Position numbers and translations under genes: made by a program. Of a DNA stretch of 34,991 nucleotides, positions 1-34,991 are shown piece by piece. The notes beneath the pieces were generated by a model. It did no database searches. It was not told where the DNA came from and worked only from the letters and a program-made list of their open reading frames with translations. The stretch lies in IMG/VR virus record IMGVR_UViG_3300024520_000261, positions 1 to 34,991 of that record; one strand, given 5' to 3'. Numbering within the stretch: position 1 is the stretch's first letter; each line of letters starts with the position of its first letter. This DNA comes from a virus.

Positions 1-194
1 TATTTCAATTCTCCAAAGGAGTTCCTCTACTTTACCTTTTATACCTTGTCTTTCCCCATCAATGCTCAATTCTAAGAACTGAGATGGAGGAGCTGTAGGC
101 TTGGATAGCCTAGTAGGATAATGAGTTTACCCTAGTAGAACCTTCCCCCAAGAACCGACTTCTATGTAAACCCTACTCCCATATTTATATATTA

Positions 195-225
195 CCACAC
201 TTTTTACTATAATTTGTGTGGATAA
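195..225 (-). promoter_or_regulatory. Perfect DnaA box beside a TATAAT element, within a small inverted repeat
   Basis: TGTGGATAA at 217-225 is the exact reverse complement of the high-affinity DnaA box TTATCCACA. It overlaps the right arm of an inverted repeat, CCACAC (195-200) and GTGTGG (216-221), whose 15-nt spacer contains TATAAT at 208-213. A protein bound here would cover that -10 element or its start site. An origin or autoregulatory role is inference. Confidence 0.5.
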
Positions 226-256
226 ACCTCTTATATTTAGTCTTAGAATATGTTAT

Positions 257-262
257 TATAAT
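257..262 (+). promoter_or_regulatory. Candidate -10 element for the first gene
   Basis: TATAAT at 257-262 would place the transcription start near 269, within the left arm (265-277) of the inverted repeat and 36 nt before the ATG at 305. No good -35 hexamer sits 16-18 bp upstream, so the promoter is weak, activator-dependent or wrong. The alternative is TATAAT at 208-213 with TTATAT 17 bp upstream. Confidence 0.35.
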
Positions 263-264
263 AG

Positions 265-277
265 TTAGTAAGTGGTC
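265..277 (+). repeat. Left arm of a 13-bp inverted repeat flanking the first gene
   Basis: TTAGTAAGTGGTC at 265-277 is the exact reverse complement of GACCACTTACTAA at 807-819. The arms lie just upstream and just downstream of the coding region 305-796. They could be paired operators, or they could let the two ends of the mRNA base-pair. Confidence 0.75.
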
Positions 278-304
278 GATATTAAAAAATAAACATAAAA
301 AATT

Positions 305-796
305 ATGGATAAAGCATACGATTTTGGTAATTATAAATCAGATGAACTAACTAAACCTCGTGACCTATGTTGGGATAACTGGGCAAAGTTTGATAAAGTT
401 GGCGATTCTGTTCAAGGGTTTATTCGGGACGTGTTCTATCGTGGTAGTGAGGGACAATTCTCTCCACAACGAGGAATCACATTAGAACAACCAAACGGAG
501 AATTTATAAATGTTGGTATTAAGCATATCAGCTTTGTATTAGCTAAGACTAACAACCTACACTTAGGAGACCCTTTGACTGTTGTACTTGAAAAAGAAAT
601 TCCAAACGCAACTAAAGGTTATAGTCCTACAAAGCAGTTTGCTTTCTACGGAAAAGAACTTGACGAGAATCTTGGTAACAAGACTGTACTAGACCTAGAA
701 CTTGAAGACAAAAAAGCAGGAGAAATCACGGAGGAAGAAGCAGGTAGTGAGTTCACTATTGATTCTCCAAGTGAAGAACCAACTCCAGCAGAGTAA
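305..796 (+). CDS. Small acidic-tailed protein, possible OB-fold single-strand DNA-binding protein
   Basis: 163 residues. I do not recognise a named family. The first 130 residues alternate short hydrophobic and polar stretches expected of a beta-barrel: GDSVQGFIRDVFY, then GITLEQPNGEFINVGIKH, then LGDPLTVVLEKE. The C-terminal 35 residues are Glu/Asp-rich and disordered-looking, ending EEPTPAE. A beta core plus acidic tail, placed first in a replication module before primase and helicase, suggests a single-strand DNA-binding or replication-accessory role; this is inference from composition and position. No Shine-Dalgarno sequence precedes the ATG, and the leader is A/T-only. The gene has its own terminator, so it is a separate transcription unit bracketed by the 13-bp inverted repeat. 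Confidence 0.8.
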   Translation: MDKAYDFGNYKSDELTKPRDLCWDNWAKFDKVGDSVQGFIRDVFYRGSEGQFSPQRGITLEQPNGEFINVGIKHISFVLAKTNNLHLGDPLTVVLEKEIPNATKGYSPTKQFAFYGKELDENLGNKTVLDLELEDKKAGEITEEEAGSEFTIDSPSEEPTPAE

Positions 797-806
797 ATAA
801 AAAAAA

Positions 807-819
807 GACCACTTACTAA
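807..819 (-). repeat. Right arm of the 13-bp inverted repeat
   Basis: GACCACTTACTAA at 807-819 pairs with 265-277. It falls between the stop codon (796) and the terminator hairpin (825-856), so it would be in the 3' untranslated part of the first gene's mRNA. Confidence 0.75.
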
Positions 820-824
820 GAAAA

Positions 825-856
825 GCACCTATACTCGTTATATAGGTGTTTTTTTT
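825..856 (+). terminator. Rho-independent terminator after the first gene
   Basis: The stem CACCTATA (826-833) pairs with TATAGGTG (841-848) around a 7-nt loop and is followed by a T-run to 856. The T-run continues directly into a DnaA box at 855-863. Confidence 0.85.
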
Positions 857-863
857 ATCCACA
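855..863 (+). promoter_or_regulatory. Perfect DnaA box upstream of the primase gene
   Basis: TTATCCACA at 855-863 is the consensus high-affinity DnaA box. It lies in the 93-bp gap between the first gene and the primase, about 23 bp upstream of TATAAT at 886-891, close to the expected -35 zone. It may recruit host DnaA for replication initiation or regulate primase transcription. Confidence 0.5.
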
Positions 864-885
864 AGAATAGTTCGCAGAAATGGTG

Positions 886-891
886 TATAAT
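886..891 (+). promoter_or_regulatory. Candidate -10 element of the replication operon
   Basis: A perfect TATAAT at 886-891 predicts transcription starting near 898, seven bases before the ATG at 905. An ATG at 890 overlaps this hexamer and would not be in such a transcript. No clear -35 hexamer is present; the DnaA box at 855-863 occupies that region. Confidence 0.45.
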
Positions 892-904
892 GTATTCATA
901 CATT

Positions 905-1840
905 ATGAATATAAATGATACTAATAATATAGTAGATTGGTTTACTCGCAGAGGTATAACCGAAAAAACATTAAAAGATTTTGATGTTTCAGTAAACGAT
1001 GTATCAATCGTAATCCCAGTTCATAATGAAGAAGGGATTTTTCTTTATAATAAATACCGAAGACTACCTCATATATACAAAGGACCAAAGTATACATACG
1101 ATACAGGAGGTAAGGCTCAGTTGTACGGACAGCAGAACTTAAAGAAGTCAGACCGTTTTGTAATTACAGAAGGTGAGATGGATTGTTTAGTTCTTAACTC
1201 ACACCAGATACCCGCAGTTTCTTCAACAGGAGGTGCAAATACATTCTTTCCAGAATGGGTTGAGCTTCTAAAAGATAAAGAAGTAACAATATGTTTTGAT
1301 AATGATGAGCCAGGAGGAAAAGGAATGGCACGGATGTATAAACTCTTTCCAAATGCGAAGTTTGTCTTTGTTCCAGAAGACTCAAAAGTAAAAGATATTT
1401 CAGACTATTTCAATAGAGGCGGGGACGTTCATAAACTAATGAAAACAGGTATTCACTTTGATTCTTTAGTTGATATTGAAAAGAATATGAACGAAAGGAA
1501 CGCTAACTGGCAACAAACTTATTTCCATAAGCAAGTAATAAAAGATAACCTACCAGAGCCAACACCTACCAAAATAACTATCCCAAGAAAGAATCTTGAT
1601 GAGCTTGAGCGTGCAAAAGATATTCCAATTAGTTCTTTAATTAGTGTACCAACTCACGGAGAGAATAAGAATAAAGTTAATTGTCTTTGGCATACAGAGA
1701 ATACTCCATCAATGCATATCTATAAAAAGACAAACACTTTCTACTGCTGGGGTTGTGGTAAGCACGGTGACTCCGTAGAAATAGCTATGAAAGTTCACAA
1801 CATAACCTTTGTTGAAGCCTTAGTATTATTAAACAAATGA
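905..1840 (+). CDS. TOPRIM primase with C-terminal CHC2-type zinc finger (permuted domain order)
   Basis: Probable replicative primase, making RNA primers. Numbering is from the upstream in-frame ATG at 890 (316 residues); I prefer the ATG at 905 because 890 overlaps a TATAAT. Residues 14-90 resemble the N-terminal lobe of phage T7/Twinkle-type primases (RRGITEKTLKDF, YNKYRR). A TOPRIM domain follows: ITEGEMD with Glu94, then FDND with Asp137 and Asp139, the metal-binding acidic pair. The last 60 residues form a zinc finger with Cys265, His268, Cys286 and Cys289 (CLWHTENTPS, CWGCGKHGD), matching the DnaG zinc domain. In DnaG and T7 gp4 the zinc domain is at the N-terminus; here it is last. 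The gene ends in TGA overlapping the next ATG by four bases, so translation is coupled. Confidence 0.85.
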   Translation: MNINDTNNIVDWFTRRGITEKTLKDFDVSVNDVSIVIPVHNEEGIFLYNKYRRLPHIYKGPKYTYDTGGKAQLYGQQNLKKSDRFVITEGEMDCLVLNSHQIPAVSSTGGANTFFPEWVELLKDKEVTICFDNDEPGGKGMARMYKLFPNAKFVFVPEDSKVKDISDYFNRGGDVHKLMKTGIHFDSLVDIEKNMNERNANWQQTYFHKQVIKDNLPEPTPTKITIPRKNLDELERAKDIPISSLISVPTHGENKNKVNCLWHTENTPSMHIYKKTNTFYCWGCGKHGDSVEIAMKVHNITFVEALVLLNK

Positions 1841-3060
1841 AACTACAAGAATTAAAAACTAAGCTCCGAGAAGTTCTTTATATAGAAGATGAAGGAGTTA
1901 TAGACATTATTCTTGCTTCAATCATTTCAAACTCAATAGCGAAGACAGACCCAGTCTGGCTTATGCTTGTCGGACCATCCTCAGGAGGTAAGTCTCAGCT
2001 TCTAAGACCTTTTGCTGTAGCAAACCCAGACTTTATCCACAGGGTAGACGACTTAACAGAGAACTCACTTATTTCAGGACAGAAGACAGAAGAAATCTCA
2101 ATCCTAGCTAAGATAAAAGAGAGAGGAATAATTCTTATTTCAGACTTCACAGTTATTTTCTCAAAATCACCAGAGACAAGGAACGCAATACTTTCACAAC
2201 TACGAATGGTATTTGATGGAGAATATACAAGACACTTTGGAAACAGAGCGCCTTACACATGGAAAGGACATCTCGGAATAATCGCAGGAGCAACTCCAAG
2301 TGTTTATAACAGGATGTCAGAAGTAGCAGACATGGGAGAGAGGTTTATCTATTACAGATTGAAACCTTACGACCAGAAGAAAGCTATGGATAAAGTTAAG
2401 AAAAACACGCTTACTGCGAGAGAAATAGACGAAGTTGTATCTGAAAGTTACGAAGGATATATAAAAGCGGTAGTAAATACTTTCAATGAATCATCTGAAT
2501 CAATAGTTGTAGAAGAAAGCGTAAACGATATGTTATCAGAAATTGCAAGTTACTGTACGCAGCTCAGGACTCCTGTTCATCTTGATTACAAAGGTTTAGT
2601 TGATGAGATACCAGTACAGGAAGCGTCTTTCCGTGTATTCAAACAACTAAAAGCACTTGCGCACTCCCTAACTGCTATGCAATTCAATGAAAACGGAAAG
2701 ACTAGCTTATCAAAGGATAAAATAGAAGCATTACAGTGGACAGCTTATTCTTTAGGAAGTGAGGAACGAAGAAAAATGGTGAAAGCAATTCTTGAAACAG
2801 AACAAGCTCAGGTAACTATCAAAGACATAGCTTCTTATGTTGGTTTAGAGTTGGAACCTACAGAAAAGTATTTGTCACAATTAACAGCCATTGGAATATG
2901 TAAAATGCACGGGTCGTTAGATGAAATATCCTCCACTACAAAAAGGTATTCTATCAGTAACCCAGACTTTGAGAAGTTTGTTAGTGGTATTGAGTTTAGT
3001 TCAGATGATGTAGAAGAGGGAAGTATTGAAGAAGACATTATTAGTAAATTAGAAGGATAA
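1837..3060 (+). CDS. AAA+ ATPase, probable replicative helicase or loader
   Basis: 407 residues. Walker A is GPSSGGKS at residues 46-53. A Walker B-like strand GIILISD lies at 97-103, ending in Asp instead of the usual Asp-Glu. A sensor-1-like stretch GIIAGATPS spans 147-155 and a candidate arginine finger GERF is at 167-170. Residues of roughly 335-375 (VTIKDIASYVGLELEPTEKY) look like a winged helix. This order suggests an AAA+ motor with a C-terminal DNA-binding domain, possibly MCM-like. It starts inside the primase stop codon (ATGA), consistent with primase and helicase being made together. The exact role, helicase or loader, is inferred from the neighbours. A perfect DnaA box sequence lies inside the gene at 2033-2041. 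Confidence 0.75.
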   Translation: MKLQELKTKLREVLYIEDEGVIDIILASIISNSIAKTDPVWLMLVGPSSGGKSQLLRPFAVANPDFIHRVDDLTENSLISGQKTEEISILAKIKERGIILISDFTVIFSKSPETRNAILSQLRMVFDGEYTRHFGNRAPYTWKGHLGIIAGATPSVYNRMSEVADMGERFIYYRLKPYDQKKAMDKVKKNTLTAREIDEVVSESYEGYIKAVVNTFNESSESIVVEESVNDMLSEIASYCTQLRTPVHLDYKGLVDEIPVQEASFRVFKQLKALAHSLTAMQFNENGKTSLSKDKIEALQWTAYSLGSEERRKMVKAILETEQAQVTIKDIASYVGLELEPTEKYLSQLTAIGICKMHGSLDEISSTTKRYSISNPDFEKFVSGIEFSSDDVEEGSIEEDIISKLEG

Positions 3061-3061
3061 T

Positions 3062-3256
3062 ATGCATATAGAAGATTTTGGAGTTCATGAAAAGTTCTTG
3101 GAATGGTTAGAAAAACAATCAGACCGAGACGACCCAATAGGAGACTTGGCGGAAGATTACAAAAGAACAGAGTTAGGTTTTATTCCTTACAGGCGACTAG
3201 ATAGTTCAGCACGAGGGGTGTTTGGTGACGCAGTAATTGAATTCTTAAAGAGATGA
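3062..3256 (+). CDS. Small protein of unknown function in the replication operon
   Basis: 64 residues, acidic N-terminal half and basic C-terminus, no recognised motif and no membrane segment. It is preceded by AAGGA about five bases before the ATG, one of the few Shine-Dalgarno-like sequences in the window, and starts one base after the AAA+ gene ends. Its TGA overlaps the helicase ATG by four bases, so it is part of the translationally coupled replication series and may be an accessory to either neighbour. Confidence 0.75.
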   Translation: MHIEDFGVHEKFLEWLEKQSDRDDPIGDLAEDYKRTELGFIPYRRLDSSARGVFGDAVIEFLKR

Positions 3257-4485
3257 AAAACTACAAACACCAACAGGACATACTAGAAAAGAATCCTGAC
3301 AAGCGAGGATTGTTTCTTGGGACTGGTTCTGGTAAGACGAGACTTGCTTCTTTATTGGCTAGAAGTAACACCCTAGTAATCTGTCCGAAGACGGTACGAG
3401 ATGCGAAGACTTGGGAAAGAGAATGGGTAAATGTAGGAAATGACATTGATTATTTAACAGTAGTAAGTAAAGAACAATTCAAAAAACTCTGGCGAGACTT
3501 ACCAAGATACGACACAATAATAGGAGATGAAGCTCATACTCTTGCAGGAGTGCAACCATCAGAGTATCAAAAGAACTATAAGAAGTTTCCAAAGAAGTCT
3601 CAGATTTATGAAGCAGTAGAAAGTTATCTTGAAGAACATAAACCAGAGAGAATTTATATGCTAACGGCAACACCTATTCCAAATCCTATGGTTGTGTACG
3701 GTTTGGCAACTTTACTTGGATATAAGTGGAGTTATCCACAGTTTAGAGATACGTTTTATTTTGAAAAAAGCCGTAACATTTGGCTTGTAAAGAAGACATT
3801 AAAACACAAAGAAAAACTAGCGACAGTTGTAAATCACATCGGGGAGGTTGGACGGCTCCAGGATTGGTTTGATGTCCCAGACCAGACCTATAAGACACAT
3901 ACGGTAGAAGTTACTAAAGGACAAAATGACTGTGTAATGGAGCTGCAAATGCTATATCCTGACCCGTTAGTTCAGCTTGGTAAAAGACATATGTTAGAAC
4001 AGGGTATTTTTGAAGAGGTATTTCTGAATGAGAATAAGACACAAGCGATTGACTCTTACGTTCAGGAGTTCGGGAAGGTGGTTGTTTTTGCCCGTTATAC
4101 AAAACAAATTGAACACTACGCAGAGGTGCTAGGAAAGAAATATGAGGTACTTACGCTGACAGGAAAGACAAAACACAGACAACAGTTATTAGAAAAAGCC
4201 AATAGCTTGAAAGAGGTTGTACTCATAGTTCAGAGTCAAATTAGTGCAGGTTGGGAAATTCCAGAGTTCCCTTGTATGATTTTTGCTTCCGAGTCTTACA
4301 GTTACATTGACCGTGAACAAGCCGAGGGACGTATCCTCAGGGCGAACAAGTTGAAAAAGAATTTGTATGTTACGCTTGTAGCAGGAGAAATTGACAGACG
4401 AGTAAGAACTACTATTGATACTAAAGCAGACTTCGTAGAGAAGATGCACGCAGAAAATATATGCAATCAAAAGAAGCTAATATAA
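3253..4485 (+). CDS. Superfamily 2 DNA/RNA helicase (SNF2/DEAH-like)
   Basis: 410 residues, a compact SF2 helicase. Motif I is GTGSGKT at 23-29, motif Ia-like LVICPKTV at 41-48, motif II DEAH at 92-95, motif III LTATP at 137-141. The second RecA lobe carries VVVFARYTKQ (276-285) and motif VI QAEGRILRA at 356-364. It hydrolyses ATP to translocate on or unwind nucleic acid. It lies between replication proteins and a nuclease, which points to replication restart or recombination. The C-terminus overlaps the next gene by 25 bp. A perfect DnaA box sequence lies within it at 3732-3740. Confidence 0.9.
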   Translation: MKNYKHQQDILEKNPDKRGLFLGTGSGKTRLASLLARSNTLVICPKTVRDAKTWEREWVNVGNDIDYLTVVSKEQFKKLWRDLPRYDTIIGDEAHTLAGVQPSEYQKNYKKFPKKSQIYEAVESYLEEHKPERIYMLTATPIPNPMVVYGLATLLGYKWSYPQFRDTFYFEKSRNIWLVKKTLKHKEKLATVVNHIGEVGRLQDWFDVPDQTYKTHTVEVTKGQNDCVMELQMLYPDPLVQLGKRHMLEQGIFEEVFLNENKTQAIDSYVQEFGKVVVFARYTKQIEHYAEVLGKKYEVLTLTGKTKHRQQLLEKANSLKEVVLIVQSQISAGWEIPEFPCMIFASESYSYIDREQAEGRILRANKLKKNLYVTLVAGEIDRRVRTTIDTKADFVEKMHAENICNQKKLI

Positions 4486-4844
4486 CACCAAAGGTAATGA
4501 AGTGGTTTGCAGGAACTGCAATTACATCTTGCCCATTTGAAATTAAACATACGTTAGGTAAGAATAGATTTACATTATCAAAACTAAGTGAACACCAACG
4601 GAACTGGTTACGTGCGTCTACTACTGAACGAGGAATAACTTATAAGTTGGTAGATGCGAACATCGGGTTTCAACCCTTTGATTGTATACACTACAAGAAC
4701 TCTCCCGCTTACGTTATCATCGTGTACCCTACAACAACCTGTGCAATTCATATCAAGATGATTATGGCTTGGAAGAAGCCGTCTATCACAGAGAAAGAAG
4801 CAATAAGCATTTCAAGTTTCATACGACTTACAGAGGAGCTATAA
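4461..4844 (+). CDS. Probable PD-(D/E)XK-family nuclease, Holliday-junction-resolvase-like
   Basis: 127 residues. The arrangement CPFEIKHTLGKNRF (about 24-37, with the E-x-K pair) then LSEHQRNWL (42-50), then GFQPFDCIHYKN and AYVIIVY matches small phage and archaeal endonucleases of the PD-(D/E)XK fold. These cut branched recombination or replication intermediates. The context after primase, ATPase and helicase fits. It begins inside the helicase gene (25-bp overlap). A second in-frame ATG at 4497, after AAAGG, would give a 115-residue product and is a plausible alternative start. It is the last gene of the plus-strand replication module and runs into the shared terminator at 4847-4870. Confidence 0.65.
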   Translation: MQSKEANITPKVMKWFAGTAITSCPFEIKHTLGKNRFTLSKLSEHQRNWLRASTTERGITYKLVDANIGFQPFDCIHYKNSPAYVIIVYPTTTCAIHIKMIMAWKKPSITEKEAISISSFIRLTEEL

Positions 4845-4846
4845 AA

Positions 4847-4870
4847 AAAACCCCTAATTAAAGGGGTTTT
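4847..4870. terminator. Bidirectional terminator between replication and late operons
   Basis: AAAACCCCT (4847-4855) pairs perfectly with AGGGGTTTT (4862-4870) around a 6-nt loop. A-runs precede and T-runs follow the stem, so it can stop transcription from both sides. It is the meeting point of the plus-strand module ending at 4844 and the minus-strand operon ending at 4873. Confidence 0.85.
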
Positions 4871-4872
4871 CT

Positions 4873-4944
4873 TTACGCTTCTTCTGGCTCTTCTGTAGCT
4901 TCTTCTTCAACTACAGGTGCATCTGCTTGTGGTTCATCTACCAT
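4873..4944 (-). CDS. Tiny acidic peptide gene at the end of the late operon
   Basis: A 23-codon frame (MVDEPQADAPVVEEEATEEP then EEA) lying between the CHAP-like hydrolase and the bidirectional terminator. Ten of 23 residues are acidic and three are proline. The codon choice looks like its neighbours and it fills the gap almost exactly, but it is short and has no ribosome-binding sequence. It could also be a remnant of an acidic C-terminal tail. Confidence 0.4.
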   Translation of the reverse strand: MVDEPQADAPVVEEEATEEPEEA

Positions 4945-4972
4945 AGTATTGTTAGTTAATTGATAATTACTT

Positions 4973-5446
4973 TTACTCAGTAAAAGCTAAATTTAATGCT
5001 ATTACTTTCTTCTCAACTGACATCGCACCCACAATAGCTGGGTCGTCAAATGTAATAGCTCGTTCTGTAAATTTTCCTTTCTTAAAATTCGTTTCTGTTA
5101 TCAATACTGCTTTCGGAAATCTGTGTTCAACGTAACTTACATGACCTACTCCATTATAATTCATGATAAGTACATCTCCAACTTCCACTTCTTCAAGACT
5201 CTTATTAGGCACTTGAGTTATCGCATCTCCTGATATCTTTAACTGCTTCACAAACTGTAAATATAAGACACAGGAGGTTAATACTGTCAGCTCAGGTACT
5301 TCTTCAACTTCTATCTCTGCTGCTGCCAACGGCGATTCTAGTGGCTCTGGTAGCTCAATAGACCTCTCTATGTGGTAAATAGGTCCATATACTACGTTTG
5401 TGGCGGGAGGTTCTGGCGGTAACAACATCGCCAATAGTGAAAACAT
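4973..5446 (-). CDS. CHAP/NlpC-like cysteine hydrolase, probable endolysin component
   Basis: 157 residues. A short hydrophobic N-terminus (MFSLLAMLLPPEPPA) is followed by a Glu/Pro-rich linker to about residue 52. The catalytic domain has Cys59 (LTSCVLYLQFV), a GDVLIMNYNGVGHVSYVEH stretch with His102, and ITETNFKKGKFTER near 116-129. This spacing (Cys, about 40 residues, Gly-His, then Glu-x-Asn) is that of CHAP-type peptidoglycan amidases or endopeptidases. The role inferred is host wall degradation at lysis or entry. It starts two bases after the holin-like gene, and is the last sizeable gene of the lysis cassette. Confidence 0.7.
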   Translation of the reverse strand: MFSLLAMLLPPEPPATNVVYGPIYHIERSIELPEPLESPLAAAEIEVEEVPELTVLTSCVLYLQFVKQLKISGDAITQVPNKSLEEVEVGDVLIMNYNGVGHVSYVEHRFPKAVLITETNFKKGKFTERAITFDDPAIVGAMSVEKKVIALNLAFTE

Positions 5447-5448
5447 GA

Positions 5449-5682
5449 TTATTCTTTACCAGCAACCATCACGATTTTCATGATAAGTCCTGCAAGTCCG
5501 TAAATTCCTCCTCCGACCATACCTGCGTATGATGCTAAGTTGATGATATTTGCTTGTGTGATTTCAATTCCAAATAAATTTAATGCAAAGAACATTATCA
5601 AAGATGATACTGCTGTAATTCCTCCTCTAATTGTTTGTGAAACTTTTGCTGGGTCCTGACTACTTGCTAACCATTTTTTCAT
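5449..5682 (-). CDS. Holin-like small membrane protein
   Basis: 77 residues with two predicted membrane helices: GGITAVSSLIMFFALNLFGI (about 20-39) and INLASYAGMVGGGIYGLAGL plus following residues (about 47-72), separated by a short polar turn, with a charged N-terminus and a short charged C-terminus. Two-helix proteins of this size next to lytic enzymes are typically holins, which permeabilise the inner membrane. It sits between the amidase and the CHAP-like hydrolase. The leader is A/T-only (AATAATAATATG). Confidence 0.75.
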   Translation of the reverse strand: MKKWLASSQDPAKVSQTIRGGITAVSSLIMFFALNLFGIEITQANIINLASYAGMVGGGIYGLAGLIMKIVMVAGKE

Positions 5683-5686
5683 ATTA

Positions 5687-6310
5687 TTATTTTCTTAAAC
5701 TTTTAATAATCTGTATTAAGAGAGCGACTATCTTTTTATACGCTGAGACTTGTGCTTCTAATTCCTCCCGTGTCGGTAATTCTACTTGTTGAGGAATGAT
5801 TCTTTTAACTGCGTTTATGATACCTGTTGTCGCTTTCTGTGTATCGTACAATGTCATGTCTTCATTGTTGGTAAGGTAACAAACTTCCAGTAATACAGAG
5901 TCGCATTTCAGTTTACGTAACCAACCAAGACTTCCTACCCATGTAGCACTATCGTGCCGTGGTCCTCGGTTCCTGAAGCCAGTAGCTTTCACTACTTCAT
6001 CTACGAATGTTATCGCCAACTCTTTCTCTCTGGCGTTACTGTAATAAACTTCTGTACCTCCAACAAAAGAATTGTTGTGAGAATTAAAATGTATTGAAAA
6101 TGCGAAGTCATGCTCCTCTGCTCTTTCGTTTACCCATTTAATACTGTCTCTTAGATTAAGATTGTCTGGTACAAATAGAACCTCTACAAACTTCTCTAGT
6201 TCTTTCTTTACAGCGTAACCAAGCTCCATAGCTAACTCACTCTCCTCATGTTCAGCATGAACTGCTCCTGAATCGTTTATATGGTGACCGTTGTTCAAAA
6301 TTATTCTCAT
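5687..6310 (-). CDS. N-acetylmuramoyl-L-alanine amidase (Amidase_3 family)
   Basis: 207 residues. A zinc amidase that cleaves the bond between the sugar and peptide of peptidoglycan. The N-terminal NNGHH gives His9 as first zinc ligand, the EE around residue 22-23 is the likely second, SIHFNSH gives His74, and LLEVCYLTN gives catalytic Glu142. All four family landmarks are present. The last 35 residues (after about 172) are helical and may be a targeting tail. The start codon overlaps the stop of the papain-like gene (ATGA, 6307-6310), so the two are co-translated in the lysis cassette. Confidence 0.9.
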   Translation of the reverse strand: MRIILNNGHHINDSGAVHAEHEESELAMELGYAVKKELEKFVEVLFVPDNLNLRDSIKWVNERAEEHDFAFSIHFNSHNNSFVGGTEVYYSNAREKELAITFVDEVVKATGFRNRGPRHDSATWVGSLGWLRKLKCDSVLLEVCYLTNNEDMTLYDTQKATTGIINAVKRIIPQQVELPTREELEAQVSAYKKIVALLIQIIKSLRK

Positions 6311-7143
6311 GATATAAGTCTTCTTATTAGTATTAATAGTTTACCAAGCCAAGACGCTAATGCCCATTCCTTCCTGTTGAGAAGTGTTTTTGCTTCTTCT
6401 GGTGACATATCTACCAACATCATAATTCCAAACCTATCTGCAAAGGTGTTGATTACACTCCTGCTCATAAGGTGTTTGCCTTCCTTTCCAGCTTCCTTTC
6501 CGTATGAGTTCACCACTATCAAACCGTCCTCGTTGTAACCTGTAATGAACATCATGTGACCAAAGCCGTTCTTCTCTGCACCAGTTAGTATGTAATCGTT
6601 CACGCTCCAGCTAAAGATAACTCCAGTTGCTACTGCTTGTTTACTCTCTCTGAACTTCCATATAGACGCTCTTATATTATCAAAACTATCGTATGGTCCT
6701 GTTACTTTGAAATAACTTTTCTTCTTGTGTTTAAGTGCTTCTTGTTCGTATTCTTCTGGAAAGTTCTCTAAACTTCTGTGTTCACTTGAATCAGCTAGTC
6801 TAATCTTATCTGAAACTTTTGAATCCTCTAAAGCACCGTACTTAGTATGAGCTTTCATCGCATCTCTCATAGTCTGACCCCAAGCATCTGGGTCTCCTGA
6901 GATAGCTTTGGATAGTGCGAATGAATACTCTGGGTATAAATCAACTCCTTCTTGTAGTTCTGACATTCCGCAACTAGCGTATGCAGAACAGAAGTCTGAA
7001 CCTCCTTGATTCTTTATAGCTCTTGTCTCCAGTTCAAATGACTCTGGTAAATCCTCTAACTTTGGTAACGAGAATAAAGCACCGAGTTGAAAATCTCTTG
7101 GGTCTTCTTTTAATTCTCTTAATCCAAATTTATCTTTTGACAT
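6307..7143 (-). CDS. Papain-like (C1A) cysteine peptidase
   Basis: 278 residues. The N-terminal IKNQGGSDFCSAYAS carries the oxyanion Gln46 and the catalytic Cys52 of papain-family enzymes. GHMMFITGYNEDGLIVVNSYGKEAG carries His196 and Asn212, completing the triad in the expected order and spacing (quoted region is residues 195-219, split here only for reference). A basic/hydrophobic C-terminal helix (WLGKLLILIRRLIS) could bind membrane. Papain-like enzymes are uncommon in phages; here it is transcribed directly before an amidase and a holin-like gene, so a role in lysis or in cutting a host surface protein is inferred. It overlaps its upstream neighbour by one base (TAATG). Confidence 0.8.
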   Translation of the reverse strand: MSKDKFGLRELKEDPRDFQLGALFSLPKLEDLPESFELETRAIKNQGGSDFCSAYASCGMSELQEGVDLYPEYSFALSKAISGDPDAWGQTMRDAMKAHTKYGALEDSKVSDKIRLADSSEHRSLENFPEEYEQEALKHKKKSYFKVTGPYDSFDNIRASIWKFRESKQAVATGVIFSWSVNDYILTGAEKNGFGHMMFITGYNEDGLIVVNSYGKEAGKEGKHLMSRSVINTFADRFGIMMLVDMSPEEAKTLLNRKEWALASWLGKLLILIRRLIS

Positions 7144-7538
7144 TATTTTACTTGGTTACTACAGTTAGTTGGTACTCCATACTTTTCCCAGTTATCGTGT
7201 TTGTTTTGTATCTCTTTGAAGTAGTCTTTTGATTCCTGTCGGAACTCTCTGGCGTTTCTGTTATGCTCCTTCATTTCTTTCAAGATATCTTCCAGAACAG
7301 GTGTAACTTCATCGTTATAGTGTGTTCTTAACCATTTTATCTCATCAAAAGTTTGTCCTGCAATACCTCTTGTCCACTCGTTATCTGCCTTTGCTTCTCT
7401 TCCATGTCCGTTAAGCCGTAGTGCTTTGCTTACTATCTTAGTGAGAGGTAACCCCATACGTTCTGCTAAAGCCCATATTAAAATAAGCGAGAGTATTTGA
7501 GTAATCGGCGTGTTTAAGATTGGTCCTAGTATTTCCAT
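7143..7538 (-). CDS. Single-pass membrane protein with coiled-coil tail
   Basis: 131 residues. One hydrophobic helix near residues 10-28 (TPITQILSLILIWALAERMG), then a basic region, then a charged helical segment (about 60-118) rich in Glu, Lys, Asn that looks coiled-coil. I do not recognise a family. The position immediately before the peptidase, amidase and holin genes suggests an accessory lysis protein, for example a spanin-like or antiholin-like factor, but no diagnostic motif is present. Confidence 0.65.
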   Translation of the reverse strand: MEILGPILNTPITQILSLILIWALAERMGLPLTKIVSKALRLNGHGREAKADNEWTRGIAGQTFDEIKWLRTHYNDEVTPVLEDILKEMKEHNRNAREFRQESKDYFKEIQNKHDNWEKYGVPTNCSNQVK

Positions 7539-7539
7539 A

Positions 7540-7914
7540 TTATTTTGTTTTATAAGCTTTATCTATTAATAGGTCGTGGGCACTTGTTCTCTTCTTAACT
7601 TTAGTGTCTGCACCCATTTTCATCAAAAGAGAAGCATATCTCGCTGAGAGTTCTTCTATATCAGTGGCAGTAGGGTCTACAAGTTCTACTTTCTGCTTAT
7701 CTAAAACTTTATCTAAGAGTACGTCTTCTTTCGTAGTTAGGTTTTTACCTTCTTTCACCTTCGTTTTATCTGCTGCTGTAAATACATAATCCTTTGAAGG
7801 TTTTTCTGTTTTTGATGGTCCTCCTACTGGTTCTTCTGGTACAAACAAACTTACAATAAATATAAGTCCGAAGAAAAAGGTCAGTGCTAGTAATGGAATT
7901 AATATAATACGCAT
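7540..7914 (-). CDS. N-terminally anchored protein of unknown function
   Basis: 124 residues. A strong hydrophobic segment at 3-26 (RIILIPLLALTFFFGLIFIV) without a lipobox cysteine, followed by a charged, Lys-rich extracytoplasmic part ending in a helix with SARYASLLMKMGADTKV. It could be an inner-membrane spanin or another envelope protein in the lysis region; this is inference. Its first 16 bp are overlapped by the 3' end of the HNH endonuclease gene, as if that gene had been inserted up against it. Confidence 0.65.
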   Translation of the reverse strand: MRIILIPLLALTFFFGLIFIVSLFVPEEPVGGPSKTEKPSKDYVFTAADKTKVKEGKNLTTKEDVLLDKVLDKQKVELVDPTATDIEELSARYASLLMKMGADTKVKKRTSAHDLLIDKAYKTK

Positions 7915-8519
7915 GATGATTTATATAGTCTTACTTCTGCTTCTAGTGCGTCTAGTCGGTATAGTGGTTTGGCGTCTATACCAAAAATATCAGCCCATTC
8001 TGCAATACATTTAGTTTCACCATCCAGTGTAATAAGTCGGTTATCTCTTTTGTTTCTCATTTGTTCGGATTTTGTAGCCCATTTACAATTAGATTTTTCA
8101 TAATGCCCTTCATTGTCAATCCTATCTATGGACGTATTTATTCCACCGTATTTTTTTTCATGTAACATATACGATTCATACATATCATATCTAAACTCTT
8201 CAAAGGAGTTCCAAAGACATTTAATTCCTCTTCCTCCGTAATGTACAAAAGCTGGGTCATTCTTATTATTACATCTTCGTTTAATACCTTGCCATATGCG
8301 ATAAAACTTTGTTGCGTCCATCCCATGTTTATAAGCACGATTATTATTTTTCATGTTTTCATCTCTGATACAACCACAGCTTTTAGCCCTACCAACAGCT
8401 TGAGTTAAACGCTTAGTTCCACATATACACACAACATTCCAATAGTAATTTTTATCTTTACGAAAGGCGAAACTTTCTACAAACCAGTTTCCTATTTGTT
8501 GTCCAGTTAAATCTTTCAT
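7899..8519 (-). CDS. Free-standing HNH homing endonuclease
   Basis: Numbered from a possible ATG at 8528 (209 residues); the ATG at 8519 is preferred because it overlaps the fibre gene's TGA as ATGA. Two zinc knuckle pairs are visible, Cys34-x-Cys36 and Cys51-x-Cys53. The HNH core is RCNNKNDPAFVHYGGRGI (about 85-102), then SIDRIDNEGHYEKSNCKWAT (133-152), typical of phage HNH endonucleases. The C-terminal ITLDGETKCIAEWADIFGI is a DNA-recognition helix-turn-helix-like region as in AP2/NUMOD-bearing homing enzymes. Such genes are selfish invaders that cut phage DNA at or near their insertion site. It interrupts the fibre-lysis junction, with 4-bp and 16-bp overlaps on its two sides. Confidence 0.9.
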   Translation of the reverse strand: MKDLTGQQIGNWFVESFAFRKDKNYYWNVVCICGTKRLTQAVGRAKSCGCIRDENMKNNNRAYKHGMDATKFYRIWQGIKRRCNNKNDPAFVHYGGRGIKCLWNSFEEFRYDMYESYMLHEKKYGGINTSIDRIDNEGHYEKSNCKWATKSEQMRNKRDNRLITLDGETKCIAEWADIFGIDAKPLYRLDALEAEVRLYKSSCVLY

Positions 8520-11500
8520 ATTGTACATTGATTAGGACTCTCTAAACTTTCAATCTTTTTTTCTAATGCTTCAATACGAGATAATAACATTTCCGTATCA
8601 TCATTGTGTTTTGTGAAGAGGTCTTGTATTGCGTTTATAATTGCTCCCATAATTGCTCTTTCGTTTATATCTGTAAGTTCTCCCTCTTGGTTGTAGTCAA
8701 CAAGAAGTGGGTTTACTTCTTCAACATAGTCTGCAATAAATCCCTGGTCAAATATCAATTCATCATATTCTTCTCCGTCTGTTACGGCATTATCTTTATA
8801 TTTCCAATCAAAAGAATATGGTTCTAATTGTAATACCTCTTTCAAACCAACATCTAATTTATTAAGATTTGTTTTCCATTTAAGTAATGAAGAACAATCT
8901 CCCCAATATGAAGCACCTGAACTATCCCAACATAGAGGGTCTGAACCAACGGCTGCTGTTGTAGAGTTCATAAGAAAGTCTCCATCTTCTTCTATTGTCA
9001 AACGAGTAGACCATGAACTAGCTCCATCTGCTGTTGTCAAAAACTCTAACAATCCTGGCATGTCGTTAGTTCCTGGTGTTCCATCTACTTTAACTTGGAA
9101 TCCTGCTGCTTGTGTATACAATGCTCCGTCATATCCTCTCATAGCAAAAGAACCAATAACATCGCCATCTTGTACTATTGTTGGAACTTGTACAGTTCCT
9201 CTTGAACGTTGAAATTCTGTTCCTGCTGGTCTGTTAGCATGGTCTCCATTGTTACGAGTAACTGCTATTTTTGACCCTGTTCCTTGTATTGTAAGTTGTT
9301 GATTTGGACTAGTCGTTCCTATACCTAAGTATCCATTAGTTGCATCCCAGTAGAAATTTCTGTAATTAGTTCCTTCTGAAAAAGATACGTCTCCTGTTAC
9401 TGAGAGTACATCTGACGGTGAAGTTGTACCTATTCCTACGTTTCCAACGAATGAAGAGTCACCTGTTCCTTGAACAATCAACTCTCCGTTAGCCAGTGTC
9501 ATACTGTTTGTACTGTCCATCAATACTGATTGAATCCCATTAGTTCTAAGTGTCATAGCATCGGTAGAGTGTGTATAGAAGAATCCTCCTATGTCATTGT
9601 CATCTGCATCTCCGAATAGAACTGTTTGCTGGTTAGTGTTAGGTGAAAGGAATGAAAGTCCTACGTTATATCCTCTGATTATTACATCATCACCTGATGC
9701 GTTTGGTGAACCTCCAACTGCTGCACCTGCCATTTCAAAGATAAGAGCTTCTGGTGCTGCTGTACCAACACCAACTCTCCCAGCGTCAGGGTCTACAAAG
9801 AACTTACTTGTATCTACCGTAAGTCCTCCTGCAAATGTTGATGTAGCACTAGCTGAGTTAGCTATGAAGTGTGTGGCTGTGTTTGAGCCTGTTACAACTA
9901 AGTCACCTCCTACATTTAAGTTTCCAGTTGATGTAATTGTTACTGGTGCAAATAGAACTCCGTCTACTTGTAGGTCTCCAGTTACGTGTACATTAGTTGC
10001 AGTTGTAGTTCCTGTTGGAAGTGTTAATGGTGAAGCTAGAGAAAGAGTATCTCCTGTTAGAGTTATTTGATTAGCTGTGCCTGCAAGGTTGGTGTCATCT
10101 CCTATGTCTACTATACCTCTTACAATATCCTGTCCTGATAGTGTTATGTAATCGGGTGTTCCTGACATAGTTACTGCACTGTGTAAATCAGCAGTTAAAG
10201 CCATTGTTCCATTAGCATCTGGTACTGTGAGTGTTCTTGTGTTTCCTGTAGTAACTCCTGAAACTTCAAAAGCTAATATCTTTGTAGCATCACTTTCATC
10301 TTCAATGGTGAATGTGTTGTCTATGAAGTTTACAAGATTTCCTGATGCTGTTCCTCCTGATGCTGCTTGTGGTGAAAGTCCTCTAAGGTCTACAGTTGAA
10401 ACTACATCCCAAGTAGTACCCATTTGTATAGTTAATCGTGCAATCAATACTCCTGTAGAACTCTGTGTCTTAAATTCCGCAGGTATTGTTAAGTCGTCAA
10501 ATCCACTCGTATCATTCTCTGCTGTTGATTGCGAATTGTAAGAACCACTAGGTAGGTTAATCATTACAGGGTCAAACTGTCCTGTCTTGTTAGCTACCGC
10601 CCAAACCGTAAGGTTAAAGTATTTGTTATTTCCAATAGATGAGCCTGTTGAGTCGTTTACAATGTCAAACAAGTTCGTAATGTTGTGATAAGAATCTCCT
10701 GACCAGTTCTTCACTAGAACAACATCGCCAGTTGAGGTGTCGTAAGCAGGAATAGTATGTCCGTGTGCTTGGTAAACAATTCCACTTGTAGACTTGAACT
10801 CTACGTTTGAAGCAGTCGGGGTTAGGTAGCCATCTGTTCCATTTGCATCTATACCAGAATGGTAAACAGCACCACTGAATCTATCTCTCTCCCCAATATG
10901 GGATAAGTGTCCTTGATTGTCACCATTGGTTGCATGGTCATTCCAGTTTTGGTTTACATAACACCCTTCTGTTTGTACAAATGTGGCACTTGGACATAGA
11001 AAGTACCCTATTTTAATATGTTCTTCTGTAAGACCACCCCAATCAGTTGTCGTTACAACGATATTGTCTTTGTTAGATTGTAAGATATACACAAAGTTTT
11101 CTGTTGGTGAAGTATCTGATCCTGCTGTAAGTATTGTTGTAGTTGCTGTTGTTAGAGTAGTATCACCATCACTAAACCTCATTGTTAGTCCACCTGTATA
11201 AGTAGCTGAGTCTGCTATCGTTAATGTGATTACTGTTCCGTTTGAAGTAGTGGTTGCATTGAAACTCTCTTTGAATGTTCCGTTATAGAAACCTGCATAG
11301 TCTGTGAGATTTTTAGTTCCTGTGATTATATCCTGCACCACAGTAAGGTTTCCTGTAGTTGTGTCATCTCCATCGTTGATTAGGAAGGCATCATCTACTG
11401 CAAAATCCGATCCTGTTAGGGTTAAATTAGTTCCACCTGTATATAAACCGTCTGCTGTAATATCCTGTCCTGCTAAAGTTAAATCTACAGTTGTTGAATC

Positions 11501-12205
11501 TGTAACTGTTACTAAATTATGTCCTATTGTAGTAGAGGCGTTTGCAGAGGAATTAAACCTTGCTTCTGTATAATAAAAGTTTGTTGATCCTTCGCTTAGT
11601 GCATCAGTAGTAGTTGCGTTGAAAAATGTAAAGAATTGATTACCAAAGTTTGTTAGGTTGTCTGCGTCTAGGTAATAGCTTCCCTCTTGGCCATCAAAAG
11701 TCCCCGTCCAGTCGCCTGTAGCGTCCAATGTAAGAGTAGAGTTAGTTCCACCCAATAATACTCCCAACGTCCCTGTAACAGTGATTCCTGTCCCTCCTGA
11801 GAGGGTTGTAGTAGCTATCTCACCAAGTAATGCAGGTGTTCCAGAAGTTGATGTCCAATATGGTACACCACCTGCTGTTTCTGATGTTGAAGTTGACACT
11901 GTTCCTGAGCCACCTCCACCACCACCTCCTGTACCTGAGATAGTTATTGCTCCACTTGATGTGGCGATTGTTATGTTAGTTCCAGCTGTAAGAGTTTTAA
12001 CATCGTATTTGTTTGCTGTGTCTCCACCAATTAGAATCTGGTCTGCTGATGGTTTTGTTGAAGTTCCTGTACCTCCTTGATATGGAAGAGATATAGCAAG
12101 ACCAAGACTTTCTTCTGCAAGATTATCCTGTCTTATGTCATGCACACTTATAAATCCCATTACGAGAGATAGTCCTATTAGTCCTGTTATTATTGTGTTA
12201 AACAT
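8516..12205 (-). CDS. Large tail fibre or surface fibre with C-terminal S74 intramolecular chaperone
   Basis: 1229 residues. Hydrophobic N-terminus (ITGLIGLSLVMGFISV, about 6-21), then YQGGTGTSTKPSADQ and a long Thr/Ser/Gly-rich beta region with a poly-Gly hinge near residue 95, repeated GT-S-P blocks (VGIGTTSP, LGIGTTSP) typical of trimeric fibres, and a C-terminal chaperone domain from about 1105. The last domain matches peptidase S74: Ser1106 and Lys1111 keep the self-cleaving pair (SLLKWKTNL), FDWKY and GFIADYVEEVNPLL follow, and the final 35 residues are a coiled coil. The S74 domain directs trimer folding and is usually cut off. The membrane-like N-terminus is unusual for a fibre made in the cytoplasm. 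Confidence 0.85.
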   Translation of the reverse strand: MFNTIITGLIGLSLVMGFISVHDIRQDNLAEESLGLAISLPYQGGTGTSTKPSADQILIGGDTANKYDVKTLTAGTNITIATSSGAITISGTGGGGGGGSGTVSTSTSETAGGVPYWTSTSGTPALLGEIATTTLSGGTGITVTGTLGVLLGGTNSTLTLDATGDWTGTFDGQEGSYYLDADNLTNFGNQFFTFFNATTTDALSEGSTNFYYTEARFNSSANASTTIGHNLVTVTDSTTVDLTLAGQDITADGLYTGGTNLTLTGSDFAVDDAFLINDGDDTTTGNLTVVQDIITGTKNLTDYAGFYNGTFKESFNATTTSNGTVITLTIADSATYTGGLTMRFSDGDTTLTTATTTILTAGSDTSPTENFVYILQSNKDNIVVTTTDWGGLTEEHIKIGYFLCPSATFVQTEGCYVNQNWNDHATNGDNQGHLSHIGERDRFSGAVYHSGIDANGTDGYLTPTASNVEFKSTSGIVYQAHGHTIPAYDTSTGDVVLVKNWSGDSYHNITNLFDIVNDSTGSSIGNNKYFNLTVWAVANKTGQFDPVMINLPSGSYNSQSTAENDTSGFDDLTIPAEFKTQSSTGVLIARLTIQMGTTWDVVSTVDLRGLSPQAASGGTASGNLVNFIDNTFTIEDESDATKILAFEVSGVTTGNTRTLTVPDANGTMALTADLHSAVTMSGTPDYITLSGQDIVRGIVDIGDDTNLAGTANQITLTGDTLSLASPLTLPTGTTTATNVHVTGDLQVDGVLFAPVTITSTGNLNVGGDLVVTGSNTATHFIANSASATSTFAGGLTVDTSKFFVDPDAGRVGVGTAAPEALIFEMAGAAVGGSPNASGDDVIIRGYNVGLSFLSPNTNQQTVLFGDADDNDIGGFFYTHSTDAMTLRTNGIQSVLMDSTNSMTLANGELIVQGTGDSSFVGNVGIGTTSPSDVLSVTGDVSFSEGTNYRNFYWDATNGYLGIGTTSPNQQLTIQGTGSKIAVTRNNGDHANRPAGTEFQRSRGTVQVPTIVQDGDVIGSFAMRGYDGALYTQAAGFQVKVDGTPGTNDMPGLLEFLTTADGASSWSTRLTIEEDGDFLMNSTTAAVGSDPLCWDSSGASYWGDCSSLLKWKTNLNKLDVGLKEVLQLEPYSFDWKYKDNAVTDGEEYDELIFDQGFIADYVEEVNPLLVDYNQEGELTDINERAIMGAIINAIQDLFTKHNDDTEMLLSRIEALEKKIESLESPNQCTI

Positions 12206-13028
12206 AGCAAATTCTGTAACTTGTACCTGATAATGATTCGTCTAAGGCGTTGGTCATTGTGAACCCTTTACCTGTGACTGTATATTCGTCGTCGGTGATG
12301 TTCTGTCCGTTTATCACCAGTGATAGGACTGAGTTGATAGTTCCTTTTGTTGTGTAAATTTTGTTTGAACTGTTTATCAATCCACTTGGTGTTTCTTTCT
12401 GTATCACTCTTCCAAGTGAGAACTTAACTGAAGCGTCTGATGTTCCTCCTCCACCTAACTTACCTCTCTTTCTTAGTCCTTCTAGTTCTTTCTTAAATGC
12501 ATCGTGGTCTTTTTCTAATGCTTCTATTTGGTCAATAAGGTCTTGTGGTAATTGATACTGTTCTGGTATAAGTACTTTTAGTTTCTCTACTATTGAATCT
12601 TCATCAGCGTCTTTACCATCTTCACCATCTTTACCATCTTTTATACTTCGTATTTTGTCTCTTATGAAATTAAGTGAACTTGATTGTTCTTCAAATGCCT
12701 TATCTGCTTCTTCTTTAATTAAAGCTTTTGTATCATCAAAAATCTCTTTATGGTCTTCACGCAATGCAAACGCACTGTCAGCTAGTTTTGTTTGAATATC
12801 ATTCTCTAGGTTTAAAATGGCTCTATCATTGGCTTCCTTTATCTTCTTTACAAAATTAACTACCTTTTCAAATGAAGCAACAAACTCATCTCTAGTTAAA
12901 GATTCAGTTACAAGATTCAGAATATCCTCTACACGACGAAGGCTCCTTAACTTAGGGTCTTGTTCTACTTTTTTGTCTACCTTTTCGGTATCAAGTAGAT
13001 TTTGTTTTTTTTGTAAATTAGTTGGCAT
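12198..13028 (-). CDS. Coiled-coil and collagen-like structural protein, probable fibre
   Basis: 276 residues. Residues 1-125 are charged helix and coiled coil. A short collagen-type stretch KDGKDGEDGKDADED follows near 133-147, then another coiled coil (IEALEKDHDAFKKELEGL), a Gly-rich hinge and a beta domain at about 200-276 (SLVINGQNITDDEYTVTG). This build is that of a trimeric phage fibre or adaptor. It overlaps the large fibre by 8 bp, so the two may form one appendage. Confidence 0.7.
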   Translation of the reverse strand: MPTNLQKKQNLLDTEKVDKKVEQDPKLRSLRRVEDILNLVTESLTRDEFVASFEKVVNFVKKIKEANDRAILNLENDIQTKLADSAFALREDHKEIFDDTKALIKEEADKAFEEQSSSLNFIRDKIRSIKDGKDGEDGKDADEDSIVEKLKVLIPEQYQLPQDLIDQIEALEKDHDAFKKELEGLRKRGKLGGGGTSDASVKFSLGRVIQKETPSGLINSSNKIYTTKGTINSVLSLVINGQNITDDEYTVTGKGFTMTNALDESLSGTSYRICYV

Positions 13029-13045
13029 ATTGTATGTATTATATC

Positions 13046-13063
13046 ATGCTATTAATGCTATTA
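13046..13063. repeat. Tandem 9-bp repeat in a short intergenic gap
   Basis: ATGCTATTA occurs twice back to back (13046-13054, 13055-13063). The second copy overlaps the stop codon of the 17-codon frame at 13061-13114. It is likely a slippage product. Confidence 0.7.
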
Positions 13064-13114
13064 ACTTGTCGTAATTAACTCTGTGATTTCTTCAAATATA
13101 TCGTTATTTTCCAT
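13061..13114 (-). CDS. Possible 17-codon peptide gene
   Basis: The frame MENNDIFEEITELITTS begins after AATAATATG, the same A/T-only leader used by the confirmed genes around it, and sits between the 1479-residue gene and the next structural gene. It is acidic and helical. Very short, so chance cannot be excluded. Confidence 0.3.
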   Translation of the reverse strand: MENNDIFEEITELITTS

Positions 13115-13118
13115 ATTA

Positions 13119-16100
13119 TTATTTCATTTCTAAAATTTCTACTGCTGTTGTTCTACCCTCTTTAAACTCGGTAATTAAGCGTTGTGCTTCGTCTCCTTTT
13201 ATTTTACCATTTCTTAATAGCTCACCTAAGTGATTCTCTATAGGTGTATAAGTTCGCCATATACCTATAGGTATAAGTTGTAAATTTTCATCAGAGTTGT
13301 TCCCTCCTAATTGAAGTGAAACTGTATGGTCTAGTCGTAGTTCATCCAAATCCCTTCCTTTCGCTAACTGCTTCCTTATCTGTTCACTATTTCTTGTATC
13401 GTCAAAATCAAGGTCAACTGATACTATTCTCTTTACAATGATTGTTCCATTATCTAATCTTCTTAGTTTTTCTCCCTTAAAGATTAACTTAAATGCTTCT
13501 ATCGGACTCACTTTTATTGCATCTGCATAAACTCCTATTGTTTTTATAATATCTCCTTCAATAACATATACTGAGTTTTCTTGGTCTTCTGCTCTAAAGT
13601 ATTTAGGTTTCTTTCCATTTTTAGCATCTTCTCTACGTTTCACATCATCTAGAATTTGATTATATGCCTTATACTCGTCATCAGTTAAGCCATCAACTAA
13701 CTCTTGTGCCTTACTTTCCTGCCCTGCATTAACGAATTTCTCTGCTTCCTTATAGATAGGGAACACATCGCTTTTCAAAAACATTATTCTTTTTGCTTCT
13801 TCCTCCTGGGTAATCAAATTGTATGCATAATACTCGTTATCAGTTAAGCCATCTACAATAGATTGTGCTTCCTCTTCGTACCCTTGGTCTCTTAACTTAT
13901 TAGCTTCTTTATATACAGGCATCATTGATGCTTTTTTGTTGTTTGATTCGGTTATCTCATCTATATATGCTTTACCAGCACTTGTACTATATGGACCCAT
14001 CATCGGAGCAATTATCTTATCTGTTCCTTCAACTAGGAAAGCAAAATCTCCTCCCTTAGTCTTCTGGAATCCTTGTGTATTTGCAATCATTCCATCTATA
14101 AATCTGTTTGCTGTTGCTGCACCTGCAATACCAGCGAATCCCATACTCCATTTCAGTAGTTCTTTTCTTAGTGGATGTATATTATTATCATTTACAAAAT
14201 GGTCCAAACCTTCATAAAAGTTTATCAAATCTTCTGCTGGAGCTACTGGAGCACGTCCACTTCCTTTGTCTTTTGTTTCAAATCCCATTGAGTTCACAAC
14301 CTTATCTACCTGTCCTTCAACTGCGTTACCAACTAGAGGTATCGCAGCTCCCCATGAAGTCAGAGTTCTACCTGTTGCCTTTTCTGAGTATTGGTTATAC
14401 ATCCAAATTCCTGTAACTAACATTATTGCTTGGCTTACTCTTTGAGACTTCTCTAACGGCATACCACCTTGTTTACCTGCAAGTGTTTTTACAAATCTGT
14501 ACAGTTCAAAAGTAAATGTAGAAAATGGAAATAGTGTTCTTGTAGTTAAGTCATTCAACATCAAAGGTCTTCCGAGTTTGTTATATTCTGATTGAGTAGC
14601 ACCTCCCATCCAATCAGCAAATATGTCTGCATTTTTACCTTTTAATCCAAGAGCTTTGGCTTCTCTATATCCTGCTCCTATTGCAGAACCAGTTAGCCAG
14701 TATTCCATAGCATCTGTTACTTGTGATACGAAATCACTAAACTTTTCAATCTTTCCTCGTTGAATCTTGTTTGCCATTCTGTCTACATCTCCAGCCCCAG
14801 TCATTCCAATACTTGCTCCTTGTGTTTTAGATACAAATACAGGAAGTTCTTTTATCTGTTTCTTGAGTTCTTTATTTGTTGCAAAGTCTAGCATCCCTCC
14901 AAGCATGTTTTGGAATCCTCTTGTAACACCTCCAGCTCTCGGCATTGTCATTCCTAGAGTTGAAGCAGGTTGCACAACTGTTACGAACACTAAGTTTCCT
15001 GAAAGAACCCCTACGTTTCTCGCCATTACGATTTTATTTAAAACTGCTCTTCTCTTGGTTCCAGCTCTGATTCCAAGCATGTTATCAATTCCTGCTGATT
15101 TTCCTATTAAGTTCTCTCTTATAAATGTATTTAAAAACTTAGACATCTTTGGATTTTTCCGAGCAATAACTGAATCAATCGCTTTCAGTTTTTCAATCTG
15201 TGGAGCAATAAAAATATCATTGGACATACTCTCAACATAAGAACTAATCAACTTCCAAGCGTTTTTCTCTCTATCAACAAGCCCTCCCTGTCTTGGGATA
15301 GCATGTGGGTTTCTTTTTGCGTTTGGTGTTATAAAGTCAAAGTTTCCATCAATATCTGTCTTCTGTGATGTTAGTAGGTCTCTCCAAAAGTGCACCGCTT
15401 TTAAGCGTGGAGCATAATCTTCAACAAACCCTATCTCCTTCTTCCCAAGAGCTTTCCGAACTACATTGGCATCTTCTCTTACAGGATTCAATATTTCATC
15501 TCTAATCTTCCCAGCTAGTTTCAACATCTTAGGAGTACCTTCCCCTTCTAAAGCTTTTAGAAGTTCCTCTCCTGTTTCATCAGTTATTTTAACCCCAGCT
15601 TCATCTGCTAGAGTTTTTACATGTCCTCCTTTCTTTGTTGCATATGCTAATCCTTCTGCTTCAGCTCCTCTGGTTTCATACTGTTGTTCTACCATCGGAC
15701 CCCAGTTCTTTTCTTTTGCTGCTTGTGGTCCTGTTACATTATCAAATGAAAGAGAAGCATCTCTAAGGTTAAAACTTTGTTCTGACAGGTTTAACTTTCT
15801 CTCTCCAATTTTTATGTTTATTCCGTATTTACCAAGTATTCCTTTTAAGTCTGTAAAGTTAAATGTTTCAAAGTCCTTTGGTGCAAAGACACCACTCTCT
15901 CTTATAGCAGGAACTTTAGCTCCATTATCGTTTATCCTCATAGCAACATAGGGAGGAGTTTTGCTTGGATTATGTCTAAAGTTTTCTGCGGTCTTCTTAT
16001 CAAATGATGCTGTTCCAGACAAAGCTTCTACCTCTACACCCTCTGCTACAGTTTTCTTTGCTACGAATCCTTCCTCAGCAGAAGCTTCCGCAACAGTTTT

Positions 16101-17558
16101 AGTTTGAGTTTGAGGTTTTACGCCTGCCTTCTTAGCTTGATTGAAGATGTCTGTTAGTTGAGCATTTTTTTGCATCACATCATCAAAACTTTGTTGGAAA
16201 TCTAACAATGTCCCTGTTCTTGGATATTCAGAATCTCCAAACTTGAAAATCTCTCCTGTTTCTCTATCAAGTGTTTGTCTAGGTAGAGTTTCTCTCATAG
16301 CTTCCAAAATATCATCTGGCACATCTCCTTTTTGGATTTTAAGTGATACCTCTTTAAGAGGTTCTCTTCCAACTACTGATTTTCCAGTTTTTGTTGTTAC
16401 TAATTTTTCTTCTTTTGCTATCCAATTTCTTACTTTTACAAAATCGTCTACCTCTGGAATCTGCTTCTTAACAAACTCCTCAACAGTATTAAAATTCTTA
16501 GCTTCTTCTACTAGGGTTCGTGTTACGGTAGAAGGTTTTGTTCCACCTGTTTTAGTTTTCTTTAGAACTTCTTCAAAGTTATTCCCAGTCTTTGTAACTG
16601 GTAACCCGTCTGCTGCTTTTACTAAATCATCTGCTACTTTTGCAGTTACAGTTGGTTCTACTTGAGTTCCTGCTGTTCTGATAGCTGTTTTTAAAGAGAC
16701 TGGCTTACTACCTGCTTCACTTCTCGCTTTCTTTATTGCATCTCCTAGTGATAGTGACTTGTTCTTAACTGCTCCAGCATTTTTAGCTTCTTTTAAAATT
16801 AACTCTGTCCTATTAAGGACTGTTTGAACATCATCAGTTTCGTCTATATTTACTAAAATTTTACTAAAAACACTTCTAGCTTCTTCTTTCAGTTCTGGTA
16901 ATTCCTTTGCAAGAATATCTATTATGTCATTTGTAACTTTACTCTTAGCTATTCTTTCTGCTGCTCCTCTTGTAATAGGTTTAAGTGTTCCCAAAGAAAC
17001 AAGGTCTATAGCTCCGAATACTTTGTCCAAAGTTTCTTCAATACGCACTGGTCTTAATGCTCTCTTCTCAACATCTGTTAGAGCAAACTTCTCTTTTACT
17101 ATTGGTTTTCCAGCTTCAATCCTTTCACGTGGAGCTGTCGGTTCTAAAACACTTCTAGCAATTTCATCTGCTCTTTCTTGTGTTATTATTCCTTTCTCAA
17201 CTAAAGGTCTTGTTAAATCAATTCTGTCTGAAACTTTTTCTTCTTTTGTTTTACCTAAACCAAATGGTCTTAGAAATGTTAAAGCTCCATCACCAAAATG
17301 TAATCTTCCAGATAAATCTACTTCTTGTCCTCTACCAAATGCTCCTTCCTTCAAAAAAGAACCAATCTTTTTTAGTGGTTCTGGTGCTTTATCAAAAAAT
17401 CCAGCAAGACCAGCAATACCAGTCTTCTCAGGTGTTTTCGTTATAACCTGAGTTCTTCCTCCTCTAGCACGTCTAATAGACTCTCGTAAAGGTTCTGCTC
17501 TAACAGATGTTGAAGTTTCTCCTCTTACTTTTTTTATTGCATCTCCTAAAAAACTCAT
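13119..17558 (-). CDS. Giant internal/ejection-type virion protein with C-terminal HNH nuclease (polyvalent-like)
   Basis: 1479 residues, the longest gene. Residues 1-300 are basic and low-complexity, with a recurring motif: LGDAIKKVRG at 4-13, LRESIRRARG at 24-33, LGDAIKKARS at 271-280, LKTAIRTAG at 289-297. A long helical middle includes hydrophobic patches (SGNLVFVTVVQPASTLG; WSMGFAGIAGAATANRFIDG at about 1137). A 53-residue tandem repeat, YKEA...VDGLTD.EY.AYN, has its Tyr at about 1216 and 1269. The C-terminus holds an HNH-type site: LDHTVSLQLGGNNSDENLQL at about 1409-1428. Large multi-domain proteins with nuclease modules next to tail genes are the pattern of ejected internal proteins (T7 gp16-like) and of polyvalent proteins. 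It probably enters the cell with the DNA; the nuclease may act on host or competing DNA. Confidence 0.75.
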   Translation of the reverse strand: MSFLGDAIKKVRGETSTSVRAEPLRESIRRARGGRTQVITKTPEKTGIAGLAGFFDKAPEPLKKIGSFLKEGAFGRGQEVDLSGRLHFGDGALTFLRPFGLGKTKEEKVSDRIDLTRPLVEKGIITQERADEIARSVLEPTAPRERIEAGKPIVKEKFALTDVEKRALRPVRIEETLDKVFGAIDLVSLGTLKPITRGAAERIAKSKVTNDIIDILAKELPELKEEARSVFSKILVNIDETDDVQTVLNRTELILKEAKNAGAVKNKSLSLGDAIKKARSEAGSKPVSLKTAIRTAGTQVEPTVTAKVADDLVKAADGLPVTKTGNNFEEVLKKTKTGGTKPSTVTRTLVEEAKNFNTVEEFVKKQIPEVDDFVKVRNWIAKEEKLVTTKTGKSVVGREPLKEVSLKIQKGDVPDDILEAMRETLPRQTLDRETGEIFKFGDSEYPRTGTLLDFQQSFDDVMQKNAQLTDIFNQAKKAGVKPQTQTKTVAEASAEEGFVAKKTVAEGVEVEALSGTASFDKKTAENFRHNPSKTPPYVAMRINDNGAKVPAIRESGVFAPKDFETFNFTDLKGILGKYGINIKIGERKLNLSEQSFNLRDASLSFDNVTGPQAAKEKNWGPMVEQQYETRGAEAEGLAYATKKGGHVKTLADEAGVKITDETGEELLKALEGEGTPKMLKLAGKIRDEILNPVREDANVVRKALGKKEIGFVEDYAPRLKAVHFWRDLLTSQKTDIDGNFDFITPNAKRNPHAIPRQGGLVDREKNAWKLISSYVESMSNDIFIAPQIEKLKAIDSVIARKNPKMSKFLNTFIRENLIGKSAGIDNMLGIRAGTKRRAVLNKIVMARNVGVLSGNLVFVTVVQPASTLGMTMPRAGGVTRGFQNMLGGMLDFATNKELKKQIKELPVFVSKTQGASIGMTGAGDVDRMANKIQRGKIEKFSDFVSQVTDAMEYWLTGSAIGAGYREAKALGLKGKNADIFADWMGGATQSEYNKLGRPLMLNDLTTRTLFPFSTFTFELYRFVKTLAGKQGGMPLEKSQRVSQAIMLVTGIWMYNQYSEKATGRTLTSWGAAIPLVGNAVEGQVDKVVNSMGFETKDKGSGRAPVAPAEDLINFYEGLDHFVNDNNIHPLRKELLKWSMGFAGIAGAATANRFIDGMIANTQGFQKTKGGDFAFLVEGTDKIIAPMMGPYSTSAGKAYIDEITESNNKKASMMPVYKEANKLRDQGYEEEAQSIVDGLTDNEYYAYNLITQEEEAKRIMFLKSDVFPIYKEAEKFVNAGQESKAQELVDGLTDDEYKAYNQILDDVKRREDAKNGKKPKYFRAEDQENSVYVIEGDIIKTIGVYADAIKVSPIEAFKLIFKGEKLRRLDNGTIIVKRIVSVDLDFDDTRNSEQIRKQLAKGRDLDELRLDHTVSLQLGGNNSDENLQLIPIGIWRTYTPIENHLGELLRNGKIKGDEAQRLITEFKEGRTTAVEILEMK

Positions 17559-17566
17559 ATTTTATG

Positions 17567-18820
17567 TTAATCTTCGTCTTTCTTCTCAATTCCTATTTTC
17601 CTTTCTGTTGTTTTTTTTGAACTAGAACCACTTATTCCTACCTCCTTCTTCCATTCTTTTAAGAACTCTTTTGGCTCTAGGTTTATTTGTAATTCATCTT
17701 GGACTGCTTGGAAGTCTCTTATAAACTCTGTTAATTCTTCATTGTTAAACTCAAAAATAATTTGGTTGGCAAAATCTTGTGCAAACATTCCCTTAACCCG
17801 TTCATTTAATTTTGTTGAAGAACCCCCACCACCATATAGGAAGTCTAGTTGTTCTTGCCTAGAAGAGTTAAGTAAACCTGCTTGTTCTAATTTCTGTGTT
17901 TGACTCGTAGTAAAGTCTCCTTTCTGTGAAACAAGTCCTGATTCTGCAAGAAGTCTCTCTGCTTCTATTGGGTCAGGGTTTCCATCTTCATCTACTGCGT
18001 TATCTATTGCTTTAAGTAATACTGCGTCTGCACCTAGAGATGCTGCTTCTATTCCTACGTTTTTAACTGCTGTATCTAAGTTTGCTGTCTCTCCTATCTT
18101 TTCTAATCTTATTCTGTCTAATTCCGCCAGTTTTCTAGCTTGATTCTTTTCTTCTAAATTGGCTTTCGGTGAGTTAATAATTCTGTCGTAGTTAGCTAGT
18201 TTAATTTCTAGCTCTTCTTTAATAGGGTCATACTTCTGAGATACTGCGTCATCAACTGCTTTCTGTGCTGATGCTAAGTCTCCTTCTGCTGCATATAACT
18301 GTCCTTGTACTATTAACATTTGTGAACGAACTCCTGCTCGTTTAAGATTTACTTTTCTTTGAGCTGAAGCTGTAAGTGGTGCTGCTCCTCCTGCGGTAAC
18401 ACCTCGTCCTGCTACATTCTCTTGAACAGCTTGTGCTGCTTCACCAACTTGTAGTCCTAAGTCTTCTGACTCTAAACCAAGTGCTTTCATTTGATTTCTT
18501 AGGCTTGTTGTCAGAGCTTCTTTCCCTGAAATATCCTGTTCGGTTTCTTGTCCAGTTGTAAACTCACTTTCACCAAGTAGTTGATTGGTCAGGTCTTGGA
18601 TTCTCGTGTCCTCCTCCTGAGCTTTTTCTTGTTCACCAGTTAGGGTGTCTTCAGTAAGTGGCGGCGTAGACCCAACATTCACAGTAGGTGAACTCTCAAG
18701 GTCAATCGTGTTCTCCTGAAATATCTGCGAGTTGACCGTATCAACACCTGTACCCAAAGCGTTCGCTCTGTTGAAGAGTTGTTCTTGTTCCTTTGTGAAG
18801 TTTTGTAAATCTACTGCCAT
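17567..18820 (-). CDS. Helical internal virion protein (ejection-protein candidate)
   Basis: 417 residues, almost wholly helical, Gln/Glu/Ala-rich, no membrane segment. The central part (about 140-260) has AGGAAPLTASAQRKVNLKRA and QGQLYAAEGDLASAQKAVDD followed by long charged helices. Residue 325 region has a Gly-rich hinge (YGGGGSS). A Lys/Glu tail closes it. No named family recognised. Its place next to the 1479-residue protein, in a genome without a tape-measure gene, suggests a pair of internal core or ejection proteins; this is inference. Confidence 0.7.
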   Translation of the reverse strand: MAVDLQNFTKEQEQLFNRANALGTGVDTVNSQIFQENTIDLESSPTVNVGSTPPLTEDTLTGEQEKAQEEDTRIQDLTNQLLGESEFTTGQETEQDISGKEALTTSLRNQMKALGLESEDLGLQVGEAAQAVQENVAGRGVTAGGAAPLTASAQRKVNLKRAGVRSQMLIVQGQLYAAEGDLASAQKAVDDAVSQKYDPIKEELEIKLANYDRIINSPKANLEEKNQARKLAELDRIRLEKIGETANLDTAVKNVGIEAASLGADAVLLKAIDNAVDEDGNPDPIEAERLLAESGLVSQKGDFTTSQTQKLEQAGLLNSSRQEQLDFLYGGGGSSTKLNERVKGMFAQDFANQIIFEFNNEELTEFIRDFQAVQDELQINLEPKEFLKEWKKEVGISGSSSKKTTERKIGIEKKDED

Positions 18821-18838
18821 AATAATAATTTTATTCTA

Positions 18839-19150
18839 TTAAACGAACCAAAGCCCTAAGTTGGTGTGCTGGTTATGTGCATTTGTAATCCATGCCCTTG
18901 CCTGTGTGTCTATCACCGAACCTCCTGACGGAAGTGCTGGTGCTGTGGGTTGAATGATTGGTGTCTTCCCCCAGAACCCTATCTTCTGGTCTGCTTCTCT
19001 TCCTATATAGCCACCAGTAGCTGTAGCGAACTGAATACCTCTTCCGTCAAAGAACTCTAAGTCCCTCTGGAAAGTATATCGGTCAGATTTCACTAGTAAT
19101 TCTAGTGTCTTCTCTATCTTTTTTAATCTTTCTTGTTCTTCTGGTGTCAT
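18839..19150 (-). CDS. Small tail or appendage structural protein
   Basis: 103 residues. A short N-terminal coiled coil (EEQERLKKIEKTLELLV) leads to a compact beta part with GIQFATATGGYIGREADQKI, then GFWGKTPIIQPTAPALPSGG. The phrase IGFWGKTPIIQP is common at the ends of phage appendage proteins. It probably attaches through the coiled coil. It starts one base before the end of its upstream neighbour's spacer, in a tightly packed late operon. Confidence 0.6.
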   Translation of the reverse strand: MTPEEQERLKKIEKTLELLVKSDRYTFQRDLEFFDGRGIQFATATGGYIGREADQKIGFWGKTPIIQPTAPALPSGGSVIDTQARAWITNAHNQHTNLGLWFV

Positions 19151-19151
19151 A

Positions 19152-20672
19152 TTAAATTTGTGAATCTTGTAAGTCGTAACTATATTTAAGCTCTATAACC
19201 TCTCCACCTGAAGTTATGCTTTCTATCTTAAATTCGTATTCTCTTCCTGAAGCGAACTGGTCTCCATTTGAATCAATAACTGCTTCTGTAACTCCAGATG
19301 CTGGAGTGGTAATAATACTTACCCAACTTCCTGCATCTACCCTATAGTATACCTGAACATTAGCTGCTGAAGCGTTAATTGAGATTGATTTAAGTTGTTT
19401 TTCCTTACTTCTGTCTGCTTCTGTCATATTCGGATTGATAGTTGTATCTCTCCTAGCTGTTGAAGAATAAGTTGCTGAACTGCTTGTAAGTGAAACTGCG
19501 TTGTTAGGTGTTACGTCTTTATATGCTTGGAATGTGTAACTTCCTACTTTCATAAATGCTAGTAAAGCTACGCTTGAAGCACTAATGGCTGTATCATTCT
19601 CACACGTATTCTCCATTTGGAGAGTAAAGGTTGCTGCGTCATCATCCCACCCGATACTCCATACTCCCTGCCGTATTGTTCCATCTAGCGTAACACCCAT
19701 CATAAAGTAAAGTCTGTTGTCAGTTATTTGCTTTCCACTATTTAGTTCTTCCAGTCCAGCATCATCTGATGTTATCTCTAAGAACTTTCTAGCTCTGTTA
19801 CCAATTAAGTATCTAAATGTTATTCTCGGTTCAAACCTTGTTGTTCCTATTGAAGCTCCAACAAGTTGTCCATCTACCTCAGCGATTATCTTTAGCTGTC
19901 CATCTCCCCATTGAATACTCTCTGAAAGAGTTGTAAGTGAGTCATCTCTATTCCAAAGATAAACAACTGCTTTCCCAAATCCTGAAAGAGGTGCTGCTGC
20001 TATCGCTATGAAGTTTCCGTATTCAGCTATTGAAGTAATCTTGAAGTGTGAAGGGATAGTAATTACTCCCTGTACCCAAGTTCCATTATTGTTGGACATT
20101 ATCTTATTGTCGTAAGGAACGTAAAGAATATCGTCCTTAGAATGAACAAGTCCTTCTGCAATGTTTGTGTAAGTCCATCCATTAAGGTCTTCACCTCCTG
20201 CTGATTCCACATCATCATCCCAAGCAGTACCTGTTGGACTGAAAGCCCATATTAAGTTACCTCCTCTAGCTCCGTAGATAAGTCCTGTTTTTGCGTAATA
20301 AGTAAACAAATCCATACTGGAAGTTCCAGTTGAAGAAGCATTATTACTTGGTGCTGCCCAAGTACCGTCACTTAGGTCGTTTGTTGAATTGTCTGTTATT
20401 GCTTTAGATAGAACTTCTGCTTTACCTGACCCACTCACAACACCTAATCCGTATACATTGTAGTTTCCACTTCCGTCTAGTGCCATAGCAAAATTGGCTT
20501 TCTTACTGGTTGTAGAAGAAGTATCTCCATCAATAGAACTTCTATAAGGTGTTAGTTTATGTGGATTCGTTAAGGCGTCAAAACCTTGAGAGAAACGACA
20601 AACTCCTTCACGTGTATTACGTGGGTCATTTACCATTCCATCACTCCATTTATTTATTGCTACTGTTGGCAT
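19152..20672 (-). CDS. Tail nozzle or hub-like beta-structured protein
   Basis: 506 residues, beta-rich with Trp and Gly-Asp turns spaced through the length (VYGLGVVSGSGK, DILYVPYDNKIM, YGNFIAIAAAPLSGFG), which suggests a beta-propeller of the kind found in short-tail nozzle proteins such as T7 gp12 or P22 gp10. The start INKWSDGMVNDPRN is typical of tail proteins of this class. A C-terminal beta sandwich (about 420-506) follows. No catalytic residues recognised. The nozzle role is inferred from fold-like features and from its position after the head-tail adaptor. Confidence 0.6.
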   Translation of the reverse strand: MPTVAINKWSDGMVNDPRNTREGVCRFSQGFDALTNPHKLTPYRSSIDGDTSSTTSKKANFAMALDGSGNYNVYGLGVVSGSGKAEVLSKAITDNSTNDLSDGTWAAPSNNASSTGTSSMDLFTYYAKTGLIYGARGGNLIWAFSPTGTAWDDDVESAGGEDLNGWTYTNIAEGLVHSKDDILYVPYDNKIMSNNNGTWVQGVITIPSHFKITSIAEYGNFIAIAAAPLSGFGKAVVYLWNRDDSLTTLSESIQWGDGQLKIIAEVDGQLVGASIGTTRFEPRITFRYLIGNRARKFLEITSDDAGLEELNSGKQITDNRLYFMMGVTLDGTIRQGVWSIGWDDDAATFTLQMENTCENDTAISASSVALLAFMKVGSYTFQAYKDVTPNNAVSLTSSSATYSSTARRDTTINPNMTEADRSKEKQLKSISINASAANVQVYYRVDAGSWVSIITTPASGVTEAVIDSNGDQFASGREYEFKIESITSGGEVIELKYSYDLQDSQI

Positions 20673-20673
20673 A

Positions 20674-21609
20674 TTATATATCTTCGTTAGTTATTGTTGT
20701 TGAGTTCTTTGTGTCGTTGTTCATAGCTGATACAGACCCTATAGTCTTATTAGTAATTGTATCTGAGTTCTTTGTTTGGTTTGTTATATTTTGAAAAGTC
20801 CCTTTGAATCTATTAAGAAGACTTGTTAGTCCTAGTGCTGATGATACTGATGATACTGCTACTCTAATCGCACTTGAAAGTGTACTTGCTAGTCCTAGTG
20901 CAGATGAAACAGAGAAGTATTGTAATACCCAAGCTGAATCAAATGTGCTGGTTAGTCCTAGTGTACTTGATACTGAGAAGGTAATAGGTTGAACTTCGTT
21001 AAGAGCAACTAATAAGTTAGCTTTGTGGTTTCCGTCACTACCTGTAAAGGAAGCTGCGTTTGAAGCTGCTGAAACAAATAATTCATCTGAAATACCCATG
21101 TAACTTTGTCTTGAACCTATACCTCTTAGTCTTTCTGTTTGACCAGTACCAAATCCTGTAATTGTAGATGTTGCGTTCTCACAAAAGTAAACACCCATTG
21201 TATTAGCATTAGTTGTTGTTACTGAAATGGTAGCTGCATAATCTCCTCCTCCAAAGACATCCATCTTTTCAGCATCTACATCAACTGGTGTAACTTGGTC
21301 TACTCCTGTGTAAGATGCACAAATGCCATCAACTGTTGAAGCACCTGGACCAGTTATAACCACATCGTTAGCACCTGTCGCTGGAGCTACTAAATACCAA
21401 AAAGATGCATACCATCCGTAAGTTCCGTCAAGAACTTCACTTCCTATCTTTGTCATAGCAACAGCATTATATGTAACACCACTACAAGACCCTGTTATCT
21501 GTGCGTATACAATAAGAATACGACTAGCACCTGTACAGGTATGCGAAAAAGTCTTGGTTGTTGTTCCTGATGCTCCTCCGTCTGTTGCTGCGTCAAATGC
21601 TACTGCCAT
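20674..21609 (-). CDS. Repeat-bearing tail/adhesin-like structural protein
   Basis: 311 residues. Residues 1-210 are a beta-rich Gly/Thr/Ala domain resembling a carbohydrate-binding or jelly-roll fold. Three 21-residue repeats follow, each opening SVSS(T/A)LGL(T/A)S. Two further copies of N-x-TKNS-x-TITN-x-x-I, again 21 residues apart, close the protein. At DNA level TAGTCCTAGTG recurs at 20827, 20890 and 20953, exactly 63 bp apart. The repeats could vary in number by slippage and alter fibre length or binding. Confidence 0.65.
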   Translation of the reverse strand: MAVAFDAATDGGASGTTTKTFSHTCTGASRILIVYAQITGSCSGVTYNAVAMTKIGSEVLDGTYGWYASFWYLVAPATGANDVVITGPGASTVDGICASYTGVDQVTPVDVDAEKMDVFGGGDYAATISVTTTNANTMGVYFCENATSTITGFGTGQTERLRGIGSRQSYMGISDELFVSAASNAASFTGSDGNHKANLLVALNEVQPITFSVSSTLGLTSTFDSAWVLQYFSVSSALGLASTLSSAIRVAVSSVSSALGLTSLLNRFKGTFQNITNQTKNSDTITNKTIGSVSAMNNDTKNSTTITNEDI

Positions 21610-21612
21610 ATA

Positions 21613-22083
21613 TTAACTAATTACTATTTGGTACGTTGCTTGGAGTTTTTCTCCGTTTACTACTGACTTTGTTGTTGTTAGCTTTCTTCCTAACATTGTT
21701 CCTGCTGAAGCGTCATTAAATAGACCAACTTCTTCAATTGCCTTTGTTCCTGTTACTGTCCATTCTTTATAAGCCTGGAGTGTGTCATCTGTCTGTGTTG
21801 TTGTTACTTGTGACATTGTTCCTGAAGCTCTGGCAAGACCTGAGTCTGTTATCTCAGCTTGTAGTGCTGTATGTGCTGCTGATTCTGCTGTGCTGGAAGT
21901 TCCAACAGCTAGGTAGTTAAATGCTACTTCTGAACCTGTGTTACCAATCAAACCACTGACTATTCCTAGTCCTGCGTTTGTGATTGTGTTCTGCATTAAG
22001 CCTGTGTCCCATTTAAGTGAACCATCTGCTTTTAGGCATCTTAGCCTTGCGAATCCCTTTAATGTTATTTCTTTTTTATCCAT
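21613..22083 (-). CDS. Tail structural protein (short-tail or fibre-base component)
   Basis: 156 residues. The pattern MQNTITNAGLGIVSGLIG, then FNYLAVGTSSTAESAAHTAL, then a beta C-terminus is shared by many small phage tail proteins that have a glycine-rich first half and a beta-sandwich second half. It lies between the adaptor and the repeat-bearing protein. Family function is not established to my knowledge. Confidence 0.6.
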   Translation of the reverse strand: MDKKEITLKGFARLRCLKADGSLKWDTGLMQNTITNAGLGIVSGLIGNTGSEVAFNYLAVGTSSTAESAAHTALQAEITDSGLARASGTMSQVTTTQTDDTLQAYKEWTVTGTKAIEEVGLFNDASAGTMLGRKLTTTKSVVNGEKLQATYQIVIS

Positions 22084-22097
22084 ATTATTATTAATTA

Positions 22098-22844
22098 TTA
22101 ACGGTGATTAACTGAACCCATTGTCATTTTTATATCAGTTGGATTTCTCATGTCTATGAAGTTTTTTAAGTTCCTCTCCAACTCTTCTATCTGCAAACGT
22201 ATTTCATTTCTAAGAGAAGCATCGTTTGTTCTATTCACTGCTGTCCAATCCTTTGCTGCGTGTAATACAAGTAGTTCATCAAATATCTTAGGTATACCTG
22301 ATGTCTTTGTTGTGTCAGTACTTGCAAATCTGTCATGTTCTCTTTGGAAGAATATCTTAACTCCATCTGTTACGCTGTAGTTAGGTTCTGGTGTAAAGAA
22401 TATGCTGTTTCCATTCTCTACATAACCATCTGGTATTCCTGCACTGCTAGGGTTAGGACTCATAGCATCAAGAACTCTTGAGTCATCTAACTTAAATCTA
22501 TTTAAATCTTCATATTCTGTTGCTGTAGCACTTGTAAGAATCCTTACGGCTGTAATGTTTAAAATTTCTAAACTGTTTTCATCAACAGCTATTGTGTAGT
22601 CTGACTGACCTGAAACAATATCAAATGTTCCAATAGGTCTATCTCCATGTCCTTTATCATCCCATCTAATGTAATCACTATTAGACAGCAAGATAGGCAT
22701 GATTCTTTCATACGCTACGTTAATTCTTGATGTTACCTGTTTAAGGAGTGTTCCTGTTACAGCTCCATCTTTCATTCTAGTCCAGAACTCAAATCTTTGT
22801 ACTAGTCCGTCTTTTGTTCCCGTTGTGTCGCTAAATACTGCCAT
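22098..22844 (-). CDS. Head-tail adaptor / tail-tube-like connector
   Basis: 248 residues. The N-terminal helix with INVAYERIMPILLSNSDYIRWDD, the middle beta part with IVSGQSDYTIAVDENSLEIL, and the helix DELLVLHAAKDWTAV match the class of T7 gp11-like or P22 gp4-like connector proteins that ring the portal. Position just downstream of the head genes supports this. The full role is inferred. Confidence 0.65.
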   Translation of the reverse strand: MAVFSDTTGTKDGLVQRFEFWTRMKDGAVTGTLLKQVTSRINVAYERIMPILLSNSDYIRWDDKGHGDRPIGTFDIVSGQSDYTIAVDENSLEILNITAVRILTSATATEYEDLNRFKLDDSRVLDAMSPNPSSAGIPDGYVENGNSIFFTPEPNYSVTDGVKIFFQREHDRFASTDTTKTSGIPKIFDELLVLHAAKDWTAVNRTNDASLRNEIRLQIEELERNLKNFIDMRNPTDIKMTMGSVNHR

Positions 22845-22850
22845 AATAAT

Positions 22851-23429
22851 TTAATATAAGTAGTCGCCTAAATGACCGATTGATAATGTTGGGTCGCAAT
22901 AAATGTTAAGTCCTGCCTTTCTCGCTTGTTTACAGAACCAAGCATCTTCCCCATCTAACGTCATACCATTTGGGTAAGTTGTGAACTGGAAGTATGGTTG
23001 CTCTATCTTTTCAAATACCTTTGTATCTATAAGCATTACTCCTGTTCCTACGTGACTTACTTCAAATAGTTCTTTTGGTATATCTTCTTTCTTCAAAACC
23101 TTGCCGTCTAGTAGTGCAACTGTTGTATTGTCTGTAATCATTCGTGGACTTGCTACTACACCGACTATTTCTTTTTTATTACTCAAAAGTTGTTCAAGTG
23201 TTTCTGGTGGAAATGTCATGTCATCGTCAATGTACAGTAAGTAATCGCTTTTATTCTGGACTGCCTGTGCAGCACAATAAAGTCTGTTCTCTGCAATCGT
23301 GTAACCATGCTCTGCAATAACAATGTGGAAGTCATAACCTCCATTTACTATCATCTCAAGCAAACAAGCCATAGTCTTTGGTTTAACTACCCTGTTACAT
23401 GCGATACCTACTGTGACTTTAATATTCAT
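22851..23429 (-). CDS. GT-A-fold glycosyltransferase (second of a tandem pair)
   Basis: 192 residues. A nucleotide-sugar transferase fold: N-terminal beta strand VTVGIACNR, AENRLYCAAQ (46-55), the metal-binding YIDDD at 66-70, GTGVMLID (128-135), and GEDAWFCKQARKAGL (160-174) ending in SIGHLGDYLY with His186. All core landmarks of family 2-like enzymes are present. It sits inside the head-tail gene cluster, so the substrate may be a virion protein or a host surface glycan. It overlaps the upstream paralogue by 11 bp; AGGAG three bases before its ATG lies in that paralogue's final codons. Confidence 0.8.
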   Translation of the reverse strand: MNIKVTVGIACNRVVKPKTMACLLEMIVNGGYDFHIVIAEHGYTIAENRLYCAAQAVQNKSDYLLYIDDDMTFPPETLEQLLSNKKEIVGVVASPRMITDNTTVALLDGKVLKKEDIPKELFEVSHVGTGVMLIDTKVFEKIEQPYFQFTTYPNGMTLDGEDAWFCKQARKAGLNIYCDPTLSIGHLGDYLY

Positions 23430-24009
23430 ATTCTCCTATATGTTTAAGATGTATTGATGGGTCACACCATACGTCTAGCCCTGCCTCTCTCGCTTTCTCA
23501 CAGAACCACCAGTCGTTGCTCATCTCAACCATTCCTACTTTCAGTACCTTATACCAGAAGTATGGTTGTTCTACTCTCATTACTGCCTTCAAATCTAGCA
23601 ACAGAAGACCTCCTCCTAGTGCTTTGCACTTGAATAAATCGTTACCTTCCAGTAGTTTCATGTCGTTTTCTTCGTCAAAATACTCAATTACGTTGCCGTT
23701 TATACCTTCTTCTGTCAGTCGTCTTACGTGATAAGTTGCACCTACGATGTCTTTATCGTGGGCAACCAACCTCTCAATAAGACCTTTCTCGTAAACCATG
23801 TCGTCATCAAGTAGCAATAAGTGAGTACAATCTGCTTTTATTGCTTGTGCTGTAATATAGTTTCTGTTTTCTGCTGTGTTATATCCTTTGGTTGATACAA
23901 TTATGTGAAAATCTAAGTCTGAACCAGCTACCATCTCCATTAGAGATTGTGCAGTAAGAGTTTTAACTCCTCTGTTTGTTGGCAATCCGATTGCGATTTT
24001 AATTTCCAT
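23419..24009 (-). CDS. GT-A-fold glycosyltransferase (first of a tandem pair)
   Basis: 196 residues, clearly paralogous to the next gene: same N-terminal strand (IAIGLPTNRG), AENRNYITAQ (46-55), LLDDD at 66-70, GGGLLLLD, and C-terminal HIGEYEY against GHLGDYLY. The GED acidic motif of the partner is replaced by SND (164-166), so base-catalyst chemistry or acceptor choice may differ. It follows the major capsid gene after a 34-bp gap containing a small hairpin. GGAG nine bases before the ATG is a good ribosome-binding sequence, unlike most genes here. Confidence 0.8.
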   Translation of the reverse strand: MEIKIAIGLPTNRGVKTLTAQSLMEMVAGSDLDFHIIVSTKGYNTAENRNYITAQAIKADCTHLLLLDDDMVYEKGLIERLVAHDKDIVGATYHVRRLTEEGINGNVIEYFDEENDMKLLEGNDLFKCKALGGGLLLLDLKAVMRVEQPYFWYKVLKVGMVEMSNDWWFCEKAREAGLDVWCDPSIHLKHIGEYEY

Positions 24010-24043
24010 ATCCCCACTCTCCGTAAAGAGCAGAGTATATAAA

Positions 24044-24907
24044 CTAAACTACGTTTATATCGTACAGAATTGAAGTCAATCCTGCTGGTGCGTTTAGACC
24101 ATAGTCAAGTCGTGAAATAATACCTGTTCCAGACTGTTGTGCTGGGTCAGCAGTTACTACGATTTGTCCGTAAGTAGTCTTTAGAATACCTACTTGGTAA
24201 ACCTTTTTAACTCCAGCGAACACGTGGTTTGCTGTGTGTGAGTTAGAAACGTAATGGTCAGCTCCTAATAGGTGGTAACCGAAGTCAATACCTGTCTTAA
24301 GTGCTGAGTCAGCTAGGTTGAAACCGTTAGCTTGTGCAAATTGCTCAAGTGCTTCAAAGTCTGCTGGTCTCCAAACGAAGAATAGACCATTTCTATTCAT
24401 AAGGTCTGTACCATTTGCTACGTTCACGATTCTTCGTACACCTCGTACGATGTCATCGATATTAGTTGCTGATACTGTAAATTGTGTAGTGTTTCCTGAA
24501 GTAACTACTCCAGAAACATCTCCAACATCTGTCCATGTAGCGTGGTCTGCAAGAACTGCAGCTTCTACTGTTTCGTTGATTATGTCTGCCTGACGACCAG
24601 CCAATTCCATCTGATTAACATAAGTAATTTGTGCCATATCTGCTCGGTCTACGAACACTGGTACCATTCTCTTGTTGTTAACTGTAATTGTGTCGTTAGT
24701 AAGAGCAAAATCAGAGAAACCGTACGCTGTTCCACGAGTTCCAGTTTGTGCTGTGAACTCAGTAGACATGTAAGGAGCATTGATGATGTAGTTATCTGAG
24801 TAGATAACATCACATACTTCCTTCCAGTTTGTTGGCTTATCCAGTCGTTCTTGAAGAGTTGTAAGCCAATCTTCTTTATGAACTCCTGTATTAAATGTGT
24901 TTGCCAT
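24044..24907 (-). CDS. Major capsid protein, probable HK97 fold
   Basis: 287 residues. No membrane segment, high Asn/Thr/Val/Ala content, moderate length, and a position directly after the scaffold gene. N-terminal arm to about residue 50, then TGTRGTAYGFSDFAL and KRMVPVFVDRADMAQITYVNQMELAG style helix (helix quoted in part: RADMAQITYVNQMELAG), as in the E-loop/spine-helix layout of HK97-like capsid proteins, then AAVLADHATWTDVG and a central beta-rich A-domain. No cleavage site is obvious. Assembled on the separate scaffold below. Confidence 0.8.
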   Translation of the reverse strand: MANTFNTGVHKEDWLTTLQERLDKPTNWKEVCDVIYSDNYIINAPYMSTEFTAQTGTRGTAYGFSDFALTNDTITVNNKRMVPVFVDRADMAQITYVNQMELAGRQADIINETVEAAVLADHATWTDVGDVSGVVTSGNTTQFTVSATNIDDIVRGVRRIVNVANGTDLMNRNGLFFVWRPADFEALEQFAQANGFNLADSALKTGIDFGYHLLGADHYVSNSHTANHVFAGVKKVYQVGILKTTYGQIVVTADPAQQSGTGIISRLDYGLNAPAGLTSILYDINVV

Positions 24908-24945
24908 ATTAATACTGATTAAATCTTAATAATCAGTCATTAGGT

Positions 24946-25554
24946 CTATGCTCCTTGGGCTGTGTCAACGATACCTTGCGATGCGAACTTCTCTTTGTTT
25001 TTTTCAATAGTAGTTCGTCGGCGAACAACTTCTCGTCTAAGTTCAGTGTTTTCAGGGGTATTTTCAGGTAGTTCACCTCTATTTATCCAGTGTTCTACTT
25101 CTGTTCCCGCTGCCTTCTTAGCTCCTCTAGTCCCTGATGGGGTAGCTGCTTCGTTGGCTGCTTTGTCCCTTCTGTCCTGTAACTCTGATTTGAAGTACCC
25201 GTTCTCTAGCAAAGTGTCCATTTCCATTCCACTTTCTTGCATTTGGTCGTGTACAAAATCAAACTCTGCTGACTCTATACCTTCGCCCTTCAAGTAAGCT
25301 TTTTGCCCATAGTCTAGTCCTTCTGACTGTTTTGTTTCTTCTTTTTGTAATTTAGGCTCTGGCTTATTTGCTTTCTTTGCTTCCCTCTTTTGTCTTGAAA
25401 GATTCGCAATTTGTTCATCTTTGGCTGCTAACTCTGCTCTCAGAGTATCAACTTCTGATGTGTCGGCTACAACTTCTTCTGCAGCCTCGCCTTCACCTAG
25501 TTCGTTTTCTTCAAGTTGAACATCTTGCAAATCATTTTGTTGAATTTCATCCAT
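24946..25554 (-). CDS. Capsid scaffolding protein
   Basis: 202 residues, Glu/Gln/Lys/Ala-rich and helical. Acidic N-terminus, a coiled coil at about 36-62 (VDTLRAELAAKDEQIANLSR), a Lys-rich linker, and a basic C-terminus (LRREVVRRRTTIEKNKEKFA) that would bind the capsid shell. This charge layout and the location immediately before the major capsid gene are diagnostic for phage scaffold proteins. Confidence 0.8.
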   Translation of the reverse strand: MDEIQQNDLQDVQLEENELGEGEAAEEVVADTSEVDTLRAELAAKDEQIANLSRQKREAKKANKPEPKLQKEETKQSEGLDYGQKAYLKGEGIESAEFDFVHDQMQESGMEMDTLLENGYFKSELQDRRDKAANEAATPSGTRGAKKAAGTEVEHWINRGELPENTPENTELRREVVRRRTTIEKNKEKFASQGIVDTAQGA

Positions 25555-25638
25555 AGATTTATGATAACTATTAATACTTTTTAAGGATAAAGTAGAACCT
25601 TGAGCATTTTTTAACGAGAATGATAACTCATACTTTAA

Positions 25639-26190
25639 CTAGTCAGCCACTTGCCATGGTGCTACGAGCATCATGATGTCTGTGTTTGCTTTCTTGATGA
25701 AAGTAAGTGTTGCTCCTTCCAATAGGTTAGATACAACTGTTCCTCCTTCCATTTCCTGTAGGTCAACTCCTGTTCCTGCTGCAAATGTAATTGCGTTAGC
25801 AGTTGTTGATGAGTTGTAGAATGTCTGTGTAAACATTTCGCCAACTTTCATACCACTGAATGGTGCTGATGTTGATGCCATTGTAGTAAGTGTAAGTGTT
25901 GGTCGTCCATTGTTCCATGTAATCAATGAGTTCTTCTTACGAAGTTCTGTTGCTGTAAGAACGTATGTTGTTGCTGTTGATGTTGTTGCATACCTTGAAC
26001 TTGCATCTCCACCGATTGTAAAGTTAGCGAAGAAGTTTTGTGTATTAGTATGGTCTGGTCCTACACTTGCTCCTACTCTTCCGTCATCTCCCTTCGGTCC
26101 TCTTGGTCCCATATCTCCACCGAAGAAAGATAACCCTGAAAGTAATAGTGCTACGATAACTGCTCCTGTAATTAAATTGTCCTTAGTCAT
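25639..26190 (-). CDS. Membrane-anchored or decoration protein with a collagen-like stem
   Basis: 183 residues. A hydrophobic N-terminal helix (LITGAVIVALLLSGLSFFGG, about 6-25) is followed by a collagen-type GPRGPKGDDG and a Thr/Ser-rich beta C-terminal domain (about 45-183). Architecture is an anchor, a trimeric stem, then a beta head. It lies in the head-gene part of the operon, between scaffold and portal, so it may be a capsid spike or be displayed from the cell membrane; the family is not recognised. Confidence 0.6.
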   Translation of the reverse strand: MTKDNLITGAVIVALLLSGLSFFGGDMGPRGPKGDDGRVGASVGPDHTNTQNFFANFTIGGDASSRYATTSTATTYVLTATELRKKNSLITWNNGRPTLTLTTMASTSAPFSGMKVGEMFTQTFYNSSTTANAITFAAGTGVDLQEMEGGTVVSNLLEGATLTFIKKANTDIMMLVAPWQVAD

Positions 26191-26209
26191 AATTTTATAT
26201 TATTGGTTA

Positions 26210-26341
26210 TTAATTCTTCTTCGACCTCTTTAGTAAACTCCCTTCTGTTTTTGCAGCCTTCTTTTCCTTCTTCTCCTCTCTCTGCGAACCTCCGTAAAGC
26301 TTATCCGCTAGGCTCGTCATCTTAATATCTCGTAGTGACAT
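26210..26341 (-). CDS. Small basic protein, 43 residues
   Basis: The frame begins MSLRDIKMTSLADKLYGGSQ and ends in a strongly basic tail of Lys and Arg (about 18 basic and 5 acidic residues). It fills the gap between two structural genes, preceded by the same A/T-rich leader as its neighbours (ATAGAATTATG). A Lys-rich tail suggests binding to nucleic acid or acidic protein, such as the scaffold. Not recognised. Confidence 0.6.
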   Translation of the reverse strand: MSLRDIKMTSLADKLYGGSQREEKKEKKAAKTEGSLLKRSKKN

Positions 26342-26363
26342 AATTCTATTGGTTATTTAATAA

Positions 26364-26747
26364 TTACCTTGTTTCTGTTGCCGTTACTTGTTGTGTTGCA
26401 TAACTGTAGATTTTTACATCTCCACAACCATACAATGCTCCATCAAATACTGCTGTTGAACTTGCTGCTACCTCCATACCTTTTGTTGCAGATGGTGTAC
26501 CACCTCCTATTGTTACCTTAAGAACACCTCCCTGTGGAGATAGTATCCTTGAAGCACAGTTAGCACTTGCTGGAATAACTGTTGTTACTCCTGTTGCTGT
26601 AACTGACAATGAAGATGAAGTAGCTACTGTTGATGCTAGTCCTGATGGTGCAGAACCTAAGTTTGTTGACCCAGTTAGCATCATTGCTCCTGCTACACCT
26701 AACAAAAGAACTATTCCAACTGTCATTACTTTTCTATAAGTTTCCAT
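26364..26747 (-). CDS. N-terminally anchored beta-domain protein
   Basis: 127 residues. A hydrophobic helix at about 7-25 (VMTVGIVLLLGVAGAMMLTG), then a Ser/Thr/Gly/Val-rich beta domain with two cysteines, Cys64 and Cys108 by count, that could form a disulphide if exported. The design repeats that of the collagen-stem protein at 25639-26190: anchor then beta head. It may be a head decoration or surface protein. Confidence 0.6.
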   Translation of the reverse strand: METYRKVMTVGIVLLLGVAGAMMLTGSTNLGSAPSGLASTVATSSSLSVTATGVTTVIPASANCASRILSPQGGVLKVTIGGGTPSATKGMEVAASSTAVFDGALYGCGDVKIYSYATQQVTATETR

Positions 26748-26748
26748 A

Positions 26749-27081
26749 TTATTTACCTTTGTTTACTACCTCTTTATTTTCGACCTTGACTGGTTTACAT
26801 TTCTCCAACTCTCCAAAACCTGTTTCTATCATTCCAACTGCATCAATCATGGAACGAGCCAATGCACCCATGTGCCTATCATCGTTCATCATTACTTGCT
26901 GTTGTGAGAGTTTGCCTAATACAAAGTTCTTTAGTGGGTCATGAGGTTTCCCAGCTTCCATCGTTCCGTCAAAATATACTCCACTAAGTATTACCTTCTT
27001 AACTGCTTCTCTCATTATATTGTCCTCCAGAAACAACTCTACTTTCTGTACCTCAATCTCTGATAAATAATCTAATGCCAT
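26749..27081 (-). CDS. Small helical head-gene-cluster protein
   Basis: 110 residues. Opens MALDYLSEIEVQKVELFLED, then MREAVKKVILSGVYFDGTM and a second amphipathic helix, with a basic Lys-rich tail. Similar small proteins lie between portal and scaffold in other phages, and it may be a head-completion or assembly factor. No enzymatic motif is visible. One base separates it from each neighbour. Confidence 0.65.
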   Translation of the reverse strand: MALDYLSEIEVQKVELFLEDNIMREAVKKVILSGVYFDGTMEAGKPHDPLKNFVLGKLSQQQVMMNDDRHMGALARSMIDAVGMIETGFGELEKCKPVKVENKEVVNKGK

Positions 27082-27082
27082 T

Positions 27083-28909
27083 TTATTGTAAGTTAGTTGT
27101 TAATGCTTGTGCTTGTGCTTGTTCAGGCTGTGCCTGAGGTTGTTGAGGTTGTTGAGGTGCTTGTGCTACTGACTCTGTCAATCCTGCATACATAATTGGT
27201 GACAGTCCACTTGATTCTAACATTGTATTGAATGTTTTTGCCATACCTGGAATCTGCATAGTCTGTTGGAATCCTTGAGGATTTGCAATTATCTGTCTGA
27301 AGATGTTTGTCATCTTGTCTGTAAGTAATGAAAGGTCTTTTGAAGCTCCCGCAATATCTACCTTCACCCTAAGTGGTCGTTTCTTGAATTCATCCTTTAG
27401 GATTTCAATGAACTTCTTGTTTCCTTTATCAACGAACTCTTGTCTAACCAGTTGTTTGTAACCTTCTATCTCCTCATCTGTAACTAATTCACCATTAAGC
27501 ATCTTATCAAAAGCGAATCTCTTTGCCTTATTTTTAACTAAAGCATCCGATACGAACTTCATTTCATCTGTGGATAACTCTGAAAGGAATGTGGCTCCCT
27601 GTGTAATCTTTCCTTGAATATAAGGAAGAATCCATTGTTGGTGTATGTCCTCTAAAAATCGTGCATACTTTTCCTTTCTATACTCATGAATTCCCTTACC
27701 CTGTTCTATCTGGGTTACTACTGACCTAAATGGTGTTCCAGATGGTGCTTCTTTACCTAATAGTGGGTCCTGAGCTGAACCCATGGTCTGTGCGTGTTGC
27801 TCCCATTGTTGGGCTGACTGCTGGAACAACTGCATATTACGAGGAAATGTGTCTACTTGTCCAAGGTCTTCACCTTCGTTAAGCTCTACAATCTGCAAGT
27901 TATCCATGTTCTTTAGTCCATTTGGATATCTTGATTTCAAATCTGCACCTACTGATTTTAATATAGTCTTACTGGCACTATCCAACATGTCATTCATACG
28001 AATAACATCTAAGTTAGTCCAAATCTGGTCTTCAAATAGTTCTTCTGCACCTCCCCAACCACAAGCACGACTATAAATCTTATCTCTAAGTAAGAACATG
28101 AATGGTGACTCTTTTTCCTCTTTCCTGTACAGAATCATTGAACGTCGTTGGCTCTTTTCATCTGTATAGAAAGCTACAATCTGTATTTGTTGTACGTGTT
28201 GAGTATCAGTATTGTCATCGTACTCATCAGTTATGAATGATTTAGGCAAAACACCGTGAACTTCATAGATTTCTATGTAAGCTCCTGGTGTTGAAATCTC
28301 TACGTTAGTCGCTTCATCAATTACCTTACTCGGTTCTGACTTTGCTATAACTTCATCAATCGTTGCTGTTGCACCATTTGAGGGGTTACCCCAACCAACC
28401 TTCTCCATGTCTTTTAGTTCTGCTGGATTATAATGATGTTTAATTCCTATCGGTCCACTCTCTACGTTAGTCTGGTCACAGAAAGCAATTGACTGTAAAT
28501 CTACAACATCTGGTTTTGCTCCCTTCATCTTCTTGGCAATACCTAGTCCATAGTCAATCATTGACTCCTTAATCTCGTCAAAGAATGTATCTAAAGTGTT
28601 ATCTACTGCAAATACATCCTCATAGTATTTCTTTACTAAAAATGACAGATGATATGCTTGTGGGTCATCTACGTAAATGTTTACCTCCTTCACGTCAATA
28701 TCCAATGCCCTGTATTGTAGGTTTAAAATCGGCTTTGTTATGTTCTTAACAGGTGTGTTCTCGTCATTTCCTCCCAGCAACCTTCCATGTTTATAATAAA
28801 AAGAAGTCTTAACATGTTCTGGCATATTCCATTGCCAACCATTTATATCAATCGGTTGCTGATAGGAATTCTCTTGTTCCACAATGTAATCGTGTATGTT
28901 TTGTTTCAT
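27083..28909 (-). CDS. Portal protein
   Basis: 608 residues. Forms the dodecameric vertex through which DNA is packaged. Evidence: size, position directly after terminase genes and before scaffold and capsid, an N-terminal helical wing (QYRALDIDVKEVNIYVDDPQ in part), KESMIDYGLGIAKKMKG, DLQSIAFCDQTNVESGPIGI, the long clip/stem helices (DVIRMNDMLDSASKTILKSV), and a Gln/Pro/Ala-rich disordered C-terminus (PQQPQQPQAQPEQAQAQ). Its ATG overlaps the stop of the upstream 51-codon gene (ATGA). Confidence 0.85.
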   Translation of the reverse strand: MKQNIHDYIVEQENSYQQPIDINGWQWNMPEHVKTSFYYKHGRLLGGNDENTPVKNITKPILNLQYRALDIDVKEVNIYVDDPQAYHLSFLVKKYYEDVFAVDNTLDTFFDEIKESMIDYGLGIAKKMKGAKPDVVDLQSIAFCDQTNVESGPIGIKHHYNPAELKDMEKVGWGNPSNGATATIDEVIAKSEPSKVIDEATNVEISTPGAYIEIYEVHGVLPKSFITDEYDDNTDTQHVQQIQIVAFYTDEKSQRRSMILYRKEEKESPFMFLLRDKIYSRACGWGGAEELFEDQIWTNLDVIRMNDMLDSASKTILKSVGADLKSRYPNGLKNMDNLQIVELNEGEDLGQVDTFPRNMQLFQQSAQQWEQHAQTMGSAQDPLLGKEAPSGTPFRSVVTQIEQGKGIHEYRKEKYARFLEDIHQQWILPYIQGKITQGATFLSELSTDEMKFVSDALVKNKAKRFAFDKMLNGELVTDEEIEGYKQLVRQEFVDKGNKKFIEILKDEFKKRPLRVKVDIAGASKDLSLLTDKMTNIFRQIIANPQGFQQTMQIPGMAKTFNTMLESSGLSPIMYAGLTESVAQAPQQPQQPQAQPEQAQAQALTTNLQ

Positions 28910-29061
28910 ATAAGTTTGTGAGTTACTCCCATGAATTTATTGCTGTTAAAACTAAGTCCGTTTGCTTTAGCAAAAGACTTTAACTCCTCCATTTGTTTAA
29001 CTGACCAAGTAAATTCAGTCTTTCCTTCTCTTTTACCTTCTCTAATTAAATCATCAATCAT
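28906..29061 (-). CDS. 51-residue gene wedged between portal and upstream gene
   Basis: A frame beginning MIDDLIREGKREGKTEF and ending MGVTHKLI. Its ATG overlaps the TGA of the upstream gene (ATGA, 29058-29061), and its own TGA overlaps the portal ATG (ATGA, 28906-28909). Two exact stop/start overlaps make it a genuine, translationally coupled gene although it is short. It is mixed-charge and helical, with no recognised family. It is possibly a portal assembly or packaging accessory. Confidence 0.8.
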   Translation of the reverse strand: MIDDLIREGKREGKTEFTWSVKQMEELKSFAKANGLSFNSNKFMGVTHKLI

Positions 29062-29324
29062 ATAAGAGTTTTAAGCCGTTTTATGAATAATGCTTGTTCT
29101 AGTGGTTTTTCAAATAGACGTTGTGTTTTAATAGGTACCATTTTAAAAGGTATACGGCTTACCTTTTCACCTCGTGAAACTTCAATGGAACCTACTCCCA
29201 TGTAGCTCTTAGGTTTAATCTTCTTTATTGCTTCCTCAAGAGTATTTCCAGAAGAATTATAAACTTCCTTTCCTATGCTCCACTTCACTTTATAATTGGG
29301 TTGTTTAGGCTGTTTTACTGTCAT
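29058..29324 (-). CDS. Small basic protein of unknown function
   Basis: 88 residues, Lys-rich, predicted beta-alpha mix (YKVKWSIGKEVYNSSGNTLE; GSIEVSRGEKVSRIPFK). It lies between terminase large subunit and portal. The charge suggests nucleic-acid contact. No family recognised. TTGACA on the minus strand (29358-29353) lies 29-34 bases upstream of its ATG at 29324, but without a properly spaced -10. Confidence 0.6.
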   Translation of the reverse strand: MTVKQPKQPNYKVKWSIGKEVYNSSGNTLEEAIKKIKPKSYMGVGSIEVSRGEKVSRIPFKMVPIKTQRLFEKPLEQALFIKRLKTLI

Positions 29325-29375
29325 AGATTTTTGTTAAGTATATCATGGTTTATGTCAATCGGTGCCTGTGGACAA

Positions 29376-30572
29376 CTATCTTCCTCTATTCTGTGCCTTT
29401 CTGTTCTTTATAAAGTCTGGTAAGTTTATCACCATCTCCTTCTTCCTTATCACAGGTACAAGTGAGTTCATCGCATATCGGACTGCGTCCATAAGGTGGT
29501 CCTTTCCGCCTTCTGGTTTGTTTAATTGCTTCCCGTTCTTATCTACATCCCACATATAATTCCTATATTCCTTAATGAGATTGACTGAACTCTTTGTCAC
29601 AAACACTTTCTGGTCCTGTACCCCCATAATTCCATGACGTATGGAGTCTGCTCCCTTCTTACATGGTAAGACGTTAATCCCATACAATCTGACTTCCGCT
29701 ATACTCTTTGGCTCTGCAGAGTCCGCTATAACAAGTGCTTTATCCATATTCTTCAGCATATTAGCCATCTCCCTGTTACTCATCTCTAACTGGTACGACA
29801 CCTCATCCAGAATATATCCTCCGTTCCAGTAGTATATTGCCACTACTGCGGCTGGGTCTGGATTCCATCCGAAGTCTACCCCATACCTTTCCAGCCTTGC
29901 TTCGTGGGGAAGTTCGTCTATAATCTCCCAATCCGTATATATTCTTCCTTCCAGTCCGTCTCCCAGCTCTCCCTGACCATACACCTTCCACCACTCTGGT
30001 CTGTTCTTCCTCTTCTCTATCGTACTCACTATCTGTGGGTCCAATGCTTCGTTATCCTTATATGTGAGGATAATGAACTCAACATCGTCTCTGTCTAATA
30101 CGTACTCATGTACCCAGAATTGCGCTGTCGGGTTATAGTCAAGTATTATTAAGTCTTTAGTACGGACTTCTAACTGTTCAAACGTTTCAAAAGGATTGTT
30201 ATTCGCTTCGTTCATAAACAACCTGTCTCTTCTCGGTCCTCTAACTTTATGTGGCTGGTCCAGAGAGAAAAACTCTATACGACTTCCTGTTTCAAAGGTA
30301 TATGTAGCCTCAGTCTTATTCCATGCGTCTGGATTGTAATACCCCTGTGTCTGCATAATGTCAAGGAAGTCTTTCATCGCACCCCTTTTCAGGTGTGGAT
30401 AAGACTCTGACGTTATACTCGTCAGAGTAGGAGTTTTATCTCTCTGTGCCATGTCAATCAGGACTTGTATAGTCCCAATGGTTTTACCTGCCGAAGTACC
30501 ACCCTGAATCACCCAGAGTCGTTTACTTAGCTGATGTATCTTTTTTGTCGCTGTTGTTATTGTATAAGGCAT
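29376..30572 (-). CDS. terL: Terminase large subunit
   Basis: 398 residues. DNA-packaging motor with ATPase and nuclease. ATPase: Walker A GGTSAGKT at 24-31, Walker B-type RLFMNEA with catalytic Glu122, coupling motif LDYNP at 144-148. Nuclease, RNase H-like: Asp233 in GVDFGWNPDP, Asp284 in VIADSAEP, and Asp358 and Asp362 in KDHLMDAV. All expected acidic residues are present. Length is short for the family but both domains are complete. It overlaps the small subunit gene by 50 bp; the Walker A so close to the start shows the chosen ATG is right. Confidence 0.95.
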   Translation of the reverse strand: MPYTITTATKKIHQLSKRLWVIQGGTSAGKTIGTIQVLIDMAQRDKTPTLTSITSESYPHLKRGAMKDFLDIMQTQGYYNPDAWNKTEATYTFETGSRIEFFSLDQPHKVRGPRRDRLFMNEANNNPFETFEQLEVRTKDLIILDYNPTAQFWVHEYVLDRDDVEFIILTYKDNEALDPQIVSTIEKRKNRPEWWKVYGQGELGDGLEGRIYTDWEIIDELPHEARLERYGVDFGWNPDPAAVVAIYYWNGGYILDEVSYQLEMSNREMANMLKNMDKALVIADSAEPKSIAEVRLYGINVLPCKKGADSIRHGIMGVQDQKVFVTKSSVNLIKEYRNYMWDVDKNGKQLNKPEGGKDHLMDAVRYAMNSLVPVIRKKEMVINLPDFIKNRKAQNRGR

Positions 30573-30891
30573 CTAATAGTGGCTTAGGCGTTGTTACTTC
30601 TATCGTAGAATTGTCCCCAAACTCCTTTTTCTTCTTCCGTTTCAGATAGTCCATAGCGTTGCTATAACTCTCTGTCATCTTCTCATTAACGGTGTTTCTA
30701 GCCTTAAGTACAGGCGTATTTCTCAATTCCTGTATCCTGTCGGAAAACTTCTTATCCTCTGCCATCCATGCATATATACTATCAGGATGTACACCGCCAT
30801 ATAGAGCCATTTCAGCTATCGTTCCATCCAATGCTGCAACCTCTTCTATTTTCCGTATAACTTCAGGAGTTTTTTTTGTTGGTCTTGCCAT
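30523..30891 (-). CDS. terS: Terminase small subunit
   Basis: 122 residues. N-terminal helix-turn-helix region (KTPEVIRKIEEVAALDGTIA in part, then GGVHPDSIYAWMAED) for recognising the packaging site, a central helical oligomerisation segment, and a basic region KRKKKKEFG. Together with its position before terL this identifies it as the DNA-recognition subunit. First gene of the late operon. The leader is about 107 nt from the likely promoter. Confidence 0.8.
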   Translation of the reverse strand: MARPTKKTPEVIRKIEEVAALDGTIAEMALYGGVHPDSIYAWMAEDKKFSDRIQELRNTPVLKARNTVNEKMTESYSNAMDYLKRKKKKEFGDNSTIEVTTPKPLLDALYNNNSDKKDTSAK

Positions 30892-31005
30892 ATTACTTAT
30901 GATTAGTTGTTAAGAATTACCATATATGTCACAAACAATTAGGAAGGTGTTAAGCTTCGTGGCTTGTTTTCTTCCCTGTACACATAAGTGGTTTTAATTA
31001 CTATA

Positions 31006-31035
31006 ATAATAGTACCAATTGCGCTGTTGTGTCAA
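31006..31035 (-). promoter_or_regulatory. Sigma70-type promoter for the late operon
   Basis: On the minus strand TTGACA (31035-31030) is followed after 18 bp by TATTAT (31011-31006), one mismatch from TATAAT. Transcription would start near 30999 and reach terS at 30891. It is the best minus-strand promoter found upstream of the 26-kb late operon. Confidence 0.6.
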
Positions 31036-31071
31036 GTTCCATTGAAGTGGATATGTTCCTTTTTAGTAAAG

Positions 31072-31100
31072 TTGACGTCCTAGAAAATCTCAATTATAAC
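31072..31100 (+). promoter_or_regulatory. Plus-strand promoter upstream of the RNA candidate
   Basis: TTGACG (31072-31077), 17-bp spacer, TATAAC (31095-31100): one mismatch in each hexamer. Predicted start near 31107. A transcript from here would include the full stem 31132-31139/31170-31177. Confidence 0.5.
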
Positions 31101-31111
31101 AATAAATCTGC

Positions 31112-31140
31112 TTGACAGTATTGACACCTAGCCTTACAAT
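31112..31140 (+). promoter_or_regulatory. Near-consensus plus-strand promoter of the RNA candidate
   Basis: TTGACA (31112-31117) with an exact 17-bp spacer to TACAAT (31135-31140), one mismatch from consensus. The predicted start is near 31147. A second TTGACA sits at 31121-31126. It is exactly 40 bp downstream of the previous promoter and points at the terminator 31227-31250 with no open frame between. Confidence 0.6.
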
Positions 31141-31146
31141 ATCAGT

Positions 31147-31250
31147 ATCGCAGACCTGTGATACTTCTCTTGTAAGGTGGCTACTGTGGCATAGTTCAAC
31201 GCACAACATAGCCCTTAAATCAAAAAAACCGCATTTCTGCGGTTATTTTT
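31147..31250 (+). ncRNA. Probable small regulatory RNA, about 104 nt
   Basis: Bounded by a near-consensus promoter and a strong terminator, and without any ATG-initiated frame. Predicted hairpins: AGTATCGCA (31144-31152) with TGTGATACT (31157-31165), which keeps one G-U pair; GGCTA (31179-31183) with TAGCC (31209-31213) plus TGTG/CACA inside; and the terminator stem. The first hairpin is the inner part of a longer structure with arms CCTTACAA (31132-31139) and TTGTAAGG (31170-31177), available only to transcripts from the upstream promoter. The two starts may therefore give two folds. Target and function are unknown. The region could instead be a DNA-level site such as a packaging site. Confidence 0.5.
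31227..31250. terminator. Bidirectional terminator
   Basis: AACCGCA (31227-31233) pairs perfectly with TGCGGTT (31238-31244) around a 4-nt loop, flanked by A-run and T-run. It can end the plus-strand RNA from 31147 and the minus-strand gene ending at 31271. Confidence 0.85.
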
Positions 31251-31270
31251 TTACTTTATTTCCTGATAAT

Positions 31271-31534
31271 TTATTTTTTGGATAAACTATCCCTTGCTTT
31301 GTCAAACTCTTCACCCCCTGTTTTTATTTTAATAATAGGAAAAGTTTTTTCTTCTTGTACTTTCTTTTTCACATTCATTGTTTTTCTTTCAAGAATAATG
31401 TCATCAACAACTAACCTATCTTCACCATTAAACACCTGTATTACATTTGCCCTAGCCTTTCTATATCTAATAGTTGCATATATTTCATTTAATCTTGCAT
31501 TTCTAAACTCTGTTACTATTTTATTTTTATCCAT
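31271..31534 (-). CDS. Isolated 87-residue protein with a leaderless-type promoter
   Basis: 87 residues from the ATG at 31534; an upstream ATG at 31588 exists but would lie inside the promoter. Basic protein (MDKNKIVTEFRNARLNEIYA start; Lys-rich middle MNVKKKVQEEK), mixed alpha-beta, no recognised domain. It is transcribed alone against the flow of the early genes, from a promoter back to back with the small-gene array promoter. Single-gene units in such a position often encode regulators, but no helix-turn-helix is visible here. Confidence 0.65.
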   Translation of the reverse strand: MDKNKIVTEFRNARLNEIYATIRYRKARANVIQVFNGEDRLVVDDIILERKTMNVKKKVQEEKTFPIIKIKTGGEEFDKARDSLSKK

Positions 31535-31540
31535 ACGACA

Positions 31541-31569
31541 AGTATACACTATATGAACGATAGTGTCTA
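31541..31569 (-). promoter_or_regulatory. Sigma70-type promoter giving an apparently leaderless mRNA
   Basis: Minus strand: TAGACA (31569-31564), 17-bp spacer, TATACT (31546-31541). The predicted start is 31534, the A of the ATG, so the message would have no 5' leader. Five of six bases match in each hexamer. Confidence 0.6.
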
Positions 31570-31578
31570 ATAGTTTAC

Positions 31579-31587
31579 TTATCCACA
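31579..31587 (+). promoter_or_regulatory. Perfect DnaA box between divergent promoters
   Basis: TTATCCACA at 31579-31587, ten bases beyond the -35 of the minus-strand promoter and 17 bases before the -35 of the plus-strand promoter. DnaA or a phage homologue bound here could affect both. Confidence 0.5.
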
Positions 31588-31595
31588 ATACATTA

Positions 31596-31617
31596 ACTTT
31601 GCCATTGACTTTGCCAT
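31596..31617 (+). repeat. 10-bp direct repeat over the array promoter
   Basis: ACTTTGCCAT occurs at 31596-31605 and 31608-31617, a 12-bp period, bracketing and overlapping the -35 hexamer at 31605-31610. Regular spacing at a promoter suggests a repressor or activator operator. Confidence 0.6.
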
Positions 31618-31633
31618 AGCCTTAGTATATACT
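31605..31633 (+). promoter_or_regulatory. Promoter of the small-gene array
   Basis: TTGACT (31605-31610), 17-bp spacer, TATACT (31628-31633). Start near 31640, followed by an A/T-only leader to the ATG at 31681. Best-placed promoter for the whole rightward array. Confidence 0.7.
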
Positions 31634-31680
31634 TATTGAAGTTGGTCGTAACACATTATAAATTATAAATAACAAATAAT

Positions 31681-31782
31681 ATGACAAAAGAAAACAAACT
31701 TATAAAAGACTTAGAACAGGGAAAGGAAGTTAAAGCGACAGACTTAGCACGTTCAATGGGTATTGAAGTTATAGAATTTTAA
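31681..31782 (+). CDS. 33-residue peptide gene, first of the array
   Basis: MTKENKLIKDLEQGKEVKAT then DLARSMGIEVIEF. Charged and helical, with TDLARSMGIEV recalling a short helix-turn-helix fragment, though too small to be sure. It follows the array promoter after a leader ending AATAATATG, the array's typical start sequence. Confidence 0.6.
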   Translation: MTKENKLIKDLEQGKEVKATDLARSMGIEVIEF

Positions 31783-31799
31783 TAACTTAATTAAATAAT

Positions 31800-32318
31800 A
31801 TGGATAATCATCAAAAAGAATTAACACGGGCAATAGACAAAAAACTTGCAGAATTAAAAGAGGAACTAAAAACAATAGAGAACACTATACCAGCAGTTGA
31901 AGAAGTATCACATTTAAAAGTTATCAATAAAAGACTTATCACCTCAATAAAGAAACACAACGACATAGAAGCAAGTCTTGACCTTAGCTATACACCACGA
32001 TTAACACTTTATTTCAAAGAAAGAATATATACCCATGAGGAAGTAAAAGACGGAGCGCACAGTTATGACCGACCAGACTATTACGGAAACAGTAGTACAA
32101 TCATATATTTTGATGAAGAGAAAGGATATACGGACATTCTAGACGGATTAAACGCAAGAATTAAAGGTATTACAACAAGTACCGAAAAACTAGAAAAAGA
32201 AAAGAAAGACATTGACACAATACTAGCAGAACACGGGGAAATAATAGAAAAAGGGAGTGCCTTCGCAAGTGCTTATAGCTACACAACAAAAGACGCTTGT
32301 AAAAAATTATATTACTAA
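31800..32318 (+). CDS. Coiled-coil protein of unknown function
   Basis: 172 residues, the largest in the array. A coiled coil at about 5-60 (AIDKKLAELKEELKTIENTI), a beta-rich centre with ASLDLSYTPRLTLYFKERIY, and a second coiled coil at about 125-150. No catalytic motif recognised. It is probably an early-expressed host-interaction or phage-regulatory protein, judged only by position. Confidence 0.75.
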   Translation: MDNHQKELTRAIDKKLAELKEELKTIENTIPAVEEVSHLKVINKRLITSIKKHNDIEASLDLSYTPRLTLYFKERIYTHEEVKDGAHSYDRPDYYGNSSTIIYFDEEKGYTDILDGLNARIKGITTSTEKLEKEKKDIDTILAEHGEIIEKGSAFASAYSYTTKDACKKLYY

Positions 32319-32320
32319 CC

Positions 32321-32413
32321 ATGCAACATATAACAAATAATTTGAAAAATGCGTCTTATTATGGACGCAATGCACCAAACATTGACGGAATAGAATTATC
32401 AGAAATTAAATAA
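32321..32413 (+). CDS. 30-residue peptide gene (low confidence)
   Basis: MQHITNNLKNASYYGRNAPN then IDGIELSEIK. The frame contains a perfect hairpin, TGCGTC (32350-32355) with GACGCA (32364-32369). Unusually for the array its ATG follows CTAACC rather than TAAT. Its last codons GAAATTAAATAA match the end of the next gene exactly, so it may be a recombinant remnant. Confidence 0.4.
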   Translation: MQHITNNLKNASYYGRNAPNIDGIELSEIK

Positions 32414-32421
32414 GTAATATG
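32402..32421 (+). repeat. 20-bp gene-junction repeat, copy 1
   Basis: GAAATTAAATAAGTAATATG covers the last codons and stop of one small gene and the ATG of the next. An identical copy is at 32572-32591, exactly 170 bp away, so the 54-codon gene between is bounded by direct repeats. Confidence 0.85.
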
Positions 32422-32583
32422 AAAGTAAAAGAATTAAAGAAAATGCTTATCCCATATCCTGATGATTTTGACATAGTATTTTCAAGTGATGAGGAGGGAA
32501 ATAACATTTATAAGAAAGTTGAAATGGATATAACAATGTCTAGTGAAGTAACAGTATATCCGTTTGATATGGAAATTAAATAA
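32419..32583 (+). CDS. 54-residue acidic small protein
   Basis: Opens MKVKELKKMLIPYPDDFDIV, with many acidic residues and a beta C-terminus (VTVYPFDMEIK). Small proteins opening with this helix-then-PDD-DIV arrangement occur widely in phages without an assigned function. It is bounded by two copies of the 20-bp junction repeat, as if it were a movable cassette. Confidence 0.7.
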   Translation: MKVKELKKMLIPYPDDFDIVFSSDEEGNNIYKKVEMDITMSSEVTVYPFDMEIK

Positions 32584-32591
32584 GTAATATG
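32572..32591 (+). repeat. 20-bp gene-junction repeat, copy 2
   Basis: Second identical copy of GAAATTAAATAAGTAATATG, at the end of the 54-residue gene and start of the next. Confidence 0.85.
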
Positions 32592-32756
32592 GAACCAGAC
32601 GCACAATTGATGTACCACTTATGGTGGTTAACAAAACATTTTCAGGAGTACACAGTAAAAGGTCAGGAGTTTAAGGACATTGTAGAAAGCGAGCTTGATG
32701 TGGATAGTCAAAGAGATTTAGACGAGTTAGTGGCATATATTAAATTAAATTACTAA
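32589..32756 (+). CDS. 55-residue small protein of unknown function
   Basis: Starts MEPDAQLMYHLWWLTKHFQE, aromatic-rich helix, then acidic helical C-terminus (SELDVDSQRDLDELVAYIKL). Preceded by the junction repeat. No family recognised. Its TAA is followed after one base by the next ATG. Confidence 0.65.
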   Translation: MEPDAQLMYHLWWLTKHFQEYTVKGQEFKDIVESELDVDSQRDLDELVAYIKLNY

Positions 32757-32757
32757 T

Positions 32758-32985
32758 ATGGCACAACATATACCAATGGATAAAGTAGGTGTAAAAAGTC
32801 TTGTAGAAAGGGCGAAAAAACTAAAAGCGAGAAAGTTTTATGGTTTGTCTAGCTTAAAATGGGATAGTGTAGAGAAAAACAGGTTTGTTGCTTATCGTAC
32901 AGTTAGGTTTGGTGGTACAGATTGTCTTGTTGAAGTAGTAACAGACGATGACAAAAATGTAGAGGAAGTTTATTTAGTAGCTTAA
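32758..32985 (+). CDS. 75-residue basic small protein
   Basis: MAQHIPMDKVGVKSLVERAK start, basic helix, then beta strands with RTVRFGGTDCLVEVVTDDDK. Probably an alpha-beta fold. Its opening bases (TAATATGGCACA) recur at 33520-33531 in a gene remnant. Confidence 0.7.
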   Translation: MAQHIPMDKVGVKSLVERAKKLKARKFYGLSSLKWDSVEKNRFVAYRTVRFGGTDCLVEVVTDDDKNVEEVYLVA

Positions 32986-32995
32986 TAAAGTAATT

Positions 32996-33166
32996 ATGAG
33001 CGTAATACATTATGGAGATTATGGGAGCAAAGAAGACGACGAGCTTGTAACAATGCGTGAGGAGCTTATGGACTTTATAGAGAAAGGAAAGCGAGAAGAG
33101 TTTATTAACAAGTTTCACGAACTGTTAGAAGTAGAACGTGAACTAACACTAAGAGAAAATAGATAA
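32996..33166 (+). CDS. 56-residue charged helical protein
   Basis: MSVIHYGDYGSKEDDELVTM then REELMDFIEKGKREEFINKF and a Leu/Glu-rich tail. Almost entirely helical after residue 15 and highly charged; a coiled coil is possible. Not recognised. Confidence 0.65.
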   Translation: MSVIHYGDYGSKEDDELVTMREELMDFIEKGKREEFINKFHELLEVERELTLRENR

Positions 33167-33167
33167 T

Positions 33168-33344
33168 ATGAAAAAATATAAAATAGGAGTATGGGAAGAA
33201 ACAGGAGGATATTACTTTATAACAGCAGAAACAGAGGAACAAGCACGAAAGAAAGCAGAAGAAATGCTATACGACAGCATAGAAATGCACAAGGTTAATC
33301 ACGGAGATAGAGGGGTTATTACGTCAGACTTAATTGAAGAATAA
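33168..33344 (+). CDS. 58-residue small protein, paralogue of the next gene
   Basis: MKKYKIGVWEETGGYYFITA then ETEEQARKKAEEMLYD. Beta-beta-alpha layout shared with the following gene (hydrophobic strand, AE-x-EE-x-A helix). Ends SDLIEE before TAA; the same ending appears in the remnant at 33524-33552. Confidence 0.65.
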   Translation: MKKYKIGVWEETGGYYFITAETEEQARKKAEEMLYDSIEMHKVNHGDRGVITSDLIEE

Positions 33345-33345
33345 T
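33330..33345 (+). repeat. 16-bp junction repeat, copy 1
   Basis: TTAATTGAAGAATAAT spans the last codons and stop of the 58-residue gene. The identical copy is at 33538-33553, enclosing the next gene. Confidence 0.85.
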
Positions 33346-33522
33346 ATGAATGATTATCAAGTAGAGTTTATACGGTCAGAAACATTTATCGTTTATGTAA
33401 CAGCAGAAAACGAGGAAAAAGCAGTAGAACTAGCAGATAACAAGTATGCAGAGGGTGATTATAAAGAAATGGGAGATTGTGAGGTTATTGTAGGGAACAT
33501 TTATGACGTAACCGAAAAATAA
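33346..33522 (+). CDS. 58-residue small protein, paralogue of the previous gene
   Basis: MNDYQVEFIRSETFIVYVTA then ENEEKAVELADNKYAEGDYK. It shares the strand-strand-helix build and AExEExA motif with the previous gene, suggesting tandem duplication and divergence. The true start is the ATG at 33346, after TAAT. It is bounded by the 16-bp direct repeat. Confidence 0.65.
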   Translation: MNDYQVEFIRSETFIVYVTAENEEKAVELADNKYAEGDYKEMGDCEVIVGNIYDVTEK

Positions 33523-33523
33523 T

Positions 33524-33552
33524 ATGGCACAGCAGATTTAATTGAAGAATAA
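33524..33552 (+). pseudogene. Chimeric gene remnant
   Basis: Starts TAATATGGCACA as in the 75-residue gene (32758) and ends GCA GAT TTA ATT GAA GAA TAA, coding ADLIEE as at the end of the gene at 33168. The start is out of frame with that ending, leaving a five-codon frame. It looks like the leftover of a recombination that joined the head of one small gene to the tail of another. Confidence 0.6.
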
Positions 33553-33553
33553 T
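33538..33553 (+). repeat. 16-bp junction repeat, copy 2
   Basis: TTAATTGAAGAATAAT identical to 33330-33345, 208 bp downstream. One base (C) then separates it from the next ATG. Confidence 0.85.
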
Positions 33554-33554
33554 C

Positions 33555-33722
33555 ATGAGTAACAAACAAACAGACATATTTCTAGAAGAAACAAAACAAA
33601 TGATTGACCAAGCAATCGTAGAAATTGACCAGAAGACGTACTTAAAAGGGATTAAGCTTCTTATCCGTAACGGGTACGAAGCAGAAGCAACAGCTATTAT
33701 TAACGCACAACCAGAAAAGTAA
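33555..33722 (+). CDS. 55-residue helical small protein
   Basis: MSNKQTDIFLEETKQMIDQA then IVEIDQKTYLKGIKLLIRNG. Mixed-charge helices ending in Ala/Glu-rich repeats. Not recognised. Confidence 0.65.
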   Translation: MSNKQTDIFLEETKQMIDQAIVEIDQKTYLKGIKLLIRNGYEAEATAIINAQPEK

Positions 33723-33723
33723 T

Positions 33724-33906
33724 ATGATAATAAATAACGATAACATAACACCCACTTTTGTCCTTCATGCTTATAGCGATGAACAAAGAGAAAAGTCAGG
33801 AGATAAAAGAGATTTTGTTGGAGGTGTAACTTATGTTCAAACAGGAGAAAAAATAAACTTTGGTTCAGAGGAACAGCTAATTCAGTTTATTAAAGATAAT
33901 AAGTAA
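33724..33906 (+). CDS. 60-residue small protein of unknown function
   Basis: MIINNDNITPTFVLHAYSDE, then charged segment and GGVTYVQTGEKINFGSEEQL, ending in a helix. Beta-rich with a closing helix. No family recognised. Confidence 0.65.
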   Translation: MIINNDNITPTFVLHAYSDEQREKSGDKRDFVGGVTYVQTGEKINFGSEEQLIQFIKDNK

Positions 33907-33907
33907 T

Positions 33908-34036
33908 ATGTTAAATCAATGTCATTGTGATGACCCAAGTTGCCCAAATGAAGGAGAGGAAGGAGAAGTTGGAGGACATGTAGAAAATTGTAGTTGTGGA
34001 GAATGCCACGCACATTATGGGAAAATAAGTAGATAA
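33908..34036 (+). CDS. 42-residue Cys/His-rich putative zinc protein
   Basis: Six cysteines (5, 7, 12, 28, 30, 33) and four histidines (6, 24, 34, 36) in 42 residues: MLNQCHCDDPSCPNEGE, then HVENCSCGECHAHYG. The paired C-x-C and C-x-C-x-x-C-H arrangement is enough for one or two zinc sites. Small metal-binding proteins of this type are often phage host-takeover or regulatory factors; that role is inferred. Confidence 0.6.
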   Translation: MLNQCHCDDPSCPNEGEEGEVGGHVENCSCGECHAHYGKISR

Positions 34037-34037
34037 T

Positions 34038-34136
34038 ATGGATATACAAAAATTATTAACAAGAATTGTCTGGGGAGATACCAAAGGGTGGGTTGACCCA
34101 GCATATAAACAAGAAAAATCATGCGACCAATCTTAG
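34038..34136 (+). CDS. 32-residue small peptide gene
   Basis: MDIQKLLTRIVWGDTKGWVD then PAYKQEKSCDQS. Preceded by the usual AGATAATATG leader. Its end overlaps the next gene by 16 bp. Ends in TAG, rare here. Not recognised. Confidence 0.5.
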   Translation: MDIQKLLTRIVWGDTKGWVDPAYKQEKSCDQS

Positions 34137-34246
34137 ACCCAGAAGAAGTAGAAATGTACAAGCCACGAAGAGCCAAAACAGGGCACGGCTATGTAGTCGC
34201 ACTAGCAATGCTCGTTTTATTAATTGTGTTATTTGCAAAATGGTAA
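34121..34246 (+). CDS. 41-residue single-pass membrane protein
   Basis: Charged N-terminus (MRPILDPEEVEMYKPRRAKT) followed by one C-terminal membrane helix (about 24-41, YVVALAMLVLLIVLFAKW). Tail-anchored layout. Could act on the host envelope or as an early superinfection factor; inferred only. Confidence 0.65.
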   Translation: MRPILDPEEVEMYKPRRAKTGHGYVVALAMLVLLIVLFAKW

Positions 34247-34247
34247 T

Positions 34248-34391
34248 ATGAATAAATTAGATTTTATGATACCGTTCTGGGCAACACTGATTATAGCCAA
34301 TATGTATATAGTAGCCGACAAGCACTTACAAGCTGGGGTTTTCCTCATAGTAGCTTTTCTGTTTGTGGTGTTTAATTATAAATATGAATAA
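34248..34391 (+). CDS. 47-residue two-pass membrane protein
   Basis: Two hydrophobic helices, about 6-22 (FMIPFWATLIIANMYIV) and 29-43 (AGVFLIVAFLFVVFN), with a short polar turn. Follows directly after another small membrane protein. The pair may work together at the inner membrane. Confidence 0.65.
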   Translation: MNKLDFMIPFWATLIIANMYIVADKHLQAGVFLIVAFLFVVFNYKYE

Positions 34392-34524
34392 CGAATCAAT
34401 AACAGCAAGTGCAGTGGACAGTACAGCGTGTGGAGTTTGCATCTTTGTAACAGGGAGTCGGTCAAGATGTATTGAACTAGGATATTGTTTACCCCTTAAT
34501 GACCAGAGCGAGTTTGATTTCTAA
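34384..34524 (+). CDS. 46-residue four-cysteine small protein
   Basis: Cysteines at 16, 19, 29 and 35: STACGVCIFVTGSRSRCIEL then GYCLPLND. The C-x-x-C followed by two spaced cysteines could hold one zinc. Starts inside the previous gene (8-bp overlap). Confidence 0.6.
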   Translation: MNNESITASAVDSTACGVCIFVTGSRSRCIELGYCLPLNDQSEFDF

Positions 34525-34526
34525 TT

Positions 34527-34703
34527 ATGGGATACGAACAAGTACCACATGAGAAAAGGTGGAGTTGTAAATGCGGAATGATGTTAATGCTCTGGAGTTG
34601 GTTGTTCTGTCCTAATTGTGGTTTAGGAAGACCAAAGGAAGGTAAACAAAGAACACCAAAGCAACAAGAGAGAAGGGATAGATATGAGAAGTATGGGAGT
34701 TAA
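34527..34703 (+). CDS. 58-residue zinc-ribbon protein
   Basis: Cys14-x-Cys16-Gly and Cys28-Pro-x-Cys31-Gly (WSCKCGMMLMLWSW, LFCPNCGLG) form a typical zinc ribbon. A basic tail (KEGKQRTPKQQERRDRYEKY) follows, likely to bind nucleic acid or ribosomal/RNA-polymerase surfaces. Clear small zinc protein. Confidence 0.7.
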   Translation: MGYEQVPHEKRWSCKCGMMLMLWSWLFCPNCGLGRPKEGKQRTPKQQERRDRYEKYGS

Positions 34704-34723
34704 TAGTTAATTAAAGGAGATAT

Positions 34724-34813
34724 ATGACAGATAAATATAAAGATGAATACGAAGAAGAAAAAAATGAAGATAAGTTTTTTGGACGAGGTAATCCTGGAAT
34801 AACTAGAAGATAA
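34724..34813 (+). CDS. 29-residue acidic peptide gene with a Shine-Dalgarno sequence
   Basis: MTDKYKDEYEEEKNEDKFFG then RGNPGITRR: acidic first half, basic end. AAAGGAGA at 34713-34720, just before the ATG, is the best ribosome-binding sequence in the right arm, most of whose genes have none. Confidence 0.55.
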   Translation: MTDKYKDEYEEEKNEDKFFGRGNPGITRR

Positions 34814-34818
34814 CTAAC

Positions 34819-34991
34819 ATGACATCACATAACGATATAGTAGAGGAACTAAAAAAACTAGATTGTATTGAATACAATTTACAAGCTGGGTCGGATTGGG
34901 AGTGTAACGATGCTTCTCAAGACTACGATTCATTTGAGAAGTGTTTAGATACTCTCGCAAACTTCATAGTTGAAGCCCTACAAGCCAAAGA
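34819..34991 (+). CDS. Small protein, truncated by the window end
   Basis: At least 57 codons, MTSHNDIVEELKKLDCIEYN start, helical with Cys residues near 16, 30 and 43. Stop codon lies beyond the window. Not recognised. Confidence 0.6.
   Translation, partial: MTSHNDIVEELKKLDCIEYNLQAGSDWECNDASQDYDSFEKCLDTLANFIVEALQAK

Follow-up and report, generated by a model that had tools for sequence, protein, structure and literature searches.

Does the longest gene-free stretch of this phage genome hold a small RNA gene driven by tandem promoters, as the first-pass annotation had proposed? The window that we analysed, i.e. the whole stretch of 34991 bases, is one virus record and is densely coded; with the gene set picked by hand from the ORF list, its longest gap is the 379-nt interval 30892-31270 in which the feature sits. 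On one side of the gap lies terS (30523-30891), which belongs with terL (29376-30572) to the minus-strand late block (both assigned through PHROGs), and a late-operon promoter, TTGACA-18-TATTAT (31006-31035, minus strand, read from 31035 to 31006; 11/12), reads into both genes. On the other side lies an 87-aa minus-strand ORF (31271-31534) that has no family match and is convergent to the candidate RNA. Beyond it, the early-operon promoter called at 31605-31633 (TTGACT-17-TATACT, plus strand) precedes the small plus-strand genes that begin from about 31680; the placement of the locus between the late-operon promoter and the early genes was therefore right. Elsewhere in the window, the strongest fold (4801-4972) is found between the convergent early and late blocks and is probably a bidirectional terminator. 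The usual gene start in the window is TAATATG, with no clear Shine-Dalgarno sequence, which hints at unusual host translation signals.

Two plus-strand promoters lie within a promoter cluster

Both plus-strand promoters have exactly the boxes, the 17-nt spacers and the 40-bp separation that had been claimed for them. P1 (TTGACG-17-TATAAC, 31072-31100) scores 10/12, with a start expected near 31107, and P2 (TTGACA-17-TACAAT, 31112-31140) scores 11/12, with a start expected near 31147. The 379-nt gap contains four promoter-like sites of at least 10/12 versus 0.35 expected, a number that none of 1000 gap shuffles reached, and two sites of at least 11/12 versus 0.018 in shuffles. Across both strands of the 35-kb window, no site other than P2 and the divergent late promoter reaches 11/12. 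Chance is no explanation for this cluster.

Repeat comparison revealed that P2 carries a motif, AGCCTTACAATAT (31130-31142, plus strand), in common with the early promoter (AGCCTTAGTATAT, 31618-31630). The shared element at the -10 box, AGCCTTANNATAT, has exact matches in the window at these two promoters only. An equally good local match was seen in 15 of 2000 shuffled pairs, and the comparison, being post hoc, is modest evidence. This likeness suggests that P2 is an early-class promoter, on which ground the candidate RNA would most likely be made early. A further sequence at the early promoter, TTTGCCmTAGCCTTwsTATAT (31610-31630), has an 86% alike copy inside the 87-aa ORF (31446-31466), and the two are possible regulator sites.

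The gap holds a terminator and no credible reading frame

Downstream of P1 and P2, at the place where it had been reported, is the intrinsic plus-strand terminator AACCGCA-TTTC-TGCGGTT with its U tract (31227-31244). It is good on both strands, being terminator-like in the minus direction as well, and it also faces the end of the 87-aa ORF. It is therefore not independent evidence for an RNA gene and may belong to the 87-aa gene.

The claim that no open frame intervenes was nearly right: there is no ATG on the plus strand between the promoters and the terminator, and the one long frame present, 57 codons from a TTG (31112-31285), starts in the P2 -35 box and runs straight through the terminator, which does not make a credible gene. 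As far as sequence signals go, the candidate thus has its own promoters and a terminator with no credible ORF between them. A cis-antisense RNA of the OOP or sar type was rejected, since the 87-aa ORF reaches only to 31271 and does not overlap the candidate, whose terminator is at 31244.

A near-palindrome overlaps P2 and would form the first of two hairpins

The complementary arms noted earlier, 31132-31139 (CCTTACAA) and 31170-31177 (TTGTAAGG), do complement each other perfectly over 8 bp. They make up the outer section of an inverted repeat of 22+22 nt (31132-31153/31156-31177) with a 2-nt centre, and no other repeat in the 35 kb reaches 18/22 Watson-Crick pairs; a comparable repeat (again at least 18/22) arose in five of 200 whole-window shuffles and in three of 5000 gap shuffles. 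In plus-strand RNA the repeat would form hairpin I (31131-31178), composed of an outer stem (31131-31139/31170-31178), a 4x4 internal loop and an inner stem (31144-31152/31157-31165), with one centre common to both stems. Hairpin II (31179-31213; GGCTA 31179-31183 with TAGCC 31209-31213, plus TGTG/CACA) abuts it directly, and with the stem at 31227-31244 this bears out the earlier description of two hairpins followed by a terminator stem.

Which strand would be the RNA? Taken over the complete candidate region, the two strands are about equal in folding, with similar z-scores, and hairpin I, being nearly palindromic, can fold on both. Its one internal G-T pair, G31150-T31159, is a wobble in plus-strand RNA and an A-C mismatch on the opposite strand; because of this wobble, and because the promoters point along the plus strand, the plus strand is weakly favoured.

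The same near-palindrome might act as DNA. Extending over P2 from the -10 box to about +30, it could be an operator at which a phage regulator governs P2 and perhaps the divergent late promoter, any RNA being incidental. In favour of this, it overlaps the -10 box and start of P2, and a related phage (L016) has, upstream of its early promoter, a repeated GCCACGTTTATGCTGACAG, a palindrome with the same half-site and a terminator. However, no other promoter of the window has the half-sites again: the complete site occurs once and the half-site turns up as often as chance predicts, so the sharing of a half-site among co-regulated promoters was not found, and the common AGCCTTANNATAT motif is a separate, weaker lead. 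Moreover, a 4x4 mismatched segment and a G-T pair are more in keeping with RNA than with a dimer site, and an operator leaves P1 and the terminator unexplained. We regard it as an unlikely explanation.

The two predicted transcripts would fold differently

From promoter and terminator, two RNAs are predicted: a longer one of about 140-145 nt from P1 (31107-31252) and a shorter one of about 100-105 nt from P2 (31147-31252), which would begin directly with a 5'-terminal hairpin. The folding energy is -40.9 kcal/mol (z -4.6) for the P1 RNA, with none of 200 shuffles as good, and -25.4 (z -2.1) for the P2 RNA. Stable structure above background is hence found for the P1 form and more weakly for the P2 form. 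Since the P2 RNA minus its terminator is not unusually stable (z -0.4), most of the structural signal is due to hairpin I, and only the P1 transcript has its outer stem. In a regression-based sliding fold scan of the window, the region was among the lowest, not the lowest.

Pair probabilities for the outer stem in the P1 RNA are mostly 0.97-1.0, dropping to 0.86 at the innermost pair, and they uphold the earlier point that only the P1 transcript can form the outer 8-bp stem. In the P2 RNA this stem is impossible: the tip of hairpin I stays as a 5'-end hairpin, and AGG (31175-31177) is partly paired with CUU (31214-31216). Hairpin II has a probability of about 0.77 in the P1 RNA and about 0.85-1.0 in the P2 RNA, and the terminator is predicted to form in both, at about 0.9-1.0. 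Of the proposed fold switch by promoter choice, then, the difference between the predicted folds stands; the terminator forms either way, and any use made of the difference is our inference.

Could the hairpins instead serve in cis? As a leader behind P1 and P2, they might modify the polymerase or control the terminator, by attenuation or by put-like antitermination; RNA from read-through would then oppose the 87-aa gene as antisense and continue in the direction of the early operon. The put RNAs of HK022-type phages consist of two abutting hairpins soon after an early promoter. The candidate has a similar predicted arrangement, with two hairpins abutting directly at the transcript start, 13 nt before the terminator, and 31147-31154 can pair with 31236-31243 within the terminator. 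Yet the probability of this antiterminator pairing is only about 0.09, and the terminator, which here (unlike in put RNAs) comes immediately after the hairpins, should form normally according to the prediction. The early operon is also served by a promoter of its own, and read-through would next meet a gene on the opposite strand. We consider a leader function distinctly improbable.

Only an identical copy of the feature was found

We searched for relatives of the feature and of its neighbours. One sister contig (IMG/VR 3300024518_001704) has zero differences over 13.8 kb including the feature and 99.8% identity in the other piece compared, and continues for 2.3 kb past the window's right end; it represents the same phage and no independent relative. 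With TerL as bait we collected 33 loci, the best independent one 66% identical, with terS nine loci and with portal five; the neighbouring 87-aa and 172-aa ORFs yielded no relatives except the sister contig. In L055 (portal 81% identical), the closest of the relatives that span this place, small minus-strand genes lie upstream of terS, and both the gap and the feature are absent.

Searches with the feature itself gave a consistent picture. Rfam 15, at gathering and permissive thresholds, assigned no family in the window or its relatives, the weak matches being terminator-driven and far below threshold; blastn against phages and plasmids returned short matches only, mainly to the terminator; exact and degenerate pattern scans of viral contigs matched only the sister contig; and a covariance model, built from the single sequence and run against 41 other loci and 20 whole records, found no convincing relative, the best outside match (E = 0.66) being a hairpin plus terminator in L015/L016. 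No conservation of the pairing could be shown in this comparison, which is limited to identical sequences: the only other copy is identical, and Rfam, BLAST and the covariance model gave no relative. The feature is either young, fast evolving, or confined to unsampled close relatives. Target prediction, also suggested for the candidate, was run against gene starts and did not rise above shuffled controls (17 of 100 shuffled RNAs scored equally well).

Several of the collected loci have structured stretches of their own. Two of these are upstream of terS. The one in L025, a TerL relative (1170-1299, minus strand of the locus), is a multi-branched structure with an outer stem GAGCGTTGCTAAGAG/CTCTTAATAACGC and a pair of inner hairpins (z about -4.3); it follows a TGGTATAAT promoter-like site and precedes a 235-aa gene, and Rfam gave nothing for it up to E = 1. 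The one in L004, a relative at 63% in TerL (88-272, minus strand of the locus), is an imperfect long hairpin, GAGTTCACAAGGCTACTAAA...TTTAGTAATCTTGTCAACTC, with a terminator after it (z about -3.5). The L016 stretch (1160-1619, minus strand of the locus), where the repeated GCCACGTTTATGCTGACAG is accompanied by a perfect palindrome, TATGCTGACAGgtgtCTGTCAGCATA, and by a terminator immediately before the early promoter TTGACT-17-TATACT, looks like an origin or operator array. Because these structures have no sequence relation to the candidate RNA, a positional rule is only an idea. The sole TerL match in a bacterial genome (L053, PNNB01000044.1) is to a 63.8 kb contig from a MAG that bears the label Sphingopyxis; the contig may belong to a phage and have been binned together with that genome.

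The sister contig also bears on a packaging (pac/cos) or replication site used as DNA, which we hold to be very improbable: pac/cos sites are often upstream of terS, as this locus is, and hairpins are common at origins, but the contig passes through the place without an end and repeat searches found no iterons, observations with which a headful pac site would still be compatible.

Discussion

We conclude that the feature is best read, and with fair probability, as a gene for a phage-encoded small non-coding RNA, ahead of an operator, a leader or a packaging or replication site. It also accounts most economically for the combination of clustered strong promoters, stable predicted hairpins and a terminator in a gene-free gap of a densely coded phage. 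From the small regulatory RNA of the first-pass annotation, the promoters, hairpins, terminator and gap position have been retained, and neither conservation nor a target has been added. Besides the fruitless search for relatives and targets and the possible assignment of the terminator to the 87-aa gene, the following speak against an RNA gene: the ordinary genes of L055 in the same place, the unremarkable folding of the P2 RNA once its terminator is removed, and the similar folding of the two strands.

If the small RNA gene is real, host RNA polymerase with a sigma-70-type factor would start at P2, and probably also at P1, and would stop at 31227-31244, producing an RNA of ~100-105 nt or 140-145 nt made up of hairpin I, hairpin II and the terminator stem. 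The longer form would contain the complete hairpin I, whereas the shorter would keep only its tip as a 5'-end hairpin, with UUCUCUUGUAAGG exposed or partly paired. Whichever form is made, the RNA would most likely be produced early and act in trans on RNA of the phage or the host, either through base pairing or by binding protein. The promoters, hairpins and terminator are there to be read in the DNA, and the transcription, timing and mode of action proposed here follow from them by inference.

How does the candidate compare with known systems? Packaging RNA of the phi29 type is a structured phage RNA of similar length; the candidate differs from it in having no Rfam match and in belonging to a phage with terS and terL. 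Lambda OOP RNA (77 nt) and P22 sar RNA (68/69 nt) are short phage antisense RNAs (review PMC12197685). Like them, the candidate would be a short RNA among phage control genes, and OOP likewise has its own promoter; they are, however, antisense to known phage genes, whereas the candidate lies in a gap, overlaps no opposite-strand gene and has no sequence relation to either. Intergenic RNAs of phages and prophages, for example Esr41 (PMC12197685), that act at a distance would fit the anatomy of the candidate, although it has no sequence or Rfam relation to them.

The candidate is in kind ordinary, since phages encode small RNAs, and it belongs to no known family. It is nevertheless a well-supported candidate, compact, testable and with ends that are clear. 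Non-coding RNAs in phages of uncultured bacteria are, in our judgement, little explored. A bolder version of the small RNA reading, suggested by the fold predictions and in our estimate very unlikely, would make the locus an RNA switch by promoter choice: with the full hairpin I from P1 and no outer stem from P2, one locus would give two functionally different RNAs that time the early-to-late change in an uncultured host. Should it be true that the two starts give two folds, the locus would show in a simple case how promoter choice sets the structure of an RNA.
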